Source: an uncultured Cohaesibacter sp. (GTDB lineage: Bacteria; Pseudomonadota; Alphaproteobacteria; Rhizobiales; Cohaesibacteraceae). Taken from it: 64,000 bases of DNA. The stretch covers positions 2,051,001 to 2,115,000 of the forward strand of contig NZ_OY782764.1 in the NCBI RefSeq assembly GCF_963678225.1, given 5' to 3'. Numbering within the stretch: the first letter of the stretch is position 1; the number at the start of each line of letters is the position of its first letter. The notes below the pieces were generated by a model. The model searched no databases. It was not told the origin of the DNA and saw only the letters and a list, made by a program, of their open reading frames with translations. Position numbers and translations under genes: made by a program. Of the stretch, positions 1-64,000 are shown piece after piece.

Positions 1-225
1 CTGCGTTGCGCCGTCATTTTGGTGGAAAACCGTTGGTCTTACGGCAAACATGGGACGGAAAAACGCACCCTCTTTGTTGCACTCTTGGGGGAAAAACCGC
101 AAAGATATTTATTCTTTATACTTAGATCCCCGATAGCACTATTCGGGACAGTAAACTTTTGCGCGCCGTTCCATTCCCTTTGCTGAATAAAACCAAAAAC
201 AGCACCAGTCCTTTCAGAGCAGACC

Positions 226-1437
226 ATGACCGATCCAATGTCGACCCCATCTTCCTCCCCCGTAAGCGCCGACCTGTTGGCGCATCTCAGCCCGGAAGCC
301 CGTAACGCCCCTGACAGTGGCATTACCGGCATCAGATCTTACGCGGCAGGCCGGCAAGACGTCATTCCCCTCTGGATCGGAGAAGGCGCTCTGCCTACTC
401 CGGATTTTATCTGCAAGGCCGCTGAAGACGCTCTGAAGGCCGGTGAAACTTTCTACACCTATGACAATGGCATTCCCGAGCTGCGTGAAGCCATCGCGCG
501 ATATCATGAGCGCCTCTATGGGCGCCCCTTCGATTCCAACCGTTTTTCGGTAACCGGTTCTGGTATGCAGGCAATCCAGCTGGCGGTGCGTCTGGTCATG
601 AGTGCGGGCGAGGAGATCATTGTCCCGTCTCCGGCCTGGCCGAATATCAGCTCTGCTGTGCTCGTCGCGGGGGGCAAGCCCGTTGATCTGCCGCTGCATT
701 TTCACCCTGAAGGCTGGAAGCTGGACATTGACGAGCTGTTTGATGCCTGCACGGACAAGACCCGAGCCCTGTTTATCAACACCCCTAACAACCCGACCGG
801 CTGGGTGGCGACGCTCGATGAATTGCAGGCCATTCTTGATTTTGCGCGTGAACGCGACATCTGGATCATCGCCGACGAAATCTACACCCGCTTTTATTTT
901 GGTGATGATCGCGAGATGGCTCCGTCTTTTTATGAGATCGCTGAAGAGGACGACAAGATCCTTTATGTAAACAGCATGTCGAAAAACTGGGCCATGACTG
1001 GCTGGCGCGTCGGTTGGCTGGCGGCGCCAGTTTCCCTCATTCCCACCATCGGAAACCTCACCCAATGCTCCACATCCGGCGTAGCACCGTTCATGCAGAA
1101 AGCCGCTGCCGTTGCGCTCAATGATGGTGAATTGTTCATTGCAGAGCAAATCGAGCGCGCCCGTTCTGGCCGCGAGAAGCTGCTCGCAGCCTTTCAAGGC
1201 CACAACGCCATTCGCTTTGCACCGCCCATGGGCAGTTTCTATTTCTTTTTCGGGCTCGAAGGGGAGGCGGACGCTTCCATCATTGCAAAACGCTTGGTTG
1301 ACGAAGCAAATGTTGGTTTGGCGCCCGGGTTTGCGTTTGGTCAAAGCGGGTCCGCATTTATGCGACTATGTTTCGCGACAAATCCGGACAAATTGGATCA
1401 GGCAATTTACCGACTGAACCAATGGCTAAGCCGGTGA
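226..1437 (+). CDS. Pyridoxal-phosphate aminotransferase, class I/II (fold type I)
   Basis: A 403-residue aspartate-aminotransferase-fold enzyme, probably cytosolic. It has the NTPNNPTG loop (residues about 185-192), the ADEIY segment with the pyridine-binding Asp217 and Tyr220, and the Schiff-base lysine K253 in SMSKNWAMTGWRVGW. The length is normal for the family. The amino-acid substrate cannot be read from the sequence; the protein could act on aromatic, branched-chain or other amino acids. It stands alone, followed after 82 bases by fixL on the same strand, and no promoter or operator was recognised. The ATG at 226 lacks a strong ribosome site; ATG 238 is an alternative. Confidence 0.9.
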   Translation: MTDPMSTPSSSPVSADLLAHLSPEARNAPDSGITGIRSYAAGRQDVIPLWIGEGALPTPDFICKAAEDALKAGETFYTYDNGIPELREAIARYHERLYGRPFDSNRFSVTGSGMQAIQLAVRLVMSAGEEIIVPSPAWPNISSAVLVAGGKPVDLPLHFHPEGWKLDIDELFDACTDKTRALFINTPNNPTGWVATLDELQAILDFARERDIWIIADEIYTRFYFGDDREMAPSFYEIAEEDDKILYVNSMSKNWAMTGWRVGWLAAPVSLIPTIGNLTQCSTSGVAPFMQKAAAVALNDGELFIAEQIERARSGREKLLAAFQGHNAIRFAPPMGSFYFFFGLEGEADASIIAKRLVDEANVGLAPGFAFGQSGSAFMRLCFATNPDKLDQAIYRLNQWLSR

Positions 1438-1519
1438 AATACGCTATACTTCGTAAAAACACCTAGAATCAGCAGGACTTCCTTTTCAGGTCAGACTCTT
1501 GTCAACAGAAGAAGAAAGA

Positions 1520-2824
1520 ATGAACGGATCTGTGACCATCAATGGCCCCAAACGGATGCAAACGCGAGCCTATGACGGGCCAGAGCGTCCATTCCGACCG
1601 ATCGGCGAACTTGATTCGCGCCTCACATCCTTGCTGGATGTGGCGGCTGATTCGGTCTGCCTCATTGACGAGCAGTCCCGCATCCTTCTGTTTAACAAGG
1701 CTTCAGAAGTCATGTTTGGATATAGCGCAGATGAGGTGATCGGAAAATCCGTTGATATCCTGATGCCAGAGCAATATGCCCAGCATCATGATGGCTGGGT
1801 CGGGCGTTATTTGCGCACCGGTGAGCATTCGATCATCGGCATCGGGCGTGAAGTTGTCGGCCGTCACAAGGACGGATCAACATTTCCGTTTGATCTTTCC
1901 GTGGGCGTTGCCGAAACCGAAGATGGCAAGCAGTTTATCGGCGTCATGCGCGATTTGCGTGGTCGCAAACAGGCTGAAGAGCATTTGCGCAATCTGCAGA
2001 CCGAGCTCAATCAGCTCACGCGGATCAACGCGATGGACGAGATGGGCGCAACCGTGGCCCACGAGCTCAACCAGCCGCTGACCGCGATCATCCTTTATTT
2101 GCAGGCCATCGAGCGCAAGCTGCAATCCTATGATGAGCAGAAGCCTTGTAGCCGTGAGGAAATCGATAAACTTGTTGATCTTTGCGGCCGGTGCGTGCGC
2201 GAGGCCCAGCGTTCGTCTTCTCTGCTGCAGCGCATCCGCTCCATCATCGAGAAGAAGGAGCCGGAACGCAGCGCTTGCGATATCGTGGATATCATCCGCA
2301 AATCCCACGAACTGGCTCTGGTCGGGTTCGCAGCGACGGATGTGCAGGTGGATCTCGTCGCCCCCGATGACGTGCCTGTGGTCTGGGTAGATCCGGTTCA
2401 AATCGAGCAGATTTTCCTCAATCTTCTGCGTAATGCCTTTCAGGCTCTGCACGACATTGAGAACAAGGCGATCACGATTACCCTATCCCTTGAGAGGACC
2501 TCTGATTCCGAGGAAAAGGAACGGTTGGTCGTACGCTTCAAGGACAACGGCCCGGGTGTGCCGGAAACACACCGTAGCAATCTTTTCAAAGCCTTCGATT
2601 CGGAACGGCGCAATGGTATGGGCCTCGGCCTGGCGATTGCTCGTTCCATTGCTCAGAGCCATGGCGGTAGCCTGGAGCTGGCACCCTTTGATGACAAGCA
2701 GCCGGGAGCCTGCTTTGTTCTGACCCTGCCCATCGCTTCCCGGTCTTCTGCGCGAACTTCCCCGCAAGCTGGAAATGTAGAAGAACCCTCGGGCAGTCAC
2801 CAACAAAGTTCACCGGCCCCTTAA
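1520..2824 (+). CDS. fixL: Oxygen-sensing haem-PAS histidine kinase FixL
   Basis: Soluble sensor kinase of 434 residues from ATG 1520; an in-frame TTG at 1499 would add seven. The PAS domain (about 35-150) keeps the FixL haem signature: the proximal histidine of HHDGW (H90) and, exactly 20 residues later, the distal arginine of IIGIGR (R110), the same spacing as in characterised rhizobial FixL. A HisKA domain follows with phospho-acceptor H181 in AHELNQPLTA, then an HATPase domain with N (NLLRNAF), G1 (DNGPGVP) and G2 (GMGLGLAIA) boxes. There are no membrane helices, as in the soluble Bradyrhizobium type. FixJ begins 32 bases downstream. Known role: deoxy-FixL phosphorylates FixJ at low oxygen. 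Confidence 0.93.
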   Translation: MNGSVTINGPKRMQTRAYDGPERPFRPIGELDSRLTSLLDVAADSVCLIDEQSRILLFNKASEVMFGYSADEVIGKSVDILMPEQYAQHHDGWVGRYLRTGEHSIIGIGREVVGRHKDGSTFPFDLSVGVAETEDGKQFIGVMRDLRGRKQAEEHLRNLQTELNQLTRINAMDEMGATVAHELNQPLTAIILYLQAIERKLQSYDEQKPCSREEIDKLVDLCGRCVREAQRSSSLLQRIRSIIEKKEPERSACDIVDIIRKSHELALVGFAATDVQVDLVAPDDVPVVWVDPVQIEQIFLNLLRNAFQALHDIENKAITITLSLERTSDSEEKERLVVRFKDNGPGVPETHRSNLFKAFDSERRNGMGLGLAIARSIAQSHGGSLELAPFDDKQPGACFVLTLPIASRSSARTSPQAGNVEEPSGSHQQSSPAP

Positions 2825-2856
2825 GAGCGTGAATAGAGCCAAGAGGCGAAGACAAC

Positions 2857-3474
2857 ATGACAACTGACTTACATCCTTCTATCCATATTGTTGATGACGA
2901 TCCCGCTGTGAGGGACGCTTTGTCGGTTCTGTTTGAACTGGAAGGGTATCACGTCGAGACATTCTCGAACGGTGAAGATTTCCTCGCAAATCTGCGCGAT
3001 TCCATCCCGTCGATCATTCTGCTCGATGTTCATATGCCGGGCCGTTCCGGTATGGAAGTGCTCGAAGAGCTGGCCGCCCGTCATATCTCTGCACCGGTCA
3101 TGATCATTTCCGGCCAGGGCGACATCCAAATGGCCGTTGCAGCCATCAAGCAGGGTGCGCATGACTTTATCGAAAAGCCTTTCGACGGCACGCAGGTTGT
3201 CGACCGTATCGAGAAAATTCTGGCAACTGCCAACAAGGCGCCGGATCCGGGTCAGTCGGCGCTAACCAACTGGAGCTTCCCGCGTGCAGAAACCTTGACG
3301 CCGCGCGAACGTGATGTATTGTTGCAGATAACGCAAGGGGCTTCCAACAAGGAAGCTGGCCAGCATCTCGCGATTTCGCCCCGCACCATCGAGGTGCATC
3401 GGGCGCGCATCATGGAAAAACTGAAAGCACGCAATACGGCAGACCTCGTTCGTATTGTACTGACCGGCCATTGA
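2857..3474 (+). CDS. fixJ: Two-component response regulator FixJ (LuxR-type DNA binding)
   Basis: A 205-residue regulator. The receiver domain (about 8-120) has the acidic pocket DDD 13-15, phospho-acceptor D57 in LLDVHMPG and switch lysine K107 in EKPF. A LuxR/GerE helix-turn-helix follows (about 144-205), with LTPRERDVL and the recognition stretch NKEAGQHLAISPRTIEVHRARIM. It is the natural partner of fixL, 32 bases upstream, and a strong terminator follows about 130 bases downstream, so fixLJ looks like a closed two-gene unit. The expected target from the family is the fixK promoter just downstream; I could not identify a FixJ site by eye. Confidence 0.93.
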   Translation: MTTDLHPSIHIVDDDPAVRDALSVLFELEGYHVETFSNGEDFLANLRDSIPSIILLDVHMPGRSGMEVLEELAARHISAPVMIISGQGDIQMAVAAIKQGAHDFIEKPFDGTQVVDRIEKILATANKAPDPGQSALTNWSFPRAETLTPRERDVLLQITQGASNKEAGQHLAISPRTIEVHRARIMEKLKARNTADLVRIVLTGH

Positions 3475-3944
3475 TAGGCCAACCTGCCGCCGTCGAGCAT
3501 CTATTTGTAGAGAGCCGAAGGGCGGACAGGGGCCAAACAGGAGGACACTCTCTCCCGCAGGCACACAGGATGTGTAGCAGGATGAGGGGCAATGGCCAAT
3601 GGGACCGGGAGTAATCCCGGTCCTTTTATTTTGTCCCCACGCTGAATTGAAAATGATGACTACCGATTTCCAGGATCGTTTTAAATCGGCTCTCTTCCGC
3701 GCTATCCCTGCCAGATCGCATAGCCTGAAGCGCCCGGCGCATGGCTCTTCAGTTGTCAAGCGTAATCGTTTCACCATGTTTTGATTGCATTTATTGATAC
3801 AGTAGGTGAAAATACGTGTAATAAGTATTTTCAGTTGGACAGATTGCTACGGCGGTCAACATGTCGTATAGCTGCTGACAGTCTTCTGAAAATAATTATA
3901 TTGGTTCAAAGGCCGAGGCGGTCTGAATCGGGAGAAAACGAGTG
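3475..3944. other. Intergenic region between fixJ and fixK
   Basis: About 470 bases without a convincing gene. It holds the fixJ terminator (3602-3631) and then a more AT-rich stretch (about 3780-3910), where the fixK promoter would be expected. I see no TTGA-N6-TCAA box here, so fixK autoregulation through such a site is not supported. Short reading frames here have no ribosome site and no recognisable protein. Confidence 0.6.
3602..3631 (+). terminator. Rho-independent terminator after fixLJ
   Basis: A perfect nine-base-pair GC-rich stem, GGACCGGGA / TCCCGGTCC, around the loop GTAA, followed at once by TTTTATTTT. It sits about 130 bases past the fixJ stop and separates fixLJ from fixK. Confidence 0.9.
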
Positions 3945-4673
3945 ATGCCGGAAGAACGAATTGTCAGAATGCCAAAAGCCGAGTTTGATACCGGTGCGGC
4001 GCGTTGTCGATCCAACTTCCCCATCGAATCTGAATTTAAAGGCATTATGTCAAGCGATCAGAGCCGACACAAAACCTTCCCCGCTCATGGCGTCGTCTTC
4101 TTTGAAGGCGATCCTGCCAACAACATCTATGAAGTCGCGGACGGCTCAGTGATGCTTTACAAGCTCCTGCCCGATGGTCGCAGACAGGTTGTTGAAATTC
4201 TCGGTCCCGGTGATCTGTTCGGCGTTCCCGCCGGTGAAGTTTATGATACTTCAGCAGAAACCCTGACAGAAACCCTCGTGCACATGATCTCGCGCAAAGA
4301 TGCCGAAGGGTCTGACGAAATCCAGCAGCATATGAAGAAATGCCTGATTTCCCAAGTGCAGAACCTGCATGATCATGCTGTTCTGCTTGGCCGGAAATCC
4401 GCGCATGAGCGTGTTGCATCCTTCCTCATGCGCTTTGTTCCCAACCGTGGCGGCTTTGCCTGCTCCGGCCCTCAGTCTGAAACCGAAGACGAGTCCGTGG
4501 TTACTTTATATATGACGCGTCAGGAAATAGCCGACTATCTGGGCCTGACCATTGAGACTGTGAGCCGTGTTCTTTCCGATATGAAGAGGCGCAAGGTCAT
4601 TACGATGGAGAAGCAGGACCGCATTCGCGTGATGAATGTGTGTGGCCTATGCCATTTGACTGGCAAATTCTAG
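3945..4673 (+). CDS. fixK: Crp/Fnr-family transcription regulator, FixK type
   Basis: A 242-residue regulator. ATG 3945 is chosen because GGAG lies 10 bases upstream; GTG 3942 is an alternative. The cyclic-nucleotide-binding-like fold occupies about residues 45-150. The winged helix (about 185-230) contains MTRQEIADYLGLTIETVSRVL, whose E..SR triad is the one that lets FNR and FixK proteins read TTGA half-sites. The N-terminus has a single cysteine rather than the cluster that binds 4Fe-4S in FNR or FnrL, so this is a FixK that does not sense oxygen itself. It lies just after fixLJ and faces hemN. Predicted targets in this window are the boxes before hemN, ccoN and hemA. Confidence 0.88.
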   Translation: MPEERIVRMPKAEFDTGAARCRSNFPIESEFKGIMSSDQSRHKTFPAHGVVFFEGDPANNIYEVADGSVMLYKLLPDGRRQVVEILGPGDLFGVPAGEVYDTSAETLTETLVHMISRKDAEGSDEIQQHMKKCLISQVQNLHDHAVLLGRKSAHERVASFLMRFVPNRGGFACSGPQSETEDESVVTLYMTRQEIADYLGLTIETVSRVLSDMKRRKVITMEKQDRIRVMNVCGLCHLTGKF

Positions 4674-4735
4674 TTAGGTGAAACTAACTACCTCCTGAGA
4701 GATATCCACAAAACAAGCGCTAGGCTATGCGTGTT

Positions 4736-4763
4736 AAAACCTATCCAAATGGGTAGGTTTTTG
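4736..4763 (+). terminator. Probable terminator after fixK
   Basis: An eleven-base stem, AAAACCTATCC / GGGTAGGTTTT with one G-U pair, around the loop AAAT. It runs into T residues 60-90 bases after the fixK stop. Its A-rich left arm could make it work in both directions. Confidence 0.75.
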
Positions 4764-4884
4764 TGTGTGGGACGGATATTCGGCAGATTTTCAAACCAAT
4801 GTCGTATGCGTTTTCGCGTGCGTGTTTCGCGGTATGGTCGCAGGCGGAAAACGCCCCCCCCCTTTGATTGGTTCAAAGAAAGAT

Positions 4885-4915
4885 GGCTCCCAAACCGGAC
4901 GGCGGGTCGGGAGCC
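4885..4915 (-). terminator. Possible terminator after hemN
   Basis: Seven-base inverted repeat GGCTCCC / GGGAGCC with a 17-base GC-rich loop. In the hemN direction it is followed by ATCTTTCTTT. It starts 14 bases past the hemN stop. The loop is long, so this is a moderate call. Confidence 0.5.
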
Positions 4916-4928
4916 GGAATTGGTGCGC

Positions 4929-6278
4929 CTAAACAGCGACGGAATGTCTGGCCTTGCCGGTCTGTAGATACGCGTCGAAGACTGCTGCCACCAGGCGCAC
5001 AAGTGGGCGGCCCGTGTGGGTTACGCGAACAGCGTCTCCTTTGCGCTCGGCGATGCCATCCGCTTCGAGTTCTTCAAGATGCGGATAGCAGGCGCGCAAG
5101 GGCTCCAGATCGACATCAAACGCTTCGGCCACGGCAGCCACATCGACCTCATAGGCGGTCATCAGGCTCATGATGATCGCGGCGCGTGCCCGGTCATCCT
5201 GATCCAGTTCAATACCGCGTGCGATGGGCAGGGTGCCTGCATCAACAGCCCGCTCCCAGCCGCCGAAGTCAGGACTGTTCTGGATATAGCCTTGCGGCAT
5301 CTTGCCGATAGATGATGCACCAATGCCAATCAGGATCTCGGCTTCATCGGTGGTATAGCCTTGAAAATTCCGGCGCATGGTGCCTGCGCGGGCCGCCACG
5401 GCCAACGGATCATCCGCCTTGGCGAAATGATCCAGTCCGATCTTTTCATAGCCATTTTGCTCCAGCGCATGGGTTGCCGCGTCAAACAGCGCAATGCGTT
5501 CTTCTGCATTGGGCAGCTTGTCTTCCGGAATGAGGCGCTGGTGCTTTTTCATCCATGGCACATGCGCATAGCCAAATAGTGCCAGACGGGAGGGATCAAG
5601 GCTCACGGTCAACGCGACCGCCTCGCGGACGGTCTCCAGCGTCTGGAAGGGCAGTCCATACATCAGATCAAGGTTGATCTTCTCGATACCGACAGCTCGC
5701 AAAGCCTCCACCGATGCCTTGACCTGCTCATAGGGCTGCACGCGTCCGACCGTTTCTTGCACCTTGAGATCAAAATCCTGCACACCGAGGCTGGCGCGCG
5801 TAATGCCCGCCTGTCGCAAGGTTTCTGCCAGCTCCGGCGTCACCGTGCGTGGGTCTAGCTCGATGGCATGCTCCATATTGTCGATAAAGCTGAAATGCGA
5901 TCGAACCGCGTCTACGACCCTGAGAAAACAATCGTGCGGCAAAATGGATGGTGTGCCGCCACCCCAGTGAATATGGCTGACGGGTTGGTTGGCTGGCAGC
6001 TTGCTGGCCACAAGCGCCACTTCCTTCACCAGATGGTCTGTATAGTCCCGAAGCGGCTTTTCCTGCTTGGTCACCTTGGTGTAGCAGCCACAATAGTGGC
6101 ACATGGAATCGCAGAAGGGCACATGCAGATAGAGCGAGATCGGCGTTTGTGGATCAACCGCCTTCAGCCATTGCTCATAGGTCTCGGCTCCCACTGCATT
6201 GGAAAAATGCGGGGCAGTGGGATAAGAGGTGTAACGCGGCACTGAGCGCGTTGCGTATTTCAAGGTCACATTGGTCAT
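4929..6278 (-). CDS. hemN: Oxygen-independent coproporphyrinogen III oxidase HemN
   Basis: A radical SAM enzyme of 449 residues that converts coproporphyrinogen III to protoporphyrinogen IX without oxygen. The N-terminal RYTSYPT motif is typical of HemN. The cluster motif is C56-x3-C60-x2-C63-x-C65; the fourth cysteine marks true HemN rather than HemW. It is followed by the SAM-binding HWGGGTPS. The ATG at 6278 is preferred because the upstream alternative (TTG at 6326) is itself part of a TTGA-N6-TCAA regulator box. It is transcribed towards fixK, and the box at 6313-6326 predicts low-oxygen control through FixK. The length matches characterised HemN proteins. Confidence 0.94.
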   Translation of the reverse strand: MTNVTLKYATRSVPRYTSYPTAPHFSNAVGAETYEQWLKAVDPQTPISLYLHVPFCDSMCHYCGCYTKVTKQEKPLRDYTDHLVKEVALVASKLPANQPVSHIHWGGGTPSILPHDCFLRVVDAVRSHFSFIDNMEHAIELDPRTVTPELAETLRQAGITRASLGVQDFDLKVQETVGRVQPYEQVKASVEALRAVGIEKINLDLMYGLPFQTLETVREAVALTVSLDPSRLALFGYAHVPWMKKHQRLIPEDKLPNAEERIALFDAATHALEQNGYEKIGLDHFAKADDPLAVAARAGTMRRNFQGYTTDEAEILIGIGASSIGKMPQGYIQNSPDFGGWERAVDAGTLPIARGIELDQDDRARAAIIMSLMTAYEVDVAAVAEAFDVDLEPLRACYPHLEELEADGIAERKGDAVRVTHTGRPLVRLVAAVFDAYLQTGKARHSVAV

Positions 6279-6312
6279 TGTGGCATTTAGATCTCTGGTC
6301 AGGGAAAGTACT

Positions 6313-6326
6313 TTGAGCCTTGTCAA
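6313..6326 (-). promoter_or_regulatory. FNR/FixK-type box upstream of hemN
   Basis: Reading towards hemN the site is TTGA-CAAGGC-TCAA, a full match to the TTGA-N6-TCAA core. Its centre is about 41 bases before the hemN ATG (6278). If it works at the usual activation distance of about -41.5, the transcript would start almost at the start codon, so either the leader is extremely short or activation uses another spacing. Confidence 0.75.
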
Positions 6327-6409
6327 TTCTTACCAAATTGTCATCACAGGCTTTCGTATAGAGGCAGACGGCGTCGGCGGTTAAAACAGCTTTGCGCGGC
6401 AACGTGGGA

Positions 6410-7585
6410 CTATTGGTTCAAGATAGCACTTGTGGTTTTCACTACAAGGGTCAATGGCAAGGTGGCTGTGTCGACAACGACATCAGAGAAGGTCTGGGTT
6501 TGCCCCGGCGCGTTGAGGAATACCTGCTGGTTGCTTGCCGTCATGCCCTTGAGCAGCGCAACAAGGCTAGGAGAGGTAACTGCCGTCATATGATTCATGC
6601 CATCTCCACCGGTAAATTCGGACACGTCGATCACCGTGATGCCTTCTCGGCGGATCTTGGTTTCATCAATATTGTTGCCGACCCTGTTCCGGTCGCCGGC
6701 AAGGAAGCTGGAGAGTTGCAGTGCCCTGTCTTTTTGCGAGGCAAAAATGGCAAATTCTCTCGGCAGCACCTTGATGGCACTTAACTGTGCATTGAACACA
6801 TCGATATCCAGATCCGGCGAAATCAGAATGATTGAATGGATTTTGGAGGGCAGGGAGCCATGATTGGCCAGAGCAATCTGCCGCAGGGTCTCCATCAGCA
6901 ACTCCGAACCGAGCGAATGGGCAATTAGCACGATGTCATCTAGCTTGGACGACGCCATCAATTTGATCACTGAGGCCAGCTGATCCCGTGAGGTTTTCAC
7001 GCTATCCCGGTCATAGATATAAAGGCCCGCTTCGCCGGCCGAAGGCCAGCTAAACAGCGTCAACGGCATGGCCAGATCAAAATCATGGCGTAGTTGCGCA
7101 GCGCGATAGAGGCTTTCGGAAAAGTCGGTGTTATAGCCATGCACGAACAGAGCGGCCGAACGGGGGGCGTTCTTCAGTTTGGCGCTGGCTTCCGCCGCCA
7201 TGGTGCCAAGCCGGGCTTGATAGGCTTTTGGATCATCGAATGGATCAACCGAGGCGACGGCAAAATGACGTTTGGGATCAGGCTTGTTGCGCGGCCATTC
7301 GATCTGCCCCACCTTATGACTTTTGGGAATGGAGACCTGATAGGCGGCCAAGTGCAATTTAGCATCGCGATCGCCACTATAGTCAGCATTCTGCTTCGGC
7401 GAGCGACTGGTCGCGACCAGAACCGGCTCTACGCTCTGGACATCCGCAGGCGATGGCGTGAACTTGACACCCGTTGGCGTGGAGCAGGCCGCAAGAAGCG
7501 CCGTGGCAAAAACAATGGCCACACCACGATGCGCGCTGATCATGCGCGGCATCCGGGGCTGATATTGGCTCCAAATGAATTTCAT
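6410..7585 (-). CDS. Predicted lipoprotein, alpha/beta hydrolase (DUF900 type)
   Basis: A 391-residue protein with a hydrophobic N-terminal segment ending in the lipobox ALLAAC (lipidated cysteine about residue 34), so it is probably anchored in an envelope membrane. The first 15 residues are unusually long before the hydrophobic core; ATGs 11 and 14 codons downstream are alternative starts. The body resembles DUF900 serine hydrolases: ALFVHGYNTDF is the oxyanion-side strand and IAHSLGSELLME carries the nucleophile serine elbow. The substrate is unknown. It lies back to back with the AbrB-like gene and shares no obvious regulation with hemN. Confidence 0.82.
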   Translation of the reverse strand: MKFIWSQYQPRMPRMISAHRGVAIVFATALLAACSTPTGVKFTPSPADVQSVEPVLVATSRSPKQNADYSGDRDAKLHLAAYQVSIPKSHKVGQIEWPRNKPDPKRHFAVASVDPFDDPKAYQARLGTMAAEASAKLKNAPRSAALFVHGYNTDFSESLYRAAQLRHDFDLAMPLTLFSWPSAGEAGLYIYDRDSVKTSRDQLASVIKLMASSKLDDIVLIAHSLGSELLMETLRQIALANHGSLPSKIHSIILISPDLDIDVFNAQLSAIKVLPREFAIFASQKDRALQLSSFLAGDRNRVGNNIDETKIRREGITVIDVSEFTGGDGMNHMTAVTSPSLVALLKGMTASNQQVFLNAPGQTQTFSDVVVDTATLPLTLVVKTTSAILNQ

Positions 7586-7983
7586 GGGTGTTCTTGCTCT
7601 TTATCTGTCAACGCAACCTGCAAGTGGTGCAGGCTCGATATTTAGCAGTTTTTGCGCGAATAGCAAAGCGGGCGAATTCTGCTAGCTTGGGCTATGGATA
7701 TAGCACGGGGTTTGTGGCGCCCTCATGTCGGCTCGGGCCACAAATCCGTCTTCGTGAGGCTAGGCCCTAAACGCGGATTGCAGGGACTGACAGCTTGCCA
7801 AGAGAATATAGGGATGCTACTTGATAATGCCCTGCCTGCCTTGGGTTTTTGAGGTCGGTACAGCGATCCAAAATCCAGAATTTACTTCTCTATCGCCAAT
7901 GTCCAAGTCAGATCGGCTGCCTCTGATCGGTATCGTGATCCGGCTCTTTTGCTCTCTTGATATCCTGCTTGCGGTGACTGCCA
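7586..7983. other. Intergenic region between divergent genes
   Basis: About 400 bases between the lipoprotein and the AbrB-like gene. It must contain both promoters, but I could not pick out a convincing -35/-10 pair, a regulator box or a small gene. Reading frames here lack recognisable features. Confidence 0.5.
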
Positions 7984-9105
7984 ATGCCTTCGGAAAAAGA
8001 CGATAAAGCCTCAAGCAAGGGGAGCGCAGGCGGATTTGGCAAAGACCTTGGCACAAAGGTGCTTCATGTCATCGGACTCTATCTGATTGCAATGGCAGGG
8101 GGCGCGCTGGCTCATTGGGTGCAGTTTCCGGCAGCCTGGCTGACCGGTTCACTTCTGGCTGTGGCTATCTCGTCGCTGGCGGGGGTGCACTTGAAGCTTC
8201 CAACGCTTCTGCGGGATCTGGGCTTTGCGCAAGTGGGCCTTATTCTCGGATCCGGCTTTTCGCCCGAAATGTTGCATGCCATCGCCGCTTGGCCCCTTAG
8301 CATCATCATGCTGGCTGTGACTGTGGTGGCCATCGCGGCTTCGGCCTACTGGGTCTTACGCAAGGTAGGCGGGTGGGACCATGCCACGGCACTCTTCTCC
8401 TCACTGCCCGGTGCGCTTAGCTATATTATGGTGATCGCAGAAGAGTCCAAAGCAGACATGACCAAGGTGGCAATCGCGCAGAGCCTGCGCGTGTTTGTGC
8501 TGGTCTCCATTCTGCCAATCATTCTGATGCCCTTCACTGATGGTGTCACAAGTCGTGTGACCGCTGATACGGTGACGCTTGATCTGATGCATTTGGCGAT
8601 GATGGTAGCAGGGGTCGCCTTGTTGGTGCCCATCATGCTGCGTTTGCGGGTGCCATCGGGTCTTATGTTGGCCGGAATTGCAGTCTCGGGAACACTCTAT
8701 CTGACAGGTTTCTATCACGAGCCCTTTCCCAATTGGTTTACCATACCGGGTTATCTAACAGTCGGTATCAATATCGGCGGACGCTTTGCAGCCATTTCTG
8801 TCAGGGATCTTGTCCGCCTGTCGGGGATCTCCATGTTGTCCTTGATGGTTTCAGCTGGCGTTTCAGGGGCGGCTGCCATTTTGTGTGCCACTTTGCTCGA
8901 TTTCCCCATGGGGCAGGTGATCCTGGCCTTCGCCCCTGGCGGGTTTGACACGATGGTGCTGTTGTCCTTCCTCATTAATCTCAACCCTGCCTATGTCACC
9001 GGCCACCATCTGGTGCGCTATCTCGGGCTGGTCATGCTTACCCCGATGATCGCATCGCGCCTGACCCGGTCGGAGCGGATAAAAGACGACCGGAACAATC
9101 CATGA
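7984..9105 (+). CDS. AbrB-family integral membrane protein (PF05145 type)
   Basis: A 373-residue inner-membrane protein with about ten hydrophobic segments in two similar halves, typical of the family once labelled ammonia monooxygenase regulator. The first half has AWLTGSLLAV and LGFAQVGLILGSGFSPEML; the second repeats the pattern around FAPGGFDTMVLLSFLINLNPAYVTGHH, including the GH pair near the C-terminus. The first 20 residues are charged and probably cytosolic. A transport or regulatory role has been suggested for the family, but the substrate is unknown. Start ATG 7984 has no strong ribosome site. No link to cbb3 oxidase is evident beyond position. Confidence 0.85.
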   Translation: MPSEKDDKASSKGSAGGFGKDLGTKVLHVIGLYLIAMAGGALAHWVQFPAAWLTGSLLAVAISSLAGVHLKLPTLLRDLGFAQVGLILGSGFSPEMLHAIAAWPLSIIMLAVTVVAIAASAYWVLRKVGGWDHATALFSSLPGALSYIMVIAEESKADMTKVAIAQSLRVFVLVSILPIILMPFTDGVTSRVTADTVTLDLMHLAMMVAGVALLVPIMLRLRVPSGLMLAGIAVSGTLYLTGFYHEPFPNWFTIPGYLTVGINIGGRFAAISVRDLVRLSGISMLSLMVSAGVSGAAAILCATLLDFPMGQVILAFAPGGFDTMVLLSFLINLNPAYVTGHHLVRYLGLVMLTPMIASRLTRSERIKDDRNNP

Positions 9106-9622
9106 GCGCAGTCGTTCGGGCTTAAAAGAAGTATTTTATCTGCGGATTATCTCTTTGAGACTAAAGGGAAATCGTGATTCTACATAAGTCTTCATAGGCG
9201 CTTGATGAGCCAAAATTCTCTGTATAGGCAAATTCGCTTTGTCAGCCTTTGGGATATCCGTGTATAAAGTGCATCGGGCATGAATATTTTTCTGCCACTT
9301 AAGCAGCATGCGACCATTGAGACCTGGGTCGGGGCGGAATATTAAGGTATTGTAATAATTGGCAGATATGCTGATTTTGCAAATCTGTAAGTCTTTTGAC
9401 TGCGACAACCGGTCGCACAAACGATGGAGTGCGCCCCCTTTCCGTTGACATGAGTCAAAGCGTAAAAATAGGGCGATCCCTAGGGTTTCCGGACCCGTTT
9501 GGGGGAAGTGTGCTCAAAGATCAACCTGAAATTGTCGACATCCGGGTGTCGTCAGGGTGGCTTTACAATGGTGCTGTAGCCCGACTTCATGGGGAGGTTC
9601 GGGCCACAGATGGGACTGAAAG
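9106..9622. other. ccoN upstream region
   Basis: About 517 bases without a convincing gene. The AT-rich part (9120-9400) shows nothing I recognise. The FixK/FNR box is at 9445-9458. TAGGGT at 9481-9486 is placed as a -10 element would be if transcription starts near 9493, giving a leader of about 130 bases before ccoN. Confidence 0.6.
9445..9458 (+). promoter_or_regulatory. FNR/FixK box of the ccoNOQP promoter
   Basis: TTGA-CATGAG-TCAA, a full match to the palindromic core. If it lies at about -41.5, transcription starts near 9493, and TAGGGT at 9481-9486 would then be the -10 element. This is the classic class II arrangement for activating cbb3 oxidase operons at low oxygen. Confidence 0.85.
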
Positions 9623-11254
9623 ATGGCTCACACAGCGAAACGACTTTCTTTAGAAGAAGGCCTGTTTGCAGGATTCCTGACTGCATTGGCTTTCATTTGC
9701 CTCGTTATCGCCGGCAAAGCGGTAGATGGCGTTATGGCATTTCACGCAGGGCTCGGATTGCTTTTCTCGGCAATCGGGGTTTTCCTGATTTTCAATTCAT
9801 ACTTCAAGCGTCCTGCGGATGCCGTGGAGAGCGGATATAACCTCGGGCCGATCAAGTTCGGTGCGGTTGCTGCTGTCTTCTGGGGTATCGCAGGGTTTCT
9901 TGTCGGCGACATCATCGCCTGGCAGTTGACCTTCCCGATCCTGAACTTCGATCTGGAATGGACCAGCTTTGGCCGTTTGCGTCCGCTGCATACGTCTGCA
10001 GTGATTTTCGCTTTCGGTGGCAACGTGCTGCTCGCGACATCCTTCTATGTCGTTCAGCGCACCAGCCACGCGCGCTTGCCAGGTCGTGTTGCGCCATGGT
10101 TCGTTATTCTTGGCTATAACGCCTTCATCGTGATCGCCGGAACCGGCTATCTGTTTGGCGCGACCCAGTCCAAGGAATATGCCGAACCGGAATGGTATGC
10201 AGATCTTTGGCTGACCATCGTTTGGGTGGCCTACCTGCTTGTCTTCCTGGCAACTCTGTGGCGACGCAAGGAACCTCACATCTATGTGGCAAACTGGTTC
10301 TATCTTGCCTTTATCGTCACCATCGCGATGCTGCATATCGGTAACAACCTGTCGATCCCCGTTTCCATCTTCGGCATCAAATCCTATCAGGTCTTCTCCG
10401 GCGTGCAGGATGCGATGGTCCAGTGGTGGTATGGCCATAACGCAGTGGGCTTCTTCCTGACGGCAGGCTTCCTGGCCATCATGTATTATTTCATTCCCAA
10501 ACGTGCCGAGCGCCCGGTTTATTCCTACCGGCTGTCCATTGTGCACTTCTGGGCTCTGATCTTCATTTACATCTGGGCAGGCCCGCACCATCTGCACTAT
10601 ACCGCTCTGCCAGATTGGGCGCAGACTCTGGGCATGACCTTCTCGGTCATTCTCTGGATGCCGTCCTGGGGTGGCATGATCAACGGTTTGATGACGCTTT
10701 CGGGCGCATGGGACAAGCTGCGCACCGACCCGGTTTTGCGCATGATGGTCGTTTCCGTTGCCTTCTATGGCATGTCCACCTTCGAAGGGCCTCTGATGTC
10801 CGTCAAGTCCGTGAACTCCCTCTCGCACTATACCGATTGGACCATCGGTCACGTGCATTCGGGTGCTCTGGGCTGGGTTGGCTACATCTCCTTTGGCGCA
10901 ATCTATTGCCTCATCCCTTGGCTTTGGAACCGCAAGAGCCTTTATTCAACCAAGCTGGTTGAATGGCACTTCTGGATTTCCACGCTGGGTATCGTGCTCT
11001 ACATCACCTCGATGTGGGTGTCTGGTATCATGCAGGGCCTGATGTGGCGTGCCTATGACAAGCTCGGCTTCCTTGAATATTCCTTCATCGAGACCGTAGA
11101 AGCCATGCACCCCTTCTATATGATCCGTGCAATTGGTGGTCTTCTCTTCGTCACCGGCGCCGTGATCATGGCCTATAATATCTGGATGACCATTCGCGCG
11201 GGCGAGAAAGCGGAACAAGATGCCGCCGATCCTGCGCTGGTACCGGCAGAATAA
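9623..11254 (+). CDS. ccoN: cbb3-type cytochrome c oxidase subunit I CcoN
   Basis: A 543-residue catalytic subunit of the high-affinity oxidase, with about 12 or more transmembrane helices. Haem and copper ligand regions are visible: [13 protein letters not shown] (low-spin haem b histidine), [23 protein letters not shown] (helix with the CuB histidine and the cross-linked tyrosine), [14 protein letters not shown] (two further CuB histidines), and [14 protein letters not shown] (haem ligands). It reduces oxygen to water and pumps protons in the inner membrane. It is the first gene of ccoNOQP, 12 bases before ccoO, and is preceded by a FixK/FNR box. The length is normal for CcoN. Confidence 0.97.
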
Positions 11255-11266
11255 GGAGCGTTTGGC

Positions 11267-12025
11267 ATGTCTTTAATGAATAAACACGGCATTCTCGAAC
11301 GCCACTCCATGCTTCTGCTCGTTGGCATCCTAATTGTGGTTGCCATCGGTGGTATGGTCGAGATCATCCCGCTTTTCTATCTGAAAAGCACCATCGAGAA
11401 GGTTGAGGGCATGCGCCCTTATACCCCGCTCGAACTTGCTGGCCGCAACATTTATATCCGCGAAGGCTGCTATCTGTGTCACTCACAGATGATCCGCCCG
11501 ATGCGCGACGAAATCGAGCGTTACGGCCATTATTCTCTCGCAGCCGAGTCCATGTACGACCACCCATTCCAGTGGGGCTCAAAGCGTACTGGTCCTGATC
11601 TCGCGCGTGTGGGCAACAAATATTCCGATCTGTGGCACGTCAATCACCTGACAGACCCACGTTCGGTCGTTCCCGAATCCGTCATGCCCGGCTATCCATT
11701 CCTGGCCCAAACGGATCTCAAGGTGCCCGACATTTCTGCTGACCTCAAGGTCAACCGAATGGTGGGTGTGCCTTATACCGACGAACAGATTGCCAATGCC
11801 AAGGCCGATATGATGGCTCAGGCGAATCCTGATGACGACAATGTCGACGACTTCCTCGATCGCTATACCCAGACCTTGGGGGATGAGGATAGAGAACCGA
11901 CTATTCGGGATTTTGATGGCAATCCGGACCGGGTGACGGAAATGGACGCGCTTGTTGCCTATTTGCAGATGCTTGGCACCTTGGTCGATTTCTCGATCTA
12001 TGATGACAAGGCGGACCTTCGCTAG
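11267..12025 (+). CDS. ccoO: cbb3-type oxidase monohaem cytochrome c subunit CcoO
   Basis: A 252-residue subunit with one N-terminal membrane anchor (about 15-38) and one class I c-type haem site, EGCYLCHSQ (C68, C71, H72). The axial methionine is probably in the [11 protein letters not shown] region. It relays electrons from CcoP to CcoN on the periplasmic side. It starts 12 bases after ccoN behind AAGGAGCG and is followed by ccoQ 11 bases downstream. Confidence 0.96.
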
Positions 12026-12036
12026 GGAGCAGGCTC

Positions 12037-12189
12037 ATGTCGACCTATGAAACTTTGGCTAACTTCGCGCAGACCTGGGGCTTGCTCTACTTCGTGCTGA
12101 TTTTTGCTGGCGTGCTGGTTTATACCTTCTGGCCCACCAACAAGAAGCGGTTCGATGATGCGGCCCGGATGCCACTGCGGGAGGACTGA
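12037..12189 (+). CDS. ccoQ: cbb3-type oxidase small subunit CcoQ
   Basis: A 50-residue single-span membrane protein starting MSTYETLANFAQTWG, with one hydrophobic helix (about 15-32) and the FWPTNKKRFDDAARMPL tail typical of CcoQ/FixQ. It starts 11 bases after ccoO behind GGGAGCAGG and ends 2 bases before ccoP. CcoQ is not catalytic; in studied species it stabilises the complex or links it to regulation. The position between ccoO and ccoP and the motif after the helix make the call secure despite its size. Confidence 0.93.
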   Translation: MSTYETLANFAQTWGLLYFVLIFAGVLVYTFWPTNKKRFDDAARMPLRED

Positions 12190-12191
12190 GA

Positions 12192-13067
12192 ATGAGTGAC
12201 CACAAAAAAGAAATTGACCACATTACCGGGGTAGAAACGACCGGTCATGAATGGGATGGCCTGAAGGAACTCAACAATCCGCTGCCGCGCTGGTGGCTGT
12301 GGACCTGGTATGCCTGTATCGTCTGGGCGATCGGTTACTGGGTGTTGTTTCCGGCCTGGCCAATGGTATCCAGCTACACCAAGGGCTATCTGGGCCATAC
12401 CAACCGTGAAGACGGCATCAAGGCTTATGAAAGCCTGATTGCTCAGCGTATGGAACAGGGTGCTGGCCTGCAGACCGCATCCGTCGAGGAAATTCTCGGC
12501 GATGACGATCTGCGTCAGTTCGCTGTTGCGCAAGGGTCTGCGGCCTTTGGTGACAACTGTGCGGCTTGCCATGGATCTGGCGCAGCCGGAGCCACGGGCT
12601 ACCCGAACCTGCTTGACGACGATTGGCTCTGGGGGGGGACCATCGAGGATATCCATACGACCTTGCTCTATGGCATCCGGTCTACCCATGAGGATACCAG
12701 ACTGAACAACATGACCGCTTTTGGCCGTGACGAGATTCTGGAATCTGACGAAATCGAAACGCTGGCAGACTATGTCCTGTCCATTTCCGGTCAGGAGCCT
12801 TCTGAAGGCGCCGATCTGGACGCAGGAGCAACCCTGTTCGCAGACAATTGCACGTCCTGTCATGGTGAAGATGCCAAGGGCATGCAGGAACTGGGCGCGC
12901 CCAACCTGACGGATGCCATCTGGCTCTATGGTGGAGATCGGGAGACGATCATCGAAACCATCACCAATGGTCGCCAGGGCGTCATGCCGAGCTGGGAAGC
13001 TCGTCTTGATCCGGTAACGATCAAGTCGCTTGCGGTTTATGTGCATACCCGTGGTGGTGGCCAGTAA
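12192..13067 (+). CDS. ccoP: cbb3-type oxidase dihaem cytochrome c subunit CcoP
   Basis: A 291-residue subunit that accepts electrons from the cytochrome bc1 branch. A cytosolic N-terminus (HEWDGLKELNNPLPRWW, the usual CcoP signature) is followed by one membrane helix (about 34-56). Two cytochrome c domains follow with haem sites CAACH (C123, C126, H127) and CTSCH (C220, C223, H224); the second ends with the GRQGVMPSW methionine-ligand loop. It is the last gene of ccoNOQP, with a 440-base gap before ccoG. Confidence 0.96.
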   Translation: MSDHKKEIDHITGVETTGHEWDGLKELNNPLPRWWLWTWYACIVWAIGYWVLFPAWPMVSSYTKGYLGHTNREDGIKAYESLIAQRMEQGAGLQTASVEEILGDDDLRQFAVAQGSAAFGDNCAACHGSGAAGATGYPNLLDDDWLWGGTIEDIHTTLLYGIRSTHEDTRLNNMTAFGRDEILESDEIETLADYVLSISGQEPSEGADLDAGATLFADNCTSCHGEDAKGMQELGAPNLTDAIWLYGGDRETIIETITNGRQGVMPSWEARLDPVTIKSLAVYVHTRGGGQ

Positions 13068-13507
13068 TTAGCTTATGCATCAGGGGCGGGGAAGGCGTAT
13101 GCGTTCTCCGCTTCTTTCTGGTCGGGGTTACATGTCTCGGCTTGTTTCCGATTTGGCGCGCAAATGGTTGCGTCAATATGTCTCAGTATATTTCCTCAAA
13201 ATTGACGCCACTCTTCTGTAAACAGGAATGACTGGCGATTTTTTTGACCCAATACTGGTAAATCATATGCGGATTACTGTGAGTTCGTCAGACTTGAGAA
13301 GTTCCTTGCAGTATTGCGCAGCCATTTCGGACGACAGTAAAGAATTGGAGAGTTTTTCCTGAGACTCTAGTTGCACGTATGCTCAGGAACATGTTGCCTT
13401 CAAGTCCTTCCACTTGTGGGCAATCGGGATGATCAAGAGAGGACATCGGCTTTACTAGGCCGGATTGTGGCATGATCATCTTAGGGACCATTTCGAGGAG
13501 ACGATAG
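13068..13507. other. Intergenic region between ccoNOQP and ccoGHIS
   Basis: About 440 bases. A hairpin at 13086-13111 (GCGGGGAAGGC / GCGTTCTCCGC, imperfect, followed by TTCTTT) may terminate ccoNOQP. The rest is AT-richer and should hold a separate ccoG promoter. I looked for a TTGA-N6-TCAA box and found none. No gene is evident. Confidence 0.55.
13086..13111 (+). terminator. Possible terminator after ccoP
   Basis: Imperfect GC-rich hairpin with arms GCGGGGAAGGC and GCGTTCTCCGC around a short loop, followed by TTCTTTCT, 19 bases beyond the ccoP stop. One mismatch and one wobble lower confidence. Confidence 0.45.
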
Positions 13508-14971
13508 ATGACGGTTGATGCCCCGCAGACCAGCTCGGACAACAACCCCGGCGATTTGCAGCTCTATGCCAAGGCCAAGAAGGTCTACCCGCAAAGCGTC
13601 AAGGGCCGGTTCAGGAATTTCAAATGGGCATTTATGATCTTTGCCCTCGGGCTTTATTATTTTCTGCCTTTCGTGAGATGGGATCGTGGCCCCAATGCGC
13701 CTGATCAGGCAGTCTTGATCGACTTTCCGGCTCGCCGTTTCTACTTCTTCTTCATCGAGATCTGGCCGCAGGAAGTCTACTATCTCACCGGCCTGCTGAT
13801 TCTTGCAGCGCTCACTCTGTTTCTGATGAATGCGTTGGCAGGGCGCGTCTGGTGTGGCTATATGTGCTTCCAGACAGTCTGGACGGACCTGTTCATGTTG
13901 GTCGAGCGCTGGATTGAGGGCGATCGCCGCGAACGCATCAAGGCCGACAAGCAGCCGATGACGCTGCAGCGGGTGGGCAGACTGATTTCAAAACATATCG
14001 TCTGGCTTCTTATCGCCTGGTGGACAGGTGGTGCCTGGGTTCTATATTTCGCCGACGCGCCGATGCTGGTTGAAGAGCTGGCCTTCGGACATGCTCCCAT
14101 GGTGGCCTATGTCTGGATTGGCATCCTCACGGCAACGACCTACATCATGGCCGGCCACATGCGCGAGCAGGTCTGCGTCTATATGTGCCCGTGGCCGCGC
14201 ATTCAGGCTGCCCTTACGGATGAATGGGCTCTCAACGTCACCTACCGCAAGGACCGGGGCGAGCCGCGTGGGTCGCTCAAGAAAATGAAGGCTCGTGCCG
14301 AAGAGGGCCTGCCTGCGGGTGACTGCGTTGATTGCGGCCAGTGTGTGGCGGTGTGTCCCACCGGCATCGATATCCGTGACGGAGCGCAGCTGGCCTGTAT
14401 CCAGTGTGGACTTTGCATTGATGCCTGCGACAATGTCATGGAGAAGATCGGCAAGCCGCGTGGTCTGGTTGACTATGATACAGACATCAACATCCAGCGT
14501 CATCTGGAAGGCAAGGACAGCGTCTATCGCTTCATCCGCCCGCGCACGATCATCTATATCGCCATGATCTCGCTGGTCAGTGGCCTGATGCTCTATACGC
14601 TGGCCAACCGTCAGCTGGTGGACCTCAATGTGCTGCATGATCGCAATCCGTTGTTCGTCACCTTGTCAGATGGTTCTATCCGCAATGGCTACACCATCCG
14701 CCTGATCAACAAGGCATCGACCCATCGGGATTTCGAAATGTCGCTGGTCGGTGTGCCGGAAGGTTTCTCGATGAAAGCGGTGGGCATTGAAAGCGATGAT
14801 CCTCGCTCCATGGTCATCCCGATTGATCAGGACATTACCAAGGAACTGCGTGTTCAGGTCTTCGCACCACCAAAGGCAGATCTCGATAAGTCACAATCCA
14901 TCGGCTTCAACGTCAGAGACACTGAAACGGGTGAAGCCCAGTTGGTGACGGATTATTTCAAGGCCCCTTGA
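13508..14971 (+). CDS. ccoG: cbb3 oxidase assembly ferredoxin-like membrane protein CcoG (RdxA/FixG)
   Basis: A 487-residue protein. Four or five membrane helices lie in the first 250 residues, with the conserved WCGYMCFQTVWTDL and VCVYMCPWPRIQ motifs. Two 4Fe-4S binding motifs follow (CVDCGQCVAVCP and CIQCGLCIDAC), then another helix and a C-terminal periplasmic domain (about 370-487). CcoG is proposed to handle copper reduction during CcoN assembly. It starts the ccoGHIS group; a hairpin terminator lies between it and ccoH. Confidence 0.95.
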   Translation: MTVDAPQTSSDNNPGDLQLYAKAKKVYPQSVKGRFRNFKWAFMIFALGLYYFLPFVRWDRGPNAPDQAVLIDFPARRFYFFFIEIWPQEVYYLTGLLILAALTLFLMNALAGRVWCGYMCFQTVWTDLFMLVERWIEGDRRERIKADKQPMTLQRVGRLISKHIVWLLIAWWTGGAWVLYFADAPMLVEELAFGHAPMVAYVWIGILTATTYIMAGHMREQVCVYMCPWPRIQAALTDEWALNVTYRKDRGEPRGSLKKMKARAEEGLPAGDCVDCGQCVAVCPTGIDIRDGAQLACIQCGLCIDACDNVMEKIGKPRGLVDYDTDINIQRHLEGKDSVYRFIRPRTIIYIAMISLVSGLMLYTLANRQLVDLNVLHDRNPLFVTLSDGSIRNGYTIRLINKASTHRDFEMSLVGVPEGFSMKAVGIESDDPRSMVIPIDQDITKELRVQVFAPPKADLDKSQSIGFNVRDTETGEAQLVTDYFKAP

Positions 14972-14993
14972 GGGCATAGGAAAGAAAGACATC

Positions 14994-15028
14994 GGGAGGC
15001 TTTGGATCTCGCTCTAAAGCCTCTCTTT
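14994..15028 (+). terminator. Terminator or attenuator between ccoG and ccoH
   Basis: Inverted repeat GAGGCTTT / AAAGCCTC (14996-15003 and 15016-15023), extendable by a wobble to GGGAGGCTTT, with a 12-base loop and a following CTTTATTT run. Lying inside an assembly-gene group, it may reduce rather than stop read-through. Confidence 0.6.
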
Positions 15029-15098
15029 ATTTCTGGCAAGATACGCGCATAATGGCGAAGGGTTAACCCGAAGTCAGAGGGATCAAAAGGCAGGATAA

Positions 15099-15599
15099 AT
15101 GGCAGTTACGACCGACAAGGCAGAGAAGAAATTCACCGGCACGCATATGCTTTTATGGTTGTTTGGATTCTTTGGCGTCATGTTCATCGCCAACGGCTTT
15201 TTCGTTTATTATGCCCGCACGTCATGGCCCGGCGTGGTGGAAGAAAGCCCTTATCAGGCAAGCCAGAATTACAACAAGACATTGGCCGAAGCCGCCGCGC
15301 AAAATGAACGCGACTGGCATATGCAACTGGCGCTCAAGCGCAGCCAGCAGAAGGCCTTTCTGGTGATCGATGCGAAGGACAAAGACGGGCAGCCGCTGAC
15401 GGATTTGACCATCAACGCCACCGTGGGGCGGCAGGTTACAGAAGAGTTCGACCATGTGTTGACCCTTTCTCCTTCGGGTGATGGCATCTATCAGGGGGAA
15501 ATCGGAATGCTTGACCCGGGTCGCTGGCGTGTCGAGTTCGAAGCATTGCAGCAGGGGCAGAAACTGTTCCAGACCCATGAAATCATCGCTTTGAAATAA
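15099..15599 (+). CDS. ccoH: cbb3 oxidase assembly protein CcoH (FixH)
   Basis: A 166-residue single-pass membrane protein: short cytosolic N-terminus, one helix (about 14-36, including GVMFIANGFFVYYA) and a periplasmic beta-rich domain (FixH fold) with ESPYQASQNYNKTL just after the helix and DGIYQGEIGMLDPGRWRVEFEA near the end. It is required for stable assembly of cbb3 and associates with the complex in studied species. It lies between ccoG and ccoI, 31 bases before the ccoI start. Confidence 0.93.
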   Translation: MAVTTDKAEKKFTGTHMLLWLFGFFGVMFIANGFFVYYARTSWPGVVEESPYQASQNYNKTLAEAAAQNERDWHMQLALKRSQQKAFLVIDAKDKDGQPLTDLTINATVGRQVTEEFDHVLTLSPSGDGIYQGEIGMLDPGRWRVEFEALQQGQKLFQTHEIIALK

Positions 15600-15630
15600 T
15601 CAACGCAGCGCTTGGCAGTGGGGCTTCTTG

Positions 15631-17898
15631 ATGACCGCACATCAACCTATTGAACGGGATTGGTCCGCCTTCTCCGAAAGCTTGCCTGATGGCAGCGAAA
15701 AGCTGGCGCTGGCAGTGGAGGGGATCTATTGTCCTGCCTGCATGACGCGCATCGAAAAGGGCCTGATGGATCTTGAGGGCGTCTGCAACGCCCGCGTCAA
15801 TCTCTCTTCTCACCGGCTTGCTGTGACATGGAAGCCGGAGGAAACCGACCCCGAACAGCTGCTCAAGCGTCTGGCCGATCTGGGCTATGGTGCGCATCCC
15901 TTTGACCCCGGACGGGTAAAGACGGAAGAAAAGAAAGAGAGCCAACGCCTGTTGCGCGCGCTGGCTGTGGCCGGCTTTGCCTCCATGAATGTGATGTTGC
16001 TCTCTATCTCCGTCTGGTCGGGCAATGTCTCTGATATCACGCCAGAGACCCGTGACTTCTTCCACTGGCTCTCGGCAGTGATCACGCTGCCTGCGGCCGC
16101 CTATTCGGGGCAGCCCTTCTTCAGCTCTGCTTGGCGCGTTTTGCGCAAGGGGCATCTCAATATGGATGTGCCTATCTCCATCGGGGTCATTCTGGCGCTG
16201 TTCCTGTCGGTGCTGCAAACCGTGCAGCATCAAGCCGAGGCCTATTTCGAGAGCGCCCTGATGCTGCTCTTCTTCCTGCTGGTCGGGCGCTGGCTTGACC
16301 AGATGATGCGGCTGAAGACCCGTTCCTTTGCGGAGAATCTGACCGCGCTCAAGGCCGAAACGGCCATGAAGCTGTTTGCCGATGGTTCCTTGCGCGAAGT
16401 GCCGCTCTCCAAGGTCGAGCCCGGCGACAGGGTGCTGGTGCGCCCCGGTGAGCGGGTATCTGTGGATGGTACGGTGCTGTCAGGCAGCTCGCAGATTGAT
16501 CAAAGTCTGGTGACGGGCGAAACGGTGCTGGTTGAGGTGACCGACGGAGACTCTGTTTATGCAGGCACCCTTAATGGCGAGAATGCGCTGACCATCTCTG
16601 TCACAGCGGCAGCGAAAGGCACCTTGCTTGATGAAGTCAACCGCCTCATTGATGAGGCCATGGAAGCCAAGTCCCGCTATCGCCACTTGGCTGATCGCGC
16701 CGCCGAATGGTACGCACCCATCGTTCATACCGCCTCGGCGGTAACCTTTGCGGGCTGGTGGCTCTATGGTATCGGCTGGCAACCGTCACTGGTGATTGCC
16801 ATCTCGGTGCTGATCATCACATGCCCCTGTGCTTTGGGGCTGGCGATCCCTGCTGTGCAGGTGGTCGCTTCCGGGTCTCTTTTCCGCAATCAGGTTTTGC
16901 TCAACCGATCCGACGCACTGGAACGCTTTGCCAAGGTCGACACTGTGGTGTTCGACAAGACCGGCACCCTGACGCGCCCTGCCGTCGGGCTGGTCAACCC
17001 CGATGCTTGTGACGCAGAAAGCCTAAGGCTTGCCATCGCCCTAGCCAAGGCATCGAGCCATCCATTGTCTGCCGCGCTGGCGGGTATGGACCGGCGTGTC
17101 CAGCCTCTTGAAGAAGCCGCAGAGCAAAAGGGCAAGGGGCTCGAGGTGCTTCACGCTGGCGAGCGGTTACGGCTGGGGTCCATCGATTTTTGCAATGCGC
17201 ATAAAGAAGCGGAGATCATCCGGCAGGCCCATCCAACAGCATCGCTTATCGCCTTCCGGCGTGGGGAAGAGCATCCAGTGGTCTTTGCGCTGGAGCAGCA
17301 ATTGCGCTCTGACGCAAAAGACGTGATTGATAGCCTCAAGGCACGCGGGCTGGCCCTGATGATCCTCTCCGGCGATCAGCCGCGCGCGGTTGAAACCATC
17401 GCGCAAGAGCTTGGCATCGACCAGTTTCATGCGGGCATTTCCCCCACCGACAAGATCGCTCTGATCGAAGCGGAAAAAGCAAAGGGCAACCGCGTGATGA
17501 TGGTGGGCGATGGCCTCAACGATGCCCCTGCGCTCGCCAGTGCTCATGTGTCTCTCTCACCAGTGACCGCAGCCCATGTCAGTCAGGCGGCTGCGGACGC
17601 TCTGTTCCTTGGCGAAAAGCTCGCACCGGTGCTGCATATTCTGGATATCAGCAAACGTGCACGCCGCATCATGGAGCAGAATCTGTCACTGGCGACCCTC
17701 TATAATGTCGTCGCCGTTCCCTTTGCTATTGCGGGCTTCGTCACGCCATTGATTGCGGCTCTGGCCATGTCTGGTTCTTCGTTGGTGGTAACCATCAATG
17801 CCCTGCGCGCCCGTGCCAAAAGTGACCCCTGGTTCACTGACAATGGCGGATTTGAGGAAAGCCTTGCCGACAGGCGCCCATCACAGGCTGAGGGATAA
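15631..17898 (+). CDS. ccoI: Copper-exporting P-type ATPase CcoI (FixI) for cbb3 oxidase
   Basis: A P1B-type ATPase of 755 residues from ATG 15631 (TTG 15628 is the alternative). The N-terminal heavy-metal domain has the metal motif CPAC in GIYCPACMTRIEKG. Membrane helices follow, including the CPC motif in ITCPCALGLAIP. Then come the actuator TGE (VTGETVLVE), the phosphorylation motif DKTGTLT and the hinge GDGLNDAPAL. It transports copper to the periplasmic side for the CuB centre of CcoN. It belongs to ccoGHIS and is followed by ccoS about 105 bases later. Confidence 0.95.
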   Translation: MTAHQPIERDWSAFSESLPDGSEKLALAVEGIYCPACMTRIEKGLMDLEGVCNARVNLSSHRLAVTWKPEETDPEQLLKRLADLGYGAHPFDPGRVKTEEKKESQRLLRALAVAGFASMNVMLLSISVWSGNVSDITPETRDFFHWLSAVITLPAAAYSGQPFFSSAWRVLRKGHLNMDVPISIGVILALFLSVLQTVQHQAEAYFESALMLLFFLLVGRWLDQMMRLKTRSFAENLTALKAETAMKLFADGSLREVPLSKVEPGDRVLVRPGERVSVDGTVLSGSSQIDQSLVTGETVLVEVTDGDSVYAGTLNGENALTISVTAAAKGTLLDEVNRLIDEAMEAKSRYRHLADRAAEWYAPIVHTASAVTFAGWWLYGIGWQPSLVIAISVLIITCPCALGLAIPAVQVVASGSLFRNQVLLNRSDALERFAKVDTVVFDKTGTLTRPAVGLVNPDACDAESLRLAIALAKASSHPLSAALAGMDRRVQPLEEAAEQKGKGLEVLHAGERLRLGSIDFCNAHKEAEIIRQAHPTASLIAFRRGEEHPVVFALEQQLRSDAKDVIDSLKARGLALMILSGDQPRAVETIAQELGIDQFHAGISPTDKIALIEAEKAKGNRVMMVGDGLNDAPALASAHVSLSPVTAAHVSQAAADALFLGEKLAPVLHILDISKRARRIMEQNLSLATLYNVVAVPFAIAGFVTPLIAALAMSGSSLVVTINALRARAKSDPWFTDNGGFEESLADRRPSQAEG

Positions 17899-18003
17899 GG
17901 TTCGTTACAAAAATCTCGTTTCATTGGATCTGCCCCTTTGCTACCAATTAAAAATCGCAAATCATCGACGTCCGGGCAGGCATAAGACAGGAGCTGGCGC
18001 AGC

Positions 18004-18210
18004 ATGAACGTTCTGTTCTTCCTTATTCCCATCGCACTGGGTCTTGGTGCGCTTGGCCTGATTGCTTTTCTCTGGTCTTTGAAAAGCAATCAGTATGAAG
18101 ATTTGCAAGGCGCTGCCTATCGTATTCTGGATGATTCCGATCTGGAGCCCGAGGAGCAGGCCAAAATCCACGCCGGTCCTCAGGAGCAGGCCAAAAAAGC
18201 CAGCCGATAA
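18004..18210 (+). CDS. ccoS: cbb3 oxidase maturation protein CcoS
   Basis: A 68-residue protein with one N-terminal hydrophobic helix (about 3-25) and the conserved LWSLKSNQYEDLQGAAYRILDD motif immediately after it, which defines CcoS/FixS. It is needed for insertion of cofactors into cbb3 in studied species. The C-terminal 20 residues are charged and repeat EEQAK/QEQAK. It is the last gene of the ccoGHIS set. Confidence 0.94.
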   Translation: MNVLFFLIPIALGLGALGLIAFLWSLKSNQYEDLQGAAYRILDDSDLEPEEQAKIHAGPQEQAKKASR

Positions 18211-18276
18211 CAAGACAGATTGAACAGGTGCTGGCGGGTATAGCAGCCAGCGAATAGACAGATAAAAGGCAAAAGC

Positions 18277-18669
18277 ATGCGCAAGGCTCTGAGATATTTC
18301 TGGAAGGAACAGCCGATTGCCTTGTCGGTTTTTGCCTTGGCGCTTGTGTTGCTTGTCTTTTTCGGTATCCGCTTTGTGGACCGCTTTATGTATTTTCATG
18401 ATCCTGCCCACCGTAATCAGGCGCTAGAGCCATGGATGACGCCGCGCTATGTGGGCATGAGCTATAAGCTGCCACGGGATGTCATCTTTGACGTTATGGA
18501 TCTTGAAAATACGGAAGGGCGCCGGATGCGCGTTGGCGAGATCGCTGACCGCATGGGCATTTCTCTCGCCGAGCTGGAGGCGAGGGTTCGCAAGGCCAAG
18601 ATTGCATTCTTGGCACAGGGAGACGGAGCGAAAAGACCTTTGGGGCAAAAAGGCGGGCCGGACAAATGA
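18277..18669 (+). CDS. Uncharacterised single-pass membrane protein
   Basis: A 130-residue protein I cannot assign to a named family. The N-terminus is basic, then one strong membrane helix (about 15-37) and a soluble domain. Residues about 58-75 (MSYKLPRDVIFDVMDL) and 86-110 (VGEIADRMGISLAELEARVRKAKIAFL) look conserved, the second like a small helix-turn-helix-like segment. The tail is glycine- and lysine-rich. It follows ccoS by 66 bases and overlaps the dedA-like gene by 4 bases (ATGA), so it is translationally coupled to that gene rather than clearly part of oxidase assembly. Confidence 0.8.
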   Translation: MRKALRYFWKEQPIALSVFALALVLLVFFGIRFVDRFMYFHDPAHRNQALEPWMTPRYVGMSYKLPRDVIFDVMDLENTEGRRMRVGEIADRMGISLAELEARVRKAKIAFLAQGDGAKRPLGQKGGPDK

Positions 18670-19331
18670 CCGAAACGATCCTCGCTCTTATCCCTTCCTA
18701 TGGCCTCTGGGTTATTTTTCTCACGCTGTTGCTTTGTTCCATGGCAATCCCTGTACCGGGCTCCATGCTGATGATTGCCGCCGGGTCATTTGCTTCTACC
18801 GGTGATATTGATCTGTATCTGGCCATGGGAGTTGCTTATGCGGGTTATGTTATGGGAGATCAAACAGCCTATCGGGTTGCTTATATTGCTGGCCCTCATC
18901 TTGTGGGTAGATTTCGCAAATCCAAAAAGGCCGGTGCCATGATCGGCCGCGCCGAAAGGCTGCTTGAAAAGCGAGGTGTCCTTGCGGTTTTTCTGTCGCA
19001 CACGGTAATCAGCCCGGTTGGCCCATGGGTCAGTTATTTGTGTGGAGCTGCACAAATGAAGTGGCTGCATTTCTCTGTTGCGTCTCTTATCGGTGCTGCC
19101 TGCTGGGTTGCAGCTTATGGTCTGCTTGGCTATTACTTTGCAGACCGATTGGCGGAGCTTGCCCAGCTCGCCAATGACGGTATGGGCTTCATTGCTGCAT
19201 TTGCCGTGGCGGCAGGTGCTGGTTGGTGGCTCTGGGCCAGTTGGCGGCGCTATCGCGAACGGGTCGTTTCCGAGGAAACGGCAGAAGGCCAGTCGCGACA
19301 AGAGATGGAAGAAAAAGGGCAGAAGATTTGA
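18666..19331 (+). CDS. DedA-family (VTT domain) membrane protein
   Basis: A 221-residue polytopic protein of the DedA/SNARE-associated family, which includes undecaprenyl-phosphate and phospholipid flippases. Visible hallmarks are the N-terminal hydrophobic region with the PVPGSMLMIAAG re-entrant motif, the GDQTAYRVAY segment, and SHTVISPVGPWVSYLCGAAQM in the second re-entrant loop. The usual catalytic-site arginine after the F/L-x-x-R pattern appears replaced here (VFLSHTVISPVGP), so it may belong to a divergent branch. It is coupled to the preceding gene by a 4-base overlap; a LysE-type exporter follows after 9 bases. Confidence 0.83.
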   Translation: MTETILALIPSYGLWVIFLTLLLCSMAIPVPGSMLMIAAGSFASTGDIDLYLAMGVAYAGYVMGDQTAYRVAYIAGPHLVGRFRKSKKAGAMIGRAERLLEKRGVLAVFLSHTVISPVGPWVSYLCGAAQMKWLHFSVASLIGAACWVAAYGLLGYYFADRLAELAQLANDGMGFIAAFAVAAGAGWWLWASWRRYRERVVSEETAEGQSRQEMEEKGQKI

Positions 19332-19340
19332 GGAATTGAG

Positions 19341-19985
19341 ATGTTGTTTTCGCTGGATGCCATGGGCCTGTTCATCATGACCTCTGTCGTGCTCGGTCTG
19401 GCTCCCGGGCCGGACAATATATTCATCCTCACCCAATCGGCTCTGACGGGGCGCAAAACAGGTCTTGTTGTTACGTTGGGGCTGTGCACTGGCATTCTCA
19501 TTCATACCACGCTTGTGGCTGTGGGCGTGTCGGTCATTTTCCGCACCTCGGAAATCGCCTTCACTCTGCTCAAGGTGGCGGGGGCGAGCTATCTGGCCTA
19601 TCTGGCCTGGCAGGCTTTCAGGGCCAAGGCCAGCTCTCTTGACGACAGTGATGCCTCCGCGCCCAAACTGAAGATGCATCGTCTTTATATGCGTGGCATC
19701 ATCATGAATGTGACCAACCCCAAGGTGGCCATCTTCTTTCTGGCCTTCCTGCCGCAGTTTGCAGATCCGTCCCATGGCTCCATGACCCTGCAGTTGTTAC
19801 TGCTCGGCTTCATTTTTGATATCGTCACACTATTTGTTTTCTCATTGATAGCACTCGGTGCCGGATATCTGGGAGACTGGCTGAGAAAAAGCCGGTTCGC
19901 ACAGCGTATGATCAACTATGTCGCCGGTACGATTTTTCTGGCGCTTGCTGTCCGCCTTGTTACGACAAAATTTGCGAATAGCTAA
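19341..19985 (+). CDS. LysE/RhtB-family amino-acid exporter
   Basis: A 214-residue inner-membrane protein with about six hydrophobic segments. The N-terminal motif APGPDNIFILTQSALTGRKTGL is the RhtB/LysE signature, followed by GASYLAYLAWQAF and GIIMNVTNPKVAIFFLAFLPQF, also standard. It probably exports an amino acid or derivative such as homoserine, threonine or lysine; the substrate is not predictable. It starts 9 bases after the DedA-like gene behind GAGGAATTGAG, so the three membrane genes 18277-19985 look like one operon. Confidence 0.9.
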   Translation: MLFSLDAMGLFIMTSVVLGLAPGPDNIFILTQSALTGRKTGLVVTLGLCTGILIHTTLVAVGVSVIFRTSEIAFTLLKVAGASYLAYLAWQAFRAKASSLDDSDASAPKLKMHRLYMRGIIMNVTNPKVAIFFLAFLPQFADPSHGSMTLQLLLLGFIFDIVTLFVFSLIALGAGYLGDWLRKSRFAQRMINYVAGTIFLALAVRLVTTKFANS

Positions 19986-20203
19986 GAGTAAGTTCAAAAT
20001 TCGAGATAATATTGAATAAAACAGAACTGATATAGGTTGTGTTCAATTGTGTATAAAATATTATCTACTTTTGATTTTGATTGTATAGATAAAGTCTTTG
20101 AAAATATAGATAACGGTATAGTTAGGAAATACTAATTTAATACATTACGTGGAGGCTGTAGACCTGAGAGTTTAGGTATTTGCGTTCGAAAGGTCCCCCC
20201 GTG

Positions 20204-21898
20204 ATGTCCCTCGGAATGAACAGTCTTTCCATCAGGATCCGTCTTTTCCTCACATTTGGTGTCATACTGGCATTCTCTGCAGTGCTGGGCTTGTTCGCGC
20301 TTGATCGTATCAACAATATGAGCGCAATGACACAGGATCTGGCTGAAGAATTGACCGGGGTTGAGACGCTGGGCGAAATGGCCAAACTCAGCCAGCATTT
20401 GCGGGCCCATGATCTGTTGCGCCAATTCACCGAAAATGAAACCGAGCGAGCCACCCTGACTGCGGAAATCCACGAGGCGCAGGTGGCCTTCTCGCGCGCA
20501 TGGAGCAGCTTTGCACCGACCATCCAGCCCGGCGAAGACGAAACCCGCGCCAATGAACTCTTCTCGGCATGGCAACATTTTCTCGCCGTTGAAGAAGAAG
20601 TCTCCGGCCTTCAGGCTGTAGGGCAGAATGATCTGGCAGAGGAAGTGCTGCTCAATGACCTCAAGAATGACGCCGAGATCTTCAACACGGCGGTCAGCCG
20701 CATGCTGCAATATCGCAACGAGCAGGCCGCCGCAACCGCTGCTCTGGCTGAAGACATGAGCGACAGTTCCAGCCTGAGCGTGACCATCGCCTTGGCGGTC
20801 ATCATTCTGGTTGGCATGATCGTTGTCTGGCTGATTGTGCGCAATGTATCCGGCCCGATTGTCAATCTGGCTCAGGTCATGCGTGCTCTTGCAGATAACC
20901 ATATGGACACCGATGTGCCCGGCGTGGAGCGCAAGGATGAGATCGGCCGAATGGCGTCAGCTGTGCTGGTGTTCAAGGAAAATATGATTGCCGCAACCAA
21001 CATGCGGCAGGAAAAGGAAGAGCAGGAGCGCCTGTCAGCCCAGAAACGCCATCAGGAAATGATGGAACTGGCAGACCGCTTCGAAACCGCCGTCGGGCAG
21101 GTTGTGGAACGCGTGGCCTCCGAAGCTCAGGAACTGCAAACAAACGTGGGCACCCTGACCGCAGCATCGGAAGAAACAAACGCCCAGTGTGCAGCCGTCG
21201 CCGCAGCCGCCGAGCAAGCTTCCAGCAATGTGGAAACCGTTGCGGCTGCCATTGAAGAGCTATCTGCCTCCTCACAGGAAATCGGCCAGCAGGTGTCTCA
21301 TTCCACGCAGGTGGCAAATCGCGCCGTTTCGGAAGCCCAACAGACCAACACCCGCATGTCCGGCCTGCAGACCGATGCAGAGCGGATCGGCACTATTATT
21401 GGCCTGATAGACGAGATTGCCTCTCAGACCAACCTTCTGGCGCTCAATGCCACCATCGAAGCGGCGCGCGCAGGAGAAGCCGGCAAGGGTTTTGCTGTCG
21501 TGGCCTCCGAGGTCAAGGGGCTCGCCGAGCAAACTGCCAAGGCCACCGCTGAGATTGCCGCGCAAATCAAGAGCATGCAGACATCCAGTACCGATGCCAG
21601 CAATGCCATCAATGCGATTGGTGATACGATTGGCGAGATGAGCGATATCTCCACTTCCATCGTGGATGCCGTGCAGGAGCAGGGACAGACAACGTCTGAA
21701 GTGGCGACCAACGTGCAGCAGGCGTCGGTGGGCACCAGAGAAGTGACCGCCAACATTGAAGGTGTTTCACACGCGGCTCAGGAATCGGCCAGCGCGTCGG
21801 CTCAGGTGTTGTCTTCTGCCCAGCAGCTTGCCAATCAGGCCGAGACCCTCAGAACGGAAATGCAGAATTTCCTTCAAACTGTCCGCGCAGCCTCATAA
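20204..21898 (+). CDS. Methyl-accepting chemotaxis protein
   Basis: A 564-residue chemoreceptor from ATG 20204; upstream TTG 20180 and downstream ATG 20216 are alternatives. It has a first membrane helix (about 10-30), a periplasmic four-helix-bundle-like sensor region of about 150 residues, a second helix (about 190-215), a HAMP domain and a long coiled signalling domain. The hairpin tip [21 protein letters not shown] is intact, with [18 protein letters not shown] after it. No C-terminal CheR-docking pentapeptide is seen. A periplasmic sugar-binding-protein homologue begins 47 bases downstream in the same direction, suggesting the two act together in sensing. Confidence 0.93.
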
Positions 21899-21945
21899 TG
21901 GGCGCCGGTGACACACATATTTCGGGATTGAAGAAAGGTCCTAAC

Positions 21946-22854
21946 ATGAAACGCTTTTCGATCTTTTTGGTGTCAACCGCGTTGATGGTCAATGCAGCCG
22001 CTGCGGTCACAATCGGCACCACCATGTCCAAGAAGGATGCCTTTGTCTCTATTCTGACGGACAACATCAAGGCCGCCGCTAGCGAGACCAGCGGCGTGGA
22101 CCTTGATCTTGTCGTTGCCAACATGGACAAGGACACCCAGATCAGTCAGGTCAGGACATTCATCGAAAAAAAGGTGGATGCAATTATTATCAACGCCGTG
22201 GCTGATGAGCATAACGAAGAGATGCAGAAGATGGCCGCCGAGGCCAACATCCCGCTGGTCTATGTCAACCGGCAGCCGCCGCAAAGCCGGTTCCCCGGCC
22301 CGGTTTCCGTCGTTTCCTGCAACGAACTGGTTGCCGGTCGCCTTCAGATGCGCCTGATGGCAAATGAGGTCGGCGGCAAGGGCAATGTGGTCATTCTCAA
22401 CGGGGCTCTTTCCCATCCGGCAGCCAAGGCGCGGACCGAAGGCCTCAAGGAAGTGCTGAAACAATATCCGGACCTGTCGGTCGTACATGAGCAATCCGCC
22501 AACTGGAGCCGCGATGAAGCCGAACAGATCATTACCGGTCTTCTGAACAAGGGCACCAAGATCGACATCATCGCCGCTAATAATGACGAAATGGCCATCG
22601 GTGCCGTTCGTGCGATAGAGAAGGCGGGTCTTAGCTTTGATGATGTGATGATTGGCGGCGTGGATGCCACCCCGAGCGCCATTGCCGAGATGGAAGCAGG
22701 CAAGATCAAGGTCACTGTCTTGCAGAACGCAGCGGCGCAAGGTCAGCAATCCATCAAGAATGCCATTGCCATGGCCGAAGGCGGCTACGCGCAGGAGTTC
22801 GACTGGATTCCGTGGGAAGTGGTCGTACCGTCCAACATGGAAAAATACAAGTAA
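21946..22854 (+). CDS. Periplasmic sugar-type substrate-binding protein (ribose-binding fold)
   Basis: A 302-residue protein from ATG 21946 (AAAGG 8 bases upstream). A signal peptide ends near NAAAAVTIG. The rest is a Peripla_BP_4-type fold as in ribose- and galactose-binding proteins: TTMSKKDAFVSIL, KKVDAIIINAVADEHNEEM, IPLVYVNRQPP, IIAANNDEMAIGAVRAIEKAG and GVDATPSAIAEMEAG. No permease or ATPase gene is adjacent; instead it follows a chemoreceptor by 47 bases and ends before a strong terminator. It may deliver a sugar or inositol-like ligand to that receptor (inference). Confidence 0.9.
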   Translation: MKRFSIFLVSTALMVNAAAAVTIGTTMSKKDAFVSILTDNIKAAASETSGVDLDLVVANMDKDTQISQVRTFIEKKVDAIIINAVADEHNEEMQKMAAEANIPLVYVNRQPPQSRFPGPVSVVSCNELVAGRLQMRLMANEVGGKGNVVILNGALSHPAAKARTEGLKEVLKQYPDLSVVHEQSANWSRDEAEQIITGLLNKGTKIDIIAANNDEMAIGAVRAIEKAGLSFDDVMIGGVDATPSAIAEMEAGKIKVTVLQNAAAQGQQSIKNAIAMAEGGYAQEFDWIPWEVVVPSNMEKYK

Positions 22855-22933
22855 GCACCTTTTCTTTCTCCCAAGCGGCTTGCCCTCTCCGAGCCGCGCC
22901 GAACCGCCATCTCTTCTCCTGGCGGTAAAAAGG

Positions 22934-22958
22934 AAACCCCGCCATTGGCGGGGTTTTG
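22934..22958 (+). terminator. Terminator after the chemoreceptor/binding-protein pair
   Basis: A perfect ten-base stem, AAACCCCGCC / GGCGGGGTTT, with a three-base ATT loop and a T run. It lies 80 bases past the stop, and its A-rich 5' flank suits termination in both directions, possibly also serving hemA. Confidence 0.92.
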
Positions 22959-23091
22959 TCATTCTCATTGGGAGGGCATGTTTTGGGGCAAGGGACAAGG
23001 GGCAGGGCGGGAATAAGACAAAAAAAGGCACCAACCGCATGACTGCGGAAGGTGCGCTAGGAACCAAGCTGAAAAATGCTTGCAAAATAAA

Positions 23092-24369
23092 TTAGCCGCC
23101 GACGGCTTGAAAAACCTGCTGCTCGGGCTGCTTGGTCAGGTCGTGAAAGGTGCCCGGCTCGATATGGGGCAGCTTCAAACGGTCCCAGACATCCTTGAGC
23201 GCTTCGCACAGACCGTCGACCAGCTTGTCGTCATGGAAAGGCGTCGGCGTGATGCGCAGGCGCTCTGTGCCACGCGGCACGGTCGGATAGTTGATCGGCT
23301 GGATATAGATACCGTGGGTATCCAGAAGAATGTCGGAGGCCTGCTTGCACAGGTCCGGATCGCCCACGAAAAGCGGCACGATGTGCGTGTCAGATGGCAT
23401 CACTGGCAAGCCGGCGTTGGACAGCACTTCTTTGGTGCGCGCTGCCTGACGTTGCTGCCCATCGCGTTCGCTCTGGCTTTCTTTCAGATGACGTACAGAA
23501 CAGCAGGCGGCAGCCGCAATGGCTGGCGGCATAGCTGTGGTGAAAATGAAGCCTGGCGCATAAGAACGCACAGCATCCACAATAGGGGCCTTGGCGGTGA
23601 TATAGCCGCCCAGCGTACCGAAGGCCTTGGCTAGGGTGCCCTCGATGATATCGATGCGATCCATCAACCCTTCGCGCTCGGCAATGCCTGCCCCGCGAGG
23701 GCCATACATGCCAACCGCATGCACTTCGTCGATATAGGTCATCGCGCTGTATTTGTCGGCCAGATCACAGATTTCCTTGATCGGCGCTACGTCGCCATCC
23801 ATGGAATAGACGGATTCAAACACGATCAGTTTGGCGCGATCCTTACCAGCTGCGGCCAGCAATTCTTCAAGATGCTCCATGTCATTGTGGCGGAAGACCT
23901 GCTTCTGCATGCCGGAATTCTTGACACCGGCAATCATGGACGCATGGTTGAGTTCATCGGACAGGATAAGGCAGTTCGGCAGCAACTTGGCAATGGTGGA
24001 AATAGCCGCTTCATTCGACACAAACCCGGAGGTAAAGACCAGAGATGCCTCCTTGTGGTGTAGATCGGCCAGTTCGGCTTCAAGTTGGACCAGTGGATGG
24101 TTGGTGCCGGAAATGTTGCGTGTGCCGCCAGCGCCGGTGCCCATCTTCTGGGCTGTGTCGCTCATGGCGTCGATCACGTCGGGATGCTGCCCCATGCCTA
24201 GATAGTCATTGGAGCACCAAACGAGGATTTCGCGTTCCAATCCATTGTCGGCGCGCCAGATGGCGTGCGGAAATCGTCCTGCCTGCCGCTCAAGGTCGGC
24301 AAAGATACGGTAGCGTTTCTCTTCCTTGAGGGAAGATACGGCGCTTTCGAAAAAATCAAGATACTGCAT
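23092..24369 (-). CDS. hemA: 5-aminolevulinate synthase (C4 pathway)
   Basis: A 425-residue alpha-oxoamine synthase that condenses glycine and succinyl-CoA to 5-aminolevulinate, the first step of haem synthesis in Alphaproteobacteria. Start ATG 24369 gives MQYLDFF; a GTG two codons upstream is the alternative. Visible residues are [19 protein letters not shown], the cofactor-contact segment YIDEVHAVG (D214, H217) and the Schiff-base lysine K248 in [14 protein letters not shown], which falls at the position reported for bacterial ALAS. A TTGA-N6-TCAA box lies 166 bases upstream, consistent with FixK/FNR control. It stands alone on the reverse strand. Confidence 0.96.
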
Positions 24370-24907
24370 TATCACTGATATCCGCTTGTTTCTGGTCCAA
24401 AGTAAGCGAACCGGTCGGTCTTTTAGAGCTTGGCATTGCTTGCTGGTCGGAATGGGCCATTTGTTGGTTCTTGTATCAGGCCCTGATCCTCATTTCTACA
24501 GGTCTGACTTTGAACGACACTTTGCGCTGAGACGTTGAGATTTGTCAATTGTTGCGCAGCTTACAAATTGTTAAGGCATCCGTAAGCCAACGGTCATCTT
24601 GGTCTTTGCGTTGAGAGCGACTAGAGCCTTGGTATGACTTATCATCTTTACAATCCTTTGAATGGCTCCAAAGACCACTTTTCCCTTATCCAAAAGAGGT
24701 AAACAAGGCGGTTGCAGTCTCTCCGGTGTGATACTGTTCAAAGAGCCGGCTTTAATAAATCTCGGTAATACGAACGTATAATATTGAAAATATTTTGCAA
24801 AATTTGACAATGAATGGATTTAGTGAACAATAAGAATAGGTATTATCGTCTATTTTGATAATATAAGTTTGTAAAATTCTTGTTTTATCTTTCTTGGGAG
24901 GAAGTAA
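24370..24907. other. Divergent region between hemA and the radical SAM gene
   Basis: About 538 bases. It contains the FixK/FNR box for hemA at 24535-24548 and, further on, an AT-rich stretch (about 24760-24890) that probably holds the promoter of the radical SAM gene. No gene is convincing: a short reverse frame near 24571-24810 has no ribosome site and unremarkable composition. Confidence 0.6.
24535..24548 (-). promoter_or_regulatory. FNR/FixK-type box upstream of hemA
   Basis: TTGA-GATTTG-TCAA, a full match to the core. Its centre is about 172 bases before the hemA ATG. If it acts at -41.5 the hemA transcript begins near 24500, leaving a leader of about 130 bases. It could instead serve the opposite radical SAM gene, but the distance (about 365 bases) makes that less likely. 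Confidence 0.75.
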
Positions 24908-26575
24908 ATGGCGCTTCACATCGCTCTTATAACGCCTTCGCGCTACGATACCGATGGCTATGTTCAGCAATGGAAGCGTCCGGTGATGGTCACCCAGGCG
25001 CAAGCGGCCATCAAGGCCCTTCTGAAGGATTGCAATGATCGCAATGTGTTGGGCGATGACAATGAGATATCTTGCGAAGACCATTACGAGATCTTCGGCC
25101 CTGTGCCGATCGAGGGCATCGTCGCCCGGATAAGGGAGGCAGGCAACGGAGCGGTCTTCTTGACCGGTGTCCTGAGTGCTTTCTTCCCACGTGCGCTCGA
25201 TCTGGCCCGCATGTTTCGCGCCCATGATATTCCGGTGGTCATCGGCGGCGTGCATATCAACGGCATCAAGGCCCTTTTCAAGGACAATGACTATGGCTTG
25301 CAGGATGCCCTGGATATGGGAGCCTCGCTCTTTGTCGGGCAAGCAGAAGGGCACCTAGATGATCTCTTGAAAGACCTTAACGCCAATGAGCTCAAACCGG
25401 TTTACGACTATCTCAGGGATCTGCCGGATCTGAGTTCGGCGCCGATGCCAGCCTATGACGTCGACACAATCAAGAAGAGCTTTACAGGCGTCGTGCCGAT
25501 CGAAACCAGCCGTGGCTGCCCGTTCCGCTGTACCTTCTGTTGCATTCCCAACACGCAAGGGGTGGAAATGCAGATGCGAGACCCGCAGGTGATTGCGGAC
25601 TATGTGCTCGAATATGCACGCAAGGGCGTGAAAACGTTTTTTCTGTCCGATGACAACATCGCCCGCAACAAACGCTGGGAAGAGGTCTTCGACAAGCTGA
25701 TTGAAATGCGTCGCAAGCACAAAGTGGGCTATGAGCTGATTATCGAGGCCGATACAGTCGCCTACAAAATTCCTCGTTTCATCGAAAAGGCAACAGCTGC
25801 CGGGGTTACGGATGTATTCCTTGGGCTGGAGTCCATCGATCCGGAAACCATCAAGGCCGCAGGCAAGAAACACAATCGCGCCGCCAACGTGCGGGATATG
25901 TTCGGTTCATGGTATCAGGCCGGAGCGGTCACTATTTCGGGCTTCATCATCGGTTTTCCCGGAGAAACGGAAGACAGAATATTGAGCAATGTCGACACGT
26001 TGGTGAGCGAATATTCAGGCGAAATCTTCACGCTCTCGGTGCTGACGCCGCTGCCGGGTTCGGTGGACCACAAGCGTCTGCACGAGAAGGGGACCTATAT
26101 GGACCCTGATCTGAACAACTATGATCTGGGCCATTTCGTTTTCAATCACGATACGCTGGATGAAACGTCGGTCGAGCGCCTGACGCCGCGCATCGTGCCC
26201 AAGGTATATTCTCTGCGCCGTGCCTGGACCATCATGCTGCAGGGCCTGCGCAATCCGACCAAGGCGGTTACCAATTTTGCATGGACTGTTGGCCTCACCC
26301 TTGGCTATCGCGTAGGGGGCACCGGCGTTTATGAAGTCGGGTCGGGGCGCTACCGCAACCGGCATCTGCGCCGTCCGGGGCTGCCCAAGGAGCCCTTGCT
26401 GGTCTTCTATCCGAAATACTTCCTTAAAGATGCTTGGGGCATCTTGCATGCTGGTTTCTATCTGGCTGCGTTGCGGAGCATGCTGTTCGTCGCCAAACGC
26501 AAGGTGGCGCGCGAGCGGGCCGAAGCAGAGAAAGCACGGGACAGTGTCGCAGCAGGAGCCAAACAGACGGTTTGA
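24908..26575 (+). CDS. B12-binding-type radical SAM protein, function unknown
   Basis: A 555-residue protein with a strong ribosome site (GGGAGGAAGT). The N-terminal 160 residues resemble the Rossmann-like cobalamin-binding domain of class B radical SAM enzymes (ALITPSRY, IPVVIGGVHINGIKALF), though no cobalamin-ligating histidine motif is obvious. The radical SAM core has C204-x3-C208-x2-C211 in SRGCPFRCTFC, then FFLSDDNIARN and GFIIGFPGETED. The C-terminal 120 residues hold a hydrophobic segment and a charged tail, suggesting a membrane-associated protein. Relatives act on tetrapyrroles, hopanoids and other lipids; being next to hemA is suggestive but not proof of a tetrapyrrole role. Confidence 0.85.
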   Translation: MALHIALITPSRYDTDGYVQQWKRPVMVTQAQAAIKALLKDCNDRNVLGDDNEISCEDHYEIFGPVPIEGIVARIREAGNGAVFLTGVLSAFFPRALDLARMFRAHDIPVVIGGVHINGIKALFKDNDYGLQDALDMGASLFVGQAEGHLDDLLKDLNANELKPVYDYLRDLPDLSSAPMPAYDVDTIKKSFTGVVPIETSRGCPFRCTFCCIPNTQGVEMQMRDPQVIADYVLEYARKGVKTFFLSDDNIARNKRWEEVFDKLIEMRRKHKVGYELIIEADTVAYKIPRFIEKATAAGVTDVFLGLESIDPETIKAAGKKHNRAANVRDMFGSWYQAGAVTISGFIIGFPGETEDRILSNVDTLVSEYSGEIFTLSVLTPLPGSVDHKRLHEKGTYMDPDLNNYDLGHFVFNHDTLDETSVERLTPRIVPKVYSLRRAWTIMLQGLRNPTKAVTNFAWTVGLTLGYRVGGTGVYEVGSGRYRNRHLRRPGLPKEPLLVFYPKYFLKDAWGILHAGFYLAALRSMLFVAKRKVARERAEAEKARDSVAAGAKQTV

Positions 26576-26762
26576 GAGCAAACAGCCTGATCAGTCAAGA
26601 GGTTCTCGTTCTATGATGCGGTTCCCCATGCTACAAAATCGCATATGGGTATATGCGCATGTGCGCCCTAGTAAAGATTCATAAACGCTTTGCATTTAAA
26701 CTCTTAGCACTGTTGATCTATCCGCATATCCATTGCGGAGGGGCGCAGGTGCGGAGTTGTGT

Positions 26763-27281
26763 ATGCCTGTAACTGTTCTTTCGGCTTTGAGAGTACTGGT
26801 CATAGAAGATAGTGCGTATATGCGCACGATCATTCGTACCATTTTGCAGGGGCTTGGAGTCCGCGAAATCTTCGAAGCAGAAGATGGTGGCGTTGGTCTT
26901 GAAAAGCTCGAGCAGCTCTCTCCTGATCTGTTGATCATCGATTGGGTTCTGCCCATTCTGGATGGGCCGGAACTGGTGCGCCTGGTGCGCAACCCGAACC
27001 ACCCCATGGGAACGGTTCCGATTATCATGATTTCGTCCTACGCCGAGAAGCACCGCATCATGGAGGCCAAACAGCTTGGCGTGCATGAATTCCTGCGAAA
27101 GCCGTTTTCGGCCAAAGACATGTATCTTAGAATAGTGGCTGCCACATCGATGGATCGTCCCTTTGTGCGTACCGACAATTATTACGGACCGGCCCCCCGG
27201 GAATCCGTTACGCGACGCGCTGGCGATGGAGCCGCCGACCTTGGACAGTCTGGAGTTTCCGTGCCAACTGCCTTTGCCTAA
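26763..27281 (+). CDS. Single-domain response regulator (CheY-like) with short C-terminal tail
   Basis: A 172-residue protein from ATG 26763, chosen because GGAG lies 6 bases upstream; a TTG 10 codons earlier is the alternative. The receiver fold covers about 9-132: acidic pair E15 D16, phospho-acceptor D60 in LLIIDWVLP, and the K of LRKPFSAKD. The tail contains RPFVRTDNYYGP, which resembles the FVR..YFGPDRRR tail common in alphaproteobacterial CheY-like proteins, but the arginine-rich end is altered to APRESVTRR. There is no output domain and no adjacent kinase. It converges with the helicase gene. Confidence 0.88.
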   Translation: MPVTVLSALRVLVIEDSAYMRTIIRTILQGLGVREIFEAEDGGVGLEKLEQLSPDLLIIDWVLPILDGPELVRLVRNPNHPMGTVPIIMISSYAEKHRIMEAKQLGVHEFLRKPFSAKDMYLRIVAATSMDRPFVRTDNYYGPAPRESVTRRAGDGAADLGQSGVSVPTAFA

Positions 27282-27299
27282 GGCGGAGCCACATCCAGC

Positions 27300-28409
27300 T
27301 TATCGAACGATTGTCAGACTTTCTGCTGCGCGTGTCACGCCGGTATAGAGCCAGCGTGTCCTATGGTCACGAAAGGCCCAGCTTTCGTCAAACAGCATCA
27401 CATTGTTCCACTGCGAGCCCTGTGCCTTGTGAACGGTCAGCGCATAGCCATAGTCAAAGGCATCGCCCTTCTTGCGGACCGTCCAGGGGATTTCACCCTC
27501 ATGCTCTTCAAACAGCATCTTGGGAATCTTCAACGGGACACGGCCGGACAACTCATGCCCCAGCTCTGGTGAGACACGCAGCTTGAGATCCTTGCCCGTG
27601 CGGCTTGTGACCTTGTCGACGATCCAGATGCCGCCATTCAAAAGGCCCTTCTGGTGGTTGTTGCGCAAGCATACGAGCTTGTCGCCAACCCGCGGATAGG
27701 GTCCCTCGAATTCTTTCAGCTCGCGCAGGCGCTTGTTGTATTTCTGACGGGTCAGATTGCGCCCGACGAGCACTTGATCGGCTTCAAGCACCTGTTCGGT
27801 TTCAAGACCGCGCCGACCGATTACTTGCACGGCACCATAGTCGCCATACTCCGGCGTTTTGCCTTCGCGCACGTCTTGCGCCAGACGGATGATCGGATTG
27901 TCCCGCGCCTGCCGGTGGATTTCCGTGAGCATGATATCGGGCTCATCTTCGGTGAAGTAGCCACCGCCCGAAACCGGTGGCAGCTGCGCCGGATCGCCCA
28001 GCACGAGCACGGGCTTGCCGAAGGAAAGCAGGTCCGAGCCGAGCATTTCATCGACCATGGAGCATTCATCAATGATGATCAGATCGGCATCATGGGCCGG
28101 ACTGTCGCGGTTGATAACAAAGGCTGGCACGTCTTCATCGCGCTCCTCGTCATCGCTGGTGTCCGGTCGGTAGATCATGGCATGAATGGTGCTGGCGCCT
28201 GCGCATCCCTTCTGGCGCAAAACCTGCGCAGCCTTGCCCGTAAAGGCCCCAAACAGAACACTGCCGTCAATCCCCTCTGCAAGATGGCGTGCCAGCGTGG
28301 TCTTGCCTGTTCCTGCGTAGCCAAAGAGGCGAAAGATCGGTTCATCGCCGCGCTTGATCCAGTTATCGACTGCTTTGAGAGCCGCATCCTGCTGTGGTGA
28401 CCAGTCCAT
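27300..28409 (-). CDS. RecD-like ATP-dependent DNA helicase / exonuclease-type (superfamily 1B)
   Basis: A 369-residue superfamily 1 helicase from ATG 28409; earlier in-frame starts add about 49 unconvincing residues. The N-terminus MDWSPQQDAALKAV is the usual opening of this family. Walker A is GYAGTGKTTL (about 30-39), Walker B IIIDECSMVDE, motif III GDPAQLPPV, and the C-terminal UvrD_C_2-type motif is ALTVHKAQGSQW. It lacks the long N-terminal part of full RecD2, so it is a compact single-module helicase, common in Rhizobiales. It is probably involved in DNA repair. It stands alone and converges with the response regulator. Confidence 0.9.
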   Translation of the reverse strand: MDWSPQQDAALKAVDNWIKRGDEPIFRLFGYAGTGKTTLARHLAEGIDGSVLFGAFTGKAAQVLRQKGCAGASTIHAMIYRPDTSDDEERDEDVPAFVINRDSPAHDADLIIIDECSMVDEMLGSDLLSFGKPVLVLGDPAQLPPVSGGGYFTEDEPDIMLTEIHRQARDNPIIRLAQDVREGKTPEYGDYGAVQVIGRRGLETEQVLEADQVLVGRNLTRQKYNKRLRELKEFEGPYPRVGDKLVCLRNNHQKGLLNGGIWIVDKVTSRTGKDLKLRVSPELGHELSGRVPLKIPKMLFEEHEGEIPWTVRKKGDAFDYGYALTVHKAQGSQWNNVMLFDESWAFRDHRTRWLYTGVTRAAESLTIVR

Positions 28410-28741
28410 TCTTGCCTCGCAACAAACGCAAAGCTGCCGCAGGAGCCTGTTATACGGCGCGGCAGCTTCGTTCTTCGTGGAATCTGATGATGGAATCACT
28501 TTGACGGATTCGTGTTTGGTTGGGCCAAGACTGTCCAAGCACGGGCAAAATATCAAGTCGATTGCTCGACTTTGTATTGATCTATGGAAAGATGGCTATG
28601 GAGAGACGGAAAGTGCGTTGCTCAAGGAACAAAGCAACTGAAAGGTGAAGAGGGATCTGATAGGGCAGGCAATGGCAAAGGCCCCTTGGCGCTCACTTTG
28701 CGAACAAGGGGCGTTTGGTCGTGACTGGAAGCCGGGCGATA

Positions 28742-29401
28742 TCAGGCTCTTAGGCGCATGCGATCATCGGCGTCCCTGGAGCGGACCTCTCGGTCGATCA
28801 GGGCGGCAAAGTGAGGTGACAGACCCGACAATTGGTCAAGCCCTATTGTCGCAAGCCGGTTCTCGGAAGGATCCAGTTTGGAATAGTGGGCAAGGCCTGT
28901 CAGGATAGTCATCACATGATGCAGGCTCAACCGTCCCATATCATCTTCACTGGCGCTTTCCTGCTTGATGCGCTCAATCAGCCGGGAGAGCCCCGCCGTC
29001 AGGCTGGCATATTGATCCTGAAAGATTTCGTAGGACTGGGCGTCCTCTGCATTCAGCTCACTCAGGCCGTTAAAAATCAAGCAGCCGCGCCCCCGACCTT
29101 GGTCGGCAAGGAAATGGCTGAAATCGAGAATGAGATCCACCAGCACAAGGTCTGGTTGTTGATCATCCTCAACCGGACCGCTCTTCATCAGTTCTTTCAA
29201 TGGAGAGCTTTCAAGGTACCGGTCAAGAACAGTTGTAAGAATACCTTCGCGAGATCCAAAACTATTGTAGAAGCTGGACCGTTGTATTTTCATCGCGTCT
29301 ACCAAAGAACTGATAGATGTACGCACGATGCCATCGGCCCAAAAGCAATTCGTTGCCGCTTCAAGTACAGTTTCTGAGTCGAATTCTTTAGGTCGGCCCA
29401 T
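28742..29401 (-). CDS. TetR/AcrR-family transcription regulator
   Basis: About 219 residues. The N-terminal helix-turn-helix reads GRPKEFDSETVLEAATNCFWADGIVRTSISSLVDAMKIQRSSFYNSFGSREGIL, the standard TetR pattern with a recognition helix ending in SFYNSF. The C-terminal part (about 70-219) is a ligand-binding helical bundle with no recognisable ligand class. The start lies after AGGGGGGT; ATG 29401 is preferred, ATG 29404 is equally possible. The next gene is nearly 340 bases away, so its target is uncertain. A GC-poor region lies directly upstream. Confidence 0.88.
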   Translation of the reverse strand: MGRPKEFDSETVLEAATNCFWADGIVRTSISSLVDAMKIQRSSFYNSFGSREGILTTVLDRYLESSPLKELMKSGPVEDDQQPDLVLVDLILDFSHFLADQGRGRGCLIFNGLSELNAEDAQSYEIFQDQYASLTAGLSRLIERIKQESASEDDMGRLSLHHVMTILTGLAHYSKLDPSENRLATIGLDQLSGLSPHFAALIDREVRSRDADDRMRLRA

Positions 29402-29404
29402 CAT

Positions 29405-29708
29405 ACCCCCCTAGGTCATGCGTTTCGACAGATTGGAACTACTATAACTCTAAAATTTACCTCTCAATTCGATATCTAGCAATGATATTGACCAATAAAA
29501 TGTAAAATCAGTCGTACTAATACATTAGTAGATGGCGTCTGATCGGGAAAATTATCAGGTCAAAAATTAGATTAATCCTATGCATAATATTATTAAATCT
29601 ATGCAATTGGAGCGCTGTGTCCAGAATGGAGAAATGCTAAAATGTCTGCCAGATATTTGATGTTATTGATACATTACAGAGGAAAAGATTTGTGTTAAGT
29701 ATATTCAC
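29405..29708. other. AT-rich intergenic region
   Basis: About 304 bases, markedly richer in A+T than the surroundings. It contains the promoter side of the TetR gene and the downstream end of the DegT-like gene. I see no hairpin terminator with a clear T run, no palindromic operator and no gene. Confidence 0.5.
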
Positions 29709-30902
29709 TTAGCACTTTTTGACTGGTCCGGTCGCTGCGTTCATAAAACGCTGAATTGTGGCGATCATTTGTTTTTGCTCTCGACCAGACAAGTGGTTGC
29801 CTGTGGGTAAACTGATTGCACCCTCACTCCAACTCGCTGCATTCGGGAAATTACCAACTGATTCTTGTGAAAAAAAGAATTTCAACTGACCAAGGTTGCG
29901 GTAACTCTGGCTTATCCGAAACCCCTCGTTATAGAGGCCATCGAATAGGGGCGTCCTTTGGAATGGCTCCAGACATATCGGATAACTCTGTAATATCCGA
30001 ACAGATTCTTCTGATGGAGTGAGTGTCTGAAGCCCCATCCGGGAGAGGGTCTCATCATATAGAGCGACCTGTTTTTCGATCGCGGATTGAGTGTTGAGGC
30101 TATAACTAATGCAATTTTGAAAATATTGATCCTGATCGCCTGTCAGCTGCCCCACCAGATCGACATAAGGGGCTTCTTCGGCTTCTGGCTCGACGGTTTG
30201 AAACAGTCGTTCGGCGATATCATGCTGTGCTGTCCAGTAGGATAGGCGTGCATGATGATCCTGATTGCGTGTGACAAGTAAAGCAGGGAGCTCCCCTTCT
30301 ACATCGCGCCAGCCAGGCAGGCAGGCAACCAACAGATCGCAGTGAGATGCCACGCCGTTGCTTTGTCCAAGAGAAAGGAAGGCGTCAGACCCATCTTCGA
30401 TCAGGGCAATGGAGCGGGCTCTTAATTGCTCGTGCAGGGCCTGATGAGAGGCTACTTGACCATAGAGATGGCAAAGGACGACACAGCGTGTCCGCTCGGT
30501 AATCGCACCTATCACCGCATCATGATCAATGAGGCGGGTGTCCGCGCGCGCATCAACCAGAACAGGGCTGGCCTTGGCGAGCAGAATGGCATGAATTATA
30601 CCGGCCGGAGCCAATGCCGGAAGGATGACTTCATCACCCGGCGCAACATGGCAGGCGAGTAGGGCCGTATAGAAAGCACTAGACCAACCGACGCCGTAAT
30701 GGATATGAGCGTCCTTGAAGTGGCGCTGCAACATGGTCCGCGCTGTCTTGCTGTTGCTGGCGGGCATCCGGACTGACAGACTGGTTTCTTGAACCGCATC
30801 CATAACCGCATCCATGGGCACACGTGTCCGCCCTGCCATCAGGGGAGCTTCACGGTGGGGAGCGGACGTCTGTTCATCTTGCGAGGGTATCTTGTTCATC
30901 AT
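29709..30902 (-). CDS. DegT/DnrJ/EryC1-like protein lacking the catalytic lysine
   Basis: A 397-residue protein with the fold-type I pattern of sugar aminotransferases: VGWSSAFYTALLACHVAPGDEVILPALAPAG, then SPVLVDARADTRLID, LCHLYGQVASHQALHEQL, and ALIEDGSDAFLSLG, where D170 would face the pyridine nitrogen. In active relatives a lysine follows in the SF..xKx..xGEGG loop; here the aligned stretch is ACLPGWRDVEGEL, with Trp198 and Arg199 in place of the lysine. The usual EDAAQA motif is also altered (EDGSDA). The first 40 residues are a poorly conserved extension. It may bind ligand or regulate rather than transaminate (inference). No sugar-biosynthesis genes are adjacent. Confidence 0.75.
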   Translation of the reverse strand: MMNKIPSQDEQTSAPHREAPLMAGRTRVPMDAVMDAVQETSLSVRMPASNSKTARTMLQRHFKDAHIHYGVGWSSAFYTALLACHVAPGDEVILPALAPAGIIHAILLAKASPVLVDARADTRLIDHDAVIGAITERTRCVVLCHLYGQVASHQALHEQLRARSIALIEDGSDAFLSLGQSNGVASHCDLLVACLPGWRDVEGELPALLVTRNQDHHARLSYWTAQHDIAERLFQTVEPEAEEAPYVDLVGQLTGDQDQYFQNCISYSLNTQSAIEKQVALYDETLSRMGLQTLTPSEESVRILQSYPICLEPFQRTPLFDGLYNEGFRISQSYRNLGQLKFFFSQESVGNFPNAASWSEGAISLPTGNHLSGREQKQMIATIQRFMNAATGPVKKC

Positions 30903-31067
30903 GTAGGCGCCTGACTTTTGCTTCTATTTCTTCAGACTAAGGGACAGGCGCGCAACAAGCCGTTAATCCGGCTCTGGAAGGCGGATGGATTCCCCCTCTG
31001 ACCCCAGTCTTCTTCCTGTGTGGTTAAGAAAATATTGTCTGCCGCAATGGGGTAACCCAGCGTACCG

Positions 31068-31982
31068 TCAGGAATTGAAGAACTCGTCGTCTTCAATATC
31101 TTCAGCAGGCTCCAGCGGGCTTAGATAGCCTTCCACCGCATGCACCTGATCTCGGAACCGGCGTAGATTGTCCACCACGATTGACCCGCCGAGGCGAGTG
31201 CATTCGGCCAGAATAAGCTCGCAGGCCGATGCTGCCGGCACCAGCGAGGGCAACAACTGCGGCCCCGTCATGGGAACAAACAGCCCCATATTGGCAAAGG
31301 GCACAGCCGGAGAGGACATGGTATCAGTGATGGCAACGATTTTGCAGCCGCGTTTCTTGGCGACCGTCAGCAAGCGCCCACCCTCGGATGCATAGGGCGC
31401 AAAGGTGAAGAGGATGATGAGATCCTTTTCGTTCGCCTGTCCCAGAACATCAAAATGCGAGCCGTCAGGACTTTCCAGAAGCTGGATCTTAGGCATGGCG
31501 ATCTGCCCTGCATAGGCCAGATAGTGGGCAAAGGCGAAGGATGAGCGATAGCCGGACACATAAACACGGTTGGCATCCAGAATGGCCTGGGCGATGCGTT
31601 GCACAGCCTTTTGCGTGTCTGGCTGGAACAGGCTGGTTAGGTTGCCAAGGGTCGCTTTGCCGATTTCAAAGAAGATGTCAGACTCCCCGTCCCAGCGGCC
31701 GTCTTTCTGAAGCGCAGCAGCACGGTCTTCAAAGCGCACGTCGCGCGCCTGCACACCCTGCTGGAACACGGCGCGGAAAGGCTCGAAGGTGGAGAAGCCG
31801 ACCACCTGTGCCAGGCGCACCACCGTTGACGGATGGACATCGGCCGCCTTTGCCAACTGACGCACCGACTTGAAAGCAACATCGGCCGGATTTTCCAATA
31901 TGTAGGAGGCTGCAACCTTCATCTGGGGAGAGAGGTCTGCATAGGACTCCCAAATCTCTTGGCGGAGGTCATCCAGTGTCAT
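31068..31982 (-). CDS. RpiR/MurR-family transcription regulator with SIS domain
   Basis: A 304-residue regulator from ATG 31982 (GAGAG 8 bases upstream); longer starts add about 38 unlikely residues. The N-terminal RpiR helix-turn-helix (about 15-75) includes SYILENPADVAFKSVRQLAKAADVHPSTVVRLAQVVGF. A sugar-phosphate isomerase (SIS) domain follows (about 125-260) with VYVSGYRSSFAFAHYLAY and DLIILFTFAPYASEGGRLL, as in sugar-phosphate-sensing repressors. The C-terminal tail is acidic (PAEDIEDDEFF). Which sugar phosphate it senses cannot be told; the BKACE-like gene begins about 280 bases away, divergently, and is a possible target. Confidence 0.9.
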   Translation of the reverse strand: MTLDDLRQEIWESYADLSPQMKVAASYILENPADVAFKSVRQLAKAADVHPSTVVRLAQVVGFSTFEPFRAVFQQGVQARDVRFEDRAAALQKDGRWDGESDIFFEIGKATLGNLTSLFQPDTQKAVQRIAQAILDANRVYVSGYRSSFAFAHYLAYAGQIAMPKIQLLESPDGSHFDVLGQANEKDLIILFTFAPYASEGGRLLTVAKKRGCKIVAITDTMSSPAVPFANMGLFVPMTGPQLLPSLVPAASACELILAECTRLGGSIVVDNLRRFRDQVHAVEGYLSPLEPAEDIEDDEFFNS

Positions 31983-32261
31983 GGTGGCTCTCTTCATTCG
32001 GCATAAAAGGTGGGCGAGGCAGTGCCGGATCAGGGAAACCGGGCTCGCCGAGTGGGTCTCTGGCTTCTTATTACATAAGATGGCAGGGTTTGGCAAAAAC
32101 AGCAGCGTTCCTCTTTTAGGCCGCCACAGGGATGGGGTGCAAGCCTTGGCTTGTTAATAGTTAAAAATGGTTTCTCATTTGCTGCATTCTGGTGTTAAGC
32201 TTCTGATATTTAATAATGGTTTGAAGACATGTTTCTTCGTTGATTGCTGGAACACCCCTTA

Positions 32262-33116
32262 ATGCTCGGAATCCCGAAACCCCTGATTATCGCCATGTCT
32301 GCCAATGGTCCGAAGCGGACAAAGCGCGACCATCTTTTCCTGCCTGTCAAACTGGCTGAATTGCAGGCCACCGCTCTTGACGCTCGTGCGTCCGGTGCGG
32401 CTCTTTTTTCTTGTGCGCCGCGCGATGAGCGTGGTCTGGCATCTCTGGACAAGGCGGTTTGTAAAGAGACAGTCGCAGCGCTGCGTGAAACGCTGGAGGA
32501 AAGTGTCCTTATCCAGTTGGAACTGGATCTAAGCGATATGGGAGCCGTGGACGCCTGTGCCCGCCTTTTGAGCGATGTGAAACCGGACGCCTGCCTCTTG
32601 CCGTTTGGCCAGCTCTTTCCGCGTGATGGTGATGAAAATGACGAGGACAGCGCAAGGGATCTGCTTGATGTGTGCGAGGAATTGGGGATTGGCGTCCAGT
32701 TCGCCATGACAGATCCGACCGATGTCGATTGGTATTACGCATTCCGTCAATATGGCGTTATCCCCGAAAGCCAGCGGGCTCTTTTGTTCGTTCTGGGCGA
32801 AGATGGCGAGGAGCCGGCCAGCAATGTGCATGACTTGCGTAAATATCTTACCGGGCTGGATAAACTTCACTTGCTGGAGACCGTCCGCTGGTCGGTGGCT
32901 GCATACGGCTCTCAGGAGGCGGTTTCTCTAGCGGCTGCCATCGCGATGGGTGGACAGATTGCTCCGGGGTGGGCATATAATGTCCACACAGTGGATGGAG
33001 AACCCTATAGCAGCCAACAGCAGCAGGTTGCCTTGTTCGGACAGTTGGGCATGAGTCTTGGTCGTCCTCAGGCCAGTGCCTTTGAAGCCCGCACCTTGCT
33101 GTTTGGTCCACGCTGA
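32262..33116 (+). CDS. BKACE-like (DUF849) protein lacking the metal ligands
   Basis: About 284 residues from ATG 32262. It matches the beta-keto acid cleavage enzyme family in outline: SANGPKRTKRDHLFLPVKLAELQATALDARASGAA aligns with the family opening, and it ends GGQIAPGWAYNVHTVDG...GRPQASAFEARTLL. Active members have H-x-H-V-R-D after GAA and a GGHVRVGLEDN loop; these supply the zinc ligands. Here the first is FSCAPRD (no histidine) and the second GGQIAPGWAYN (no histidine, no glutamate). It is therefore probably a non-catalytic homologue or one with a changed chemistry. Neighbours are an RpiR regulator (divergent) and a Nudix hydrolase (downstream). Confidence 0.7.
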   Translation: MLGIPKPLIIAMSANGPKRTKRDHLFLPVKLAELQATALDARASGAALFSCAPRDERGLASLDKAVCKETVAALRETLEESVLIQLELDLSDMGAVDACARLLSDVKPDACLLPFGQLFPRDGDENDEDSARDLLDVCEELGIGVQFAMTDPTDVDWYYAFRQYGVIPESQRALLFVLGEDGEEPASNVHDLRKYLTGLDKLHLLETVRWSVAAYGSQEAVSLAAAIAMGGQIAPGWAYNVHTVDGEPYSSQQQQVALFGQLGMSLGRPQASAFEARTLLFGPR

Positions 33117-33223
33117 AGGCTGTCAGTCTGTCCATACAAGGGCTGTCAGATAACAACCGCCCAAACTATCACTGCCCACACAACAGCTGGCAGAGCAACC
33201 CAAATTCAATAAAGGCACATAAA

Positions 33224-33841
33224 ATGTCGGATCGCTTCCTTCCTCGGCGTGACAAGACGGACGCTGAGCTCACCAACTGCGAACTCCAATATGATGGCTT
33301 CATCAAGCTTTCCACCTGTACGCTCTCCTTCACCAAGAGCGATGGCGAAAAGGTAACGCTTACGCGGGAAATCCACGACCATGGTGAGGCGATTTGCGTG
33401 TTGCCCGTCGATCGCGAGCGCCGCGTCGCCCTGTTAGTGCGCCAGCTGCGCGCCGGTGCGCTCTATAACAAAGAAAAGGATCCCATGATCCTCGAGGTTG
33501 CGGCCGGTCTGATCGATCCGGGCGAAGAGCCCGAACAGGCGACCTTGCGCGAAGCCGAGGAAGAGCTGGGGTTCCGCATTTCCGATCTTCAGAAAGTCTC
33601 CAGCTTCTACATTTCGCCGGGCACATTGACCGAACGCCTCTATGCCTATCTGGCTTCCTACAGCCTCACGGATCGTGTCAGCGAAGGCGGCGGGCTTGCC
33701 GAAGAGGGAGAGGATATCATCGTTGAGGAAATCGCGCTGGACGAGCTGGGCGAAGCGGTGCTGCAAGGCAATCTCAGGGACGCAAAGACCATCCTTCTCA
33801 TCCAGCATCTGATGTTGAGTGAGCCCGAGTTGTTCTTCTAA
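33224..33841 (+). CDS. Nudix hydrolase (ADP-ribose pyrophosphatase-like)
   Basis: A 205-residue enzyme that hydrolyses nucleoside diphosphates linked to another moiety. The Nudix box is complete: GLIDPGEEPEQATLREAEEELGF, with the G-x5-E-x7-REUxEExGU pattern. The preceding MILEVAAGLID and the ISPGTLTERLYAYLA stretch resemble the ADP-ribose or GDP-mannose pyrophosphatase branch (NudF/NudK), so a nucleotide-sugar substrate is likely. It follows the BKACE-like gene by about 107 bases on the same strand and converges with the threonine dehydratase. Confidence 0.9.
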   Translation: MSDRFLPRRDKTDAELTNCELQYDGFIKLSTCTLSFTKSDGEKVTLTREIHDHGEAICVLPVDRERRVALLVRQLRAGALYNKEKDPMILEVAAGLIDPGEEPEQATLREAEEELGFRISDLQKVSSFYISPGTLTERLYAYLASYSLTDRVSEGGGLAEEGEDIIVEEIALDELGEAVLQGNLRDAKTILLIQHLMLSEPELFF

Positions 33842-33871
33842 CTTGCTGTGTGGCTTCAGGCTTGTGGTATG

Positions 33872-33901
33872 AAAAAGGCCGGCGATGGATCATCGTCGGC
33901 C
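33872..33901 (-). terminator. Terminator between nudix and threonine dehydratase genes
   Basis: An eleven-base stem, GGCCGGCGATG / CATCGTCGGCC with one G-U pair, around a GAT loop. On the reverse strand it is followed by TTTTTC, so it mainly ends the dehydratase transcript; in the forward direction the T run is weaker. Confidence 0.85.
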
Positions 33902-33955
33902 CTTGGTCTTTGAGGCTTGTGAAATGCTTTGAAGATCCTCGACCAGAGGGTCGGG

Positions 33956-34924
33956 TCAAACCGTCGGAGTCTGGCCGCCAAGGATGGAGGTCATCCAGTC
34001 GGTATCGATATTCTGGCCGCTGAGAACCACACCGACTTTCTTTCCGGCCATCTTGTCTTTTTCGCTCATCAGCGCGGCCAGCGCAGCAGCGCCAGCGCCT
34101 TCGGCAATATTGTGCGTTGCACGGTAAATGAGCCGGATTGCGTCGGCAACGGTGTCTTCTTCGACCCGCACGATGCGCTCTGCATTTTTCATGATGATAT
34201 CCAGAGAGTCCGGATCAGGCACGCGCACGGCGAGGCCATCGGCAAAGGTATCGCTGCGGTCGGCGGGTGTCAGAATGCCTGACTCAAAGGACTTGGCATA
34301 GCCATCGACGCGGGCTGTAACAACACCAACGATCTTGGTCTTGAGGTTCAAGGCATTGCGCGCTTCGATCATGCCGCAAATACCCGAGCCCTTGCCGATT
34401 GGCACATAGACCGTATCCAGATCCGGATTCTGCTGCAGCATTTCATAGGAATAGGTGCCAACGCCAGCAACAAGATCTTCATGGTAGGAAGGAACCATGT
34501 GAAGATCTTCTTCTGCGGCCATTGCTTTTGCCTTGGCTACGGCTTCGTCAAAATCCTCACCCGCTTCAATAACACTCGCCCCGAATGCGCGCATGGCGGC
34601 GTTTTTCTCAGGCGAATTGCCCTTGGGAACAATGATGGTGGCCTTCAGCCCTTCAATGCGTGCCGCAAAGGCAAGGCTTTGGCCATGGTTGCCGCGCGTT
34701 GCGGAAATGAGGCCTGCGCCACCGGGAAAGCGCTTTTTGTAGCGATTGGCATAAACCAGACCTCCGCGCACCTTGAAAGCGCCGGTCGGGGTGTGATTCT
34801 CATGCTTCATCCAGACGTCAACGCCAAGCTCTTGGGCCAGTATGGGCCAATTGTAACAGGGGGTCGGGGCGAGAACCTTGTAAATGAGTTCTTCGGCCTT
34901 TTCAAAATCGAGACAGCTAAGCAT
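33956..34924 (-). CDS. Threonine ammonia-lyase / serine-threonine dehydratase
   Basis: A 322-residue PLP enzyme of fold type II that deaminates threonine or serine. The cofactor lysine K51 lies in TGAFKVRGG, and the phosphate-binding glycine loop GKGSGICG is present (VYVPIGKGSGICGMIEARNA). There is no C-terminal ACT domain, so it is the short catabolic type (or a racemase/hydroxythreonine dehydratase relative), not feedback-controlled IlvA. It is transcribed away from a MocR regulator, and three 9-base repeats lie in the shared promoter region. Confidence 0.9.
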   Translation of the reverse strand: MLSCLDFEKAEELIYKVLAPTPCYNWPILAQELGVDVWMKHENHTPTGAFKVRGGLVYANRYKKRFPGGAGLISATRGNHGQSLAFAARIEGLKATIIVPKGNSPEKNAAMRAFGASVIEAGEDFDEAVAKAKAMAAEEDLHMVPSYHEDLVAGVGTYSYEMLQQNPDLDTVYVPIGKGSGICGMIEARNALNLKTKIVGVVTARVDGYAKSFESGILTPADRSDTFADGLAVRVPDPDSLDIIMKNAERIVRVEEDTVADAIRLIYRATHNIAEGAGAAALAALMSEKDKMAGKKVGVVLSGQNIDTDWMTSILGGQTPTV

Positions 34925-35248
34925 TGCAGGTATCCTTCGGTTATCAAAAATGGATCAGCAATCATCTGACTTTGGCGGTCTGGGCACCGGGCTCCAAGAC
35001 GCCCTCCTTCAAACCGATTTCCAAAAGGGGCATGGAAAGGGCGGGAGAAGGCAGGTTTGCTGATTGCGTAAAATTCTGTTGTGAAAAATCATGGCAAAGG
35101 ATATTGTATGGTTCAAATCTTATATTGTATGGGATGCAAGATTATTGCCTTCCATACAATTTTTAGAGCCCGTTTTTTCCCTGTTTGATCCATAAAGAGT
35201 GCGAGGGGGAATGGCTGGTCTTTTTGCAAGACGGTGCGGAAGGGTAAA
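34925..35248. other. Divergent promoter region of dehydratase and MocR genes
   Basis: About 324 bases between two divergent genes. It holds three copies of ATTGTATGG between 35103 and 35160. The remaining sequence shows no gene and no clear terminator. Confidence 0.65.
35101..35160. promoter_or_regulatory. Triple operator-like repeat (ATTGTATGG)
   Basis: ATATTGTATGG occurs at 35101-35111 and again at 35122-35132, exactly 21 bases (two helical turns) apart. The inverse, CCATACAAT, lies at 35152-35160. Direct repeats plus an inverted copy suit a MocR dimer with two DNA-binding heads; GabR and PdxR are known to bind direct repeats. The last copy ends about 88 bases before the MocR start. Confidence 0.75.
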
Positions 35249-36649
35249 ATGAAAGATAAAAAGGTAAGTTGGTGTCCGGACCTGACCGGATATACCGGTC
35301 CGCTCTACCGTGCCATCGTGGATGCCATGCAGACGGATATCCGCAGCGGAGCCTTGCCTGTGGGGGCACGATTGCCCACCCAGCGCGATCTTGCATGGGC
35401 ACTTCAGGTCAATCTCTCCACGGTGACGGAAGCCTTCAAGGAGGCCACACGTTTGCGTCTCATCGCTGGCGAAGTGGGGCGCGGCACCTATGTTCTGCCC
35501 GTCAACACGGCCACCCAGCTCTACGCCATTGATCGACCCCATGCGGAAAATGCCATTGACTTGTCCACCATCAAGCCCGCGCATGCCTTTTCCAATGAGG
35601 ATGTTCGCAGCCTCTTTTCCGCGATGCTGGAGCGAGAGGATCTGGCCGAGGTCATGGAATATCATGCGCCGAGCCTGATTGCGCGCTGTCGGGATGCTGT
35701 GGTCACATTGTGCAGGGCGCGCGGGTTCCATCCGCGTCAGAGCAACATTTTTCCTTGTGCCGGTGCGCAGGCGGCGCTGTTTGCGGCCTTGCAGATGATC
35801 GCCAAACCTGATCTGCCGGTGCTGGTCGAGGAATTGACCTTTCCAGGCATGAAGGTTGCCGCCAAGCAAATGGGGTTGCGGCTGGTTCCCGTGACCATGG
35901 ACAAACATGGCATCTTGCCCGAAGATCTGGACAGGGCCTCCAGAGCCAGCGGTGCCAAGACACTCGTGGTCAGCCCGATACTGCAAAATCCGACCGGGGC
36001 CACCATGGATCGCAAACGCCGCGCCGATATTGTCGAAATGGCCGAAAAGCTTGATCTGCTGGTGATTGAAGAGGATGTCTATGGCGGCTTTTCCAATCAG
36101 CCCCCGCTCAGCCTTCAGCTGGCTGGGCGGTCCATATTGGTCGGTGGCCTCTCCAAACTGGTCGCGCCGGGGCTGCGTTTTGGCTATATTGTCGTAACCT
36201 TTGATGAGGCCAGATCCAAGGCGCTCAATCTGAACTTTGCGGCCGACGAGCTGGTGCATGTGACAAGCTGGATGACGGCGCCGGTCATGCTCGAACTTGC
36301 TTGCGACTGGATCGAAAGCGGAGCCGTGCAGCAGCATATGGATTGGCAACGGCAGGAAGCGCGTGCCCGCCAGTCGCTCGTGCGTCGACGTCTGAACCTG
36401 CCTGCACTGGGGCGTGACCCCGCTGCGCCGCATCTCTGGATTTCAACGGCAGAGGGAAGTCCTTATAGCAACAAAACCGGAGAACAGCTCGCCTCTCTGG
36501 CGCGGGCCGCAGGGGTGGATCTGGTGCCAGCATCCACCTTTTGTGCCGGGCGTATGTTGTCAGACGGGGTCCGCATATGCGTCACCGCCCCGCGTGATCG
36601 CGCAGATCTGACTGAAGCCTGCAAGCGCCTGTCGCAGGTTTGGGAATAG
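35249..36649 (+). CDS. MocR-type regulator (GntR helix-turn-helix fused to aminotransferase domain)
   Basis: A 466-residue protein from ATG 35249, behind GGAAGGG; an earlier in-frame GTG is unlikely. The N-terminal winged helix (about 10-75) contains GALPVGARLPTQRDLAWALQVNLSTVTEAFKEA, the GntR pattern. The rest is a fold-type I aminotransferase domain with VSPILQNPTGATM, VIEEDVYGGF and the PLP lysine in GGLSKLVAPGLRFGY. Such regulators use PLP or an amino-acid adduct as ligand. It is divergent from the threonine dehydratase and is a plausible controller of both, acting through the ATTGTATGG repeats. Confidence 0.93.
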   Translation: MKDKKVSWCPDLTGYTGPLYRAIVDAMQTDIRSGALPVGARLPTQRDLAWALQVNLSTVTEAFKEATRLRLIAGEVGRGTYVLPVNTATQLYAIDRPHAENAIDLSTIKPAHAFSNEDVRSLFSAMLEREDLAEVMEYHAPSLIARCRDAVVTLCRARGFHPRQSNIFPCAGAQAALFAALQMIAKPDLPVLVEELTFPGMKVAAKQMGLRLVPVTMDKHGILPEDLDRASRASGAKTLVVSPILQNPTGATMDRKRRADIVEMAEKLDLLVIEEDVYGGFSNQPPLSLQLAGRSILVGGLSKLVAPGLRFGYIVVTFDEARSKALNLNFAADELVHVTSWMTAPVMLELACDWIESGAVQQHMDWQRQEARARQSLVRRRLNLPALGRDPAAPHLWISTAEGSPYSNKTGEQLASLARAAGVDLVPASTFCAGRMLSDGVRICVTAPRDRADLTEACKRLSQVWE

Positions 36650-36702
36650 CCCCTGCCTTTTCATGGTAAGGGGCAGGACGAACGAGCCGTGTCGGGCCGC
36701 GC

Positions 36703-39700
36703 CTAGCTGGCCGGTTCTGCTTCCACCTGATCTTCCGGCTCTGCCTCCACAACACGCTCTTCAGGAAAAATGATTTCCACCAACGTGCCGTGGCCGCTTT
36801 CGCTTGAGATGCTCAGACGGGCCCGGTTTGCCTCGGTCAGTGCCTTGGTCAGTGGCAGACCAAGACCTGTGCCTTCAGCGGCATTGCGGGTTGTCGAAGA
36901 AATCTGCCTGAACGGTTCGAGCGCCCGTTTCATCTCCTCTTTGCTCATCCCGATGCCGGTGTCGCGGATGCGCAGCACCACGTCGCCATTTTCCTGCTGT
37001 GTCGTGGAAACAATGACTTGGCCACCAGCATGGTTGAACTTCACTGCATTGGACAGCACATTGAGAATGATCTGGCGCAGCGAACGGCAATCAGCCACGA
37101 CATCGGGCAGTCTGGAGGCTGTGGAGGTGCGGATAATGATCTGGCTGCGATTGGCCTGCGGCTGCATGATGCCGACGCATTCGGCGACAAGCCCATTGAG
37201 CCCGACGGCCTCAAACTGCAGATCCATCTTACCGGCCTCGACCTTGGAGAGGTCCAGCAGATCATTCAGCAAGCTCATGATATGCGTGCCTGAAAGCTTG
37301 ATATCCTTGAGATAGTCCTTGTAGCGCTCCTGTCCAATAGAGCCGAACCGCTCTTCCATCATCACCTCGGAAAAGCCGATGATCGCGTTGAGCGGGGTGC
37401 GAATTTCGTGGCTGACCTTGGCCAGAAACTCCGATTTCTTCTTGCTGGCATCTTCAGCGCGCAGCTTTTGGGTCAGCAGCTCTTCCTGCGTACGCTTCCA
37501 GTCGGTGACATCACGCAGCACGGCGCAGAAGCGGTTCGTTCCGGGAATAGAAACGCGCCCCATCGTCATCACCAGCGGGATGAGGCCGCCCGAGCGCAAT
37601 TGCCCTATGACTTCCTGCCCGCCATTGAGCAGGCTGGCAAGGCCGCTGTTGCGCAGCCGTTCCAGATAGGCCAGGGCATCTTTGTGGCTCTCGTCTGCCA
37701 GCAGCGAGACGAATCGCTCTCCGGCCACCTTGTGACGATCCACTTCAAACAGCGCCTCGGCGGAATGGTTCATCCGCAGGATGCAGCCATCTCGGTCCAG
37801 CACCAGAACTCCGTCTGTTGCCGTATCCAGAATGGCTTCCAGCTCGGCAATCTTCTCGTCTTCCTCGGAGACGCCAACAGAAGGCGGTATCGCCGGGGTT
37901 TCTTCAAAGCAGAGCATGGCAGCAGGCTGCTCGCCCCAATTGATGGACGAAATATTGGCCTCGACGGAAATCGGGCTGCCGTCTTCGGTGCGCAAGGTTG
38001 TGCGGCCATTGGTTTTGGTCAGCCAATCTCCCGGACGACCGGAAAAGAGCCCTTCCATACCTCCCATCGCCTGCAAGGCTTCAGGGCTTTCATAACCTAG
38101 CAGCGTGAGCGCCGTTTTCGATGCAAACAGGACAGTACTTTGCGCAGACACAATGATTGCCGTGGGCAGCTTGTTCAGCATATCGATGAGCGGGGAAGAT
38201 TTATCCCCCTTGTCCCAAAGAGTTTCAACACTGAGGGCCGCCACACCGGCAACGGTTGCTGCCGTCAAATCAGCCGAGCTCTCGGATGGCGTCTCCACGT
38301 CTTCAGGATTGGCATCTTCCAATGAAGGCAGGGCAGGGGGCTCGGGCAGGCTATCCTCGTCATCGCCGGACGCAGAAATGACAAAGTGGCTCGACGATAC
38401 CACCGGTTCCTCAAAAGGATCACTCTGCTCAACCTCTTCGATACCCGGAGTTCCGTCTTCATCGCCAGAGGGTGGACTTTGACCATCACCATCGGCTTCG
38501 ACATCACTGTCCGTATCATGCGCGTTCTGAGGGGCATCGCCCTGCGCGGTTTCTTCCTCTTGCACCTTGGAGTCTTCCACAGCGGCGCCCGGAGATTTGG
38601 TGGTCTGCGCATCAGCATCTGGCTGGAGGCTATCCTCCGGCTCGGACTGCTGAGGGGTGTCACTTTGCTCCGTCGTGATTTCTTCACCGTCACTAGACGC
38701 ATCTGAAACCTCGATAGGCCCGGCCAAAGTATCCCCTTGAGAGGGCTGCTGTGTTAGCTCTGCCTGTTCATGCAGGGATTTCAGCTTTGGATCGATAGAG
38801 AAAATATCAAGCAAAGCTTTGCTGGTGGCTGACTTGTGCGCAGCATCTTTGCGTTCTCGCGCAGCCAGCAGATCACCCAGAGAGCCTTTGGAAGAGCGCC
38901 ATGGCAGAGCAGGTTCTTCATCATGCTTGAGCCGTTTCTTGATGAGGGCAGCAAGAGGCCGTCGCGTAATGGTCGGTCGCGCAGATTTGTCCTCGGCCGC
39001 GTCAGAGGTTTCAGCTGGCTTGCTTGGTGCAGCTGTCGTGTCGGCTTTTTCCACCTCGCTGGCAATCTGCTGCACGATCTCATCGGTTGGGAAAATGGAG
39101 GCTTGTGGCGCGGCAGCCTTAAACCTAGCACCTTCCTCTTCATCATCCTCCAGCTCATCCTCACCGAAGGCTTCAAATTCCTCGTAATCGTCATCGAGAT
39201 CTTCTGCTGGCAAACGGCTTTCGAAGCTCTCGCCAGACAAGGCCTCGGCGATCTCCTGAAAGGCATGCTCTTCGCCTGCACTCAGCTTGGCTTCACGCGC
39301 GGTTTCTTCCTTGCTGGATGCATCCTGCGTCGTTTCTTTCACGCCATCTGGATTGCCACTGAGCAGCGAGCCCACAAGCTCAAAAGTCTCTTTATGCGCA
39401 ATGGTTTCTGCGTCTTCATTCGGTTGAGACGCCTCGACAGATAGGTTCTCAGGCTCGCTCTGGTTTTTATTGTTATTTTCGTAGCTCTGGTCTTCCGTTC
39501 CCTTCTTGCTATCGTCACACACGGCGATTACCCCGCTCGTTTCGTCAGAGTCTCGAGGTGACTGTCCCCTGTCCCCTCCTGTTTCTGGCGAAATCAGTTC
39601 TGTCGTGGATGCTACGGCATTTTGCGCCGCTTTGAGTAGGTCTGCAGATATTAGCTCTTCAATTTGAGCAATCTGAAGCTGAAGCCCTTGGCTTTCACTC

Positions 39701-41289
39701 CGGTCTTGCTGCGTTTCGAGTGCTAGGCCTTCCTGCTTGGCTTCGCCTCTGTCATGTTCACCCTGATGGCCCATTGAGCCGGGCAAATCCTGTCGTTGAT
39801 CAGGCTTACACAGCCCAAATCCGCGAAAGCCCTGAAAACCATGCAGGTGGCCATAAATAGGGAGCCCGGTTAGTTCCACTGCGATGCGGTAGGGTTTGTC
39901 CTCAACCGGCCACCAGACATCGAGGCTTGCCCATGTGTCGCGCGAATCAAAGCCACTCGCGACAGCTTCGTCTTCATCCATTTCGAAGCGGGCGGCTACG
40001 TCTCTCCAAGTCAAACCACCAATATCGGCGTTTTTAGGGCCTACACCGTTAGCCAACTCTTCGGAGACAAATTTGAAGCGGCCTGTTTCATCGCTCTCCC
40101 AAACGAAATGGTAAGCGCCATTGGCATGAAATTCATCAGACATGCCATTCAACGCGGACTGATCTGATGATGTTTTGCCAGGCTGCGGAAATTGCAGCCG
40201 ATAGACATTATCGTCTTTGGTCTGCTGCTTCTGCCGCAAATGCGAATCAAGAACCGTGATGGAGGCTTCCGAAGTGGGCCGATCCTTGCCGTCTTTTATC
40301 AGGTCTTCTCTGGACAGTTCCCGCCCGGTTACAGGATCTGTAAAAAGCAAGGAAGAGTAGGGGCGGCCTTCGTCGGTAAGGAAAGGCTGCAGGTCTCGGT
40401 CCTTGAGCCGGTCCGGTCCCTTGATGAGGCGCTCTTCCAGCTCTGACAATTCGTCGATGCCAAAAGGATCTTCAAAAATGTCCGCCTCTTCTTCTGCCAG
40501 AGCTCTCTCGATCTCGTCCTGATTGTCGTCTTCCAGCTCAGCAAACGGATTGTCCGCTCCTGAGGGCGCATTCTCGACAGCGATGGCGGGATTGTGCACG
40601 AGCAGAAGATAGCCAATATCAGGCTCATCGGAAATGCGGGCCACGGCTGCGCTGGTTTGGCTATCGAAAAAGGGCAAAGATCCCTCGGCATAGCGTGCAT
40701 CATCAGCCAGCTTTGCGAGCAGTTTGTCGAGCGCGACCGCATTTTTACCAAAGGGCACAAACCCTTCCGAGGCGGCGATCACCTTGCCATGATTATCCAA
40801 CAGCGCAGAGTGCAAGGCTCCATCGCAGGAAAGGGCAGAGAGCAGGGTCGTCTTCGGGTCGGCATTTTCCGGCCAGTCCGGTGTCTGATCTGGCGCTTCT
40901 ATGGCGTCTAACGGTTCTGAGGAGAGCACGAGGAGCACCGTCTCGCCCTCAACCTTGATTTTCTTGCACAGGCACGAAAGCGTGACGAAAGAGAGCCCGA
41001 GAAAGAATCGCAAGGTATCCAGTGTTGGCGAATCCGGACGCGCATTGCGGGCAAGACGCGCCAAATGGCGGCGCGCCGGATGGACATCGCCAAAACTGCG
41101 CTCCAGCAGGGAAGCCATGCTCGTTTCGCCAAAGAAGGTCAATCCGGCTGCATTGGCCCACAGGATGCGATTTCCCTCACCATTCCAGACCCAGGCCGGG
41201 CGGGAATCCAGCAATACGGCGCCGATGGTCGGATGGGCCGACAGCGTCAGATAGGGGCTCGCCAAAGAGGCAGGTTGGAATGAGGGCAT
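36703..41289 (-). CDS. Very large PAS-domain histidine kinase, PdhS/DivJ-PleC type
   Basis: A 1528-residue soluble kinase (ATG 41289; upstream TTG 41331 is an alternative). A PAS-like N-terminus (VWNGEGNRILWANAAGLTFFGE) is followed by low-complexity, acidic, S/E/Q-rich sequence from roughly residue 560 to 1000. Two PAS domains follow (about 1030-1140 and 1160-1275, the latter with DGVLVLDRDGCILRMNHSAEALF), then HisKA with SHEIRTPLNAIIGFSEVMMEERFG, and HATPase with NVLSNAVKFN, DTGIGMS and GTGLGLPLTKAL. The EVMMEERFGSIGQERYKDYLKDI stretch is characteristic of the DivK-directed PdhS/PleC/DivJ group. No membrane helices and no receiver domain are seen. It is larger than the PdhS proteins I know of because of the acidic insert. 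Confidence 0.85.
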   Translation of the reverse strand: MPSFQPASLASPYLTLSAHPTIGAVLLDSRPAWVWNGEGNRILWANAAGLTFFGETSMASLLERSFGDVHPARRHLARLARNARPDSPTLDTLRFFLGLSFVTLSCLCKKIKVEGETVLLVLSSEPLDAIEAPDQTPDWPENADPKTTLLSALSCDGALHSALLDNHGKVIAASEGFVPFGKNAVALDKLLAKLADDARYAEGSLPFFDSQTSAAVARISDEPDIGYLLLVHNPAIAVENAPSGADNPFAELEDDNQDEIERALAEEEADIFEDPFGIDELSELEERLIKGPDRLKDRDLQPFLTDEGRPYSSLLFTDPVTGRELSREDLIKDGKDRPTSEASITVLDSHLRQKQQTKDDNVYRLQFPQPGKTSSDQSALNGMSDEFHANGAYHFVWESDETGRFKFVSEELANGVGPKNADIGGLTWRDVAARFEMDEDEAVASGFDSRDTWASLDVWWPVEDKPYRIAVELTGLPIYGHLHGFQGFRGFGLCKPDQRQDLPGSMGHQGEHDRGEAKQEGLALETQQDRSESQGLQLQIAQIEELISADLLKAAQNAVASTTELISPETGGDRGQSPRDSDETSGVIAVCDDSKKGTEDQSYENNNKNQSEPENLSVEASQPNEDAETIAHKETFELVGSLLSGNPDGVKETTQDASSKEETAREAKLSAGEEHAFQEIAEALSGESFESRLPAEDLDDDYEEFEAFGEDELEDDEEEGARFKAAAPQASIFPTDEIVQQIASEVEKADTTAAPSKPAETSDAAEDKSARPTITRRPLAALIKKRLKHDEEPALPWRSSKGSLGDLLAARERKDAAHKSATSKALLDIFSIDPKLKSLHEQAELTQQPSQGDTLAGPIEVSDASSDGEEITTEQSDTPQQSEPEDSLQPDADAQTTKSPGAAVEDSKVQEEETAQGDAPQNAHDTDSDVEADGDGQSPPSGDEDGTPGIEEVEQSDPFEEPVVSSSHFVISASGDDEDSLPEPPALPSLEDANPEDVETPSESSADLTAATVAGVAALSVETLWDKGDKSSPLIDMLNKLPTAIIVSAQSTVLFASKTALTLLGYESPEALQAMGGMEGLFSGRPGDWLTKTNGRTTLRTEDGSPISVEANISSINWGEQPAAMLCFEETPAIPPSVGVSEEDEKIAELEAILDTATDGVLVLDRDGCILRMNHSAEALFEVDRHKVAGERFVSLLADESHKDALAYLERLRNSGLASLLNGGQEVIGQLRSGGLIPLVMTMGRVSIPGTNRFCAVLRDVTDWKRTQEELLTQKLRAEDASKKKSEFLAKVSHEIRTPLNAIIGFSEVMMEERFGSIGQERYKDYLKDIKLSGTHIMSLLNDLLDLSKVEAGKMDLQFEAVGLNGLVAECVGIMQPQANRSQIIIRTSTASRLPDVVADCRSLRQIILNVLSNAVKFNHAGGQVIVSTTQQENGDVVLRIRDTGIGMSKEEMKRALEPFRQISSTTRNAAEGTGLGLPLTKALTEANRARLSISSESGHGTLVEIIFPEERVVEAEPEDQVEAEPAS

Positions 41290-41331
41290 GGGGTCTCGAA
41301 TATCTTGCTTTATGGGTGGAGCGGATTTCAA

Positions 41332-41685
41332 ACCCGGTTTGAAGAACCGCTTTTGTTAATAAAGTGTTATTACATTTTTCGTCCCACGAGGTCCAATAAT
41401 TCGAGACATTTCGACCCGTCAAAGAGGTAGCATGGTTAATCTACCCAAGCTGGACCCGTTAACGAATTATAAATCAATCGCCCCGTTCCTGCATAGTTGT
41501 TTCTACAAATAAAAATCCCCGATTTGGAGGCGCTCAGGCTGGCGCTTTTTCATGGTGTCGATACGATATACTCAGGAAAAATGCAGCTAAATAGAAGGCC
41601 AAAGGCCAATGTTGCGTCGCGGAAAGTTTGCTGTTATGCTGCATTGCACAATTTTGTATCAATCCCCAAATCAGGAGACTGCCCG
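41332..41685. other. Divergent region between the kinase and phasin genes
   Basis: About 354 bases, AT-rich in the first third (41340-41510). It carries the promoters of both genes. A longer in-frame extension of the phasin reads through here but lacks a ribosome site and family similarity. No other gene or repeat is seen. Confidence 0.5.
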
Positions 41686-42072
41686 ATGAGCTCAGCCTCA
41701 GGCTTCTTTGAGATTTCCGAAGAATTCCGCACCCTGACGAAACAGGGCATCGCACACTCCTTTCAGGCCTACGAGAGCTTTCGGGATGCTGCAAGCGACA
41801 CCGCCGAGCGATTTGAAGGACCGGCAAAAGCCATCAATAGTGCGTTGGTTGAGGCCAATAAAAAGGCATTTTCTGCGGCTGATGAGGGCATGAAGGCCTC
41901 ATTCGAGTTGGCCAGTGAACTGGCGCAGGCAACATCGCTTCAGGAAGCGATGTTGTTACAGACCAGTTATATGCAATCCCAGATGATGCGGTTTGGTGAA
42001 GTGGCGACCGCCATGGGAGAGGTGGCAAACACAATGGCTACAGAAGCGACAAGGCAGGGCAAGAGCAAATAG
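41686..42072 (+). CDS. Phasin-family protein
   Basis: A 128-residue protein from ATG 41686, with GGAG 9 bases upstream. It is almost entirely helical and amphipathic, typical of phasin: the central ESFRDAASDTAERFEGPAKAINSALVEANKKAF and LASELAQATSLQEAMLLQTSYMQSQMMRFGEVATAMGEVA stretches match phasin_2-type sequences. Phasins coat polyhydroxyalkanoate granules; small members also bind other surfaces or act in stress. No PHA genes are nearby. A hairpin-like inverted repeat lies about 50 bases past the stop. Confidence 0.85.
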   Translation: MSSASGFFEISEEFRTLTKQGIAHSFQAYESFRDAASDTAERFEGPAKAINSALVEANKKAFSAADEGMKASFELASELAQATSLQEAMLLQTSYMQSQMMRFGEVATAMGEVANTMATEATRQGKSK

Positions 42073-42684
42073 GCTTTGATGCCCTCGGTGAGTGATCACT
42101 GCCAAGAGGGAGTGGAAAACTGTGCGCCGCAAAAATAATTTGAGGCAGAGGCGCACAAGGTGAAAGAAGTGCCATGCTAAAGATTGTTGATGCTTGAGAC
42201 GGGGGCGCAGAGCAAGTGCTTTGGTGAGCCTATGATCACCGAATTTTGAGGAAGCCGTTGCAATTTGCAAGACCGATCATCGGCTCAAAATCACCCGCAT
42301 TTCTGAAAAGACCGGACGGGCAAAGCCGCCTCTTTGGCCGAAATCCCGGCTTGCTGGCTATGTATCAGAATGGGACGCCTATCTGAAAGCCATATAGTCG
42401 CTTGCCGGTTGAATAAAGCCCTGAGCTTTGTCGGTCTATCCAAGCTCTGAATCATAGACGCGCGGGAAAGAGACTCACACCGAAGAACTGTTATGAGCTG
42501 ATTGATCCGCAATGTTGAGCCTTTTCAAACAGGAATCCACAAGCGAACGGCCACAAAAAGGCGTGAAAAGGGCGTGAAACGGCTTCTGATGACGTTTTTT
42601 TGACAAGCTGTGGGAAGTCCTGACATCTGCTCTTGCATTTTGCGCCAAGCTTCCCTAAAAAACAGCGCACTACAGGGAACCCAT
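42073..42684. other. Long non-coding stretch before tRNA-His
   Basis: About 612 bases without a supportable gene. It has an inverted repeat at 42121-42157 and a reading frame in the 42260-42400 region that ends soon and resembles nothing I know, possibly a decayed gene. No promoter for the tRNA was clear. Confidence 0.45.
42121..42157. repeat. Inverted repeat downstream of phasin
   Basis: Eight-base arms TGTGCGCC and GGCGCACA with a 21-base loop. No T run follows, so it is only a possible terminator or RNA 3' end. Confidence 0.5.
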
Positions 42685-42761
42685 GCAGTCGTAGCTCAGT
42701 TGGTTAGAGCGTCGGATTGTGGCTCCGAAGGCCGGTGGTTCGAATCCACCCGACTGTACCA
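42685..42761 (+). tRNA. tRNA-His (GTG anticodon)
   Basis: A 77-base cloverleaf with GTG anticodon in the loop TTGTGGC, D-stem GCTC..GAGC, T-loop TTCGAAT and an encoded CCA end. The acceptor begins G1 and ends U72 (a G-U pair) with A73 as discriminator; the base before G1 is T, so no G-1 is encoded. Most bacteria encode G-1 with C73; the A73 form is typical of a group of Alphaproteobacteria with divergent histidyl-tRNA synthetase. Confidence 0.96.
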
Positions 42762-43048
42762 CCTGTGGCTCTCAAAACTCCCCGAAAATGTAATGAAAAG
42801 AACGCATTGTGAGATGTGTTGGGTTTTCGAGTTGTTCGTTCTCAGAACAGCACCATACATGCGAACTGCTTCTTGCTCCCATCGTAGGCATTCGAGGCAG
42901 CGGGATTGGGGGGCCATATCTCAGCAAGCTGGAACGTGAACATTTTTTAAGGGGCATATCAGGGATCTCTTAGTGAATGTGACTAAGCCAGGTGATATGA
43001 GATGGTAAGTTAAAGCCAAATTTTTGGCACTCAATAAAGGAAGGTATA

Positions 43049-43375
43049 ATGAAACAAATCAGCAAACTCCTTCTGACCTCTGCGTTTTTATTCAGCACGC
43101 AAGCCGCTTTCGCTGCTGAACGCGTATGGAGCCCTCAGTATAGCTGTCAAACCATGAAGCAAATGGTCATTGATCAAGGCTCTGTCCTTGTTAGCTATCC
43201 TTTGAGAATCAATCGTGGATTTGAGCTTGTATTCAGCAAAAATCAACGTCAGCAATGCGAGGAGAATGCGAGTTATAACGATTGCAAGCTCTTTCGTGTG
43301 CAAACATCTGACGTGGATGAATGCCCCGTAGGCTATATTGAGTCTCAGCCGCCAGAGATAAAACGCTTTCGCTGA
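43049..43375 (+). CDS. Small secreted cysteine-containing protein, unknown function
   Basis: A 108-residue protein behind AGGAAGG (about 7 bases before the ATG). The signal peptide MKQISKLLLTSAFLFSTQAAFA ends with AFA-A, so it is exported. The mature part (about 86 residues) has four cysteines (SYSC-like YSCQT, QQCEEN, NDCKLF, DECPVG), suggesting two disulfides, and YIESQPP near the end. I do not recognise the family. It stands alone, with a strong terminator about 70 bases downstream. Confidence 0.72.
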   Translation: MKQISKLLLTSAFLFSTQAAFAAERVWSPQYSCQTMKQMVIDQGSVLVSYPLRINRGFELVFSKNQRQQCEENASYNDCKLFRVQTSDVDECPVGYIESQPPEIKRFR

Positions 43376-43445
43376 CAAAACGCTTTAGGCGCTTTGACGG
43401 CGTGGCTCATCCTATTGTTGGGGTGCAAAGAGTTTCAGAAAAAGA

Positions 43446-43470
43446 AAACCCCGCTTAAAGGCGGGGTTTT
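43446..43470 (+). terminator. Terminator, likely bidirectional
   Basis: Stem AAACCCCGC / GCGGGGTTT around TTAAAG-type loop sequence, with an A run before and a T run after. It lies between the small secreted protein and the convergent TPR gene and could end both. Confidence 0.88.
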
Positions 43471-43549
43471 GTGTTTCTTCAGTCAAATAGTTGCAAGCCC
43501 TGTCTCTATGCCGCCGTTCTGAGCTGCAGCTTCTGGCCATTCGTTTCTA

Positions 43550-45250
43550 TCATCCCCAGTGGCTCGATGGGACAGGTGTGATTTCCATTGCCCGTTCGAG
43601 TGTTTCCTGCAGCGTTCCCTTTTGCATCAGGAATAACAAGCTATGGTGGACCCGACAGCCAGGCAATGCCTCAAGAGTTACACAATCCAGATCGGTCAGA
43701 ATCTGAGCAAAATGTTTATCTCTCTCTTTATCTGCTCCGAAGAAAAGCTTTACATCAGGTGCTGTTTGCGCGCGTACGAGCGCCTTTCTGGCGTCTAGAA
43801 GGGCCGGATCGATCGTCTTGGCCAATCTGTGTGCAAGCGCAGTGGGCCTGCGACCTGTATAGAGCTTGGCAACGGTGGGTATTTCAAAATTGGTAATCGC
43901 GCTGAAGCCAACAATAATGTCTGCCTCAAGAGCAATGCCATATTGAATGGCAGTCAGGCCATAGCCGGAAAAACCAACCACGATAAGCCGTTTTGCGCCG
44001 AGTTGATCGATGATGGATCGCAACGAAGGAATGGATTCCTCAAAGGAATTGGAAAAGCCATTGATGCCCGAAAGTCCCCAGTTCAATCCTTCCTGGGCAC
44101 TGATATGGATGTGTGAGCAGCGATATCGGGATAGAAATGCATCAAGGACTGGCAGCTCCAGACCTGTTCGGAATGTCAGAACCACATCTTCGGCGTCAGG
44201 GACTTCGGCGACGAACAGGTTGCTTTCGTTCGACCAGATCCTGCGGTCTCTGTGGTTGGACCCATCCTTCAGAGTTTCTATGAATGACAAGACATTGCCG
44301 ATATCCCTTCCACCAATGGCGCGGCTGGCTGTGTGGGCATAGGCGGCACAGATCGCATCAATTCGCTCTTCAAGAGCTTTCTTTCCCTGTTCAAGCCCTT
44401 TGGCTGCGATGTGGAGGATCTCTTCACACAGCGCCACCTTACATTCATCATAGTCTTCGATATGAGTGTCAAAGGCATCGGGCAGAGTGCGCCGAAGCGT
44501 CTGGAAGCGCTTCAGCGTCAACGCATGATTGCCTTTTCTTGACGGGATCATGGCGAGCATGGCATGAGCGCGCACATTGTTGGTGTCCTCTTGCAGGATC
44601 GCTCGACACACGGTCGCTGCCCCGGCATAGCGCTTCAGGTCCATGAGAGACGAGGCAATTTCCACACGGGCTTCCAGACTATCTGGATGGGCCTTTCTGA
44701 CTTTGCGCAGCCATGCAAGGGCCTGCCGATGAATGTTCTTGCTGCGGGCTATCATGGCAAGCGTCATGAGAGCCTGATAGTGCTTGGCCTCCTTCGAGAG
44801 AACGTCCTTGCACAAGACCTCAGCTTCATCATTCCTTTTCAGTGCAAAAAGCTCGGTTGCCAGAGCTGTACGGGCCTGAGAGAAATTCGGATGACCTTCT
44901 ATTGCCTGCTGAAACCATATTGTCGCCTGTTCGTGATCGCCAAGTTGACTGGCTACATGTCCAAGTGTCATCAGGGCCTGTTTATCATCAGGGTGCGTGG
45001 ATAGCATCTTTCGTGACAAGGATTGGGCGTCTTCCAAGGCACCTTGTGCGACAAGGGTCCGGAGCAAGCTGTTACGAGCCGGTCGGAATTCGGGCCAGAC
45101 ATCCAGAATAGTGCGAAATGTTTCTGTGGCCTGTTTCTGGTTGCCATTCCGGCAAGCCCTGACACCCTGCCGATAGAGGGCGAGGGGCGTGGCGCCCTTG
45201 TCGAAGATAAGTGCTGTTAGTCGTCGCATGTGACGTGCGATCGGATTCAC
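43550..45250 (-). CDS. TPR protein with C-terminal alpha/beta-hydrolase-like domain
   Basis: A 566-residue protein. The first 265 residues hold about seven or eight TPR-like helical repeats (for example PDDKQALMTLGHVASQLGDHEQATIWFQQAIEGHPNF). After a linker, the C-terminal 200 residues look like an alpha/beta hydrolase: strands VEVPD/VVLTF, the elbow LIVVGFSGYGLTAIQYG with S428 as possible nucleophile, and a conserved histidine pair near H535/H536 (GCRVHHSLL). There is no signal peptide. The family is not one I can name. A radical SAM gene lies 93 bases upstream on the same strand, so the two probably form an operon and work on a common substrate. Confidence 0.75.
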   Translation of the reverse strand: MNPIARHMRRLTALIFDKGATPLALYRQGVRACRNGNQKQATETFRTILDVWPEFRPARNSLLRTLVAQGALEDAQSLSRKMLSTHPDDKQALMTLGHVASQLGDHEQATIWFQQAIEGHPNFSQARTALATELFALKRNDEAEVLCKDVLSKEAKHYQALMTLAMIARSKNIHRQALAWLRKVRKAHPDSLEARVEIASSLMDLKRYAGAATVCRAILQEDTNNVRAHAMLAMIPSRKGNHALTLKRFQTLRRTLPDAFDTHIEDYDECKVALCEEILHIAAKGLEQGKKALEERIDAICAAYAHTASRAIGGRDIGNVLSFIETLKDGSNHRDRRIWSNESNLFVAEVPDAEDVVLTFRTGLELPVLDAFLSRYRCSHIHISAQEGLNWGLSGINGFSNSFEESIPSLRSIIDQLGAKRLIVVGFSGYGLTAIQYGIALEADIIVGFSAITNFEIPTVAKLYTGRRPTALAHRLAKTIDPALLDARKALVRAQTAPDVKLFFGADKERDKHFAQILTDLDCVTLEALPGCRVHHSLLFLMQKGTLQETLERAMEITPVPSSHWG

Positions 45251-45343
45251 AGGTATTCCTCCCGGCGAGGTTGCAGGAATAAAGCCGGGGCAAGGACCCG
45301 TTGGTGCGAGAATGCTGTCTGGGGAGAAAGAGGCAACTTCATG

Positions 45344-46435
45344 TTAGTAGACAAATATATCAGACAGAACACCGATCATTTCCATCCAGTCGCAAAAACT
45401 GCTTCTGGATTGCAGGTCTTTCAAGCTTGGTTCGAATTTGCTTGACCAGCCTGCGGAATACATGCGGCAGTGTCGACAATCGATTTCATGCGTGCAGCAT
45501 TTGACATCAACCGATTCAAGGGTTGATGTGTAATAGTTCATAGGGTCTCTGATGCGTGAGTGACAATCCTCGGCGATGCCTGTTCGCTCATCAATGCTGT
45601 ATAACGGCCCCGGTGATGTGGACCATTTGTTATAGGCATGGGAGTAAACGACGGTCTCCGGATAAGCGTCGATCAGTCTGGCCAGGGTGTCCCTTATCGG
45701 CTTGAGATGCTCATCCTCGATACATGGGTTCTTCTCCGGACGGCTGACTCTGAAAAACTCATTGTCATTGGGAGCCGCCTCGCCCAGTTTGTGGAGCAGA
45801 GACTTGGTTGGCGAAAACAGATTGAAGGTAATGGGAACACCGGCATCCTGACATAATTGGACTGCGGTTTCACATTGATCGAAATTCCATGCATTCACTG
45901 TATATAAAAAAATTGCGCGAGGGTCTTCGGCATAATTTTTCAGAGCCTTGCGAAAGACGCTGGCTCCCCGCATGCGACGGTCCATGGCGTCGTCGCTGCC
46001 CCAAAGAGCGATGCCGATCTTGAAGGGGATCTCACGGGAGATGAACACGCTTCCGTTTGTCCCCACATTGCCATATCTGATGTAACGCGCAGCCACCTTC
46101 AGGCGCTCTTGCTCAAGGGAAGGCTCAGCCCCGACAAAGTAGCCCATGGAGACGCCTCTCTCTGCTTCTGCTGCGAAAAAAGCGTCCCAGACCGAGAGAT
46201 CTTGTTCTTCATCATGCGGGTTCTGCTGTTCTCTGTCGAAGAAATAGCATCCCTCGCAGCGCAGATTGCAGCGCGTAGACATTTCATAGAAGGCGGGCCG
46301 TCGAAAGACCCGTACAATTTTCTTGGTCTGCTCATACTGTTCGACAAGATCAGGATTCTGCGTCAGAAGCTGCTTGAGCACGCGAATCTTTGTGCGTTGC
46401 ATATCGTCTAGGGGAAATTTATCGGTATGCTTCAT
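45344..46435 (-). CDS. Radical SAM protein with C-terminal cysteine cluster (SPASM-like)
   Basis: A 363-residue enzyme. The core motif is C56-x3-C60-x2-C63 in STRCNLRCEGCYFF, followed by a GGEP-like but altered YFVGAEPSLE. Near the C-terminus C313, C314, C320 and C323 (KCCTHEIDCRHC) form a cluster motif like the auxiliary Fe-S sites of SPASM or twitch proteins, which often modify peptides or proteins. It precedes the TPR-hydrolase gene on the same strand. No obvious short precursor gene lies in the AT-rich region upstream. The substrate is unknown. Confidence 0.85.
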   Translation of the reverse strand: MKHTDKFPLDDMQRTKIRVLKQLLTQNPDLVEQYEQTKKIVRVFRRPAFYEMSTRCNLRCEGCYFFDREQQNPHDEEQDLSVWDAFFAAEAERGVSMGYFVGAEPSLEQERLKVAARYIRYGNVGTNGSVFISREIPFKIGIALWGSDDAMDRRMRGASVFRKALKNYAEDPRAIFLYTVNAWNFDQCETAVQLCQDAGVPITFNLFSPTKSLLHKLGEAAPNDNEFFRVSRPEKNPCIEDEHLKPIRDTLARLIDAYPETVVYSHAYNKWSTSPGPLYSIDERTGIAEDCHSRIRDPMNYYTSTLESVDVKCCTHEIDCRHCRMYSAGWSSKFEPSLKDLQSRSSFCDWMEMIGVLSDIFVY

Positions 46436-46913
46436 GCGTATGTTTTGCCTTGCCTTGCAGTGATAAATAATGATCCGAATGAATTGAGTTCTTTGTTACC
46501 TGTAACAGATTTTTGAATATTTTTAAAAATAGCTATAAATATTCGCAAAAACGGAAATAGTATAAGATAACGGAGTATCAGGGCAACATTAGTTTGTTCT
46601 TGATGATATGGAAAGCGGCTTAATACATTTATTTCGGAATTCTCACCGAACCTGTGGTCCTAGCCAAATAGACAGAAGAGCGCATGCACATAGCCCACTA
46701 CACCTGATATGGCTTGTGCACAAGAGAGATTTTCCTTGAGCGACAAGTCGTCTGATAGATGAATTTGTCTTTCATTTCAATGAGCTGAGTGGTGGAAAAT
46801 CTGACCCTTGCGGTGCGCCTCGGCCTCTGGCGCGCAGGTTTTTAGTGCTGGCTTCGGGGGGAATGCGCGGGTGGCCACTGGTAATTATAGGCAAATTACG
46901 TTTAAATCGGCTG
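46436..46913. other. AT-rich divergent region upstream of the radical SAM gene
   Basis: About 478 bases, very AT-rich from 46440 to 46640. It should contain the radical SAM promoter and that of the thiamin operon. I searched for a short peptide gene with a ribosome site on either strand and found none that is convincing. Confidence 0.5.
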
Positions 46914-46994
46914 TGTAACAGGGGCGTCCGGGAGACCGGGCTGAGATGAACCCTTCGAACCTGAACCAGATCATACTGGCGGAGGAAGTTGCGC
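46914..46994 (+). ncRNA. TPP riboswitch (THI element)
   Basis: The conserved THI core is present in order: GGGCTGAGATGA (about 46938), ACCCTTCGAACCTGAACC, and CAGATCATACTGGCGGAGG. It lies about 75 bases before thiM. The aptamer's 3' strand GGCGGAGGAA (46978-46987) can pair with TTCTTCCGCC (47043-47052), and ATTCTTC (47042-47048) can instead pair with GAAGAAT over the thiM start. This suggests TPP blocks translation initiation. Confidence 0.96.
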
Positions 46995-47041
46995 TTTAGG
47001 TCCCAAGGGAGCCTGATGGTTTCCACCTCGACCCGATGTCA

Positions 47042-47071
47042 ATTCTTCCGCCTCAGTAGGAGCGAAGAATG
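47042..47071 (+). promoter_or_regulatory. Predicted ribosome-site-sequestering hairpin of the TPP riboswitch
   Basis: ATTCTTC (47042-47048) is complementary to GAAGAAT (47064-47070), which covers the A and T of the thiM ATG. The enclosed sequence contains the ribosome site AGGAG (47058-47062). The left arm also overlaps TTCTTCCGCC, which can pair with the aptamer, so the two structures exclude each other. There is no T run, favouring translational rather than terminator control. Confidence 0.75.
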
Positions 47072-47857
47072 ACCGACTGGGGCCACTATCTCTCTCATAT
47101 GCGCGCCAATGCGCCGCTTATCCAGAATATCACCAACTATGTCGCCATGAATGTCATGGCCAATGCGCTGCTCGCGTCGGGTGCGTCACCCGCCATGCTG
47201 CATGCCGAAGAAGAGGCCGGGGAATTCGCTGCGCTTGCATCCGCTTTGACGATCAATATCGGCACGCTCTCCACTGACTGGGTGCGCGGGATGATCGTTG
47301 CCGCTGAAAGCGCCAATGAAAACGATACCCCTTGGGTGCTCGACCCGGTCGCGGCGGGCGCAACGGCCTTTCGCCGGGAAACCTCCTCGGCTCTATTGGC
47401 GTTGAAGCCATCCGTCATTCGCGGCAATGCTTCTGAGATTCTCGCCGTTTGTGGCGAAATGACCAAAGGCAAAGGCGCCGATAGCGCTGACAGCGTCACC
47501 GAAGCAGAAGCCGGTGCCCGTTCACTGGCCGCGTCCACCGGTGGCATCGTGGCCGTAACCGGCCCTCAGGATTTCATCACCGATGGCACACGCGCCTATC
47601 GAGTGGACAATGGCCACGCCATGATGCCGCTCGTCACCGCGCTTGGCTGCACGCTCAATGGCGTGATTGCCTCCTTCATCGTGGGCAAGCCTCATCTGGA
47701 AGCCACGACTGCCGCCATCGCCTATTACGGGCTCGCCGGACAGCTCGCCGCAGAAACCAACGCCGCGCCGGGCTCTTTTGCCACCGCCTTCATTGACTCG
47801 CTCTACACCATCACCCCCGATCAGCTCTCCGATGCTGCAAGGATACAGGAATCATGA
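47069..47857 (+). CDS. thiM: Hydroxyethylthiazole kinase ThiM
   Basis: A 262-residue ribokinase-fold enzyme that phosphorylates 4-methyl-5-hydroxyethylthiazole in thiamin salvage. The N-terminus RANAPLIQNITNYVAMNVMANALLASGASPAM is the ThiM signature, followed by WVLDPVAAGAT, RGNASEILA and, near residue 190, MPLVTALGCTLNGVIASF with the anion-hole GC motif. It begins the operon under the TPP riboswitch and overlaps thiE by 4 bases (ATGA). Confidence 0.95.
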   Translation: MTDWGHYLSHMRANAPLIQNITNYVAMNVMANALLASGASPAMLHAEEEAGEFAALASALTINIGTLSTDWVRGMIVAAESANENDTPWVLDPVAAGATAFRRETSSALLALKPSVIRGNASEILAVCGEMTKGKGADSADSVTEAEAGARSLAASTGGIVAVTGPQDFITDGTRAYRVDNGHAMMPLVTALGCTLNGVIASFIVGKPHLEATTAAIAYYGLAGQLAAETNAAPGSFATAFIDSLYTITPDQLSDAARIQES

Positions 47858-48468
47858 ATCTCTCCGTCTATTTCGTAACCCCTCATAATCCTGACGATTC
47901 CCTCGTGCTCGCTGCGCTTAAGGGCGGGGCGTCCATCATCCAGCTGCGCGACAAGACCGCGCCTGATGACGTGTTGATCGAGCAGGCCACGCGCCTTAAC
48001 AAGCTGGCTCAAGACTACGGTGTGCCCTTCATCATCAATGATCGCATCAATGTGGCGCTCGAGAGCGGAGCTGCTGGGCTGCATATGGGCCAGTCCGACG
48101 GAGACCCTGTCGCCATGCGCAAGGCTCTGGGGCCGGACAAGATTTTGGGGCTATCCATCGAGAATGAGGACCAGCTGGCCATCGCGGCGGCACTGCCTAA
48201 AGGCACATTGGATTATATCGGCTGCGGTCCAGTTCGTGCGACGCTTTCCAAGAAGAACCATGCCACCCCGATCGGGCTGGAAACCATGGGGCGTATTGCT
48301 CGCGCCGCGCCATTTCCTTGTGTTGGCATCGGTGGCGTCAAGCTGGCTGACATCCCTCGCGTCAAGGCAGAAGGCTGCGCCGGTCTTGCCATCGTTTCAG
48401 CCATTTCGCAAGCGGCAGACCCTGAAGCGGCAACGCGTGAACTGGTTGACGCCTGGGAGGCCGCATGA
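47854..48468 (+). CDS. thiE: Thiamin-phosphate synthase ThiE
   Basis: A 204-residue TIM-barrel enzyme that joins HMP-PP and thiazole phosphate to thiamin phosphate. Visible family motifs are VQLRDK-type IIQLRDKTAPDD, FIINDRINVALESGAAGLHMGQSD, GCGPVRATLSKKNH and the C-terminal phosphate loop PCVGIGGV. The start overlaps thiM by 4 bases and the stop overlaps thiD by 4 bases (ATGA in both), so translation is coupled through thiMED. Confidence 0.95.
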   Translation: MNLSVYFVTPHNPDDSLVLAALKGGASIIQLRDKTAPDDVLIEQATRLNKLAQDYGVPFIINDRINVALESGAAGLHMGQSDGDPVAMRKALGPDKILGLSIENEDQLAIAAALPKGTLDYIGCGPVRATLSKKNHATPIGLETMGRIARAAPFPCVGIGGVKLADIPRVKAEGCAGLAIVSAISQAADPEAATRELVDAWEAA

Positions 48469-49262
48469 TCCCGAATATTCTCTCGATTGCCGGTTCCGAT
48501 CCGTCGGGCGGGGCGGGCATTCAGGCTGACCTTAAGGCCATATCGGCCAACGGCGGCTATGCCATGGCGGTGATCGCCGCCATGACGGCACAAAATACCC
48601 AAGGGGTAAGCGGCTGGGTGCCGAGCGAGCCGGATTTCATCGTCGCGCAGATCGAGGCCATTCTGTCAGATATTCGCGTCGATGCCATCAAGATCGGCAT
48701 GCTGGGTACTTCCAAGACTGTCGAAGCCGTTGGGCAAGCCCTCAAGGAGTGTTCCGCGCCCATCGTGCTCGATCCGGTGATGGTGGCCAAAGGCGGCTCT
48801 CGCCTGCTCAATGAGGAAGCCGTTGACGCTGTGTGCCGTGTTCTCGTGCCCATGGCAACGCTCATTACGCCCAATCTGCCTGAAGCTGCCGATCTTCTGG
48901 GCTCTATGGAGGCGCGCAACGCTGACGACATGCAGGATCAGGCAGAAGCGCTCATCGCTCTCGGACCCAAGGCGGTTTACCTCAAGGGCGGTCATTTGGT
49001 GGCCAAAGACAGCCCGGACCTGTTCTTGTCAGCCGAGCAGCGCGAATGGATCTCTGCCCCGCGGATCGAAACCAAAAACACCCATGGCACGGGTTGTTCT
49101 CTGTCTTCAGCGCTGGCCACCCAGCTGGCGCTTTCCGGTGATGGCCTTGCTGCCGCCAAAGCCGCCAAGAGCTACATCTCCAAAGCGATTGAAGGCAGCG
49201 CCAATCTCGATGTCGGATCTGGCCATGGCCCGACAGACCACTTTTTCATGCTGAGGAACTAA
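48465..49262 (+). CDS. thiD: Hydroxymethylpyrimidine (phosphate) kinase ThiD
   Basis: A 265-residue ribokinase-fold enzyme that phosphorylates HMP twice. The N-terminus NILSIAGSDPSGGAGIQADLKAI is diagnostic. Later motifs are AIKIGMLGTS, VLDPVMVAKGGSRLL, LITPNLPEAADLLG and the C-terminal NTHGTGCSLSSALA with the catalytic cysteine. It overlaps thiE by 4 bases and is followed after 3 bases by the binding-protein gene, so precursor uptake and use are in one transcript. Confidence 0.96.
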   Translation: MIPNILSIAGSDPSGGAGIQADLKAISANGGYAMAVIAAMTAQNTQGVSGWVPSEPDFIVAQIEAILSDIRVDAIKIGMLGTSKTVEAVGQALKECSAPIVLDPVMVAKGGSRLLNEEAVDAVCRVLVPMATLITPNLPEAADLLGSMEARNADDMQDQAEALIALGPKAVYLKGGHLVAKDSPDLFLSAEQREWISAPRIETKNTHGTGCSLSSALATQLALSGDGLAAAKAAKSYISKAIEGSANLDVGSGHGPTDHFFMLRN

Positions 49263-49265
49263 CTT

Positions 49266-50219
49266 ATGTCCCGTTTCCCGATCAAAAGCCTCGCTGCGGC
49301 CCTTATGCTCGCTGGTCTCTCTTTGCCCGCATCCGCCGGAACCCCTTTCTCGGTCATGCTCGACTGGTTTGTGAACCCCGATCATGGCCCGATCATCGTT
49401 GCCAAGCAACGGGGATATTTCAAGGAAGCCGGGCTGGATGTTGACATTATTGCGCCCGCCGATCCGTCCGATCCGCCCAAGATGGCTGCCGCTGGAGAAA
49501 TCGATCTGGGGGTCTCCTACCAGCCCCAGCTCTATTTGCAGCATAAGGAAGGCCTGCCTGTGGTGCGGGTTGGTTCGCTGATCGATAGCCCGCTCTATTG
49601 CATCATGGTGGATGCGGACGGGCCGGTTAAAAGCCTTGCCGATCTCAAGGGCGGGCGTGTCGGCTTTTCCGTTCCCGGCATTGAGGAAGCCCTGATGCAT
49701 CGCATGTTGCGCACCAACGGTGTCGAGCCCGATGAGGTGGAGCAGGTCAATGTCAATTTCGCCCTGACTTCTGCGTTGGCCGCAGGCAAGGTAGACGCCG
49801 TTGGCGGTGCCTTCCGCAATTTCGAACTGCACCAGATGGCCATGGTCGGGCGCAAGGGAAAATGCTTCTTCCCAGAGGAGAATGGCGTACCGATCTATGA
49901 AGAGCTGATCTATGAAACCGCTGCAGACCGAGCAGATTTTAGTGCGATAAAGACCTTCCTCAAGGTGACGGCCCGTGCTGCTCAAGAGATTGCCAAAGAC
50001 CCCGAAGGCACCTGGGAAGAATTCAAAGGCTATGCGGCCGAGCTGGATGATCAGCTCAATCATGACGCATGGTTTGATACCTATCCCAAATTCTCGGTCA
50101 AGCCGATGGCGCTGGACAAGGCTCGCTATGAAGCCTTTGGCGCTTATCTCAATGAAATCGGTATGATTGAGGCCACTCCACCGCTCGATGGCATCACCCA
50201 TGATCTATCTGGCGAATAG
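49266..50219 (+). CDS. thiY: Periplasmic pyrimidine-precursor binding protein (ThiY-like, NMT1/THI5 fold)
   Basis: A 317-residue NMT1-fold protein. A signal peptide is followed by ASAGTPFSVMLDWFVNPDHGPIIVAKQRGYFKEAGLDVDII, typical of ThiY proteins that bind formyl-aminopyrimidine or HMP. KPMALDKARYEAFGAYLNEIGMI is the usual C-terminal motif. It lies directly after thiD, before an ATPase gene with which it overlaps by about 20 bases. The symbol follows operon context; ligand choice between HMP and its formylamino precursor is not decided. Confidence 0.86.
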   Translation: MSRFPIKSLAAALMLAGLSLPASAGTPFSVMLDWFVNPDHGPIIVAKQRGYFKEAGLDVDIIAPADPSDPPKMAAAGEIDLGVSYQPQLYLQHKEGLPVVRVGSLIDSPLYCIMVDADGPVKSLADLKGGRVGFSVPGIEEALMHRMLRTNGVEPDEVEQVNVNFALTSALAAGKVDAVGGAFRNFELHQMAMVGRKGKCFFPEENGVPIYEELIYETAADRADFSAIKTFLKVTARAAQEIAKDPEGTWEEFKGYAAELDDQLNHDAWFDTYPKFSVKPMALDKARYEAFGAYLNEIGMIEATPPLDGITHDLSGE

Positions 50220-50925
50220 TGTGGCCGAAGTGGATCCTTACGGCCTGTCGGGAACGATCCTGCTGGATGGGGAAACGTTGATTGACCCTTTCACGCTGTC
50301 GCTTCAGGCAGGCTGGACAGCCTTGCTCGGCCCTTCCGGGTCGGGCAAGTCGACGCTTTTGCGGCTTCTGGGGGGGCTCGACTGTGAAGCCGAGCTCAAA
50401 GGCACCCGCAAGGGAGCAGAGCGTATCGGCTGGATGGCGCAATCCGATCTCATGCAGCCGCGCCTCTCGGTTTTGCAGAATGTCATGCTGATTGAAATGC
50501 TGGCAGGGCGCAAGCCAGATCGAAATCGCGCCCGCGATCTGCTGGCCGCCGTTGGGCTTTCGGACTTGGAGAGCCGCAAGCCATCGGCCCTTTCCGGCGG
50601 ACAGAGACAGCGGGTTGCCCTTGCGCGCACGCTGATGAGCGATGCCGAGTTGATCCTGCTGGATGAACCCTTCTCGGCGCTTGATCCGGCCACGCGGGCG
50701 ACCATGCAGGATCTGGCCTTTGATCAGTTCGTCGGCCGCACCGTTGTGCTTGTCACCCACGATCCGGCCGAGGCCCTGCGTCTTTGCCAGACCATCTGGG
50801 GGCTTAAAGACTATCATCTGCAGCCACTCGCGCCTCTGGCCGGAACCAAACCCCATGATCTGGCTGATCCTGCCCTGCAGGCAACCGCAGCGCGCCTTCT
50901 GGACGACATCAGGAAAAGCGCCTGA
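50200..50925 (+). CDS. thiZ: ABC transporter ATPase for thiamin precursor (ThiZ-like)
   Basis: A 241-residue ABC ATPase from ATG 50200; longer in-frame starts are possible. Walker A is LLGPSGSGKSTLLRLLGG, the signature motif LSGGQRQRVALARTL, and Walker B ILLDEPFSALDPA, with a switch histidine in VTHDPAEAL. It overlaps the end of the binding-protein gene, which indicates coupling. With the binding protein and the permease downstream it forms an importer of pyrimidine precursor. Confidence 0.88.
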   Translation: MIYLANSVAEVDPYGLSGTILLDGETLIDPFTLSLQAGWTALLGPSGSGKSTLLRLLGGLDCEAELKGTRKGAERIGWMAQSDLMQPRLSVLQNVMLIEMLAGRKPDRNRARDLLAAVGLSDLESRKPSALSGGQRQRVALARTLMSDAELILLDEPFSALDPATRATMQDLAFDQFVGRTVVLVTHDPAEALRLCQTIWGLKDYHLQPLAPLAGTKPHDLADPALQATAARLLDDIRKSA

Positions 50926-50975
50926 CCATGAATTGGTTCACCTACACAAATGTCAGCAAGAGAGAGAATGTGTGA

Positions 50976-51695
50976 ATGAGAAAGCTGATGATTCCTCTGG
51001 CGCTGATCGCAGTCTGGCAGGGGGGCGTCTCTGCCGGATTGCTGCCTGCCTTTATCCTGCCCGGTCCACTCGATGTAGCTGGCACCCTATGGTCCGATCG
51101 TGCCTTGCTGCTCACCCATGGTCTGGTAACGCTGGAAGAAGTGGCCTACGGCTTCGTCATCGGAGCGTTTCTCGGTGTTGGCGCTGCGATATTCATGATG
51201 TTGTCACCGATTGTGCGCCTCAATCTCAGGCCGGTGCTCAATGCCTCTCAAGCCATCCCCGTATTTGTGCTGGCCCCCATTTTGACCCTGTGGTTCGGCT
51301 ATGGTTTGGCGCCCAAGATTATCATGACCATTCTGCTGGTGTTTTTCCCGATTGCCTCGGGCCTTCTGGACGGGATGCTTGCAACACCACAACAAAGCCT
51401 TGATATGGCCCGCATTGCCAAGGCAAGCCGCTGGCGCGAACTGATCTGGTTGCGCTTTCCTCATGCTCTGCCACAGCTCGCAGCAAGCATCCGCATTGCC
51501 ATAACCTATGCTCCCACGGGAGCCGTGATCGGAGAGTGGATCGGCGCTTCCAAGGGACTGGGCTATCTGATGCTCATGGCAAATGCTCGCTCGCGCATCG
51601 CCCTGATGTTCGCTGCTCTGGTCGTCATCGTAGCCATGACATTGCTATTGCATCGTCTGGCAGACCGCCTGCTGCGCCGTTGGCTGTCAGCCTAG
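50976..51695 (+). CDS. thiX: ABC transporter permease for thiamin precursor (ThiX-like)
   Basis: A 239-residue membrane protein with about six helices and the cytosolic EAA-type loop MARIAKASRWRELIWLRFPHALPQLAASIRIA, which docks on the ATPase. It is in the BPD_transp_1 (SsuC/TauC-like) family. It starts 50 bases after the ATPase gene and is the last clear gene of the riboswitch operon. No terminator with a clear stem was found directly after it. Confidence 0.88.
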   Translation: MRKLMIPLALIAVWQGGVSAGLLPAFILPGPLDVAGTLWSDRALLLTHGLVTLEEVAYGFVIGAFLGVGAAIFMMLSPIVRLNLRPVLNASQAIPVFVLAPILTLWFGYGLAPKIIMTILLVFFPIASGLLDGMLATPQQSLDMARIAKASRWRELIWLRFPHALPQLAASIRIAITYAPTGAVIGEWIGASKGLGYLMLMANARSRIALMFAALVVIVAMTLLLHRLADRLLRRWLSA

Positions 51696-52057
51696 CCTAT
51701 CTTTCCCGCTTTTCATTGCTGCATAATCTGACATTTCCGATGCGTTCTCCAAAACAGCATTTTATGTGGCTTCACAATAACCTTTGATTCACGGCCTCGG
51801 GTTAGAAGTTTAGAATAAATATAAATACGATAGTTTTTCTAAATGAAATGGTCATTTGGCCAAATAGGCGTGATTATTAGTAATTATGCCTATGGCTTGC
51901 AACCTGTTGGCGAATTCGCATCTTGCCGATACTGGCAGAGTTAGGGTCATCGTGAATATTTGTGGTTCTGGACGCTTTTGTTCGTTTGCGTTAATACGTC
52001 TTTATACCAATTTGTTTAAAATAGCGCGCAATAGTTCTTGGGGGAACACTGTCTGAA
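51696..52057. other. Intergenic region between thiamin operon and diguanylate cyclase
   Basis: About 362 bases, AT-rich in the middle (51790-51870). I see no gene, no clear terminator and no regulator site. Confidence 0.5.
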
Positions 52058-52825
52058 ATGAAAAAGCGTCTGTTGCGCCTTTGCGTTATTACACTTGCTT
52101 CGATCGTGGTTTCCGTGCTTTCGACCGCTATCCTGATGCATTTCATGTTTGGCAATATACCGCGCGCCGGTTTGATTATCGCGGCGCTTGTTCCCATTCT
52201 CGCCGGCCTGCCGATTACCTTCTTCATTGATAGTCAGAGACGTAAGCTCAACATGGCCCTGGCTGATCTCAAAGAGGCGCACGGCCAGCTTGAAACGCTA
52301 AACGGAGAGTTGGAAAAGCAGGCACGCTTCGATTTCATGACCGGGTTCCTGAACCGGCGCTATTTTGTACAGGCGGTCAACGAGCAATGCGAGCGAACCG
52401 ATAAAGGGGCCATTCTGTGCATTGATGTTGATAATTTCAAAGTGATCAATGATAGCTTTGGACATCTGGTCGGGGATGAAGCTCTCAAGATGATTGCCGA
52501 GACCATCTCCAGCGCTACGCCGCACGATGCCTTGCTGGCCCGCATGGGGGGCGAGGAATTCTCGGTCTTTCTTCAACCGACAGATCTCAAAACAGCCCGC
52601 ACAGTTGCGGAACGTATCCGCACAGCCGTAGAAGCCATGACCTTTGAGCCCCGAGAGGGTGTTACCCATGATCTATCGGTGAGCATCGGGCTTGCCTTCA
52701 CCTGCAGCGCTCATGATTTTCAGGCCCTGTTCGGGCAGGCGGATCTGCATATGTATGCAGCCAAACAGCAGGGCAAGAACCGGGTTATCCTGCCAGACAA
52801 TGACGATCTGGAGCAGGTCGCCTAA
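52058..52825 (+). CDS. Membrane-anchored diguanylate cyclase (GGDEF domain)
   Basis: A 255-residue protein with two N-terminal membrane helices (about 5-28 and 36-56), a short coiled linker (LNMALADLKEAHGQLETLNGELEKQ) and a GGDEF domain (about 90-250) with the catalytic motif ARMGGEEFSVF. The preceding segment FLNRRYFVQAVNEQ and CIDVDNFKVINDSFGHLVGDEAL are typical. The inhibitory RxxD site five residues before GGEEF is absent (PHDA in that place), so feedback inhibition through that site is unlikely. It makes cyclic di-GMP. It stands alone. Confidence 0.9.
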   Translation: MKKRLLRLCVITLASIVVSVLSTAILMHFMFGNIPRAGLIIAALVPILAGLPITFFIDSQRRKLNMALADLKEAHGQLETLNGELEKQARFDFMTGFLNRRYFVQAVNEQCERTDKGAILCIDVDNFKVINDSFGHLVGDEALKMIAETISSATPHDALLARMGGEEFSVFLQPTDLKTARTVAERIRTAVEAMTFEPREGVTHDLSVSIGLAFTCSAHDFQALFGQADLHMYAAKQQGKNRVILPDNDDLEQVA

Positions 52826-52832
52826 CCCTGAG

Positions 52833-52861
52833 CTGGCCTCTCTTATAACTGGCCTCTCTTA
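52833..52861 (+). repeat. Short direct repeat after the cyclase gene
   Basis: CTGGCCTCTCTTA at 52833-52845 is repeated at 52849-52861, a 16-base period with 13 identical bases. It lies 8 bases after the stop; probably a local duplication without known role. Confidence 0.7.
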
Positions 52862-52865
52862 AACA

Positions 52866-52915
52866 TGAAAAATCCGCCAGACCATAAGACCCAAGATCCT
52901 TGAGAGCCGGCGGAT
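52866..52915 (-). terminator. Possible terminator of the glutathione transferase gene
   Basis: Inverted repeat ATCCGCC / GGCGGAT with a 31-base internal region; on the reverse strand it runs into TTTTTC. The long loop lowers confidence, but position (40 bases past the stop) and T run fit. Confidence 0.5.
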
Positions 52916-52954
52916 AGAAGAATGGAAGCGGGCCAAAAGCCCTCGCGGCTCGGA

Positions 52955-53665
52955 TCAGTCCCTAGGCGGAATATTGATGCCTTTTTGCACTGCTGGACGA
53001 TCCATGAAGCGCTTGAGATAATCAACCACATTGGTGTAGCTGTTGAAATCGACCAGATCTGTAGCTTCATAAATGCCGCCGATCGGTCGTAGCCAAGGGG
53101 CAATCGCGATGTCGGCAATGGAATAGTCACCAGCGATCCAGTCGCGGTCAGCCAGCACGCCATCGAGAACATTCAACAGGCGTTTGGTTTCTGCAATATA
53201 GCGCTCACGCGGGCGCGGATCTTCAATTTCGGCACCCTTGAATTTCACAAAGAAACCGAGCTGACCGAACATTGGGCCAATACCACCCATCTGGAACATA
53301 AGCCATTGGATGATCTTGGCGCGATCCCGTTCAGTGGCACCGATGAACTTGCCGGTCTTGTCCGATAGATAGATCAAAATGGCACCGGTTTCGAACAGGC
53401 CGATGGGATCACCGTCCGGGCCGACCGGATCAATGATGGCCGGGATTTTGTTGTTGGGGTTCAGGGAAAGAAATTCTTCGCTTTTCACATCCGCGTCCGA
53501 AAGCGTCACCTTGTGCGCTTCGTAGGGCAAACCCATTTCTTCCAGCGCAATGGATACTTTCACGCCGTTGGGAGTCGGGTAGGAATAAAGCTGGATCACA
53601 TCCGGATTCTGCGCTGGCCACCGTTTTGTAATGGGATAATCAGACAGTTTCTTTGGGTCGATCAT
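52955..53665 (-). CDS. Glutathione S-transferase / disulfide-bond oxidoreductase (YghU/YfcG-like)
   Basis: A 236-residue protein from ATG 53665, chosen because CGGAGAA lies 9 bases upstream; an earlier ATG adds 22 residues. The N-terminal thioredoxin-like domain has QLYSYPTPNGVKVSIALEEMGLPYE and NPNNKIPAIIDP followed by FETGAILIYLSDKTGKFIG, the Nu-class pattern. The C-terminal helical domain contains YSIADIAIAPWLRPIG. Nu-class members reduce disulfides with glutathione. It stands alone. Confidence 0.9.
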   Translation of the reverse strand: MIDPKKLSDYPITKRWPAQNPDVIQLYSYPTPNGVKVSIALEEMGLPYEAHKVTLSDADVKSEEFLSLNPNNKIPAIIDPVGPDGDPIGLFETGAILIYLSDKTGKFIGATERDRAKIIQWLMFQMGGIGPMFGQLGFFVKFKGAEIEDPRPRERYIAETKRLLNVLDGVLADRDWIAGDYSIADIAIAPWLRPIGGIYEATDLVDFNSYTNVVDYLKRFMDRPAVQKGINIPPRD

Positions 53666-54005
53666 ATGAATTTCTCCGAAAAATTGCCCCGTTTCACACG
53701 CAAAAAGAGCGGAAACGAACTGAGATTGCAAACGTCACCTTAAGTTAAGATCAATGAACGATTTTTGCAGGCCGCACAACGAAAGAATTTTTCTTATTGC
53801 AGCAGGCTGGCGGAAAGGATTTTTAAGGGGAGGGGCCATCATGGGGGAGACGCGTACGTGAGCAGATGGGGAGAACTGCTCGCAGCGCAAGAGGTCTGAT
53901 GCTTGGAGGCAAGAAGCGATACGGAGAATTCAGCGCGTTAAGACCAAATGTCCATGCTATGGCGATGGGCTTGTAAAAGGCAAAGAAAAGGGCTGTCGGA
54001 CCGTG
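53666..54005. other. Intergenic region
   Basis: About 340 bases between the transferase and a small reverse-strand gene. No gene, terminator or operator is convincing. GATCAA near 53750 is only a half-site. Confidence 0.45.
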
Positions 54006-54218
54006 TCAGGCAGCTTCCTGCATAGGGAGCGACTGAAGACTATCGCACTCGAAATGTGAGAAAACCGAGGCCAGAAGGTCCAGATCAACAGCATAATTCT
54101 CAACGAGGAAGTCAACGATGAGACCTCTGTTATGCGGATCCATGCCGGAATGCAGGATAACGGATTCGATTTCGGTTTCGTTCAGTAGATGTGGCCGGAT
54201 TGAAATATATTTGGGCAT
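54006..54218 (-). CDS. Small hypothetical protein
   Basis: A 70-residue acidic protein from ATG 54218, preceded by GGGGAG 5 bases upstream, which makes it likely real; a longer frame begins 48 bases earlier. The sequence MPKYISIRPHLLNETEIESVILHSGMDPHNRGLIVDFLVENYAVDLDLLASVFSHFECD reads as a helical small protein with no recognised domain, signal peptide or membrane segment. It stands alone and its role is unknown. Confidence 0.6.
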   Translation of the reverse strand: MPKYISIRPHLLNETEIESVILHSGMDPHNRGLIVDFLVENYAVDLDLLASVFSHFECDSLQSLPMQEAA

Positions 54219-54652
54219 CCTATCTCCCCAGATGTTGCCTGTTATGAATTCCGCTTCTCTGTGCAAAAGAGAAAAGAAGCAAAGAGGCCTGCAATGGCGG
54301 AAAAGCTACATTTTATGGTTAATCAAGATGGTTAACAAAAGGTTAAATAAACCATTTGATGGGCCAGAATGTGACGCCTATCAGAAAAGTTGCATCTGGT
54401 TGTGTAAAGGTCAATAAGTACAGATGGTAACACTAACAAGGGTCGCAATAAGGGTCAGAATTTGAAAGATAAGAATTTAAGGGTGTTTATCTAAGTATTT
54501 TGTAGTATTAAATTTATATGGATAAATAACTAAGAAAAATATTCAGTGCGAATTTGATTGAAACCATTTTGGAGACCTTGAAAGCGGCGCTAACTAACGC
54601 AAATAGAAGTTAGGATTGACGCAATCGCGCCTGTAAATGAAAGGATCACAAT
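54219..54652. other. AT-rich region upstream of bacterioferritin
   Basis: About 434 bases, strongly AT-rich from 54310 to 54540, containing the promoters of the small reverse gene and of the bacterioferritin. I could not identify an iron box (Irr or RirA type) by eye. No gene. Confidence 0.5.
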
Positions 54653-55141
54653 ATGTCAAACGACAAGACCATTGAGAATCTCAACACAGCCCTGCAAATG
54701 GAAATGAGCGCTGCTCATCAGTATCAGCTCAATGCGCAACGTCTGGACGATTGGGGTCTGGGCAAACTCGCCAATCAGATGCGCGAAGAAATGCGGGAAG
54801 AATGGGGCCATTCCGATCGCTTCATTGAACGGGTCCTGTTTTTGAAAGGTACGCCTGAGCTGGCGTTTGAAAAATCTCCTGTGTTGCATGACTCGCTGGT
54901 TGAGCTGTTCAAGGCAGACCTCGCCGATGAGGAAAATGCGATCCAGACCTACACCAAGGCATCCAAGGAAGCCTACGAAGTGGGCGACATCGGCTCCAAG
55001 GCTCTGTTCGAAGAAATCGTCATCGACGAAGAAGGCCATAAGGCATGGCTTGAGCTGCAGCTCGACCTGATTGAACGCCTTGGCGAGAAAACCTACAGCG
55101 CTAAATTCATGTCGACGGGTGAAGAAGAAGGCGAAGAATAA
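54653..55141 (+). CDS. bfr: Bacterioferritin-like iron-storage protein, haem ligand replaced
   Basis: A 162-residue four-helix ferritin. Ferroxidase ligands are in place: E17 (QMEMSAAH), E50 and H53 (REEWGHSDRF), the DEENAIQTY glutamate, and E and H of DEEGHKAW. Helix ends match E. coli bacterioferritin with a one-residue offset, and at the position of its haem-binding Met52 there is Trp51. So it probably stores iron without the intersubunit haem. The tail is acidic (EEEGEE). It is a single gene followed by a strong terminator. Confidence 0.9.
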   Translation: MSNDKTIENLNTALQMEMSAAHQYQLNAQRLDDWGLGKLANQMREEMREEWGHSDRFIERVLFLKGTPELAFEKSPVLHDSLVELFKADLADEENAIQTYTKASKEAYEVGDIGSKALFEEIVIDEEGHKAWLELQLDLIERLGEKTYSAKFMSTGEEEGEE

Positions 55142-55190
55142 GCTTCCTTCCACGTCCTTCAGGACATGATGCAAAACTAAAAACAATGAA

Positions 55191-55223
55191 AAGCCCCGCA
55201 TCGAACATCTGATGCGGGGCTTT
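55191..55223 (+). terminator. Terminator after bacterioferritin
   Basis: A perfect ten-base stem, GCCCCGCATC / GATGCGGGGC, around an eight-base loop, with A residues before and TTTCTTG after. It starts about 50 bases past the stop and probably works in both directions. Confidence 0.92.
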
Positions 55224-55301
55224 CTTGCATTCGTTTGTAATCAGATAAGGCCGGCTCAAACCGGATAGCTAAAAGGCGACCTATCAAGCAGGCTCCTGCA
55301 C

Positions 55302-56294
55302 CTAGACCAGTTCGGGGGAAACCGGAACGACGATGCGCCCACGGATTTTGCCTTCAAGGAATTGTGGAGCTACTTCGATGACATCTTCAAATTCGACCGT
55401 CTTGATGATGGCTTCGAGCTTTTCCTTGTCCAGATCGGTTGCCAACTGCGCCCATGCCGCCTGGCGGGCCGCCTTCGGTGCCATCACGCTGTCAACACCC
55501 TTGAGCGTAACGCCGCGCAGGATGAATGGAGCCACCGTAGTCGGCAGGTCCATGCTGTTGGCCAGACCGCAGGCAGCGACGGTACCACCATATTTGATCA
55601 TGGAGAGCAGGTTGGCCAGAACCTGACCGCCTGCCACGTCAATGGCAGCTGCCCAGCGTTCCTTGTTAAGTGGACGTGGCTTGCCGCTAAGCTCTTCACG
55701 ATCCAGAATGGAGCTTGCGCCCAGACCCTTGAGATAGTCGCTTTCGCTGGCCCGACCCGTTACGGCGACCACATTGTAGCCCTTGGCGGCCAGCAGAGCG
55801 ACGGCAACGCTGCCCACGCCGCCGGTTGCGCCGGTGACCAGCACTTCGCCCACATCAGGGGTTACGCCGTTAGCCTCCAGTGCCAGCACGCACAGCATTG
55901 CTGTGTAGCCAGCGGTACCGATGGCCATGGCCTGCCGCATGGAAATACCGGCCGGCAGCGGGATCAGGAAATCGCCATTGACCTGTGCCCGCTTGGCAAG
56001 GCCGCCCCAATATTTTTCACCCACGGACCAGCCATTGAGAATGACCTTGTCGCCGGGTTTATAGTCCGGATGACGGCTCTCGCTGACGATACCGGAAAAG
56101 TCGATGCCGGGCACCATCGGGAAGCTGCGCACAACAGGCGAAGAGCCGGTGATGGCAAGAGCATCCTTGTAGTTGAGGGTTGACCAGGCGACGTCCACTG
56201 CCACTTCACCTTCGGCCAGAGGCTCAAAGGTGACCTGGCTTTTGCTAACGGTCTGGCCGCTGTCGTCTTTTTCGATCAGAATGGCATCAAACAT
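55302..56294 (-). CDS. acuI: Acryloyl-CoA reductase-type oxidoreductase (AcuI/YhdH family)
   Basis: A 330-residue medium-chain dehydrogenase/reductase from ATG 56294 behind GAAGGAAAA; the frame extends upstream but that is the regulator's reading region. [35 protein letters not shown] and the nucleotide motif [22 protein letters not shown] match the AcuI/YhdH group, which reduces acryloyl-CoA to propionyl-CoA with NADPH and detoxifies acrylate. It overlaps the end of the TetR gene by 8 bases, so the two are co-transcribed. Confidence 0.88.
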
Positions 56295-56976
56295 TGTGTT
56301 TTCCTTCAGTTTGAAATGGAGGATTGGAAAAGGGTGTGTTGGTAAGAAGTGAGAAGAAGCCGCGCGCAAAGTGCCTCAGGGGCTCTGGGCGGCGTTCAAG
56401 TTTGGAGCGCAACACCGCGCCCTCCCAACCGATCCAGAAGAACTCTGCAAGAGCTTCAGGAGCTTGATCAGGAGCAATTTGGCCCTCGGACTGGGCAAGC
56501 GTCAGGCAATCCGCTGTAAGCTTCTGCCAGCCCTTGAGGACCGAAATGAGATGGGCACACATATCCGGCGTAAGAGCCGCCATTTCCTGCCCGAGATTGC
56601 CCACCAGACAACCACGCCGGAAGTCATGCTTGGCCATGCCGGCCTCGGCTCCATCGACAAATTTGCGCAGGCGATCCAGTGGCGACAGGCTGTCATCAGA
56701 AAAGCAGCTCTGAAGTTTGGCGGCGAAATAGGCATTATAGGCCTCTATCAGCGCTTCGCCATAATCGGCCTTTGATTTGAAGTGATGATAGAATGTGCCC
56801 TTGGTCTTGCCCGATGCCTTGAGGATTTCATCAACGCTGACATCGGTAAAGCCACGCTCGGTGAGGCAGACCAGACCAACCCGAATGAGATCCTTGCGCG
56901 CAAGTTGATCATCAGGCGCCCTGCGTGGGCGGCCTCGTGGTCTTCTCGTCTGTGTAGGCATTGGTTGATTGGTCAT
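56287..56976 (-). CDS. acuR: TetR-family repressor (AcuR-like), co-transcribed with acuI
   Basis: A 229-residue regulator. The helix-turn-helix [45 protein letters not shown] is a clear TetR N-domain. The rest is the ligand-binding bundle with [10 protein letters not shown]. Its stop lies inside the start of the reductase gene (8-base overlap). A palindrome of TetR-operator size lies about 27 bases before the start. In other Alphaproteobacteria, AcuR responds to acrylate; the symbol here is by analogy. Confidence 0.85.
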
Positions 56977-57002
56977 TGTGATGGCTTTCCCTTGGTTTAT
57001 GA

Positions 57003-57028
57003 TTTAATAGACTAAATGGTCTGTTAAA
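57003..57028. promoter_or_regulatory. Palindromic TetR-type operator upstream of acuR-acuI
   Basis: Arms TTTAATAGAC (57003-57012) and GTCTGTTAAA (57019-57028) are inverse repeats with one mismatch and a six-base centre. The core TAGAC-N6-GTCTG resembles the TAGAC/GTCTA operators of NemR- and AcuR-type repressors. It sits 27-52 bases upstream of the acuR start, a sensible place for autoregulation. Confidence 0.8.
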
Positions 57029-57300
57029 TGCCATGGATGAAAGCGAATAGCTGCGATGCGATTTCTCCTGATATGGGAAAAACCGCATATGCAATGGATT
57101 GAGAGCACCAGATTGGCCGCTGTGGGCGCGTTTGCGTTTGCCAGTCTGGACGATCCCTTGCCTGGCAGATGGATGCAACAAAGCCGTCGATAGGGGAGGC
57201 CCCAACCAACTTGAGCGGTCATGATTTGATCGAAGGTTTTCGAGCCACCTGTAAACGGCTCTCAAGGCACCCGCTTTAAGGCGGCGCTGTAACCGGTCGC
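57029..57300. other. Intergenic region between the regulator and DUF2948 genes
   Basis: About 270 bases beyond the operator, without a supportable gene. The acuR promoter probably overlaps its left part. No terminator with a clear stem for DUF2948 was found. Confidence 0.45.
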
Positions 57301-57795
57301 CTAATTTCCCTGTGAAGCTGCCTGCTGCTCGAAGGTTTCTGCAGCTTCATGCTCGGGTAGATTTTCGGTTTCCCAAGCTGCGCCTGTGTCTGCCAACTGG
57401 GCTTCGATGCATTCCACGCTGAGGCGTATTTCTGCATCGCCTGCAAAGATCAGGGAAATGAAGCCGTCCGGACCTTCACCATTGGGCTCGAAGGTCAGCG
57501 CAAGCAGATTGAGGATGGCATCTTTGGCCGCCACGCGAATATTGCGGCTTTGTACGCCGGTCACCCGGTCGAAATGCAAAACGGCCTGATGGCGCTCATA
57601 GGATGGTTTGGAACCGAACACGCGGCGCTGTTGTCGGATTGCCTCTTCCCACGCAAAGCGGTGCATGGCGACCACGAGGCGGCCCTCATCCTTGAGCCAA
57701 TTGATGTCACCAACCTTGACCACAGCATCCTGCGTCTGGCTGGAAAGCACATTCAGGTCGTCTGAATCCAGAGCGGCGAGTTTCAGCATGGTCAT
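57301..57795 (-). CDS. DUF2948-family protein
   Basis: A 164-residue protein of a family found almost only in Alphaproteobacteria. Typical features are the N-terminal LKLAALDSDDLNVLSSQTQDAVVKVGDINWL, the central RFAWEEAIRQQRRVF and ESPG-free FISLIFAGDAEIRLSVECIEAQLAD. The function is unknown. In many relatives it follows murA, as here (217 bases downstream on the same strand), but a hairpin lies between them. Confidence 0.88.
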   Translation of the reverse strand: MTMLKLAALDSDDLNVLSSQTQDAVVKVGDINWLKDEGRLVVAMHRFAWEEAIRQQRRVFGSKPSYERHQAVLHFDRVTGVQSRNIRVAAKDAILNLLALTFEPNGEGPDGFISLIFAGDAEIRLSVECIEAQLADTGAAWETENLPEHEAAETFEQQAASQGN

Positions 57796-57979
57796 GGCAC
57801 TCTCCTTACAACATAATTCTCAAAGCATATTTGCTTCTGTTCTTGATCGCGTGAGCGCCAAGGCCCGACGCGTGTGACAGTGCCCAAGTCGCAGTCGAGC
57901 CCTGTCTGGGATAGGAGCGGACGGGTCAGTCATCCGCTCTGGGATTCACATAGGCAGGAAAGGTGCCAAATGCAAGAGA

Positions 57980-57997
57980 GGCGCACCCTTGTGCGCC
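57980..57997 (-). terminator. Hairpin between murA and DUF2948
   Basis: Seven-base stem GGCGCAC / GTGCGCC with a four-base loop, 15 bases past the murA stop. In the murA direction it is followed by TCTCTTGC, a weak T run; it may only partly stop transcription. Confidence 0.65.
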
Positions 57998-58012
57998 CCT
58001 AAAGATATGACT

Positions 58013-59302
58013 TTATGCAGAAATACGCTCAATCGTGGCCCCGCAAGCAGCCAGTTTGTCTTCCAGCCGTTCAAACCCGCGATCAAGGTGATAAACGCGG
58101 TTCACCTTGGTTTCACCCTCGGCGACCAGTCCGGCAATCACCAGCGATACAGAGGCTCGCAAATCTGTTGCCATGACTTGAGCGCCCTTCAGTGTATCCA
58201 CGCCCGTGACATAGGCCTTCTGGCCGTCCAGAGAGATTTTGGCACCGAGACGCGCCAGCTCCTGAACATGCATGAAGCGATTTTCGAAAATGGTTTCCGT
58301 GATGGTCGAGGTGCCCTCTGCCATGGTCATCAGCGCCATGAACTGGGCCTGCAGATCAGTCGGGAAGCCGGGGAACGGATCGGTTTCAACGCTCACCGCC
58401 TTCAGGGCGGCGCCGTTGCGGGCAATCCGGATGCCCTTGTCGTTCACTTCCACGGTGGTGCCTGTCTGGCTCAAAACGTCAAGCGCAGACTGCAAAAGAT
58501 CGGCGCGGGCGCCTGTGAGCAAAACATCGCCGCCTGTCATCGCCACGGCCATGGCGTAAGTGCCGGTCTCGATGCGGTCTGGCAAAACGCTGTGGCGTGC
58601 CCCATGCAGTTTCTCGACACCCTCGATGGTGATGGTGTCGGTGCCTGCGCCGGAAATCTTTGCACCCATGGCAATCAGGCATTCAGCCAGATCCACCACT
58701 TCGGGCTCCTTGGCGGCCTGTTTCAGGGTTGTGGTGCCCTTGGCAAGGGTCGCCGCCATCATCAGCGTATGGGTCGCACCAACAGAAATGCGCGGGAAGG
58801 TGTATTCGCCGCCTGCCAGCCCGTCGGGCGCATCGGCAACCACATAGCCATTCTCGATTTCGATCTTGGCCCCAAGCGCGGCCAGTCCGTCGATAAAAAA
58901 GTCGACCGGACGGGTACCGATGGCGCAGCCTCCCGGAAGGGACACAGAGCAATGGCCCATGCGGGCCAGAAGCGGGCCGATGACCCAAAAGCTGGCACGC
59001 ATCTTGGAAACCAGATCATAAGGGGCGCAGGTATCGATGATTTCCTCGGCCTGAAGATGAACGGTCTGGCCTGCCATGGTGTCCTGACCTGGGCGCTTGC
59101 CTTCGATCATGTAGCTGACGCCATGGTTGGAAAGAATCTGCTGGAGCTGCTGCACATCGCGAAGGCGCGGCAGGTTATCCAGAATCAACGCCTCATCGGT
59201 CAGAAGCGAGGCAATCATCAAGGGAAGAGCCGCATTCTTTGCTCCGGAAATGGGAATCTCCCCGTTTAATTCTGCGCCGCCTACAATGCGAATTGCGTCC
59301 AT
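58013..59302 (-). CDS. murA: UDP-N-acetylglucosamine 1-carboxyvinyltransferase MurA
   Basis: A 429-residue EPSP-synthase-fold enzyme performing the first committed step of peptidoglycan synthesis. [28 protein letters not shown] is the substrate-binding N-terminus (with the catalytic lysine of GAKNA). The active-site cysteine is in [15 protein letters not shown], so fosfomycin sensitivity through that residue is expected. The C-terminus includes [26 protein letters not shown]. The start ATG 59302 fits the family. A small basic protein gene lies 200 bases upstream. Confidence 0.97.
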
Positions 59303-59502
59303 TTCAAACTCTTTCTGTTGTCGGTCGACTGGGCAATCCTGTTGTGCCTGCCTGGCCGATAATTCTTGTAAAACCCGAAAAGGGAATGATTCTGTTTTCC
59401 TGATCCTGCCTCATGAGCAAAAGGCTATCGTTAAACTGGCACGGTGATCCAAACTGGATATATCCGGATGGCCGGAACAGCCAAGCCGCAGCCCAAAGCC
59501 CT

Positions 59503-59691
59503 CTAGTCTTCGCTCCCCGCAGACGTTGGCGCCTGAGGCGCACTTTCCGTCCGTCTGGCGCGGGTCTGTGCCTTGCGGCGTTTCAGATTGTCACGCAGGG
59601 CTTGCGACAGGCGCGCCTTGCGTTCATCGCCCTTGCCCTTGGCGGGGCAGGAGGACTGTTTGCCAGAGGTGTTGATATCTTTAGAGGACAT
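59503..59691 (-). CDS. Small basic hypothetical protein upstream of murA
   Basis: A 62-residue protein: MSSKDINTSGKQSSCPAKGKGDERKARLSQALRDNLKRRKAQTRARRT and an alanine/proline-rich tail. The middle (DERKARLSQALRDNLKRRKAQ) resembles small basic proteins found near murA in many Alphaproteobacteria; this is recall without alignment. It may bind nucleic acid because of its charge, but that is inference. It is on the murA strand, 200 bases before its start, possibly co-transcribed. Confidence 0.68.
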   Translation of the reverse strand: MSSKDINTSGKQSSCPAKGKGDERKARLSQALRDNLKRRKAQTRARRTESAPQAPTSAGSED

Positions 59692-60012
59692 GGTTTCTGC
59701 TATGCGTGCGCAATGAAAGGATCATTGAATTTGTCTGTTGGCAGGTTCTATACCAAAAGTGTGCGCCAAGAAAGCCCACAATGAGGCCATTTAAGGGCTG
59801 AAATGCGCTTTTTGTGAAGCCACGGTCTATTGCCATATGGCAAGGCACTCACACGCTATGGAAGATGCTTTTTGCGGGCAGGATTTTCACAGGTGTCATC
59901 AAATTCACAAAATTGTTGCCTTTTTTCAAAATCGCGCTTGCATATTCGAAATCTGTATGCAAAAAACCGCCCCGCATCAGGTGGTCAACATCTGGTCAAA
60001 ACACCTAGGAAC
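59692..60012. other. Region before tRNA-Thr
   Basis: About 321 bases. Besides the promoter of the small basic gene (reverse) it must hold the tRNA-Thr promoter. I see no definite -35/-10 pair, no operator and no gene. Confidence 0.45.
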
Positions 60013-60087
<75 letters not shown>

Positions 60088-60495
60088 TTCCCTCCCCTAA
60101 AATTCGTATCAAATTTGCCGTGGCATCAAAGCGCGCTTTGAGAGTTTGTGGAACCGGCTTCATCTTGTGGTGATGATCAAACGTCTTCCTTTTGCTAACG
60201 TCTCTCTTCTCATATTAAATCCGATCTCTGTCGGGTATAATATTTCTATATCTTGATGATATATTGACGCTTTTAGCCCATTTGGCGGGGGTCACTCAAA
60301 TGTGTTGATCCGGCAATGAGAAGCCGTTGCTCTGTCATTTGAAAACTGTAAAATGCACCGTTTGAATATCGCCTCGGTGATTTGGAAAACGCTATTGCTC
60401 TTCGGTAAACTATTTGCAGTAGCCCTCTGATAAACCAAGCCTTTTTATTCAGAAATCAATCGATCCAGAGTTCCATTTACAAGAGTTCCGCCCAT
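60088..60495. other. Intergenic region before the acyl-CoA ligase
   Basis: About 408 bases. No gene, terminator or regulator palindrome stands out. The AT-rich part near 60230-60270 may contain a promoter for the ligase operon. Confidence 0.45.
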
Positions 60496-61944
60496 ATGTC
60501 AGTTCAAGATTTTTCTGCGCGTCTCCCACAAATTCGTTGTCCATCTGTCATCGAAGGGGAGACGAGAGTTTCATCTTCAGAGCTGTCACGGCGCGCCGCT
60601 GCTATTCGCAATGCCATTCTTGCACGGGACTATCAATCAGGCGCTCGCGTTGTGCTGCTGGCCAGCAACTGTGCCAATGCTGTCGCTGCGCTTTTGGGAG
60701 GACTGGAAACCGGGCTGATTATCGTGCCGGTTAACACGGCGCTGCCTGAACCGGAAAAGAAGCGCATCTTTAAGGATGCGCTGCCCGTTGCGATTCTGAC
60801 AGATCTGCAGAATGTTCGCGAAACCGATGGCGTTGATGCATCGGTCGATATTTTGAGTTTGGATGATCTGCTAAAGGAAGACGCTCCAGAAGCGTTTGCT
60901 GAGATCAAGCCTGAAGCCCCGGCGTTGGTTCTTTACACCTCTGGTTCAACTGGCAATCCCAAGGGTGTCGTGTTTCCTCGATCTTATCTCGATGGCAACG
61001 GCAAACAGTTTGGCGAAGAGTTGTTTGGTCTGAATGAAACGGATGTCATTCTGCTGCCCATGGAAGTATCGAGCATCATTTCCATCACGCTGGTAACCGC
61101 AACGCGCCATGTCGGTGCGACGCTGGTCATCACTCGCACTCATCGACCCGATGCGATCATAGAGACTTTGCAACGCGCTAAGGTCACCATGATGATGACT
61201 GTGACGACCGTTGCCGAATTCGTCCTGAAAATGACCGAAGGCATGGACGATCCGTTTCCTGATCTGAGGATCATGACCATCGGGGGCAACTATGTTTCGG
61301 CAGCTCTGTCAGACCGTCTGGCCGAGGCATTCGGTGTGCGTATCGACGTCATCTATGCGTCCACTGAAGTAGCGCCCACAATCTATCTCATTGATCGCAA
61401 GAGTGCGCCGGATGGTGCCGCCGGTCCCGCCGCACCCGGCACGGATATCGAGATCCTGGATCCGGATGGACAGCCTGTGCCCCAAGGAGAACCCGGAGAG
61501 CTGGTGGTTTCTGGCCCGAAGGTAGCCATCGGCTACTGGACCGGCGAGGGGGATGATTCCATGCATTTCAACGGGCGCTTTGCCACAGGAGATCTGGGCT
61601 ATCGCGATGAAGCCGGAAACTATTTCATTATCGGTCGCTCCAAGGAAGTCATAAAGACGGGCGGCCTGTCTGTTTATCCGCCAGAAGTCGAAAAAGTTTT
61701 GTCGCAACATCCTGCCATTCACAGTGTTGCTGTGCTTGGGAAGCCAAACTCCACTCTGGGGGAAGTGGTTGTTGCCTTCGTTGTGCCCAAAAAGGGACAT
61801 ACACTGACCTCGGTTGAACTCATTGCATGGAGCAAGAAAAATCTCGCTTCGGGTAAATGCCCGCGGGGTATCAAATTTGTTGAAACCCTGCCGCAGACCA
61901 CCACAGGCAAGGTGGCGAAAAACGAATTGAGGAAGCAATTGTGA
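60496..61944 (+). CDS. AMP-forming acyl-CoA synthetase / acyl-AMP ligase
   Basis: A 482-residue ANL-superfamily enzyme that activates a carboxylic acid with ATP. The phosphate loop is LVLYTSGSTGNPKGVV, followed by IYASTEVAPTIY (adenine-binding), the hinge-region ATGDLGYRDEAGNYFIIGRSKEVIKTGG, and the catalytic lysine near QTTTGKVAKNELR, two residues into the usual TxxGKxxr motif. The N-terminal 100 residues are shorter than usual. Substrate is unknown. The stop overlaps the next gene's GTG start, so the two are coupled. Confidence 0.9.
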   Translation: MSVQDFSARLPQIRCPSVIEGETRVSSSELSRRAAAIRNAILARDYQSGARVVLLASNCANAVAALLGGLETGLIIVPVNTALPEPEKKRIFKDALPVAILTDLQNVRETDGVDASVDILSLDDLLKEDAPEAFAEIKPEAPALVLYTSGSTGNPKGVVFPRSYLDGNGKQFGEELFGLNETDVILLPMEVSSIISITLVTATRHVGATLVITRTHRPDAIIETLQRAKVTMMMTVTTVAEFVLKMTEGMDDPFPDLRIMTIGGNYVSAALSDRLAEAFGVRIDVIYASTEVAPTIYLIDRKSAPDGAAGPAAPGTDIEILDPDGQPVPQGEPGELVVSGPKVAIGYWTGEGDDSMHFNGRFATGDLGYRDEAGNYFIIGRSKEVIKTGGLSVYPPEVEKVLSQHPAIHSVAVLGKPNSTLGEVVVAFVVPKKGHTLTSVELIAWSKKNLASGKCPRGIKFVETLPQTTTGKVAKNELRKQL

Positions 61945-64000
61945 CTGTAACCTCTGGCGAAGGGGCCAAGAGCATCAAGGCCATGCGCGAAGCGCTTGGC
62001 TCTGCCGCAAGGGCGGGTGACTTCGACACCATATTCCAGATGCTTGATGCACAGGGCGATTGTCTGCCTTTGCGTCTGCAAGTCTATTTCAGGGCCTTGG
62101 CTCTTGTGCGTACGGGGCGTCCGGCCGAGGCGCTGGAGGTGTTGGAAAATGGGCCTGAAAATCAACAGAATTTGGGGTTGCTCATTGGAAGCCTGATCGA
62201 CGCCGGACAAATTGGAGAAGCTGGCTTGCGGCTCTCTTCAGCAGAGCTAAAACCGCATCAGAAAAGAGGGTATCTTGCCCGACTGGCGCGGGCTGCATTC
62301 GTTTGTGGTGACTATGGCGCGGCGGCCTATTGGGGCCTTAAATTCAGAGAGGCCGCGTCCCGGCCAATGCCCAGGTTCAATGCCGATTTATCCGGTTTAA
62401 TTCTACTTGGCGATGTTGAGGCTGTTCGTGAGCGATTGCCTCTGAGTGGCTCAAATCAAGCCGCAATATTGGGGCATGCGCTCCGAGAGGCTGCAGTGGT
62501 ATTTGATCGGCGGGCAGCCGAGGGCAAAAAAGTCCAGTACGCCCTTCTTCGGCCCTTTCTGGATCTCATGCCGGATCCTCAGTCTCTCAAGATCATGCAG
62601 AATGTGGCACGGCGCGGCACGCCTATATCTCGTCGGCTTCTTTCGATGATCAGGCGGATGCCTGCCAAACAGGCGCGAAAGCCAGGCAAGGCAAAGGCAG
62701 TTCGCGAGCAATTGGAAAAGGCGACAAAGGCGCAGGATTATGAGACTGTATTCGCTATCCTCGACAAGGATGGCGCGCAGATTCCGGCCCCTCTTCAAGC
62801 TTACTTCAAAGCAAAAGCTCTTTTGAAAAGCGGGCGCCCTGATGAGGCCTTAGAGTTTTTGGAAAAGGCCCCTGCAACAAGGCGACTGCAAATGCTGCGC
62901 CTTGGGGCATTGATTGGCGCAGGTAGGATTGCAGAAGCAGAACAGCTTTTTTCTGTCTTGCGAGACACCCTAAAGCCACACCATTTGCGAGACTTGTTAA
63001 GGCGTCTGTCGCTTGCGAGCTTCGTCGCTGGTGACTATCACGCAGCGGCGCAATGGGGGCTGGAACTGAGAAACTCTTCACCCCAGCCGATAAGCTATTT
63101 CAGAACAGATCTGTCAGCGCTGATCTTGCTTAACGATGGGGAGGCTGTGCGTGAACGGCTTAAGCTTTGCAAGCCGGTGCCTGTGCGTATTCTGGGTGTT
63201 GCGCTTAAAGAAGCGGCTCTTGTGCTTGATCACAGGGCAGAGCAGGGGGAAGCGGTCGACTATTCCTTTTTGGAAGCCTACTTTGCGTTCGCGTCCAATT
63301 TTTCCGAGCTTTGGGAAATTAAGCAGAGTATCGTCACAGGATTGCCGCAATCGCCAAAACTGAGCGCCATGATTTGGGATAGGCTGTGTAGTCAGCTCTC
63401 TCCAGACGAAATTGACCCCAATGCATTTCCATCTGGAGAAGGGCCCTCTCGCCCCATCGGTCCAAGCATTTCTCTGGTGGCTGATTGGCTGGGGGTGCCA
63501 GACAATGAACGCTCGGACTGGCTTGCGCGTGTCGCATCGGCACAGGAGGCCAACAACAAGCTTGCCACGGCCATCTTGGGCGTGCCTGCCTATCGGGAAC
63601 ATCTGGCCCGCAGCTTGCCGCCCGTGGACTGGAGAGCAGTGAAACAAAGCCTGTCTGATGGACATCCTGTAATCCTGGCCTCAAGCCATGCAAGCTTCAG
63701 ATTTGCCATGCCGTTGGAATTTCACCGCAGTGGTATTGATGTGCGCATCATCTCCTCCAAGCATGCTTTCGCAACCGTGCCGGAATATGTTGACATGCAT
63801 TATGCATCGCTGGATGGGCGTCCGGTCAACCTTATGGCGCGCAGGCTGATCGAAGTCCTCAAAAGGGGCGGGTGCACATTCGTTACCGCAGATGGTCAGT
63901 CTGGTGCACAAACAAAATCCTTCCCGGAATTCGGGGTTGACGCCAGATTGCCTGCGGGGGCTTTTGCCCTTGCCCTGCGCTATGATGCGCATGTCTACTG
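61941..64000 (+). CDS. Large duplicated TPR-like protein with acyltransferase-like end (partial, runs off window)
   Basis: Open from GTG 61941 to the window end, at least 686 residues, no stop. It overlaps the ligase stop by 4 bases (GTGA), though there is no strong ribosome site; an ATG at 61983 is an alternative. Residues about 10-235 and 255-475 are two copies of the same helical module (compare DYGAAAYWGLKFREA with DYHAAAQWGLELRNS, and GRPAEALEVLENGP with GRPDEALEFLEKAP). The last 120 residues (VILASSHASFRFAMPLEFHRSGIDVRIISSKH and later FVTADGQ) resemble LpxL/HtrB-type lipid acyltransferases, though the HxxxxD/E acid is not obvious (HASFRF). Coupling to the ligase suggests acyl activation followed by transfer. 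Confidence 0.75.
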   Translation, partial: MTVTSGEGAKSIKAMREALGSAARAGDFDTIFQMLDAQGDCLPLRLQVYFRALALVRTGRPAEALEVLENGPENQQNLGLLIGSLIDAGQIGEAGLRLSSAELKPHQKRGYLARLARAAFVCGDYGAAAYWGLKFREAASRPMPRFNADLSGLILLGDVEAVRERLPLSGSNQAAILGHALREAAVVFDRRAAEGKKVQYALLRPFLDLMPDPQSLKIMQNVARRGTPISRRLLSMIRRMPAKQARKPGKAKAVREQLEKATKAQDYETVFAILDKDGAQIPAPLQAYFKAKALLKSGRPDEALEFLEKAPATRRLQMLRLGALIGAGRIAEAEQLFSVLRDTLKPHHLRDLLRRLSLASFVAGDYHAAAQWGLELRNSSPQPISYFRTDLSALILLNDGEAVRERLKLCKPVPVRILGVALKEAALVLDHRAEQGEAVDYSFLEAYFAFASNFSELWEIKQSIVTGLPQSPKLSAMIWDRLCSQLSPDEIDPNAFPSGEGPSRPIGPSISLVADWLGVPDNERSDWLARVASAQEANNKLATAILGVPAYREHLARSLPPVDWRAVKQSLSDGHPVILASSHASFRFAMPLEFHRSGIDVRIISSKHAFATVPEYVDMHYASLDGRPVNLMARRLIEVLKRGGCTFVTADGQSGAQTKSFPEFGVDARLPAGAFALALRYDAHVY

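Follow-up and report, generated by a model that had tools for sequence, protein, structure and literature searches.

Two overlapping genes of a marine Cohaesibacter genome, located near the end of a window of 64,000 nucleotides (the whole stretch of DNA that was analysed), encode an AMP-forming acyl ligase and a TPR-LPLAT protein whose architecture, judged from sequence, is that of VexE, although the protein is better termed VexE-like than VexE. Our main reading, to which we give a probability of about 0.55, is that they form a two-gene activate-and-attach cassette, in which a donor made by the ligase would serve for VexE-like O-acylation of a sugar. A similar idea had been put forward in a preliminary description of the locus and is still the best reading of the pair, while the HxxxxD/E motif that had been expected of the second enzyme proved to be absent.

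The gene pair and its genomic setting

The features were as follows.

60013..60087, + strand, tRNA-Thr (GGT), found by ARAGORN
60496..61944, + strand, AMP-forming acyl ligase, 482 aa (Pfam AMP-binding E 2.2e-64, AMP-binding_C E 9.8e-21)
61941..64000, continuing to 64190 (L002:1941-4190), + strand, TPR-LPLAT protein, open reading frame with GTG start, 749 aa in full
61977..62651, + strand, TPR-like module 1, residues 13-237 (internal alignment; TPR_4 stretch 49-69 in the whole-protein search)
62694..63374, + strand, TPR-like module 2, residues 252-478 (internal alignment; TPR_19 stretch 294-352)
63441..64000, + strand, LPLAT-type acyltransferase domain, residues 501-749, of which the final 62-63 fall beyond the window (profile match to LpxM, NCBIfam VexE)
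63687..63689, + strand, H583, conserved histidine
63702..63704, + strand, F588, at the position of the canonical HxxxxD/E acid
63891..63893, + strand, D651, candidate for the partner acid; the alternative acid of VexE and, in three capsule-locus relatives, the D/E at 66 residues past H align with it

Both Pfam domains of the ligase were above cut-off, and the protein carries the motifs YTSGSTGNPKG, YASTE, TGD, GRSKEVIKTGG and a C-terminal TTGK, the roles of which we take to be those of AMP-forming acyl ligases. The closest solved structures were feruloyl- and fatty-acyl-CoA synthetases (E 7e-60); as to substrate class, none of the best 25 of 111 matching NCBIfam families reached its cut-off. 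As first described, the ligase stop overlaps the GTG start of the second gene, at 61941, the two frames sharing a strand and 4 nt. The remainder of this gene was obtained from beyond 64000 and ends 190 nt past the window, so that the protein, previously called huge, is long at 749 aa but not exceptionally so. Both genes are under purifying selection, with dN/dS values of 0.07-0.12 in the ligase and about 0.2 in its partner.

The two repeats of roughly 220 residues that had been noticed by eye were readily confirmed, with 105 of 224 aligned residues identical (47%) and an alignment score of 444, against a maximum of 56 among 500 shuffles. On the whole protein, Pfam TPR_19, TPR_4 and ANAPC3 scored above their cut-offs, giving the N-terminal TPR part that is typical of VexE, while module 1 searched alone left all Pfam families under cut-off. 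AlphaFold modelled the TPR part with blocks scoring mostly 70-87 and some 53-65, and Foldseek matched this model to TPR/PPR solenoids with E-values down to 4.4e-7 and, among the 50 matches listed, low TM-scores (0.11-0.24 by query length).

The pair sits after tRNA-Thr in a variable site, with murA and the tRNA on one side and an amino-acid type ABC transporter (identified by eye) on the other. In blastn comparisons of the region upstream of murA, similarity stopped 0-18 nt past the tRNA in 10/10 compared genomes, and in Cohaesibacter genomes without the pair it ended at the 3' end of the tRNA. Both genes were present in 3/18 Cohaesibacter genomes; in the remaining 15, the second gene was unmatched and no ligase match exceeded 30% identity. 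The site is a tRNA-flanked hotspot with mixed cargo; the 135 kb past the window yielded no copy of the tRNA-Thr 3' end, and there was no plasmid match. Judging from the flanking genes, the pair does not lie in a capsule ABC-export locus. The co-occurring genes that the preliminary description had proposed to look for were not recognised, either as a glycosyltransferase among the nearby genes read by eye, or as a small acyl-carrier-like open reading frame in a pattern scan of window positions 50000-64000 and L002. A terminator-like hairpin (L002:4225-4248) lies 35 nt beyond the stop of the second gene.

The LPLAT-type domain and its likeness to VexE

VexE, a TPR + LPLAT protein, is the acyl-ACP:UDP-GlcNAc 6-O-acyltransferase of Vi capsule synthesis, with a beta-hydroxyacyl-ACP as donor, and adds the lipid anchor to the capsule; it has Y at the canonical acid position, its H466A variant had undetectable and its D532A variant substantially reduced activity, and its TPR superhelix has been proposed to bind or guide donor, acceptor or product (PMC9597891). 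The donor was prepared in vitro by an acyl-ACP synthetase. This is the layout, unfamiliar when the Cohaesibacter protein was first described, that the two proteins share: an N-terminal TPR superhelix, a C-terminal LPLAT domain, an aromatic residue in place of the acid, and a histidine with a distal acid. The Cohaesibacter protein differs in its internal TPR duplication, its acyl ligase partner and its lack of a capsule locus. We call it VexE-like rather than VexE because its match to NCBIfam VexE (NF011721; residues 571-747, E 1.2e-6) was weak, at 27.0 bits against a cut-off of 1200. Four capsule-locus relatives that were scanned, whose loci resemble capsule ABC export (gene names assigned by eye), scored 433.6-724.8 bits and were also under that cut-off. 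The Cohaesibacter protein was 17-21% identical to capsule-locus relatives and far below the VexE cut-off, and both points, together with the lack of a recognised glycan or ACP gene nearby, count against the cassette reading.

The resemblance to lipid acyltransferases noticed in the truncated C-terminus persisted in the full protein, where a profile of the domain and seven relatives matched LpxM in the PDB at E 6.4e-7; PatA was a weak match, at E about 0.003. The profile was needed, as the domain by itself, searched directly against Pfam and the PDB, returned no acyltransferase; the window-truncated protein had no VexE match in NCBIfam, and neither the protein nor the domain alone reached the Pfam cut-off of Lip_A_acyltrans (PF03279). 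AlphaFold runs on two sequences left this domain mostly below 50, giving no usable model. LpxM and PatA have the LPLAT fold and histidine in common with it, but their solved chains are about 300-330 aa and lack TPR, and LpxM keeps the canonical acid.

In place of HxxxxD/E, the sequence reads HASFRF (H583-A-S-F-R-F588), so that H583, F588 and D651 present the histidine, aromatic residue at the fifth place and distal acid of VexE. H583 and D651 are 68 residues apart, compared with 66 for the equivalent residues in VexE (H466-D532) and in three capsule-locus relatives, and by spacing H583, S606, D651 and R747 occupy VexE-equivalent positions; the letters aligned with S606 and R747 in some distant rows vary between alignments, and counts are limited to H583, the +5 place and D651. 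Histidine occurred in 19/20 VexE-like rows, the exception being L133 (G046), and D or E at the D651 position also in 19/20, G151 having T there. At the +5 place D or E occurred in 0/20, a count read from motif strings, as this column was misplaced in a few gapped rows, and not fully independent of the motif, because weak rows were assigned as VexE-like or canonical partly by the motif itself. L138, a 113-aa fragment missing the H region, was excluded. Among short LPLAT rows showing the motif, the acid was E in 39/43, and the four LpxL-length rows without it (L061, L110, L119, L124) indicate, at the sequence level, that acid loss is not restricted to the VexE-like class; L056 was a gap in a re-check of loci but read HFGNWE in the other reading. 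Cohaesibacter proteins have S585 in place of the HxG glycine and an altered C-terminal GGxWR, and these changes, the T in G151 and the acid-less short rows were also counted against the cassette reading. A G023 match has an internal stop and gave no LPLAT open reading frame in L007 or L046.

Recurrence of the ligase pairing

A ligase directly adjoins a VexE-like domain in 5/17 lineages (Cohaesibacter, G151, G1133, G383 and G886), in both gene orders, and the paired ligases are diverse, at 22-33% identity. Among loci of short, acid-bearing LPLATs of the LpxL type, which served as a canonical control, 1/39 had a ligase match in its short flanks (one-sided Fisher 0.008). In this comparison the lineages are non-independent trials, the search profiles included paired members, three paired ligases were the source of the ligase profile, and less flanking sequence was available for the control loci. 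The activate-and-attach reading is strengthened because of this recurrence. An earlier chance estimate from an assumed background of 1-3% (6e-7 to 1e-4) was superseded by the measured control loci. In G862 (L169), a ligase lies 16 nt before an acid-less LpxL-type protein, while the surroundings of the other three acid-less short rows showed no directly adjacent ligase; with these four rows added, the count becomes 6/21. The re-check took in 78 loci, many of them repeat fetches of a single gene, and in L134, L128, L130 and L132 the ligase-profile matches, at a distance of about 3.5 to 7 kb, were excluded as pairs. In 4/5 paired lineages (L002, L042, L078, L165), reading by eye revealed no capsule genes next to the pair; the fifth locus, L137, is a 3.8-kb contig.

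The domain profile finds LpxL-type proteins widely, with a match at E 0.001 in 86/385 genomes of the class, which we take to be Alphaproteobacteria. A claim that VexE-like domains form a single clade was withheld because the deep forks of the tree were weak, the canonical versus VexE-like split having 41/79; the LpxL row from the same genome was an uninformative 35-aa fragment. While the VexE layout has been described before, its combination with an acid-activating enzyme looks new. Among the freely accessible journal papers listed in a literature search, none dealt with a VexE-like protein beside an acyl ligase.

Proposed function and alternatives

We infer that the ligase feeds the transferase by way of a carrier, with a sugar as acceptor. 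The ligase would adenylate a free carboxylic acid, whether fatty, hydroxy-fatty or aromatic, and convert it to an acyl thioester, with ACP or CoA as carrier. The VexE-like TPR-LPLAT enzyme would use this donor to O-acylate a sugar, which is most likely a small glycan or part of a sugar nucleotide. In place of the classic HxxxxD/E pair it would rely on H583 partnered by D651, and the duplicated TPR superhelix may, as suggested for that of VexE, bind or guide the donor, the acceptor or the product.

It is rather unlikely that the acceptor is instead an amine, peptide, lipid or small metabolite, the product then being an acylated natural product or signal. Such an acceptor would suit the diversity of the paired ligases and the loci seen without capsule genes, but VexE, the homologue that has been characterised, transfers its acyl group to a sugar nucleotide and PatA to a mannose (PMC9597891), and strong VexE-profile relatives sit in capsule-like loci. 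More improbable is a domain that no longer transfers acyl groups and instead binds the ligase product or acts as a scaffold for it; while the missing acid and the altered HxG glycine and C-terminal motif of the Cohaesibacter protein would fit this, VexE is active despite the same acid loss, and H583 and D651 are retained in a protein with dN/dS of about 0.2.

The mixed cargo of a variable tRNA-flanked hotspot might suggest that the ligase arrived in the island by chance and is unrelated to the gene beside it, but this is very improbable given the overlapping frames and a pairing that recurs, in both orders, above the control frequency. Just as slight is the probability that the second protein is a conventional acyltransferase of lipid A or phospholipids, to which the ligase is accessory: the LpxM match and the wide reach of the profile among LpxL-type proteins speak for it, but the same genome has two other proteins above the Lip_A_acyltrans cut-off, and this domain lacks both a match to that family and the acid of most short LPLATs.

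Beyond the cassette reading of the Cohaesibacter genes, we tentatively raise the possibility that a ligase with an acid-less, mostly VexE-like LPLAT protein constitutes a recurrent, self-sufficient, capsule-independent and here mobile pathway that turns a scavenged acid into an acylated product, be it a sugar nucleotide, a glycolipid or a small molecule. If true, this would give the VexE class of enzymes a second role. VexE was described as an unusual enzyme, a TPR-LPLAT protein acting in a single capsule (PMC9597891). The relatives suggest that the class is wider, occurring in Alphaproteobacteria as well as elsewhere in the phylum; it may be split between Vi-like capsule-export loci and pairings with an acid-activating enzyme and, like VexE, appears to dispense with the HxxxxD/E acid. 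The pair, being small and expressible, offers a handle for finding a new acyl acceptor.

Two known arrangements are comparable. The transferase part of E. coli Aas is of the LPLAT/PlsC type. Aas likewise couples acid activation with acyl transfer, to a phospholipid acceptor (PMC4666226), but as a single fused polypeptide, whereas Cohaesibacter has two genes, with a VexE-like domain and TPR modules. The aryl-polyene-like cluster of G569 (L085, by eye) shares the order of ligase before LPLAT, its AMP ligase being followed by a glycosyltransferase-LPLAT fusion, but unlike the Cohaesibacter pair it retains the acid (HFGNME), has a glycosyltransferase in place of TPR, and belongs to a larger cluster.

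The gene pair and its chromosomal site

The acyl ligase and TPR-LPLAT genes at the end of the window, which belongs to a Cohaesibacter genome, form a two-gene unit, laid out with its surroundings as follows.

60013-60087, tRNA-Thr(GGT), between murA and the pair
60496-61944, + strand, AMP-forming acyl ligase, ORF overlapping the next start
61941 to L002:4190 (own locus, extended past the window end), + strand, TPR-LPLAT protein, GTG start, 749 residues
L002:4225-4248, terminator-like hairpin, 10 pairs

The ligase stop and the GTG start of the second gene overlap by 4 nt. Retrieval of the locus beyond position 64000 placed the end of the second gene at L002:4190, giving a protein of 749 residues. 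The hairpin lies 35 nt past this end and is weak evidence by itself, as 12 terminator-like sites were present in the stretch scanned, against 5.5 expected; no promoter-like site was found. Downstream of the hairpin, on the opposite strand, is an ABC transporter of amino-acid type (named by eye).

Both genes were present in 3/18 Cohaesibacter genomes. In the other 15, one of them only 64% complete, the second gene was unmatched and no ligase match exceeded 30% identity, while murA was present in all 18. Ten of these 15 were compared with the window (L140-L149). In all ten, similarity stopped 0-18 nt past the tRNA, and beyond it they carried neither the pair nor the window's downstream genes, except for generic ABC matches (G014, 26-27% identity). 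A tyrosine integrase adjoins the tRNA in two Cohaesibacter genomes, G001 and G013; in a third, G011, the tRNA has a recombinase-domain protein beside it. The tRNA-Thr(GGT) site by murA resembles an integration hotspot, and the pair would be its first cargo in this genome. A search of 135 kb turned up no distal repeat of the tRNA end. Purifying selection acts on the ligase and its partner: among the three genomes, dN/dS is 0.07-0.12 for the former and about 0.2 for the latter.

A duplicated TPR array and a VexE-like acyltransferase domain

The module duplication, previously noted by eye, was confirmed by alignment: residues 13-237 and 252-478 are identical at 105 of 224 aligned positions, with a score of 444 compared to a maximum of 56 in 500 shuffles. 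Both modules are TPR-like. Pfam TPR_19, TPR_4 and ANAPC3 scored above their cut-offs on the protein, and module 1 searched alone gave no Pfam family above cut-off. The AlphaFold model of the TPR part (blocks mostly 70-87) matched PDB solenoids, the lowest E being 4.4e-7, at TM-scores of only 0.11-0.24 by query length among the 50 matches listed. In C. marisflavi (L006:1501-3750), residues ~75-130 of module 1 share ~40% identity with the other two genomes and the flanking windows mostly ~90%, which suggests local exchange of repeat segments.

The C-terminal domain is LPLAT-type. As sole query it matched no acyltransferase in Pfam or PDB, and among 297 genomes of the order it gave some match in 48 at E 0.1, those holding up besides Cohaesibacter being G211, G165, G137 and G151. 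An 8-row profile of the domain matched the solved structure of LpxM at E 6.4e-7, and PatA weakly (E about 0.003). At E 0.001, profile searches gave some match in 86 of the 385 genomes searched from the class; at E 1e-8, with short canonical rows included, they matched 15/397 from the order and 21/398 from the phylum. The preliminary description, of a ligase coupled to an internally duplicated acyltransferase-like protein, was right.

Its author did not recognise the architecture, which is already known: it is that of VexE, the Vi antigen acyltransferase, with TPR residues 1-385 and LPLAT residues 386-686 (PMC9597891). VexE acylates UDP-GlcNAc at C-6 from a beta-hydroxyacyl-ACP, a donor prepared in that study with an acyl-ACP synthetase (PMC9597891). 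However, the Cohaesibacter protein falls far under the cut-off of the NCBIfam VexE model (NF011721, 1200 bits), scoring 27.0 bits (E 1.2e-6, residues 571-747). None of the eight proteins scanned reached that cut-off; relatives scored 724.8 (L135), 481.6 (L134), 439.8 (L077) and 433.6 (L043), the G151 standalone domain 52.1 and the G162 protein 31.2 bits, and no match was listed for the G383 protein. Several relatives (L043, L077, L134, L135, L164) have capsule-export-like neighbours, named by eye as ABC permease and ATPase, KpsE-like protein, outer-membrane exporter, and sugar epimerase or dehydrogenase. These Vi-type-export-like loci come from two classes of the phylum, one of them that of the window.

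An HxxxxD/E motif had been expected, but the acid is absent at the +5 place in all 20 VexE-like rows (counted from printed motif strings). In VexE, a tyrosine replaces this acid, H466A left no detectable activity, and the partner acid is D532, equivalent to PatA E200, with activity substantially reduced in D532A (PMC9597891). The motif histidine (Cohaesibacter H583) was kept in 19/20 rows, and the column of D651, the candidate partner acid, held D/E in 19/20 (18 D, 1 E), with T in G151. The H-to-acid spacing is 66 residues in three capsule-locus relatives, as in VexE, and 68 in Cohaesibacter, where alignment shows two inserted residues. Loss of the canonical acid is not unique to the VexE-like class, since 4 of 43 distinct readable short LPLAT rows from fetched loci also lack it, the other 39 carrying E. 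A TPR-LPLAT-like protein of G046 (L133:5873-7915) has AVGAGH in place of the catalytic histidine motif, and is possibly a non-catalytic member.

Recurrent pairing with acyl ligases

Loci with a VexE-like domain were examined in 17 lineages, with Cohaesibacter counted once for its three genomes (the others being the g52 capsule copy, the G211 second copy, G546, G1093, G1033, G1141, G151, G1133, G383, G886, G769, G837, g90, G695, G250 and G046). An AMP ligase directly adjoins the domain in 5/17; this count leaves out G1093, where a ligase-profile match lies 3.5 kb from the capsule gene.

Lineages with an adjoining ligase
Cohaesibacter: ligase first, TPR-LPLAT partner
G151: ligase first, VexE-like domain without TPR
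G383: TPR-LPLAT first, then ligase
G1133: LPLAT without TPR first, then ligase
G886: TPR-LPLAT first, then a ligase truncated at the contig end (AMP-binding at 29.7 bits, cut-off 29.9; E 3.7e-7)

The frames touch or overlap in the first four (depending on start codon in G383 and G1133), and are separated by more than 100 nt in G886. Among the short rows lacking the acid, examined afterwards, G862 has a ligase ending 16 nt before an LpxL-length LPLAT outside the VexE-like set, with HVGNFP in place of the acid motif (L169:5730-8106); the other three have no ligase beside the LPLAT, making 6/21 with these rows included. In the control, 1/39 acid-bearing short LPLAT loci had a ligase-profile match in its flanks, which were short (L057, G487). 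One-sided Fisher tests gave 0.008 (5/17) and 0.006 (6/21), for lineages that are related, search profiles that contained paired members, a ligase profile built from three paired ligases and a count without the G1093 match. Paired ligases share only 22-26% identity across lineages (G383/G1133, 33%), so the pairing is old or of more than one origin. Most genomes related to the paired ones are without the domain, as searches at E 1e-10 matched 1/14 around G383, 3/48 around G886 and 4/69 around G151.

Most likely, the ligase would charge either ACP or CoA with a putative free carboxylic acid substrate; from this donor, the VexE-like enzyme would move the acyl group to a putative sugar or sugar nucleotide acceptor. 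The earlier proposal of activation and attachment of an acyl group was largely right, given the recurrent ligase pairing, with the sugar acceptor putative and the architecture not new. In Aas of E. coli both steps reside in one protein (PMC4666226), whereas Cohaesibacter has two genes. VexE is a capsule enzyme, while the Cohaesibacter pair lies away from capsule genes, and it is this pairing with a ligase outside a capsule locus that looks new; no description of a VexE-like protein paired with an acyl ligase was found in the literature searched, subscription papers and preprints being outside its scope.

Other gene contexts were also seen. Long TPR-LPLAT proteins in G162, G209 and G701 (L128, L130, L132; 979 aa or more as read, frames unsure) have a ligase-profile match some 3-7 kb off on the same strand. 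In G769 and G837 (L126, L136), the TPR-LPLAT gene lies near a common family of about 425 aa, with a radical-SAM-like gene (by eye) in L136; this is a third type of neighbourhood for the TPR-LPLAT class. G569 (L085) carries an apparent aryl polyene cluster with a ligase, a glycosyltransferase-acyltransferase fusion, an ammonia-lyase and an exporter (by eye).
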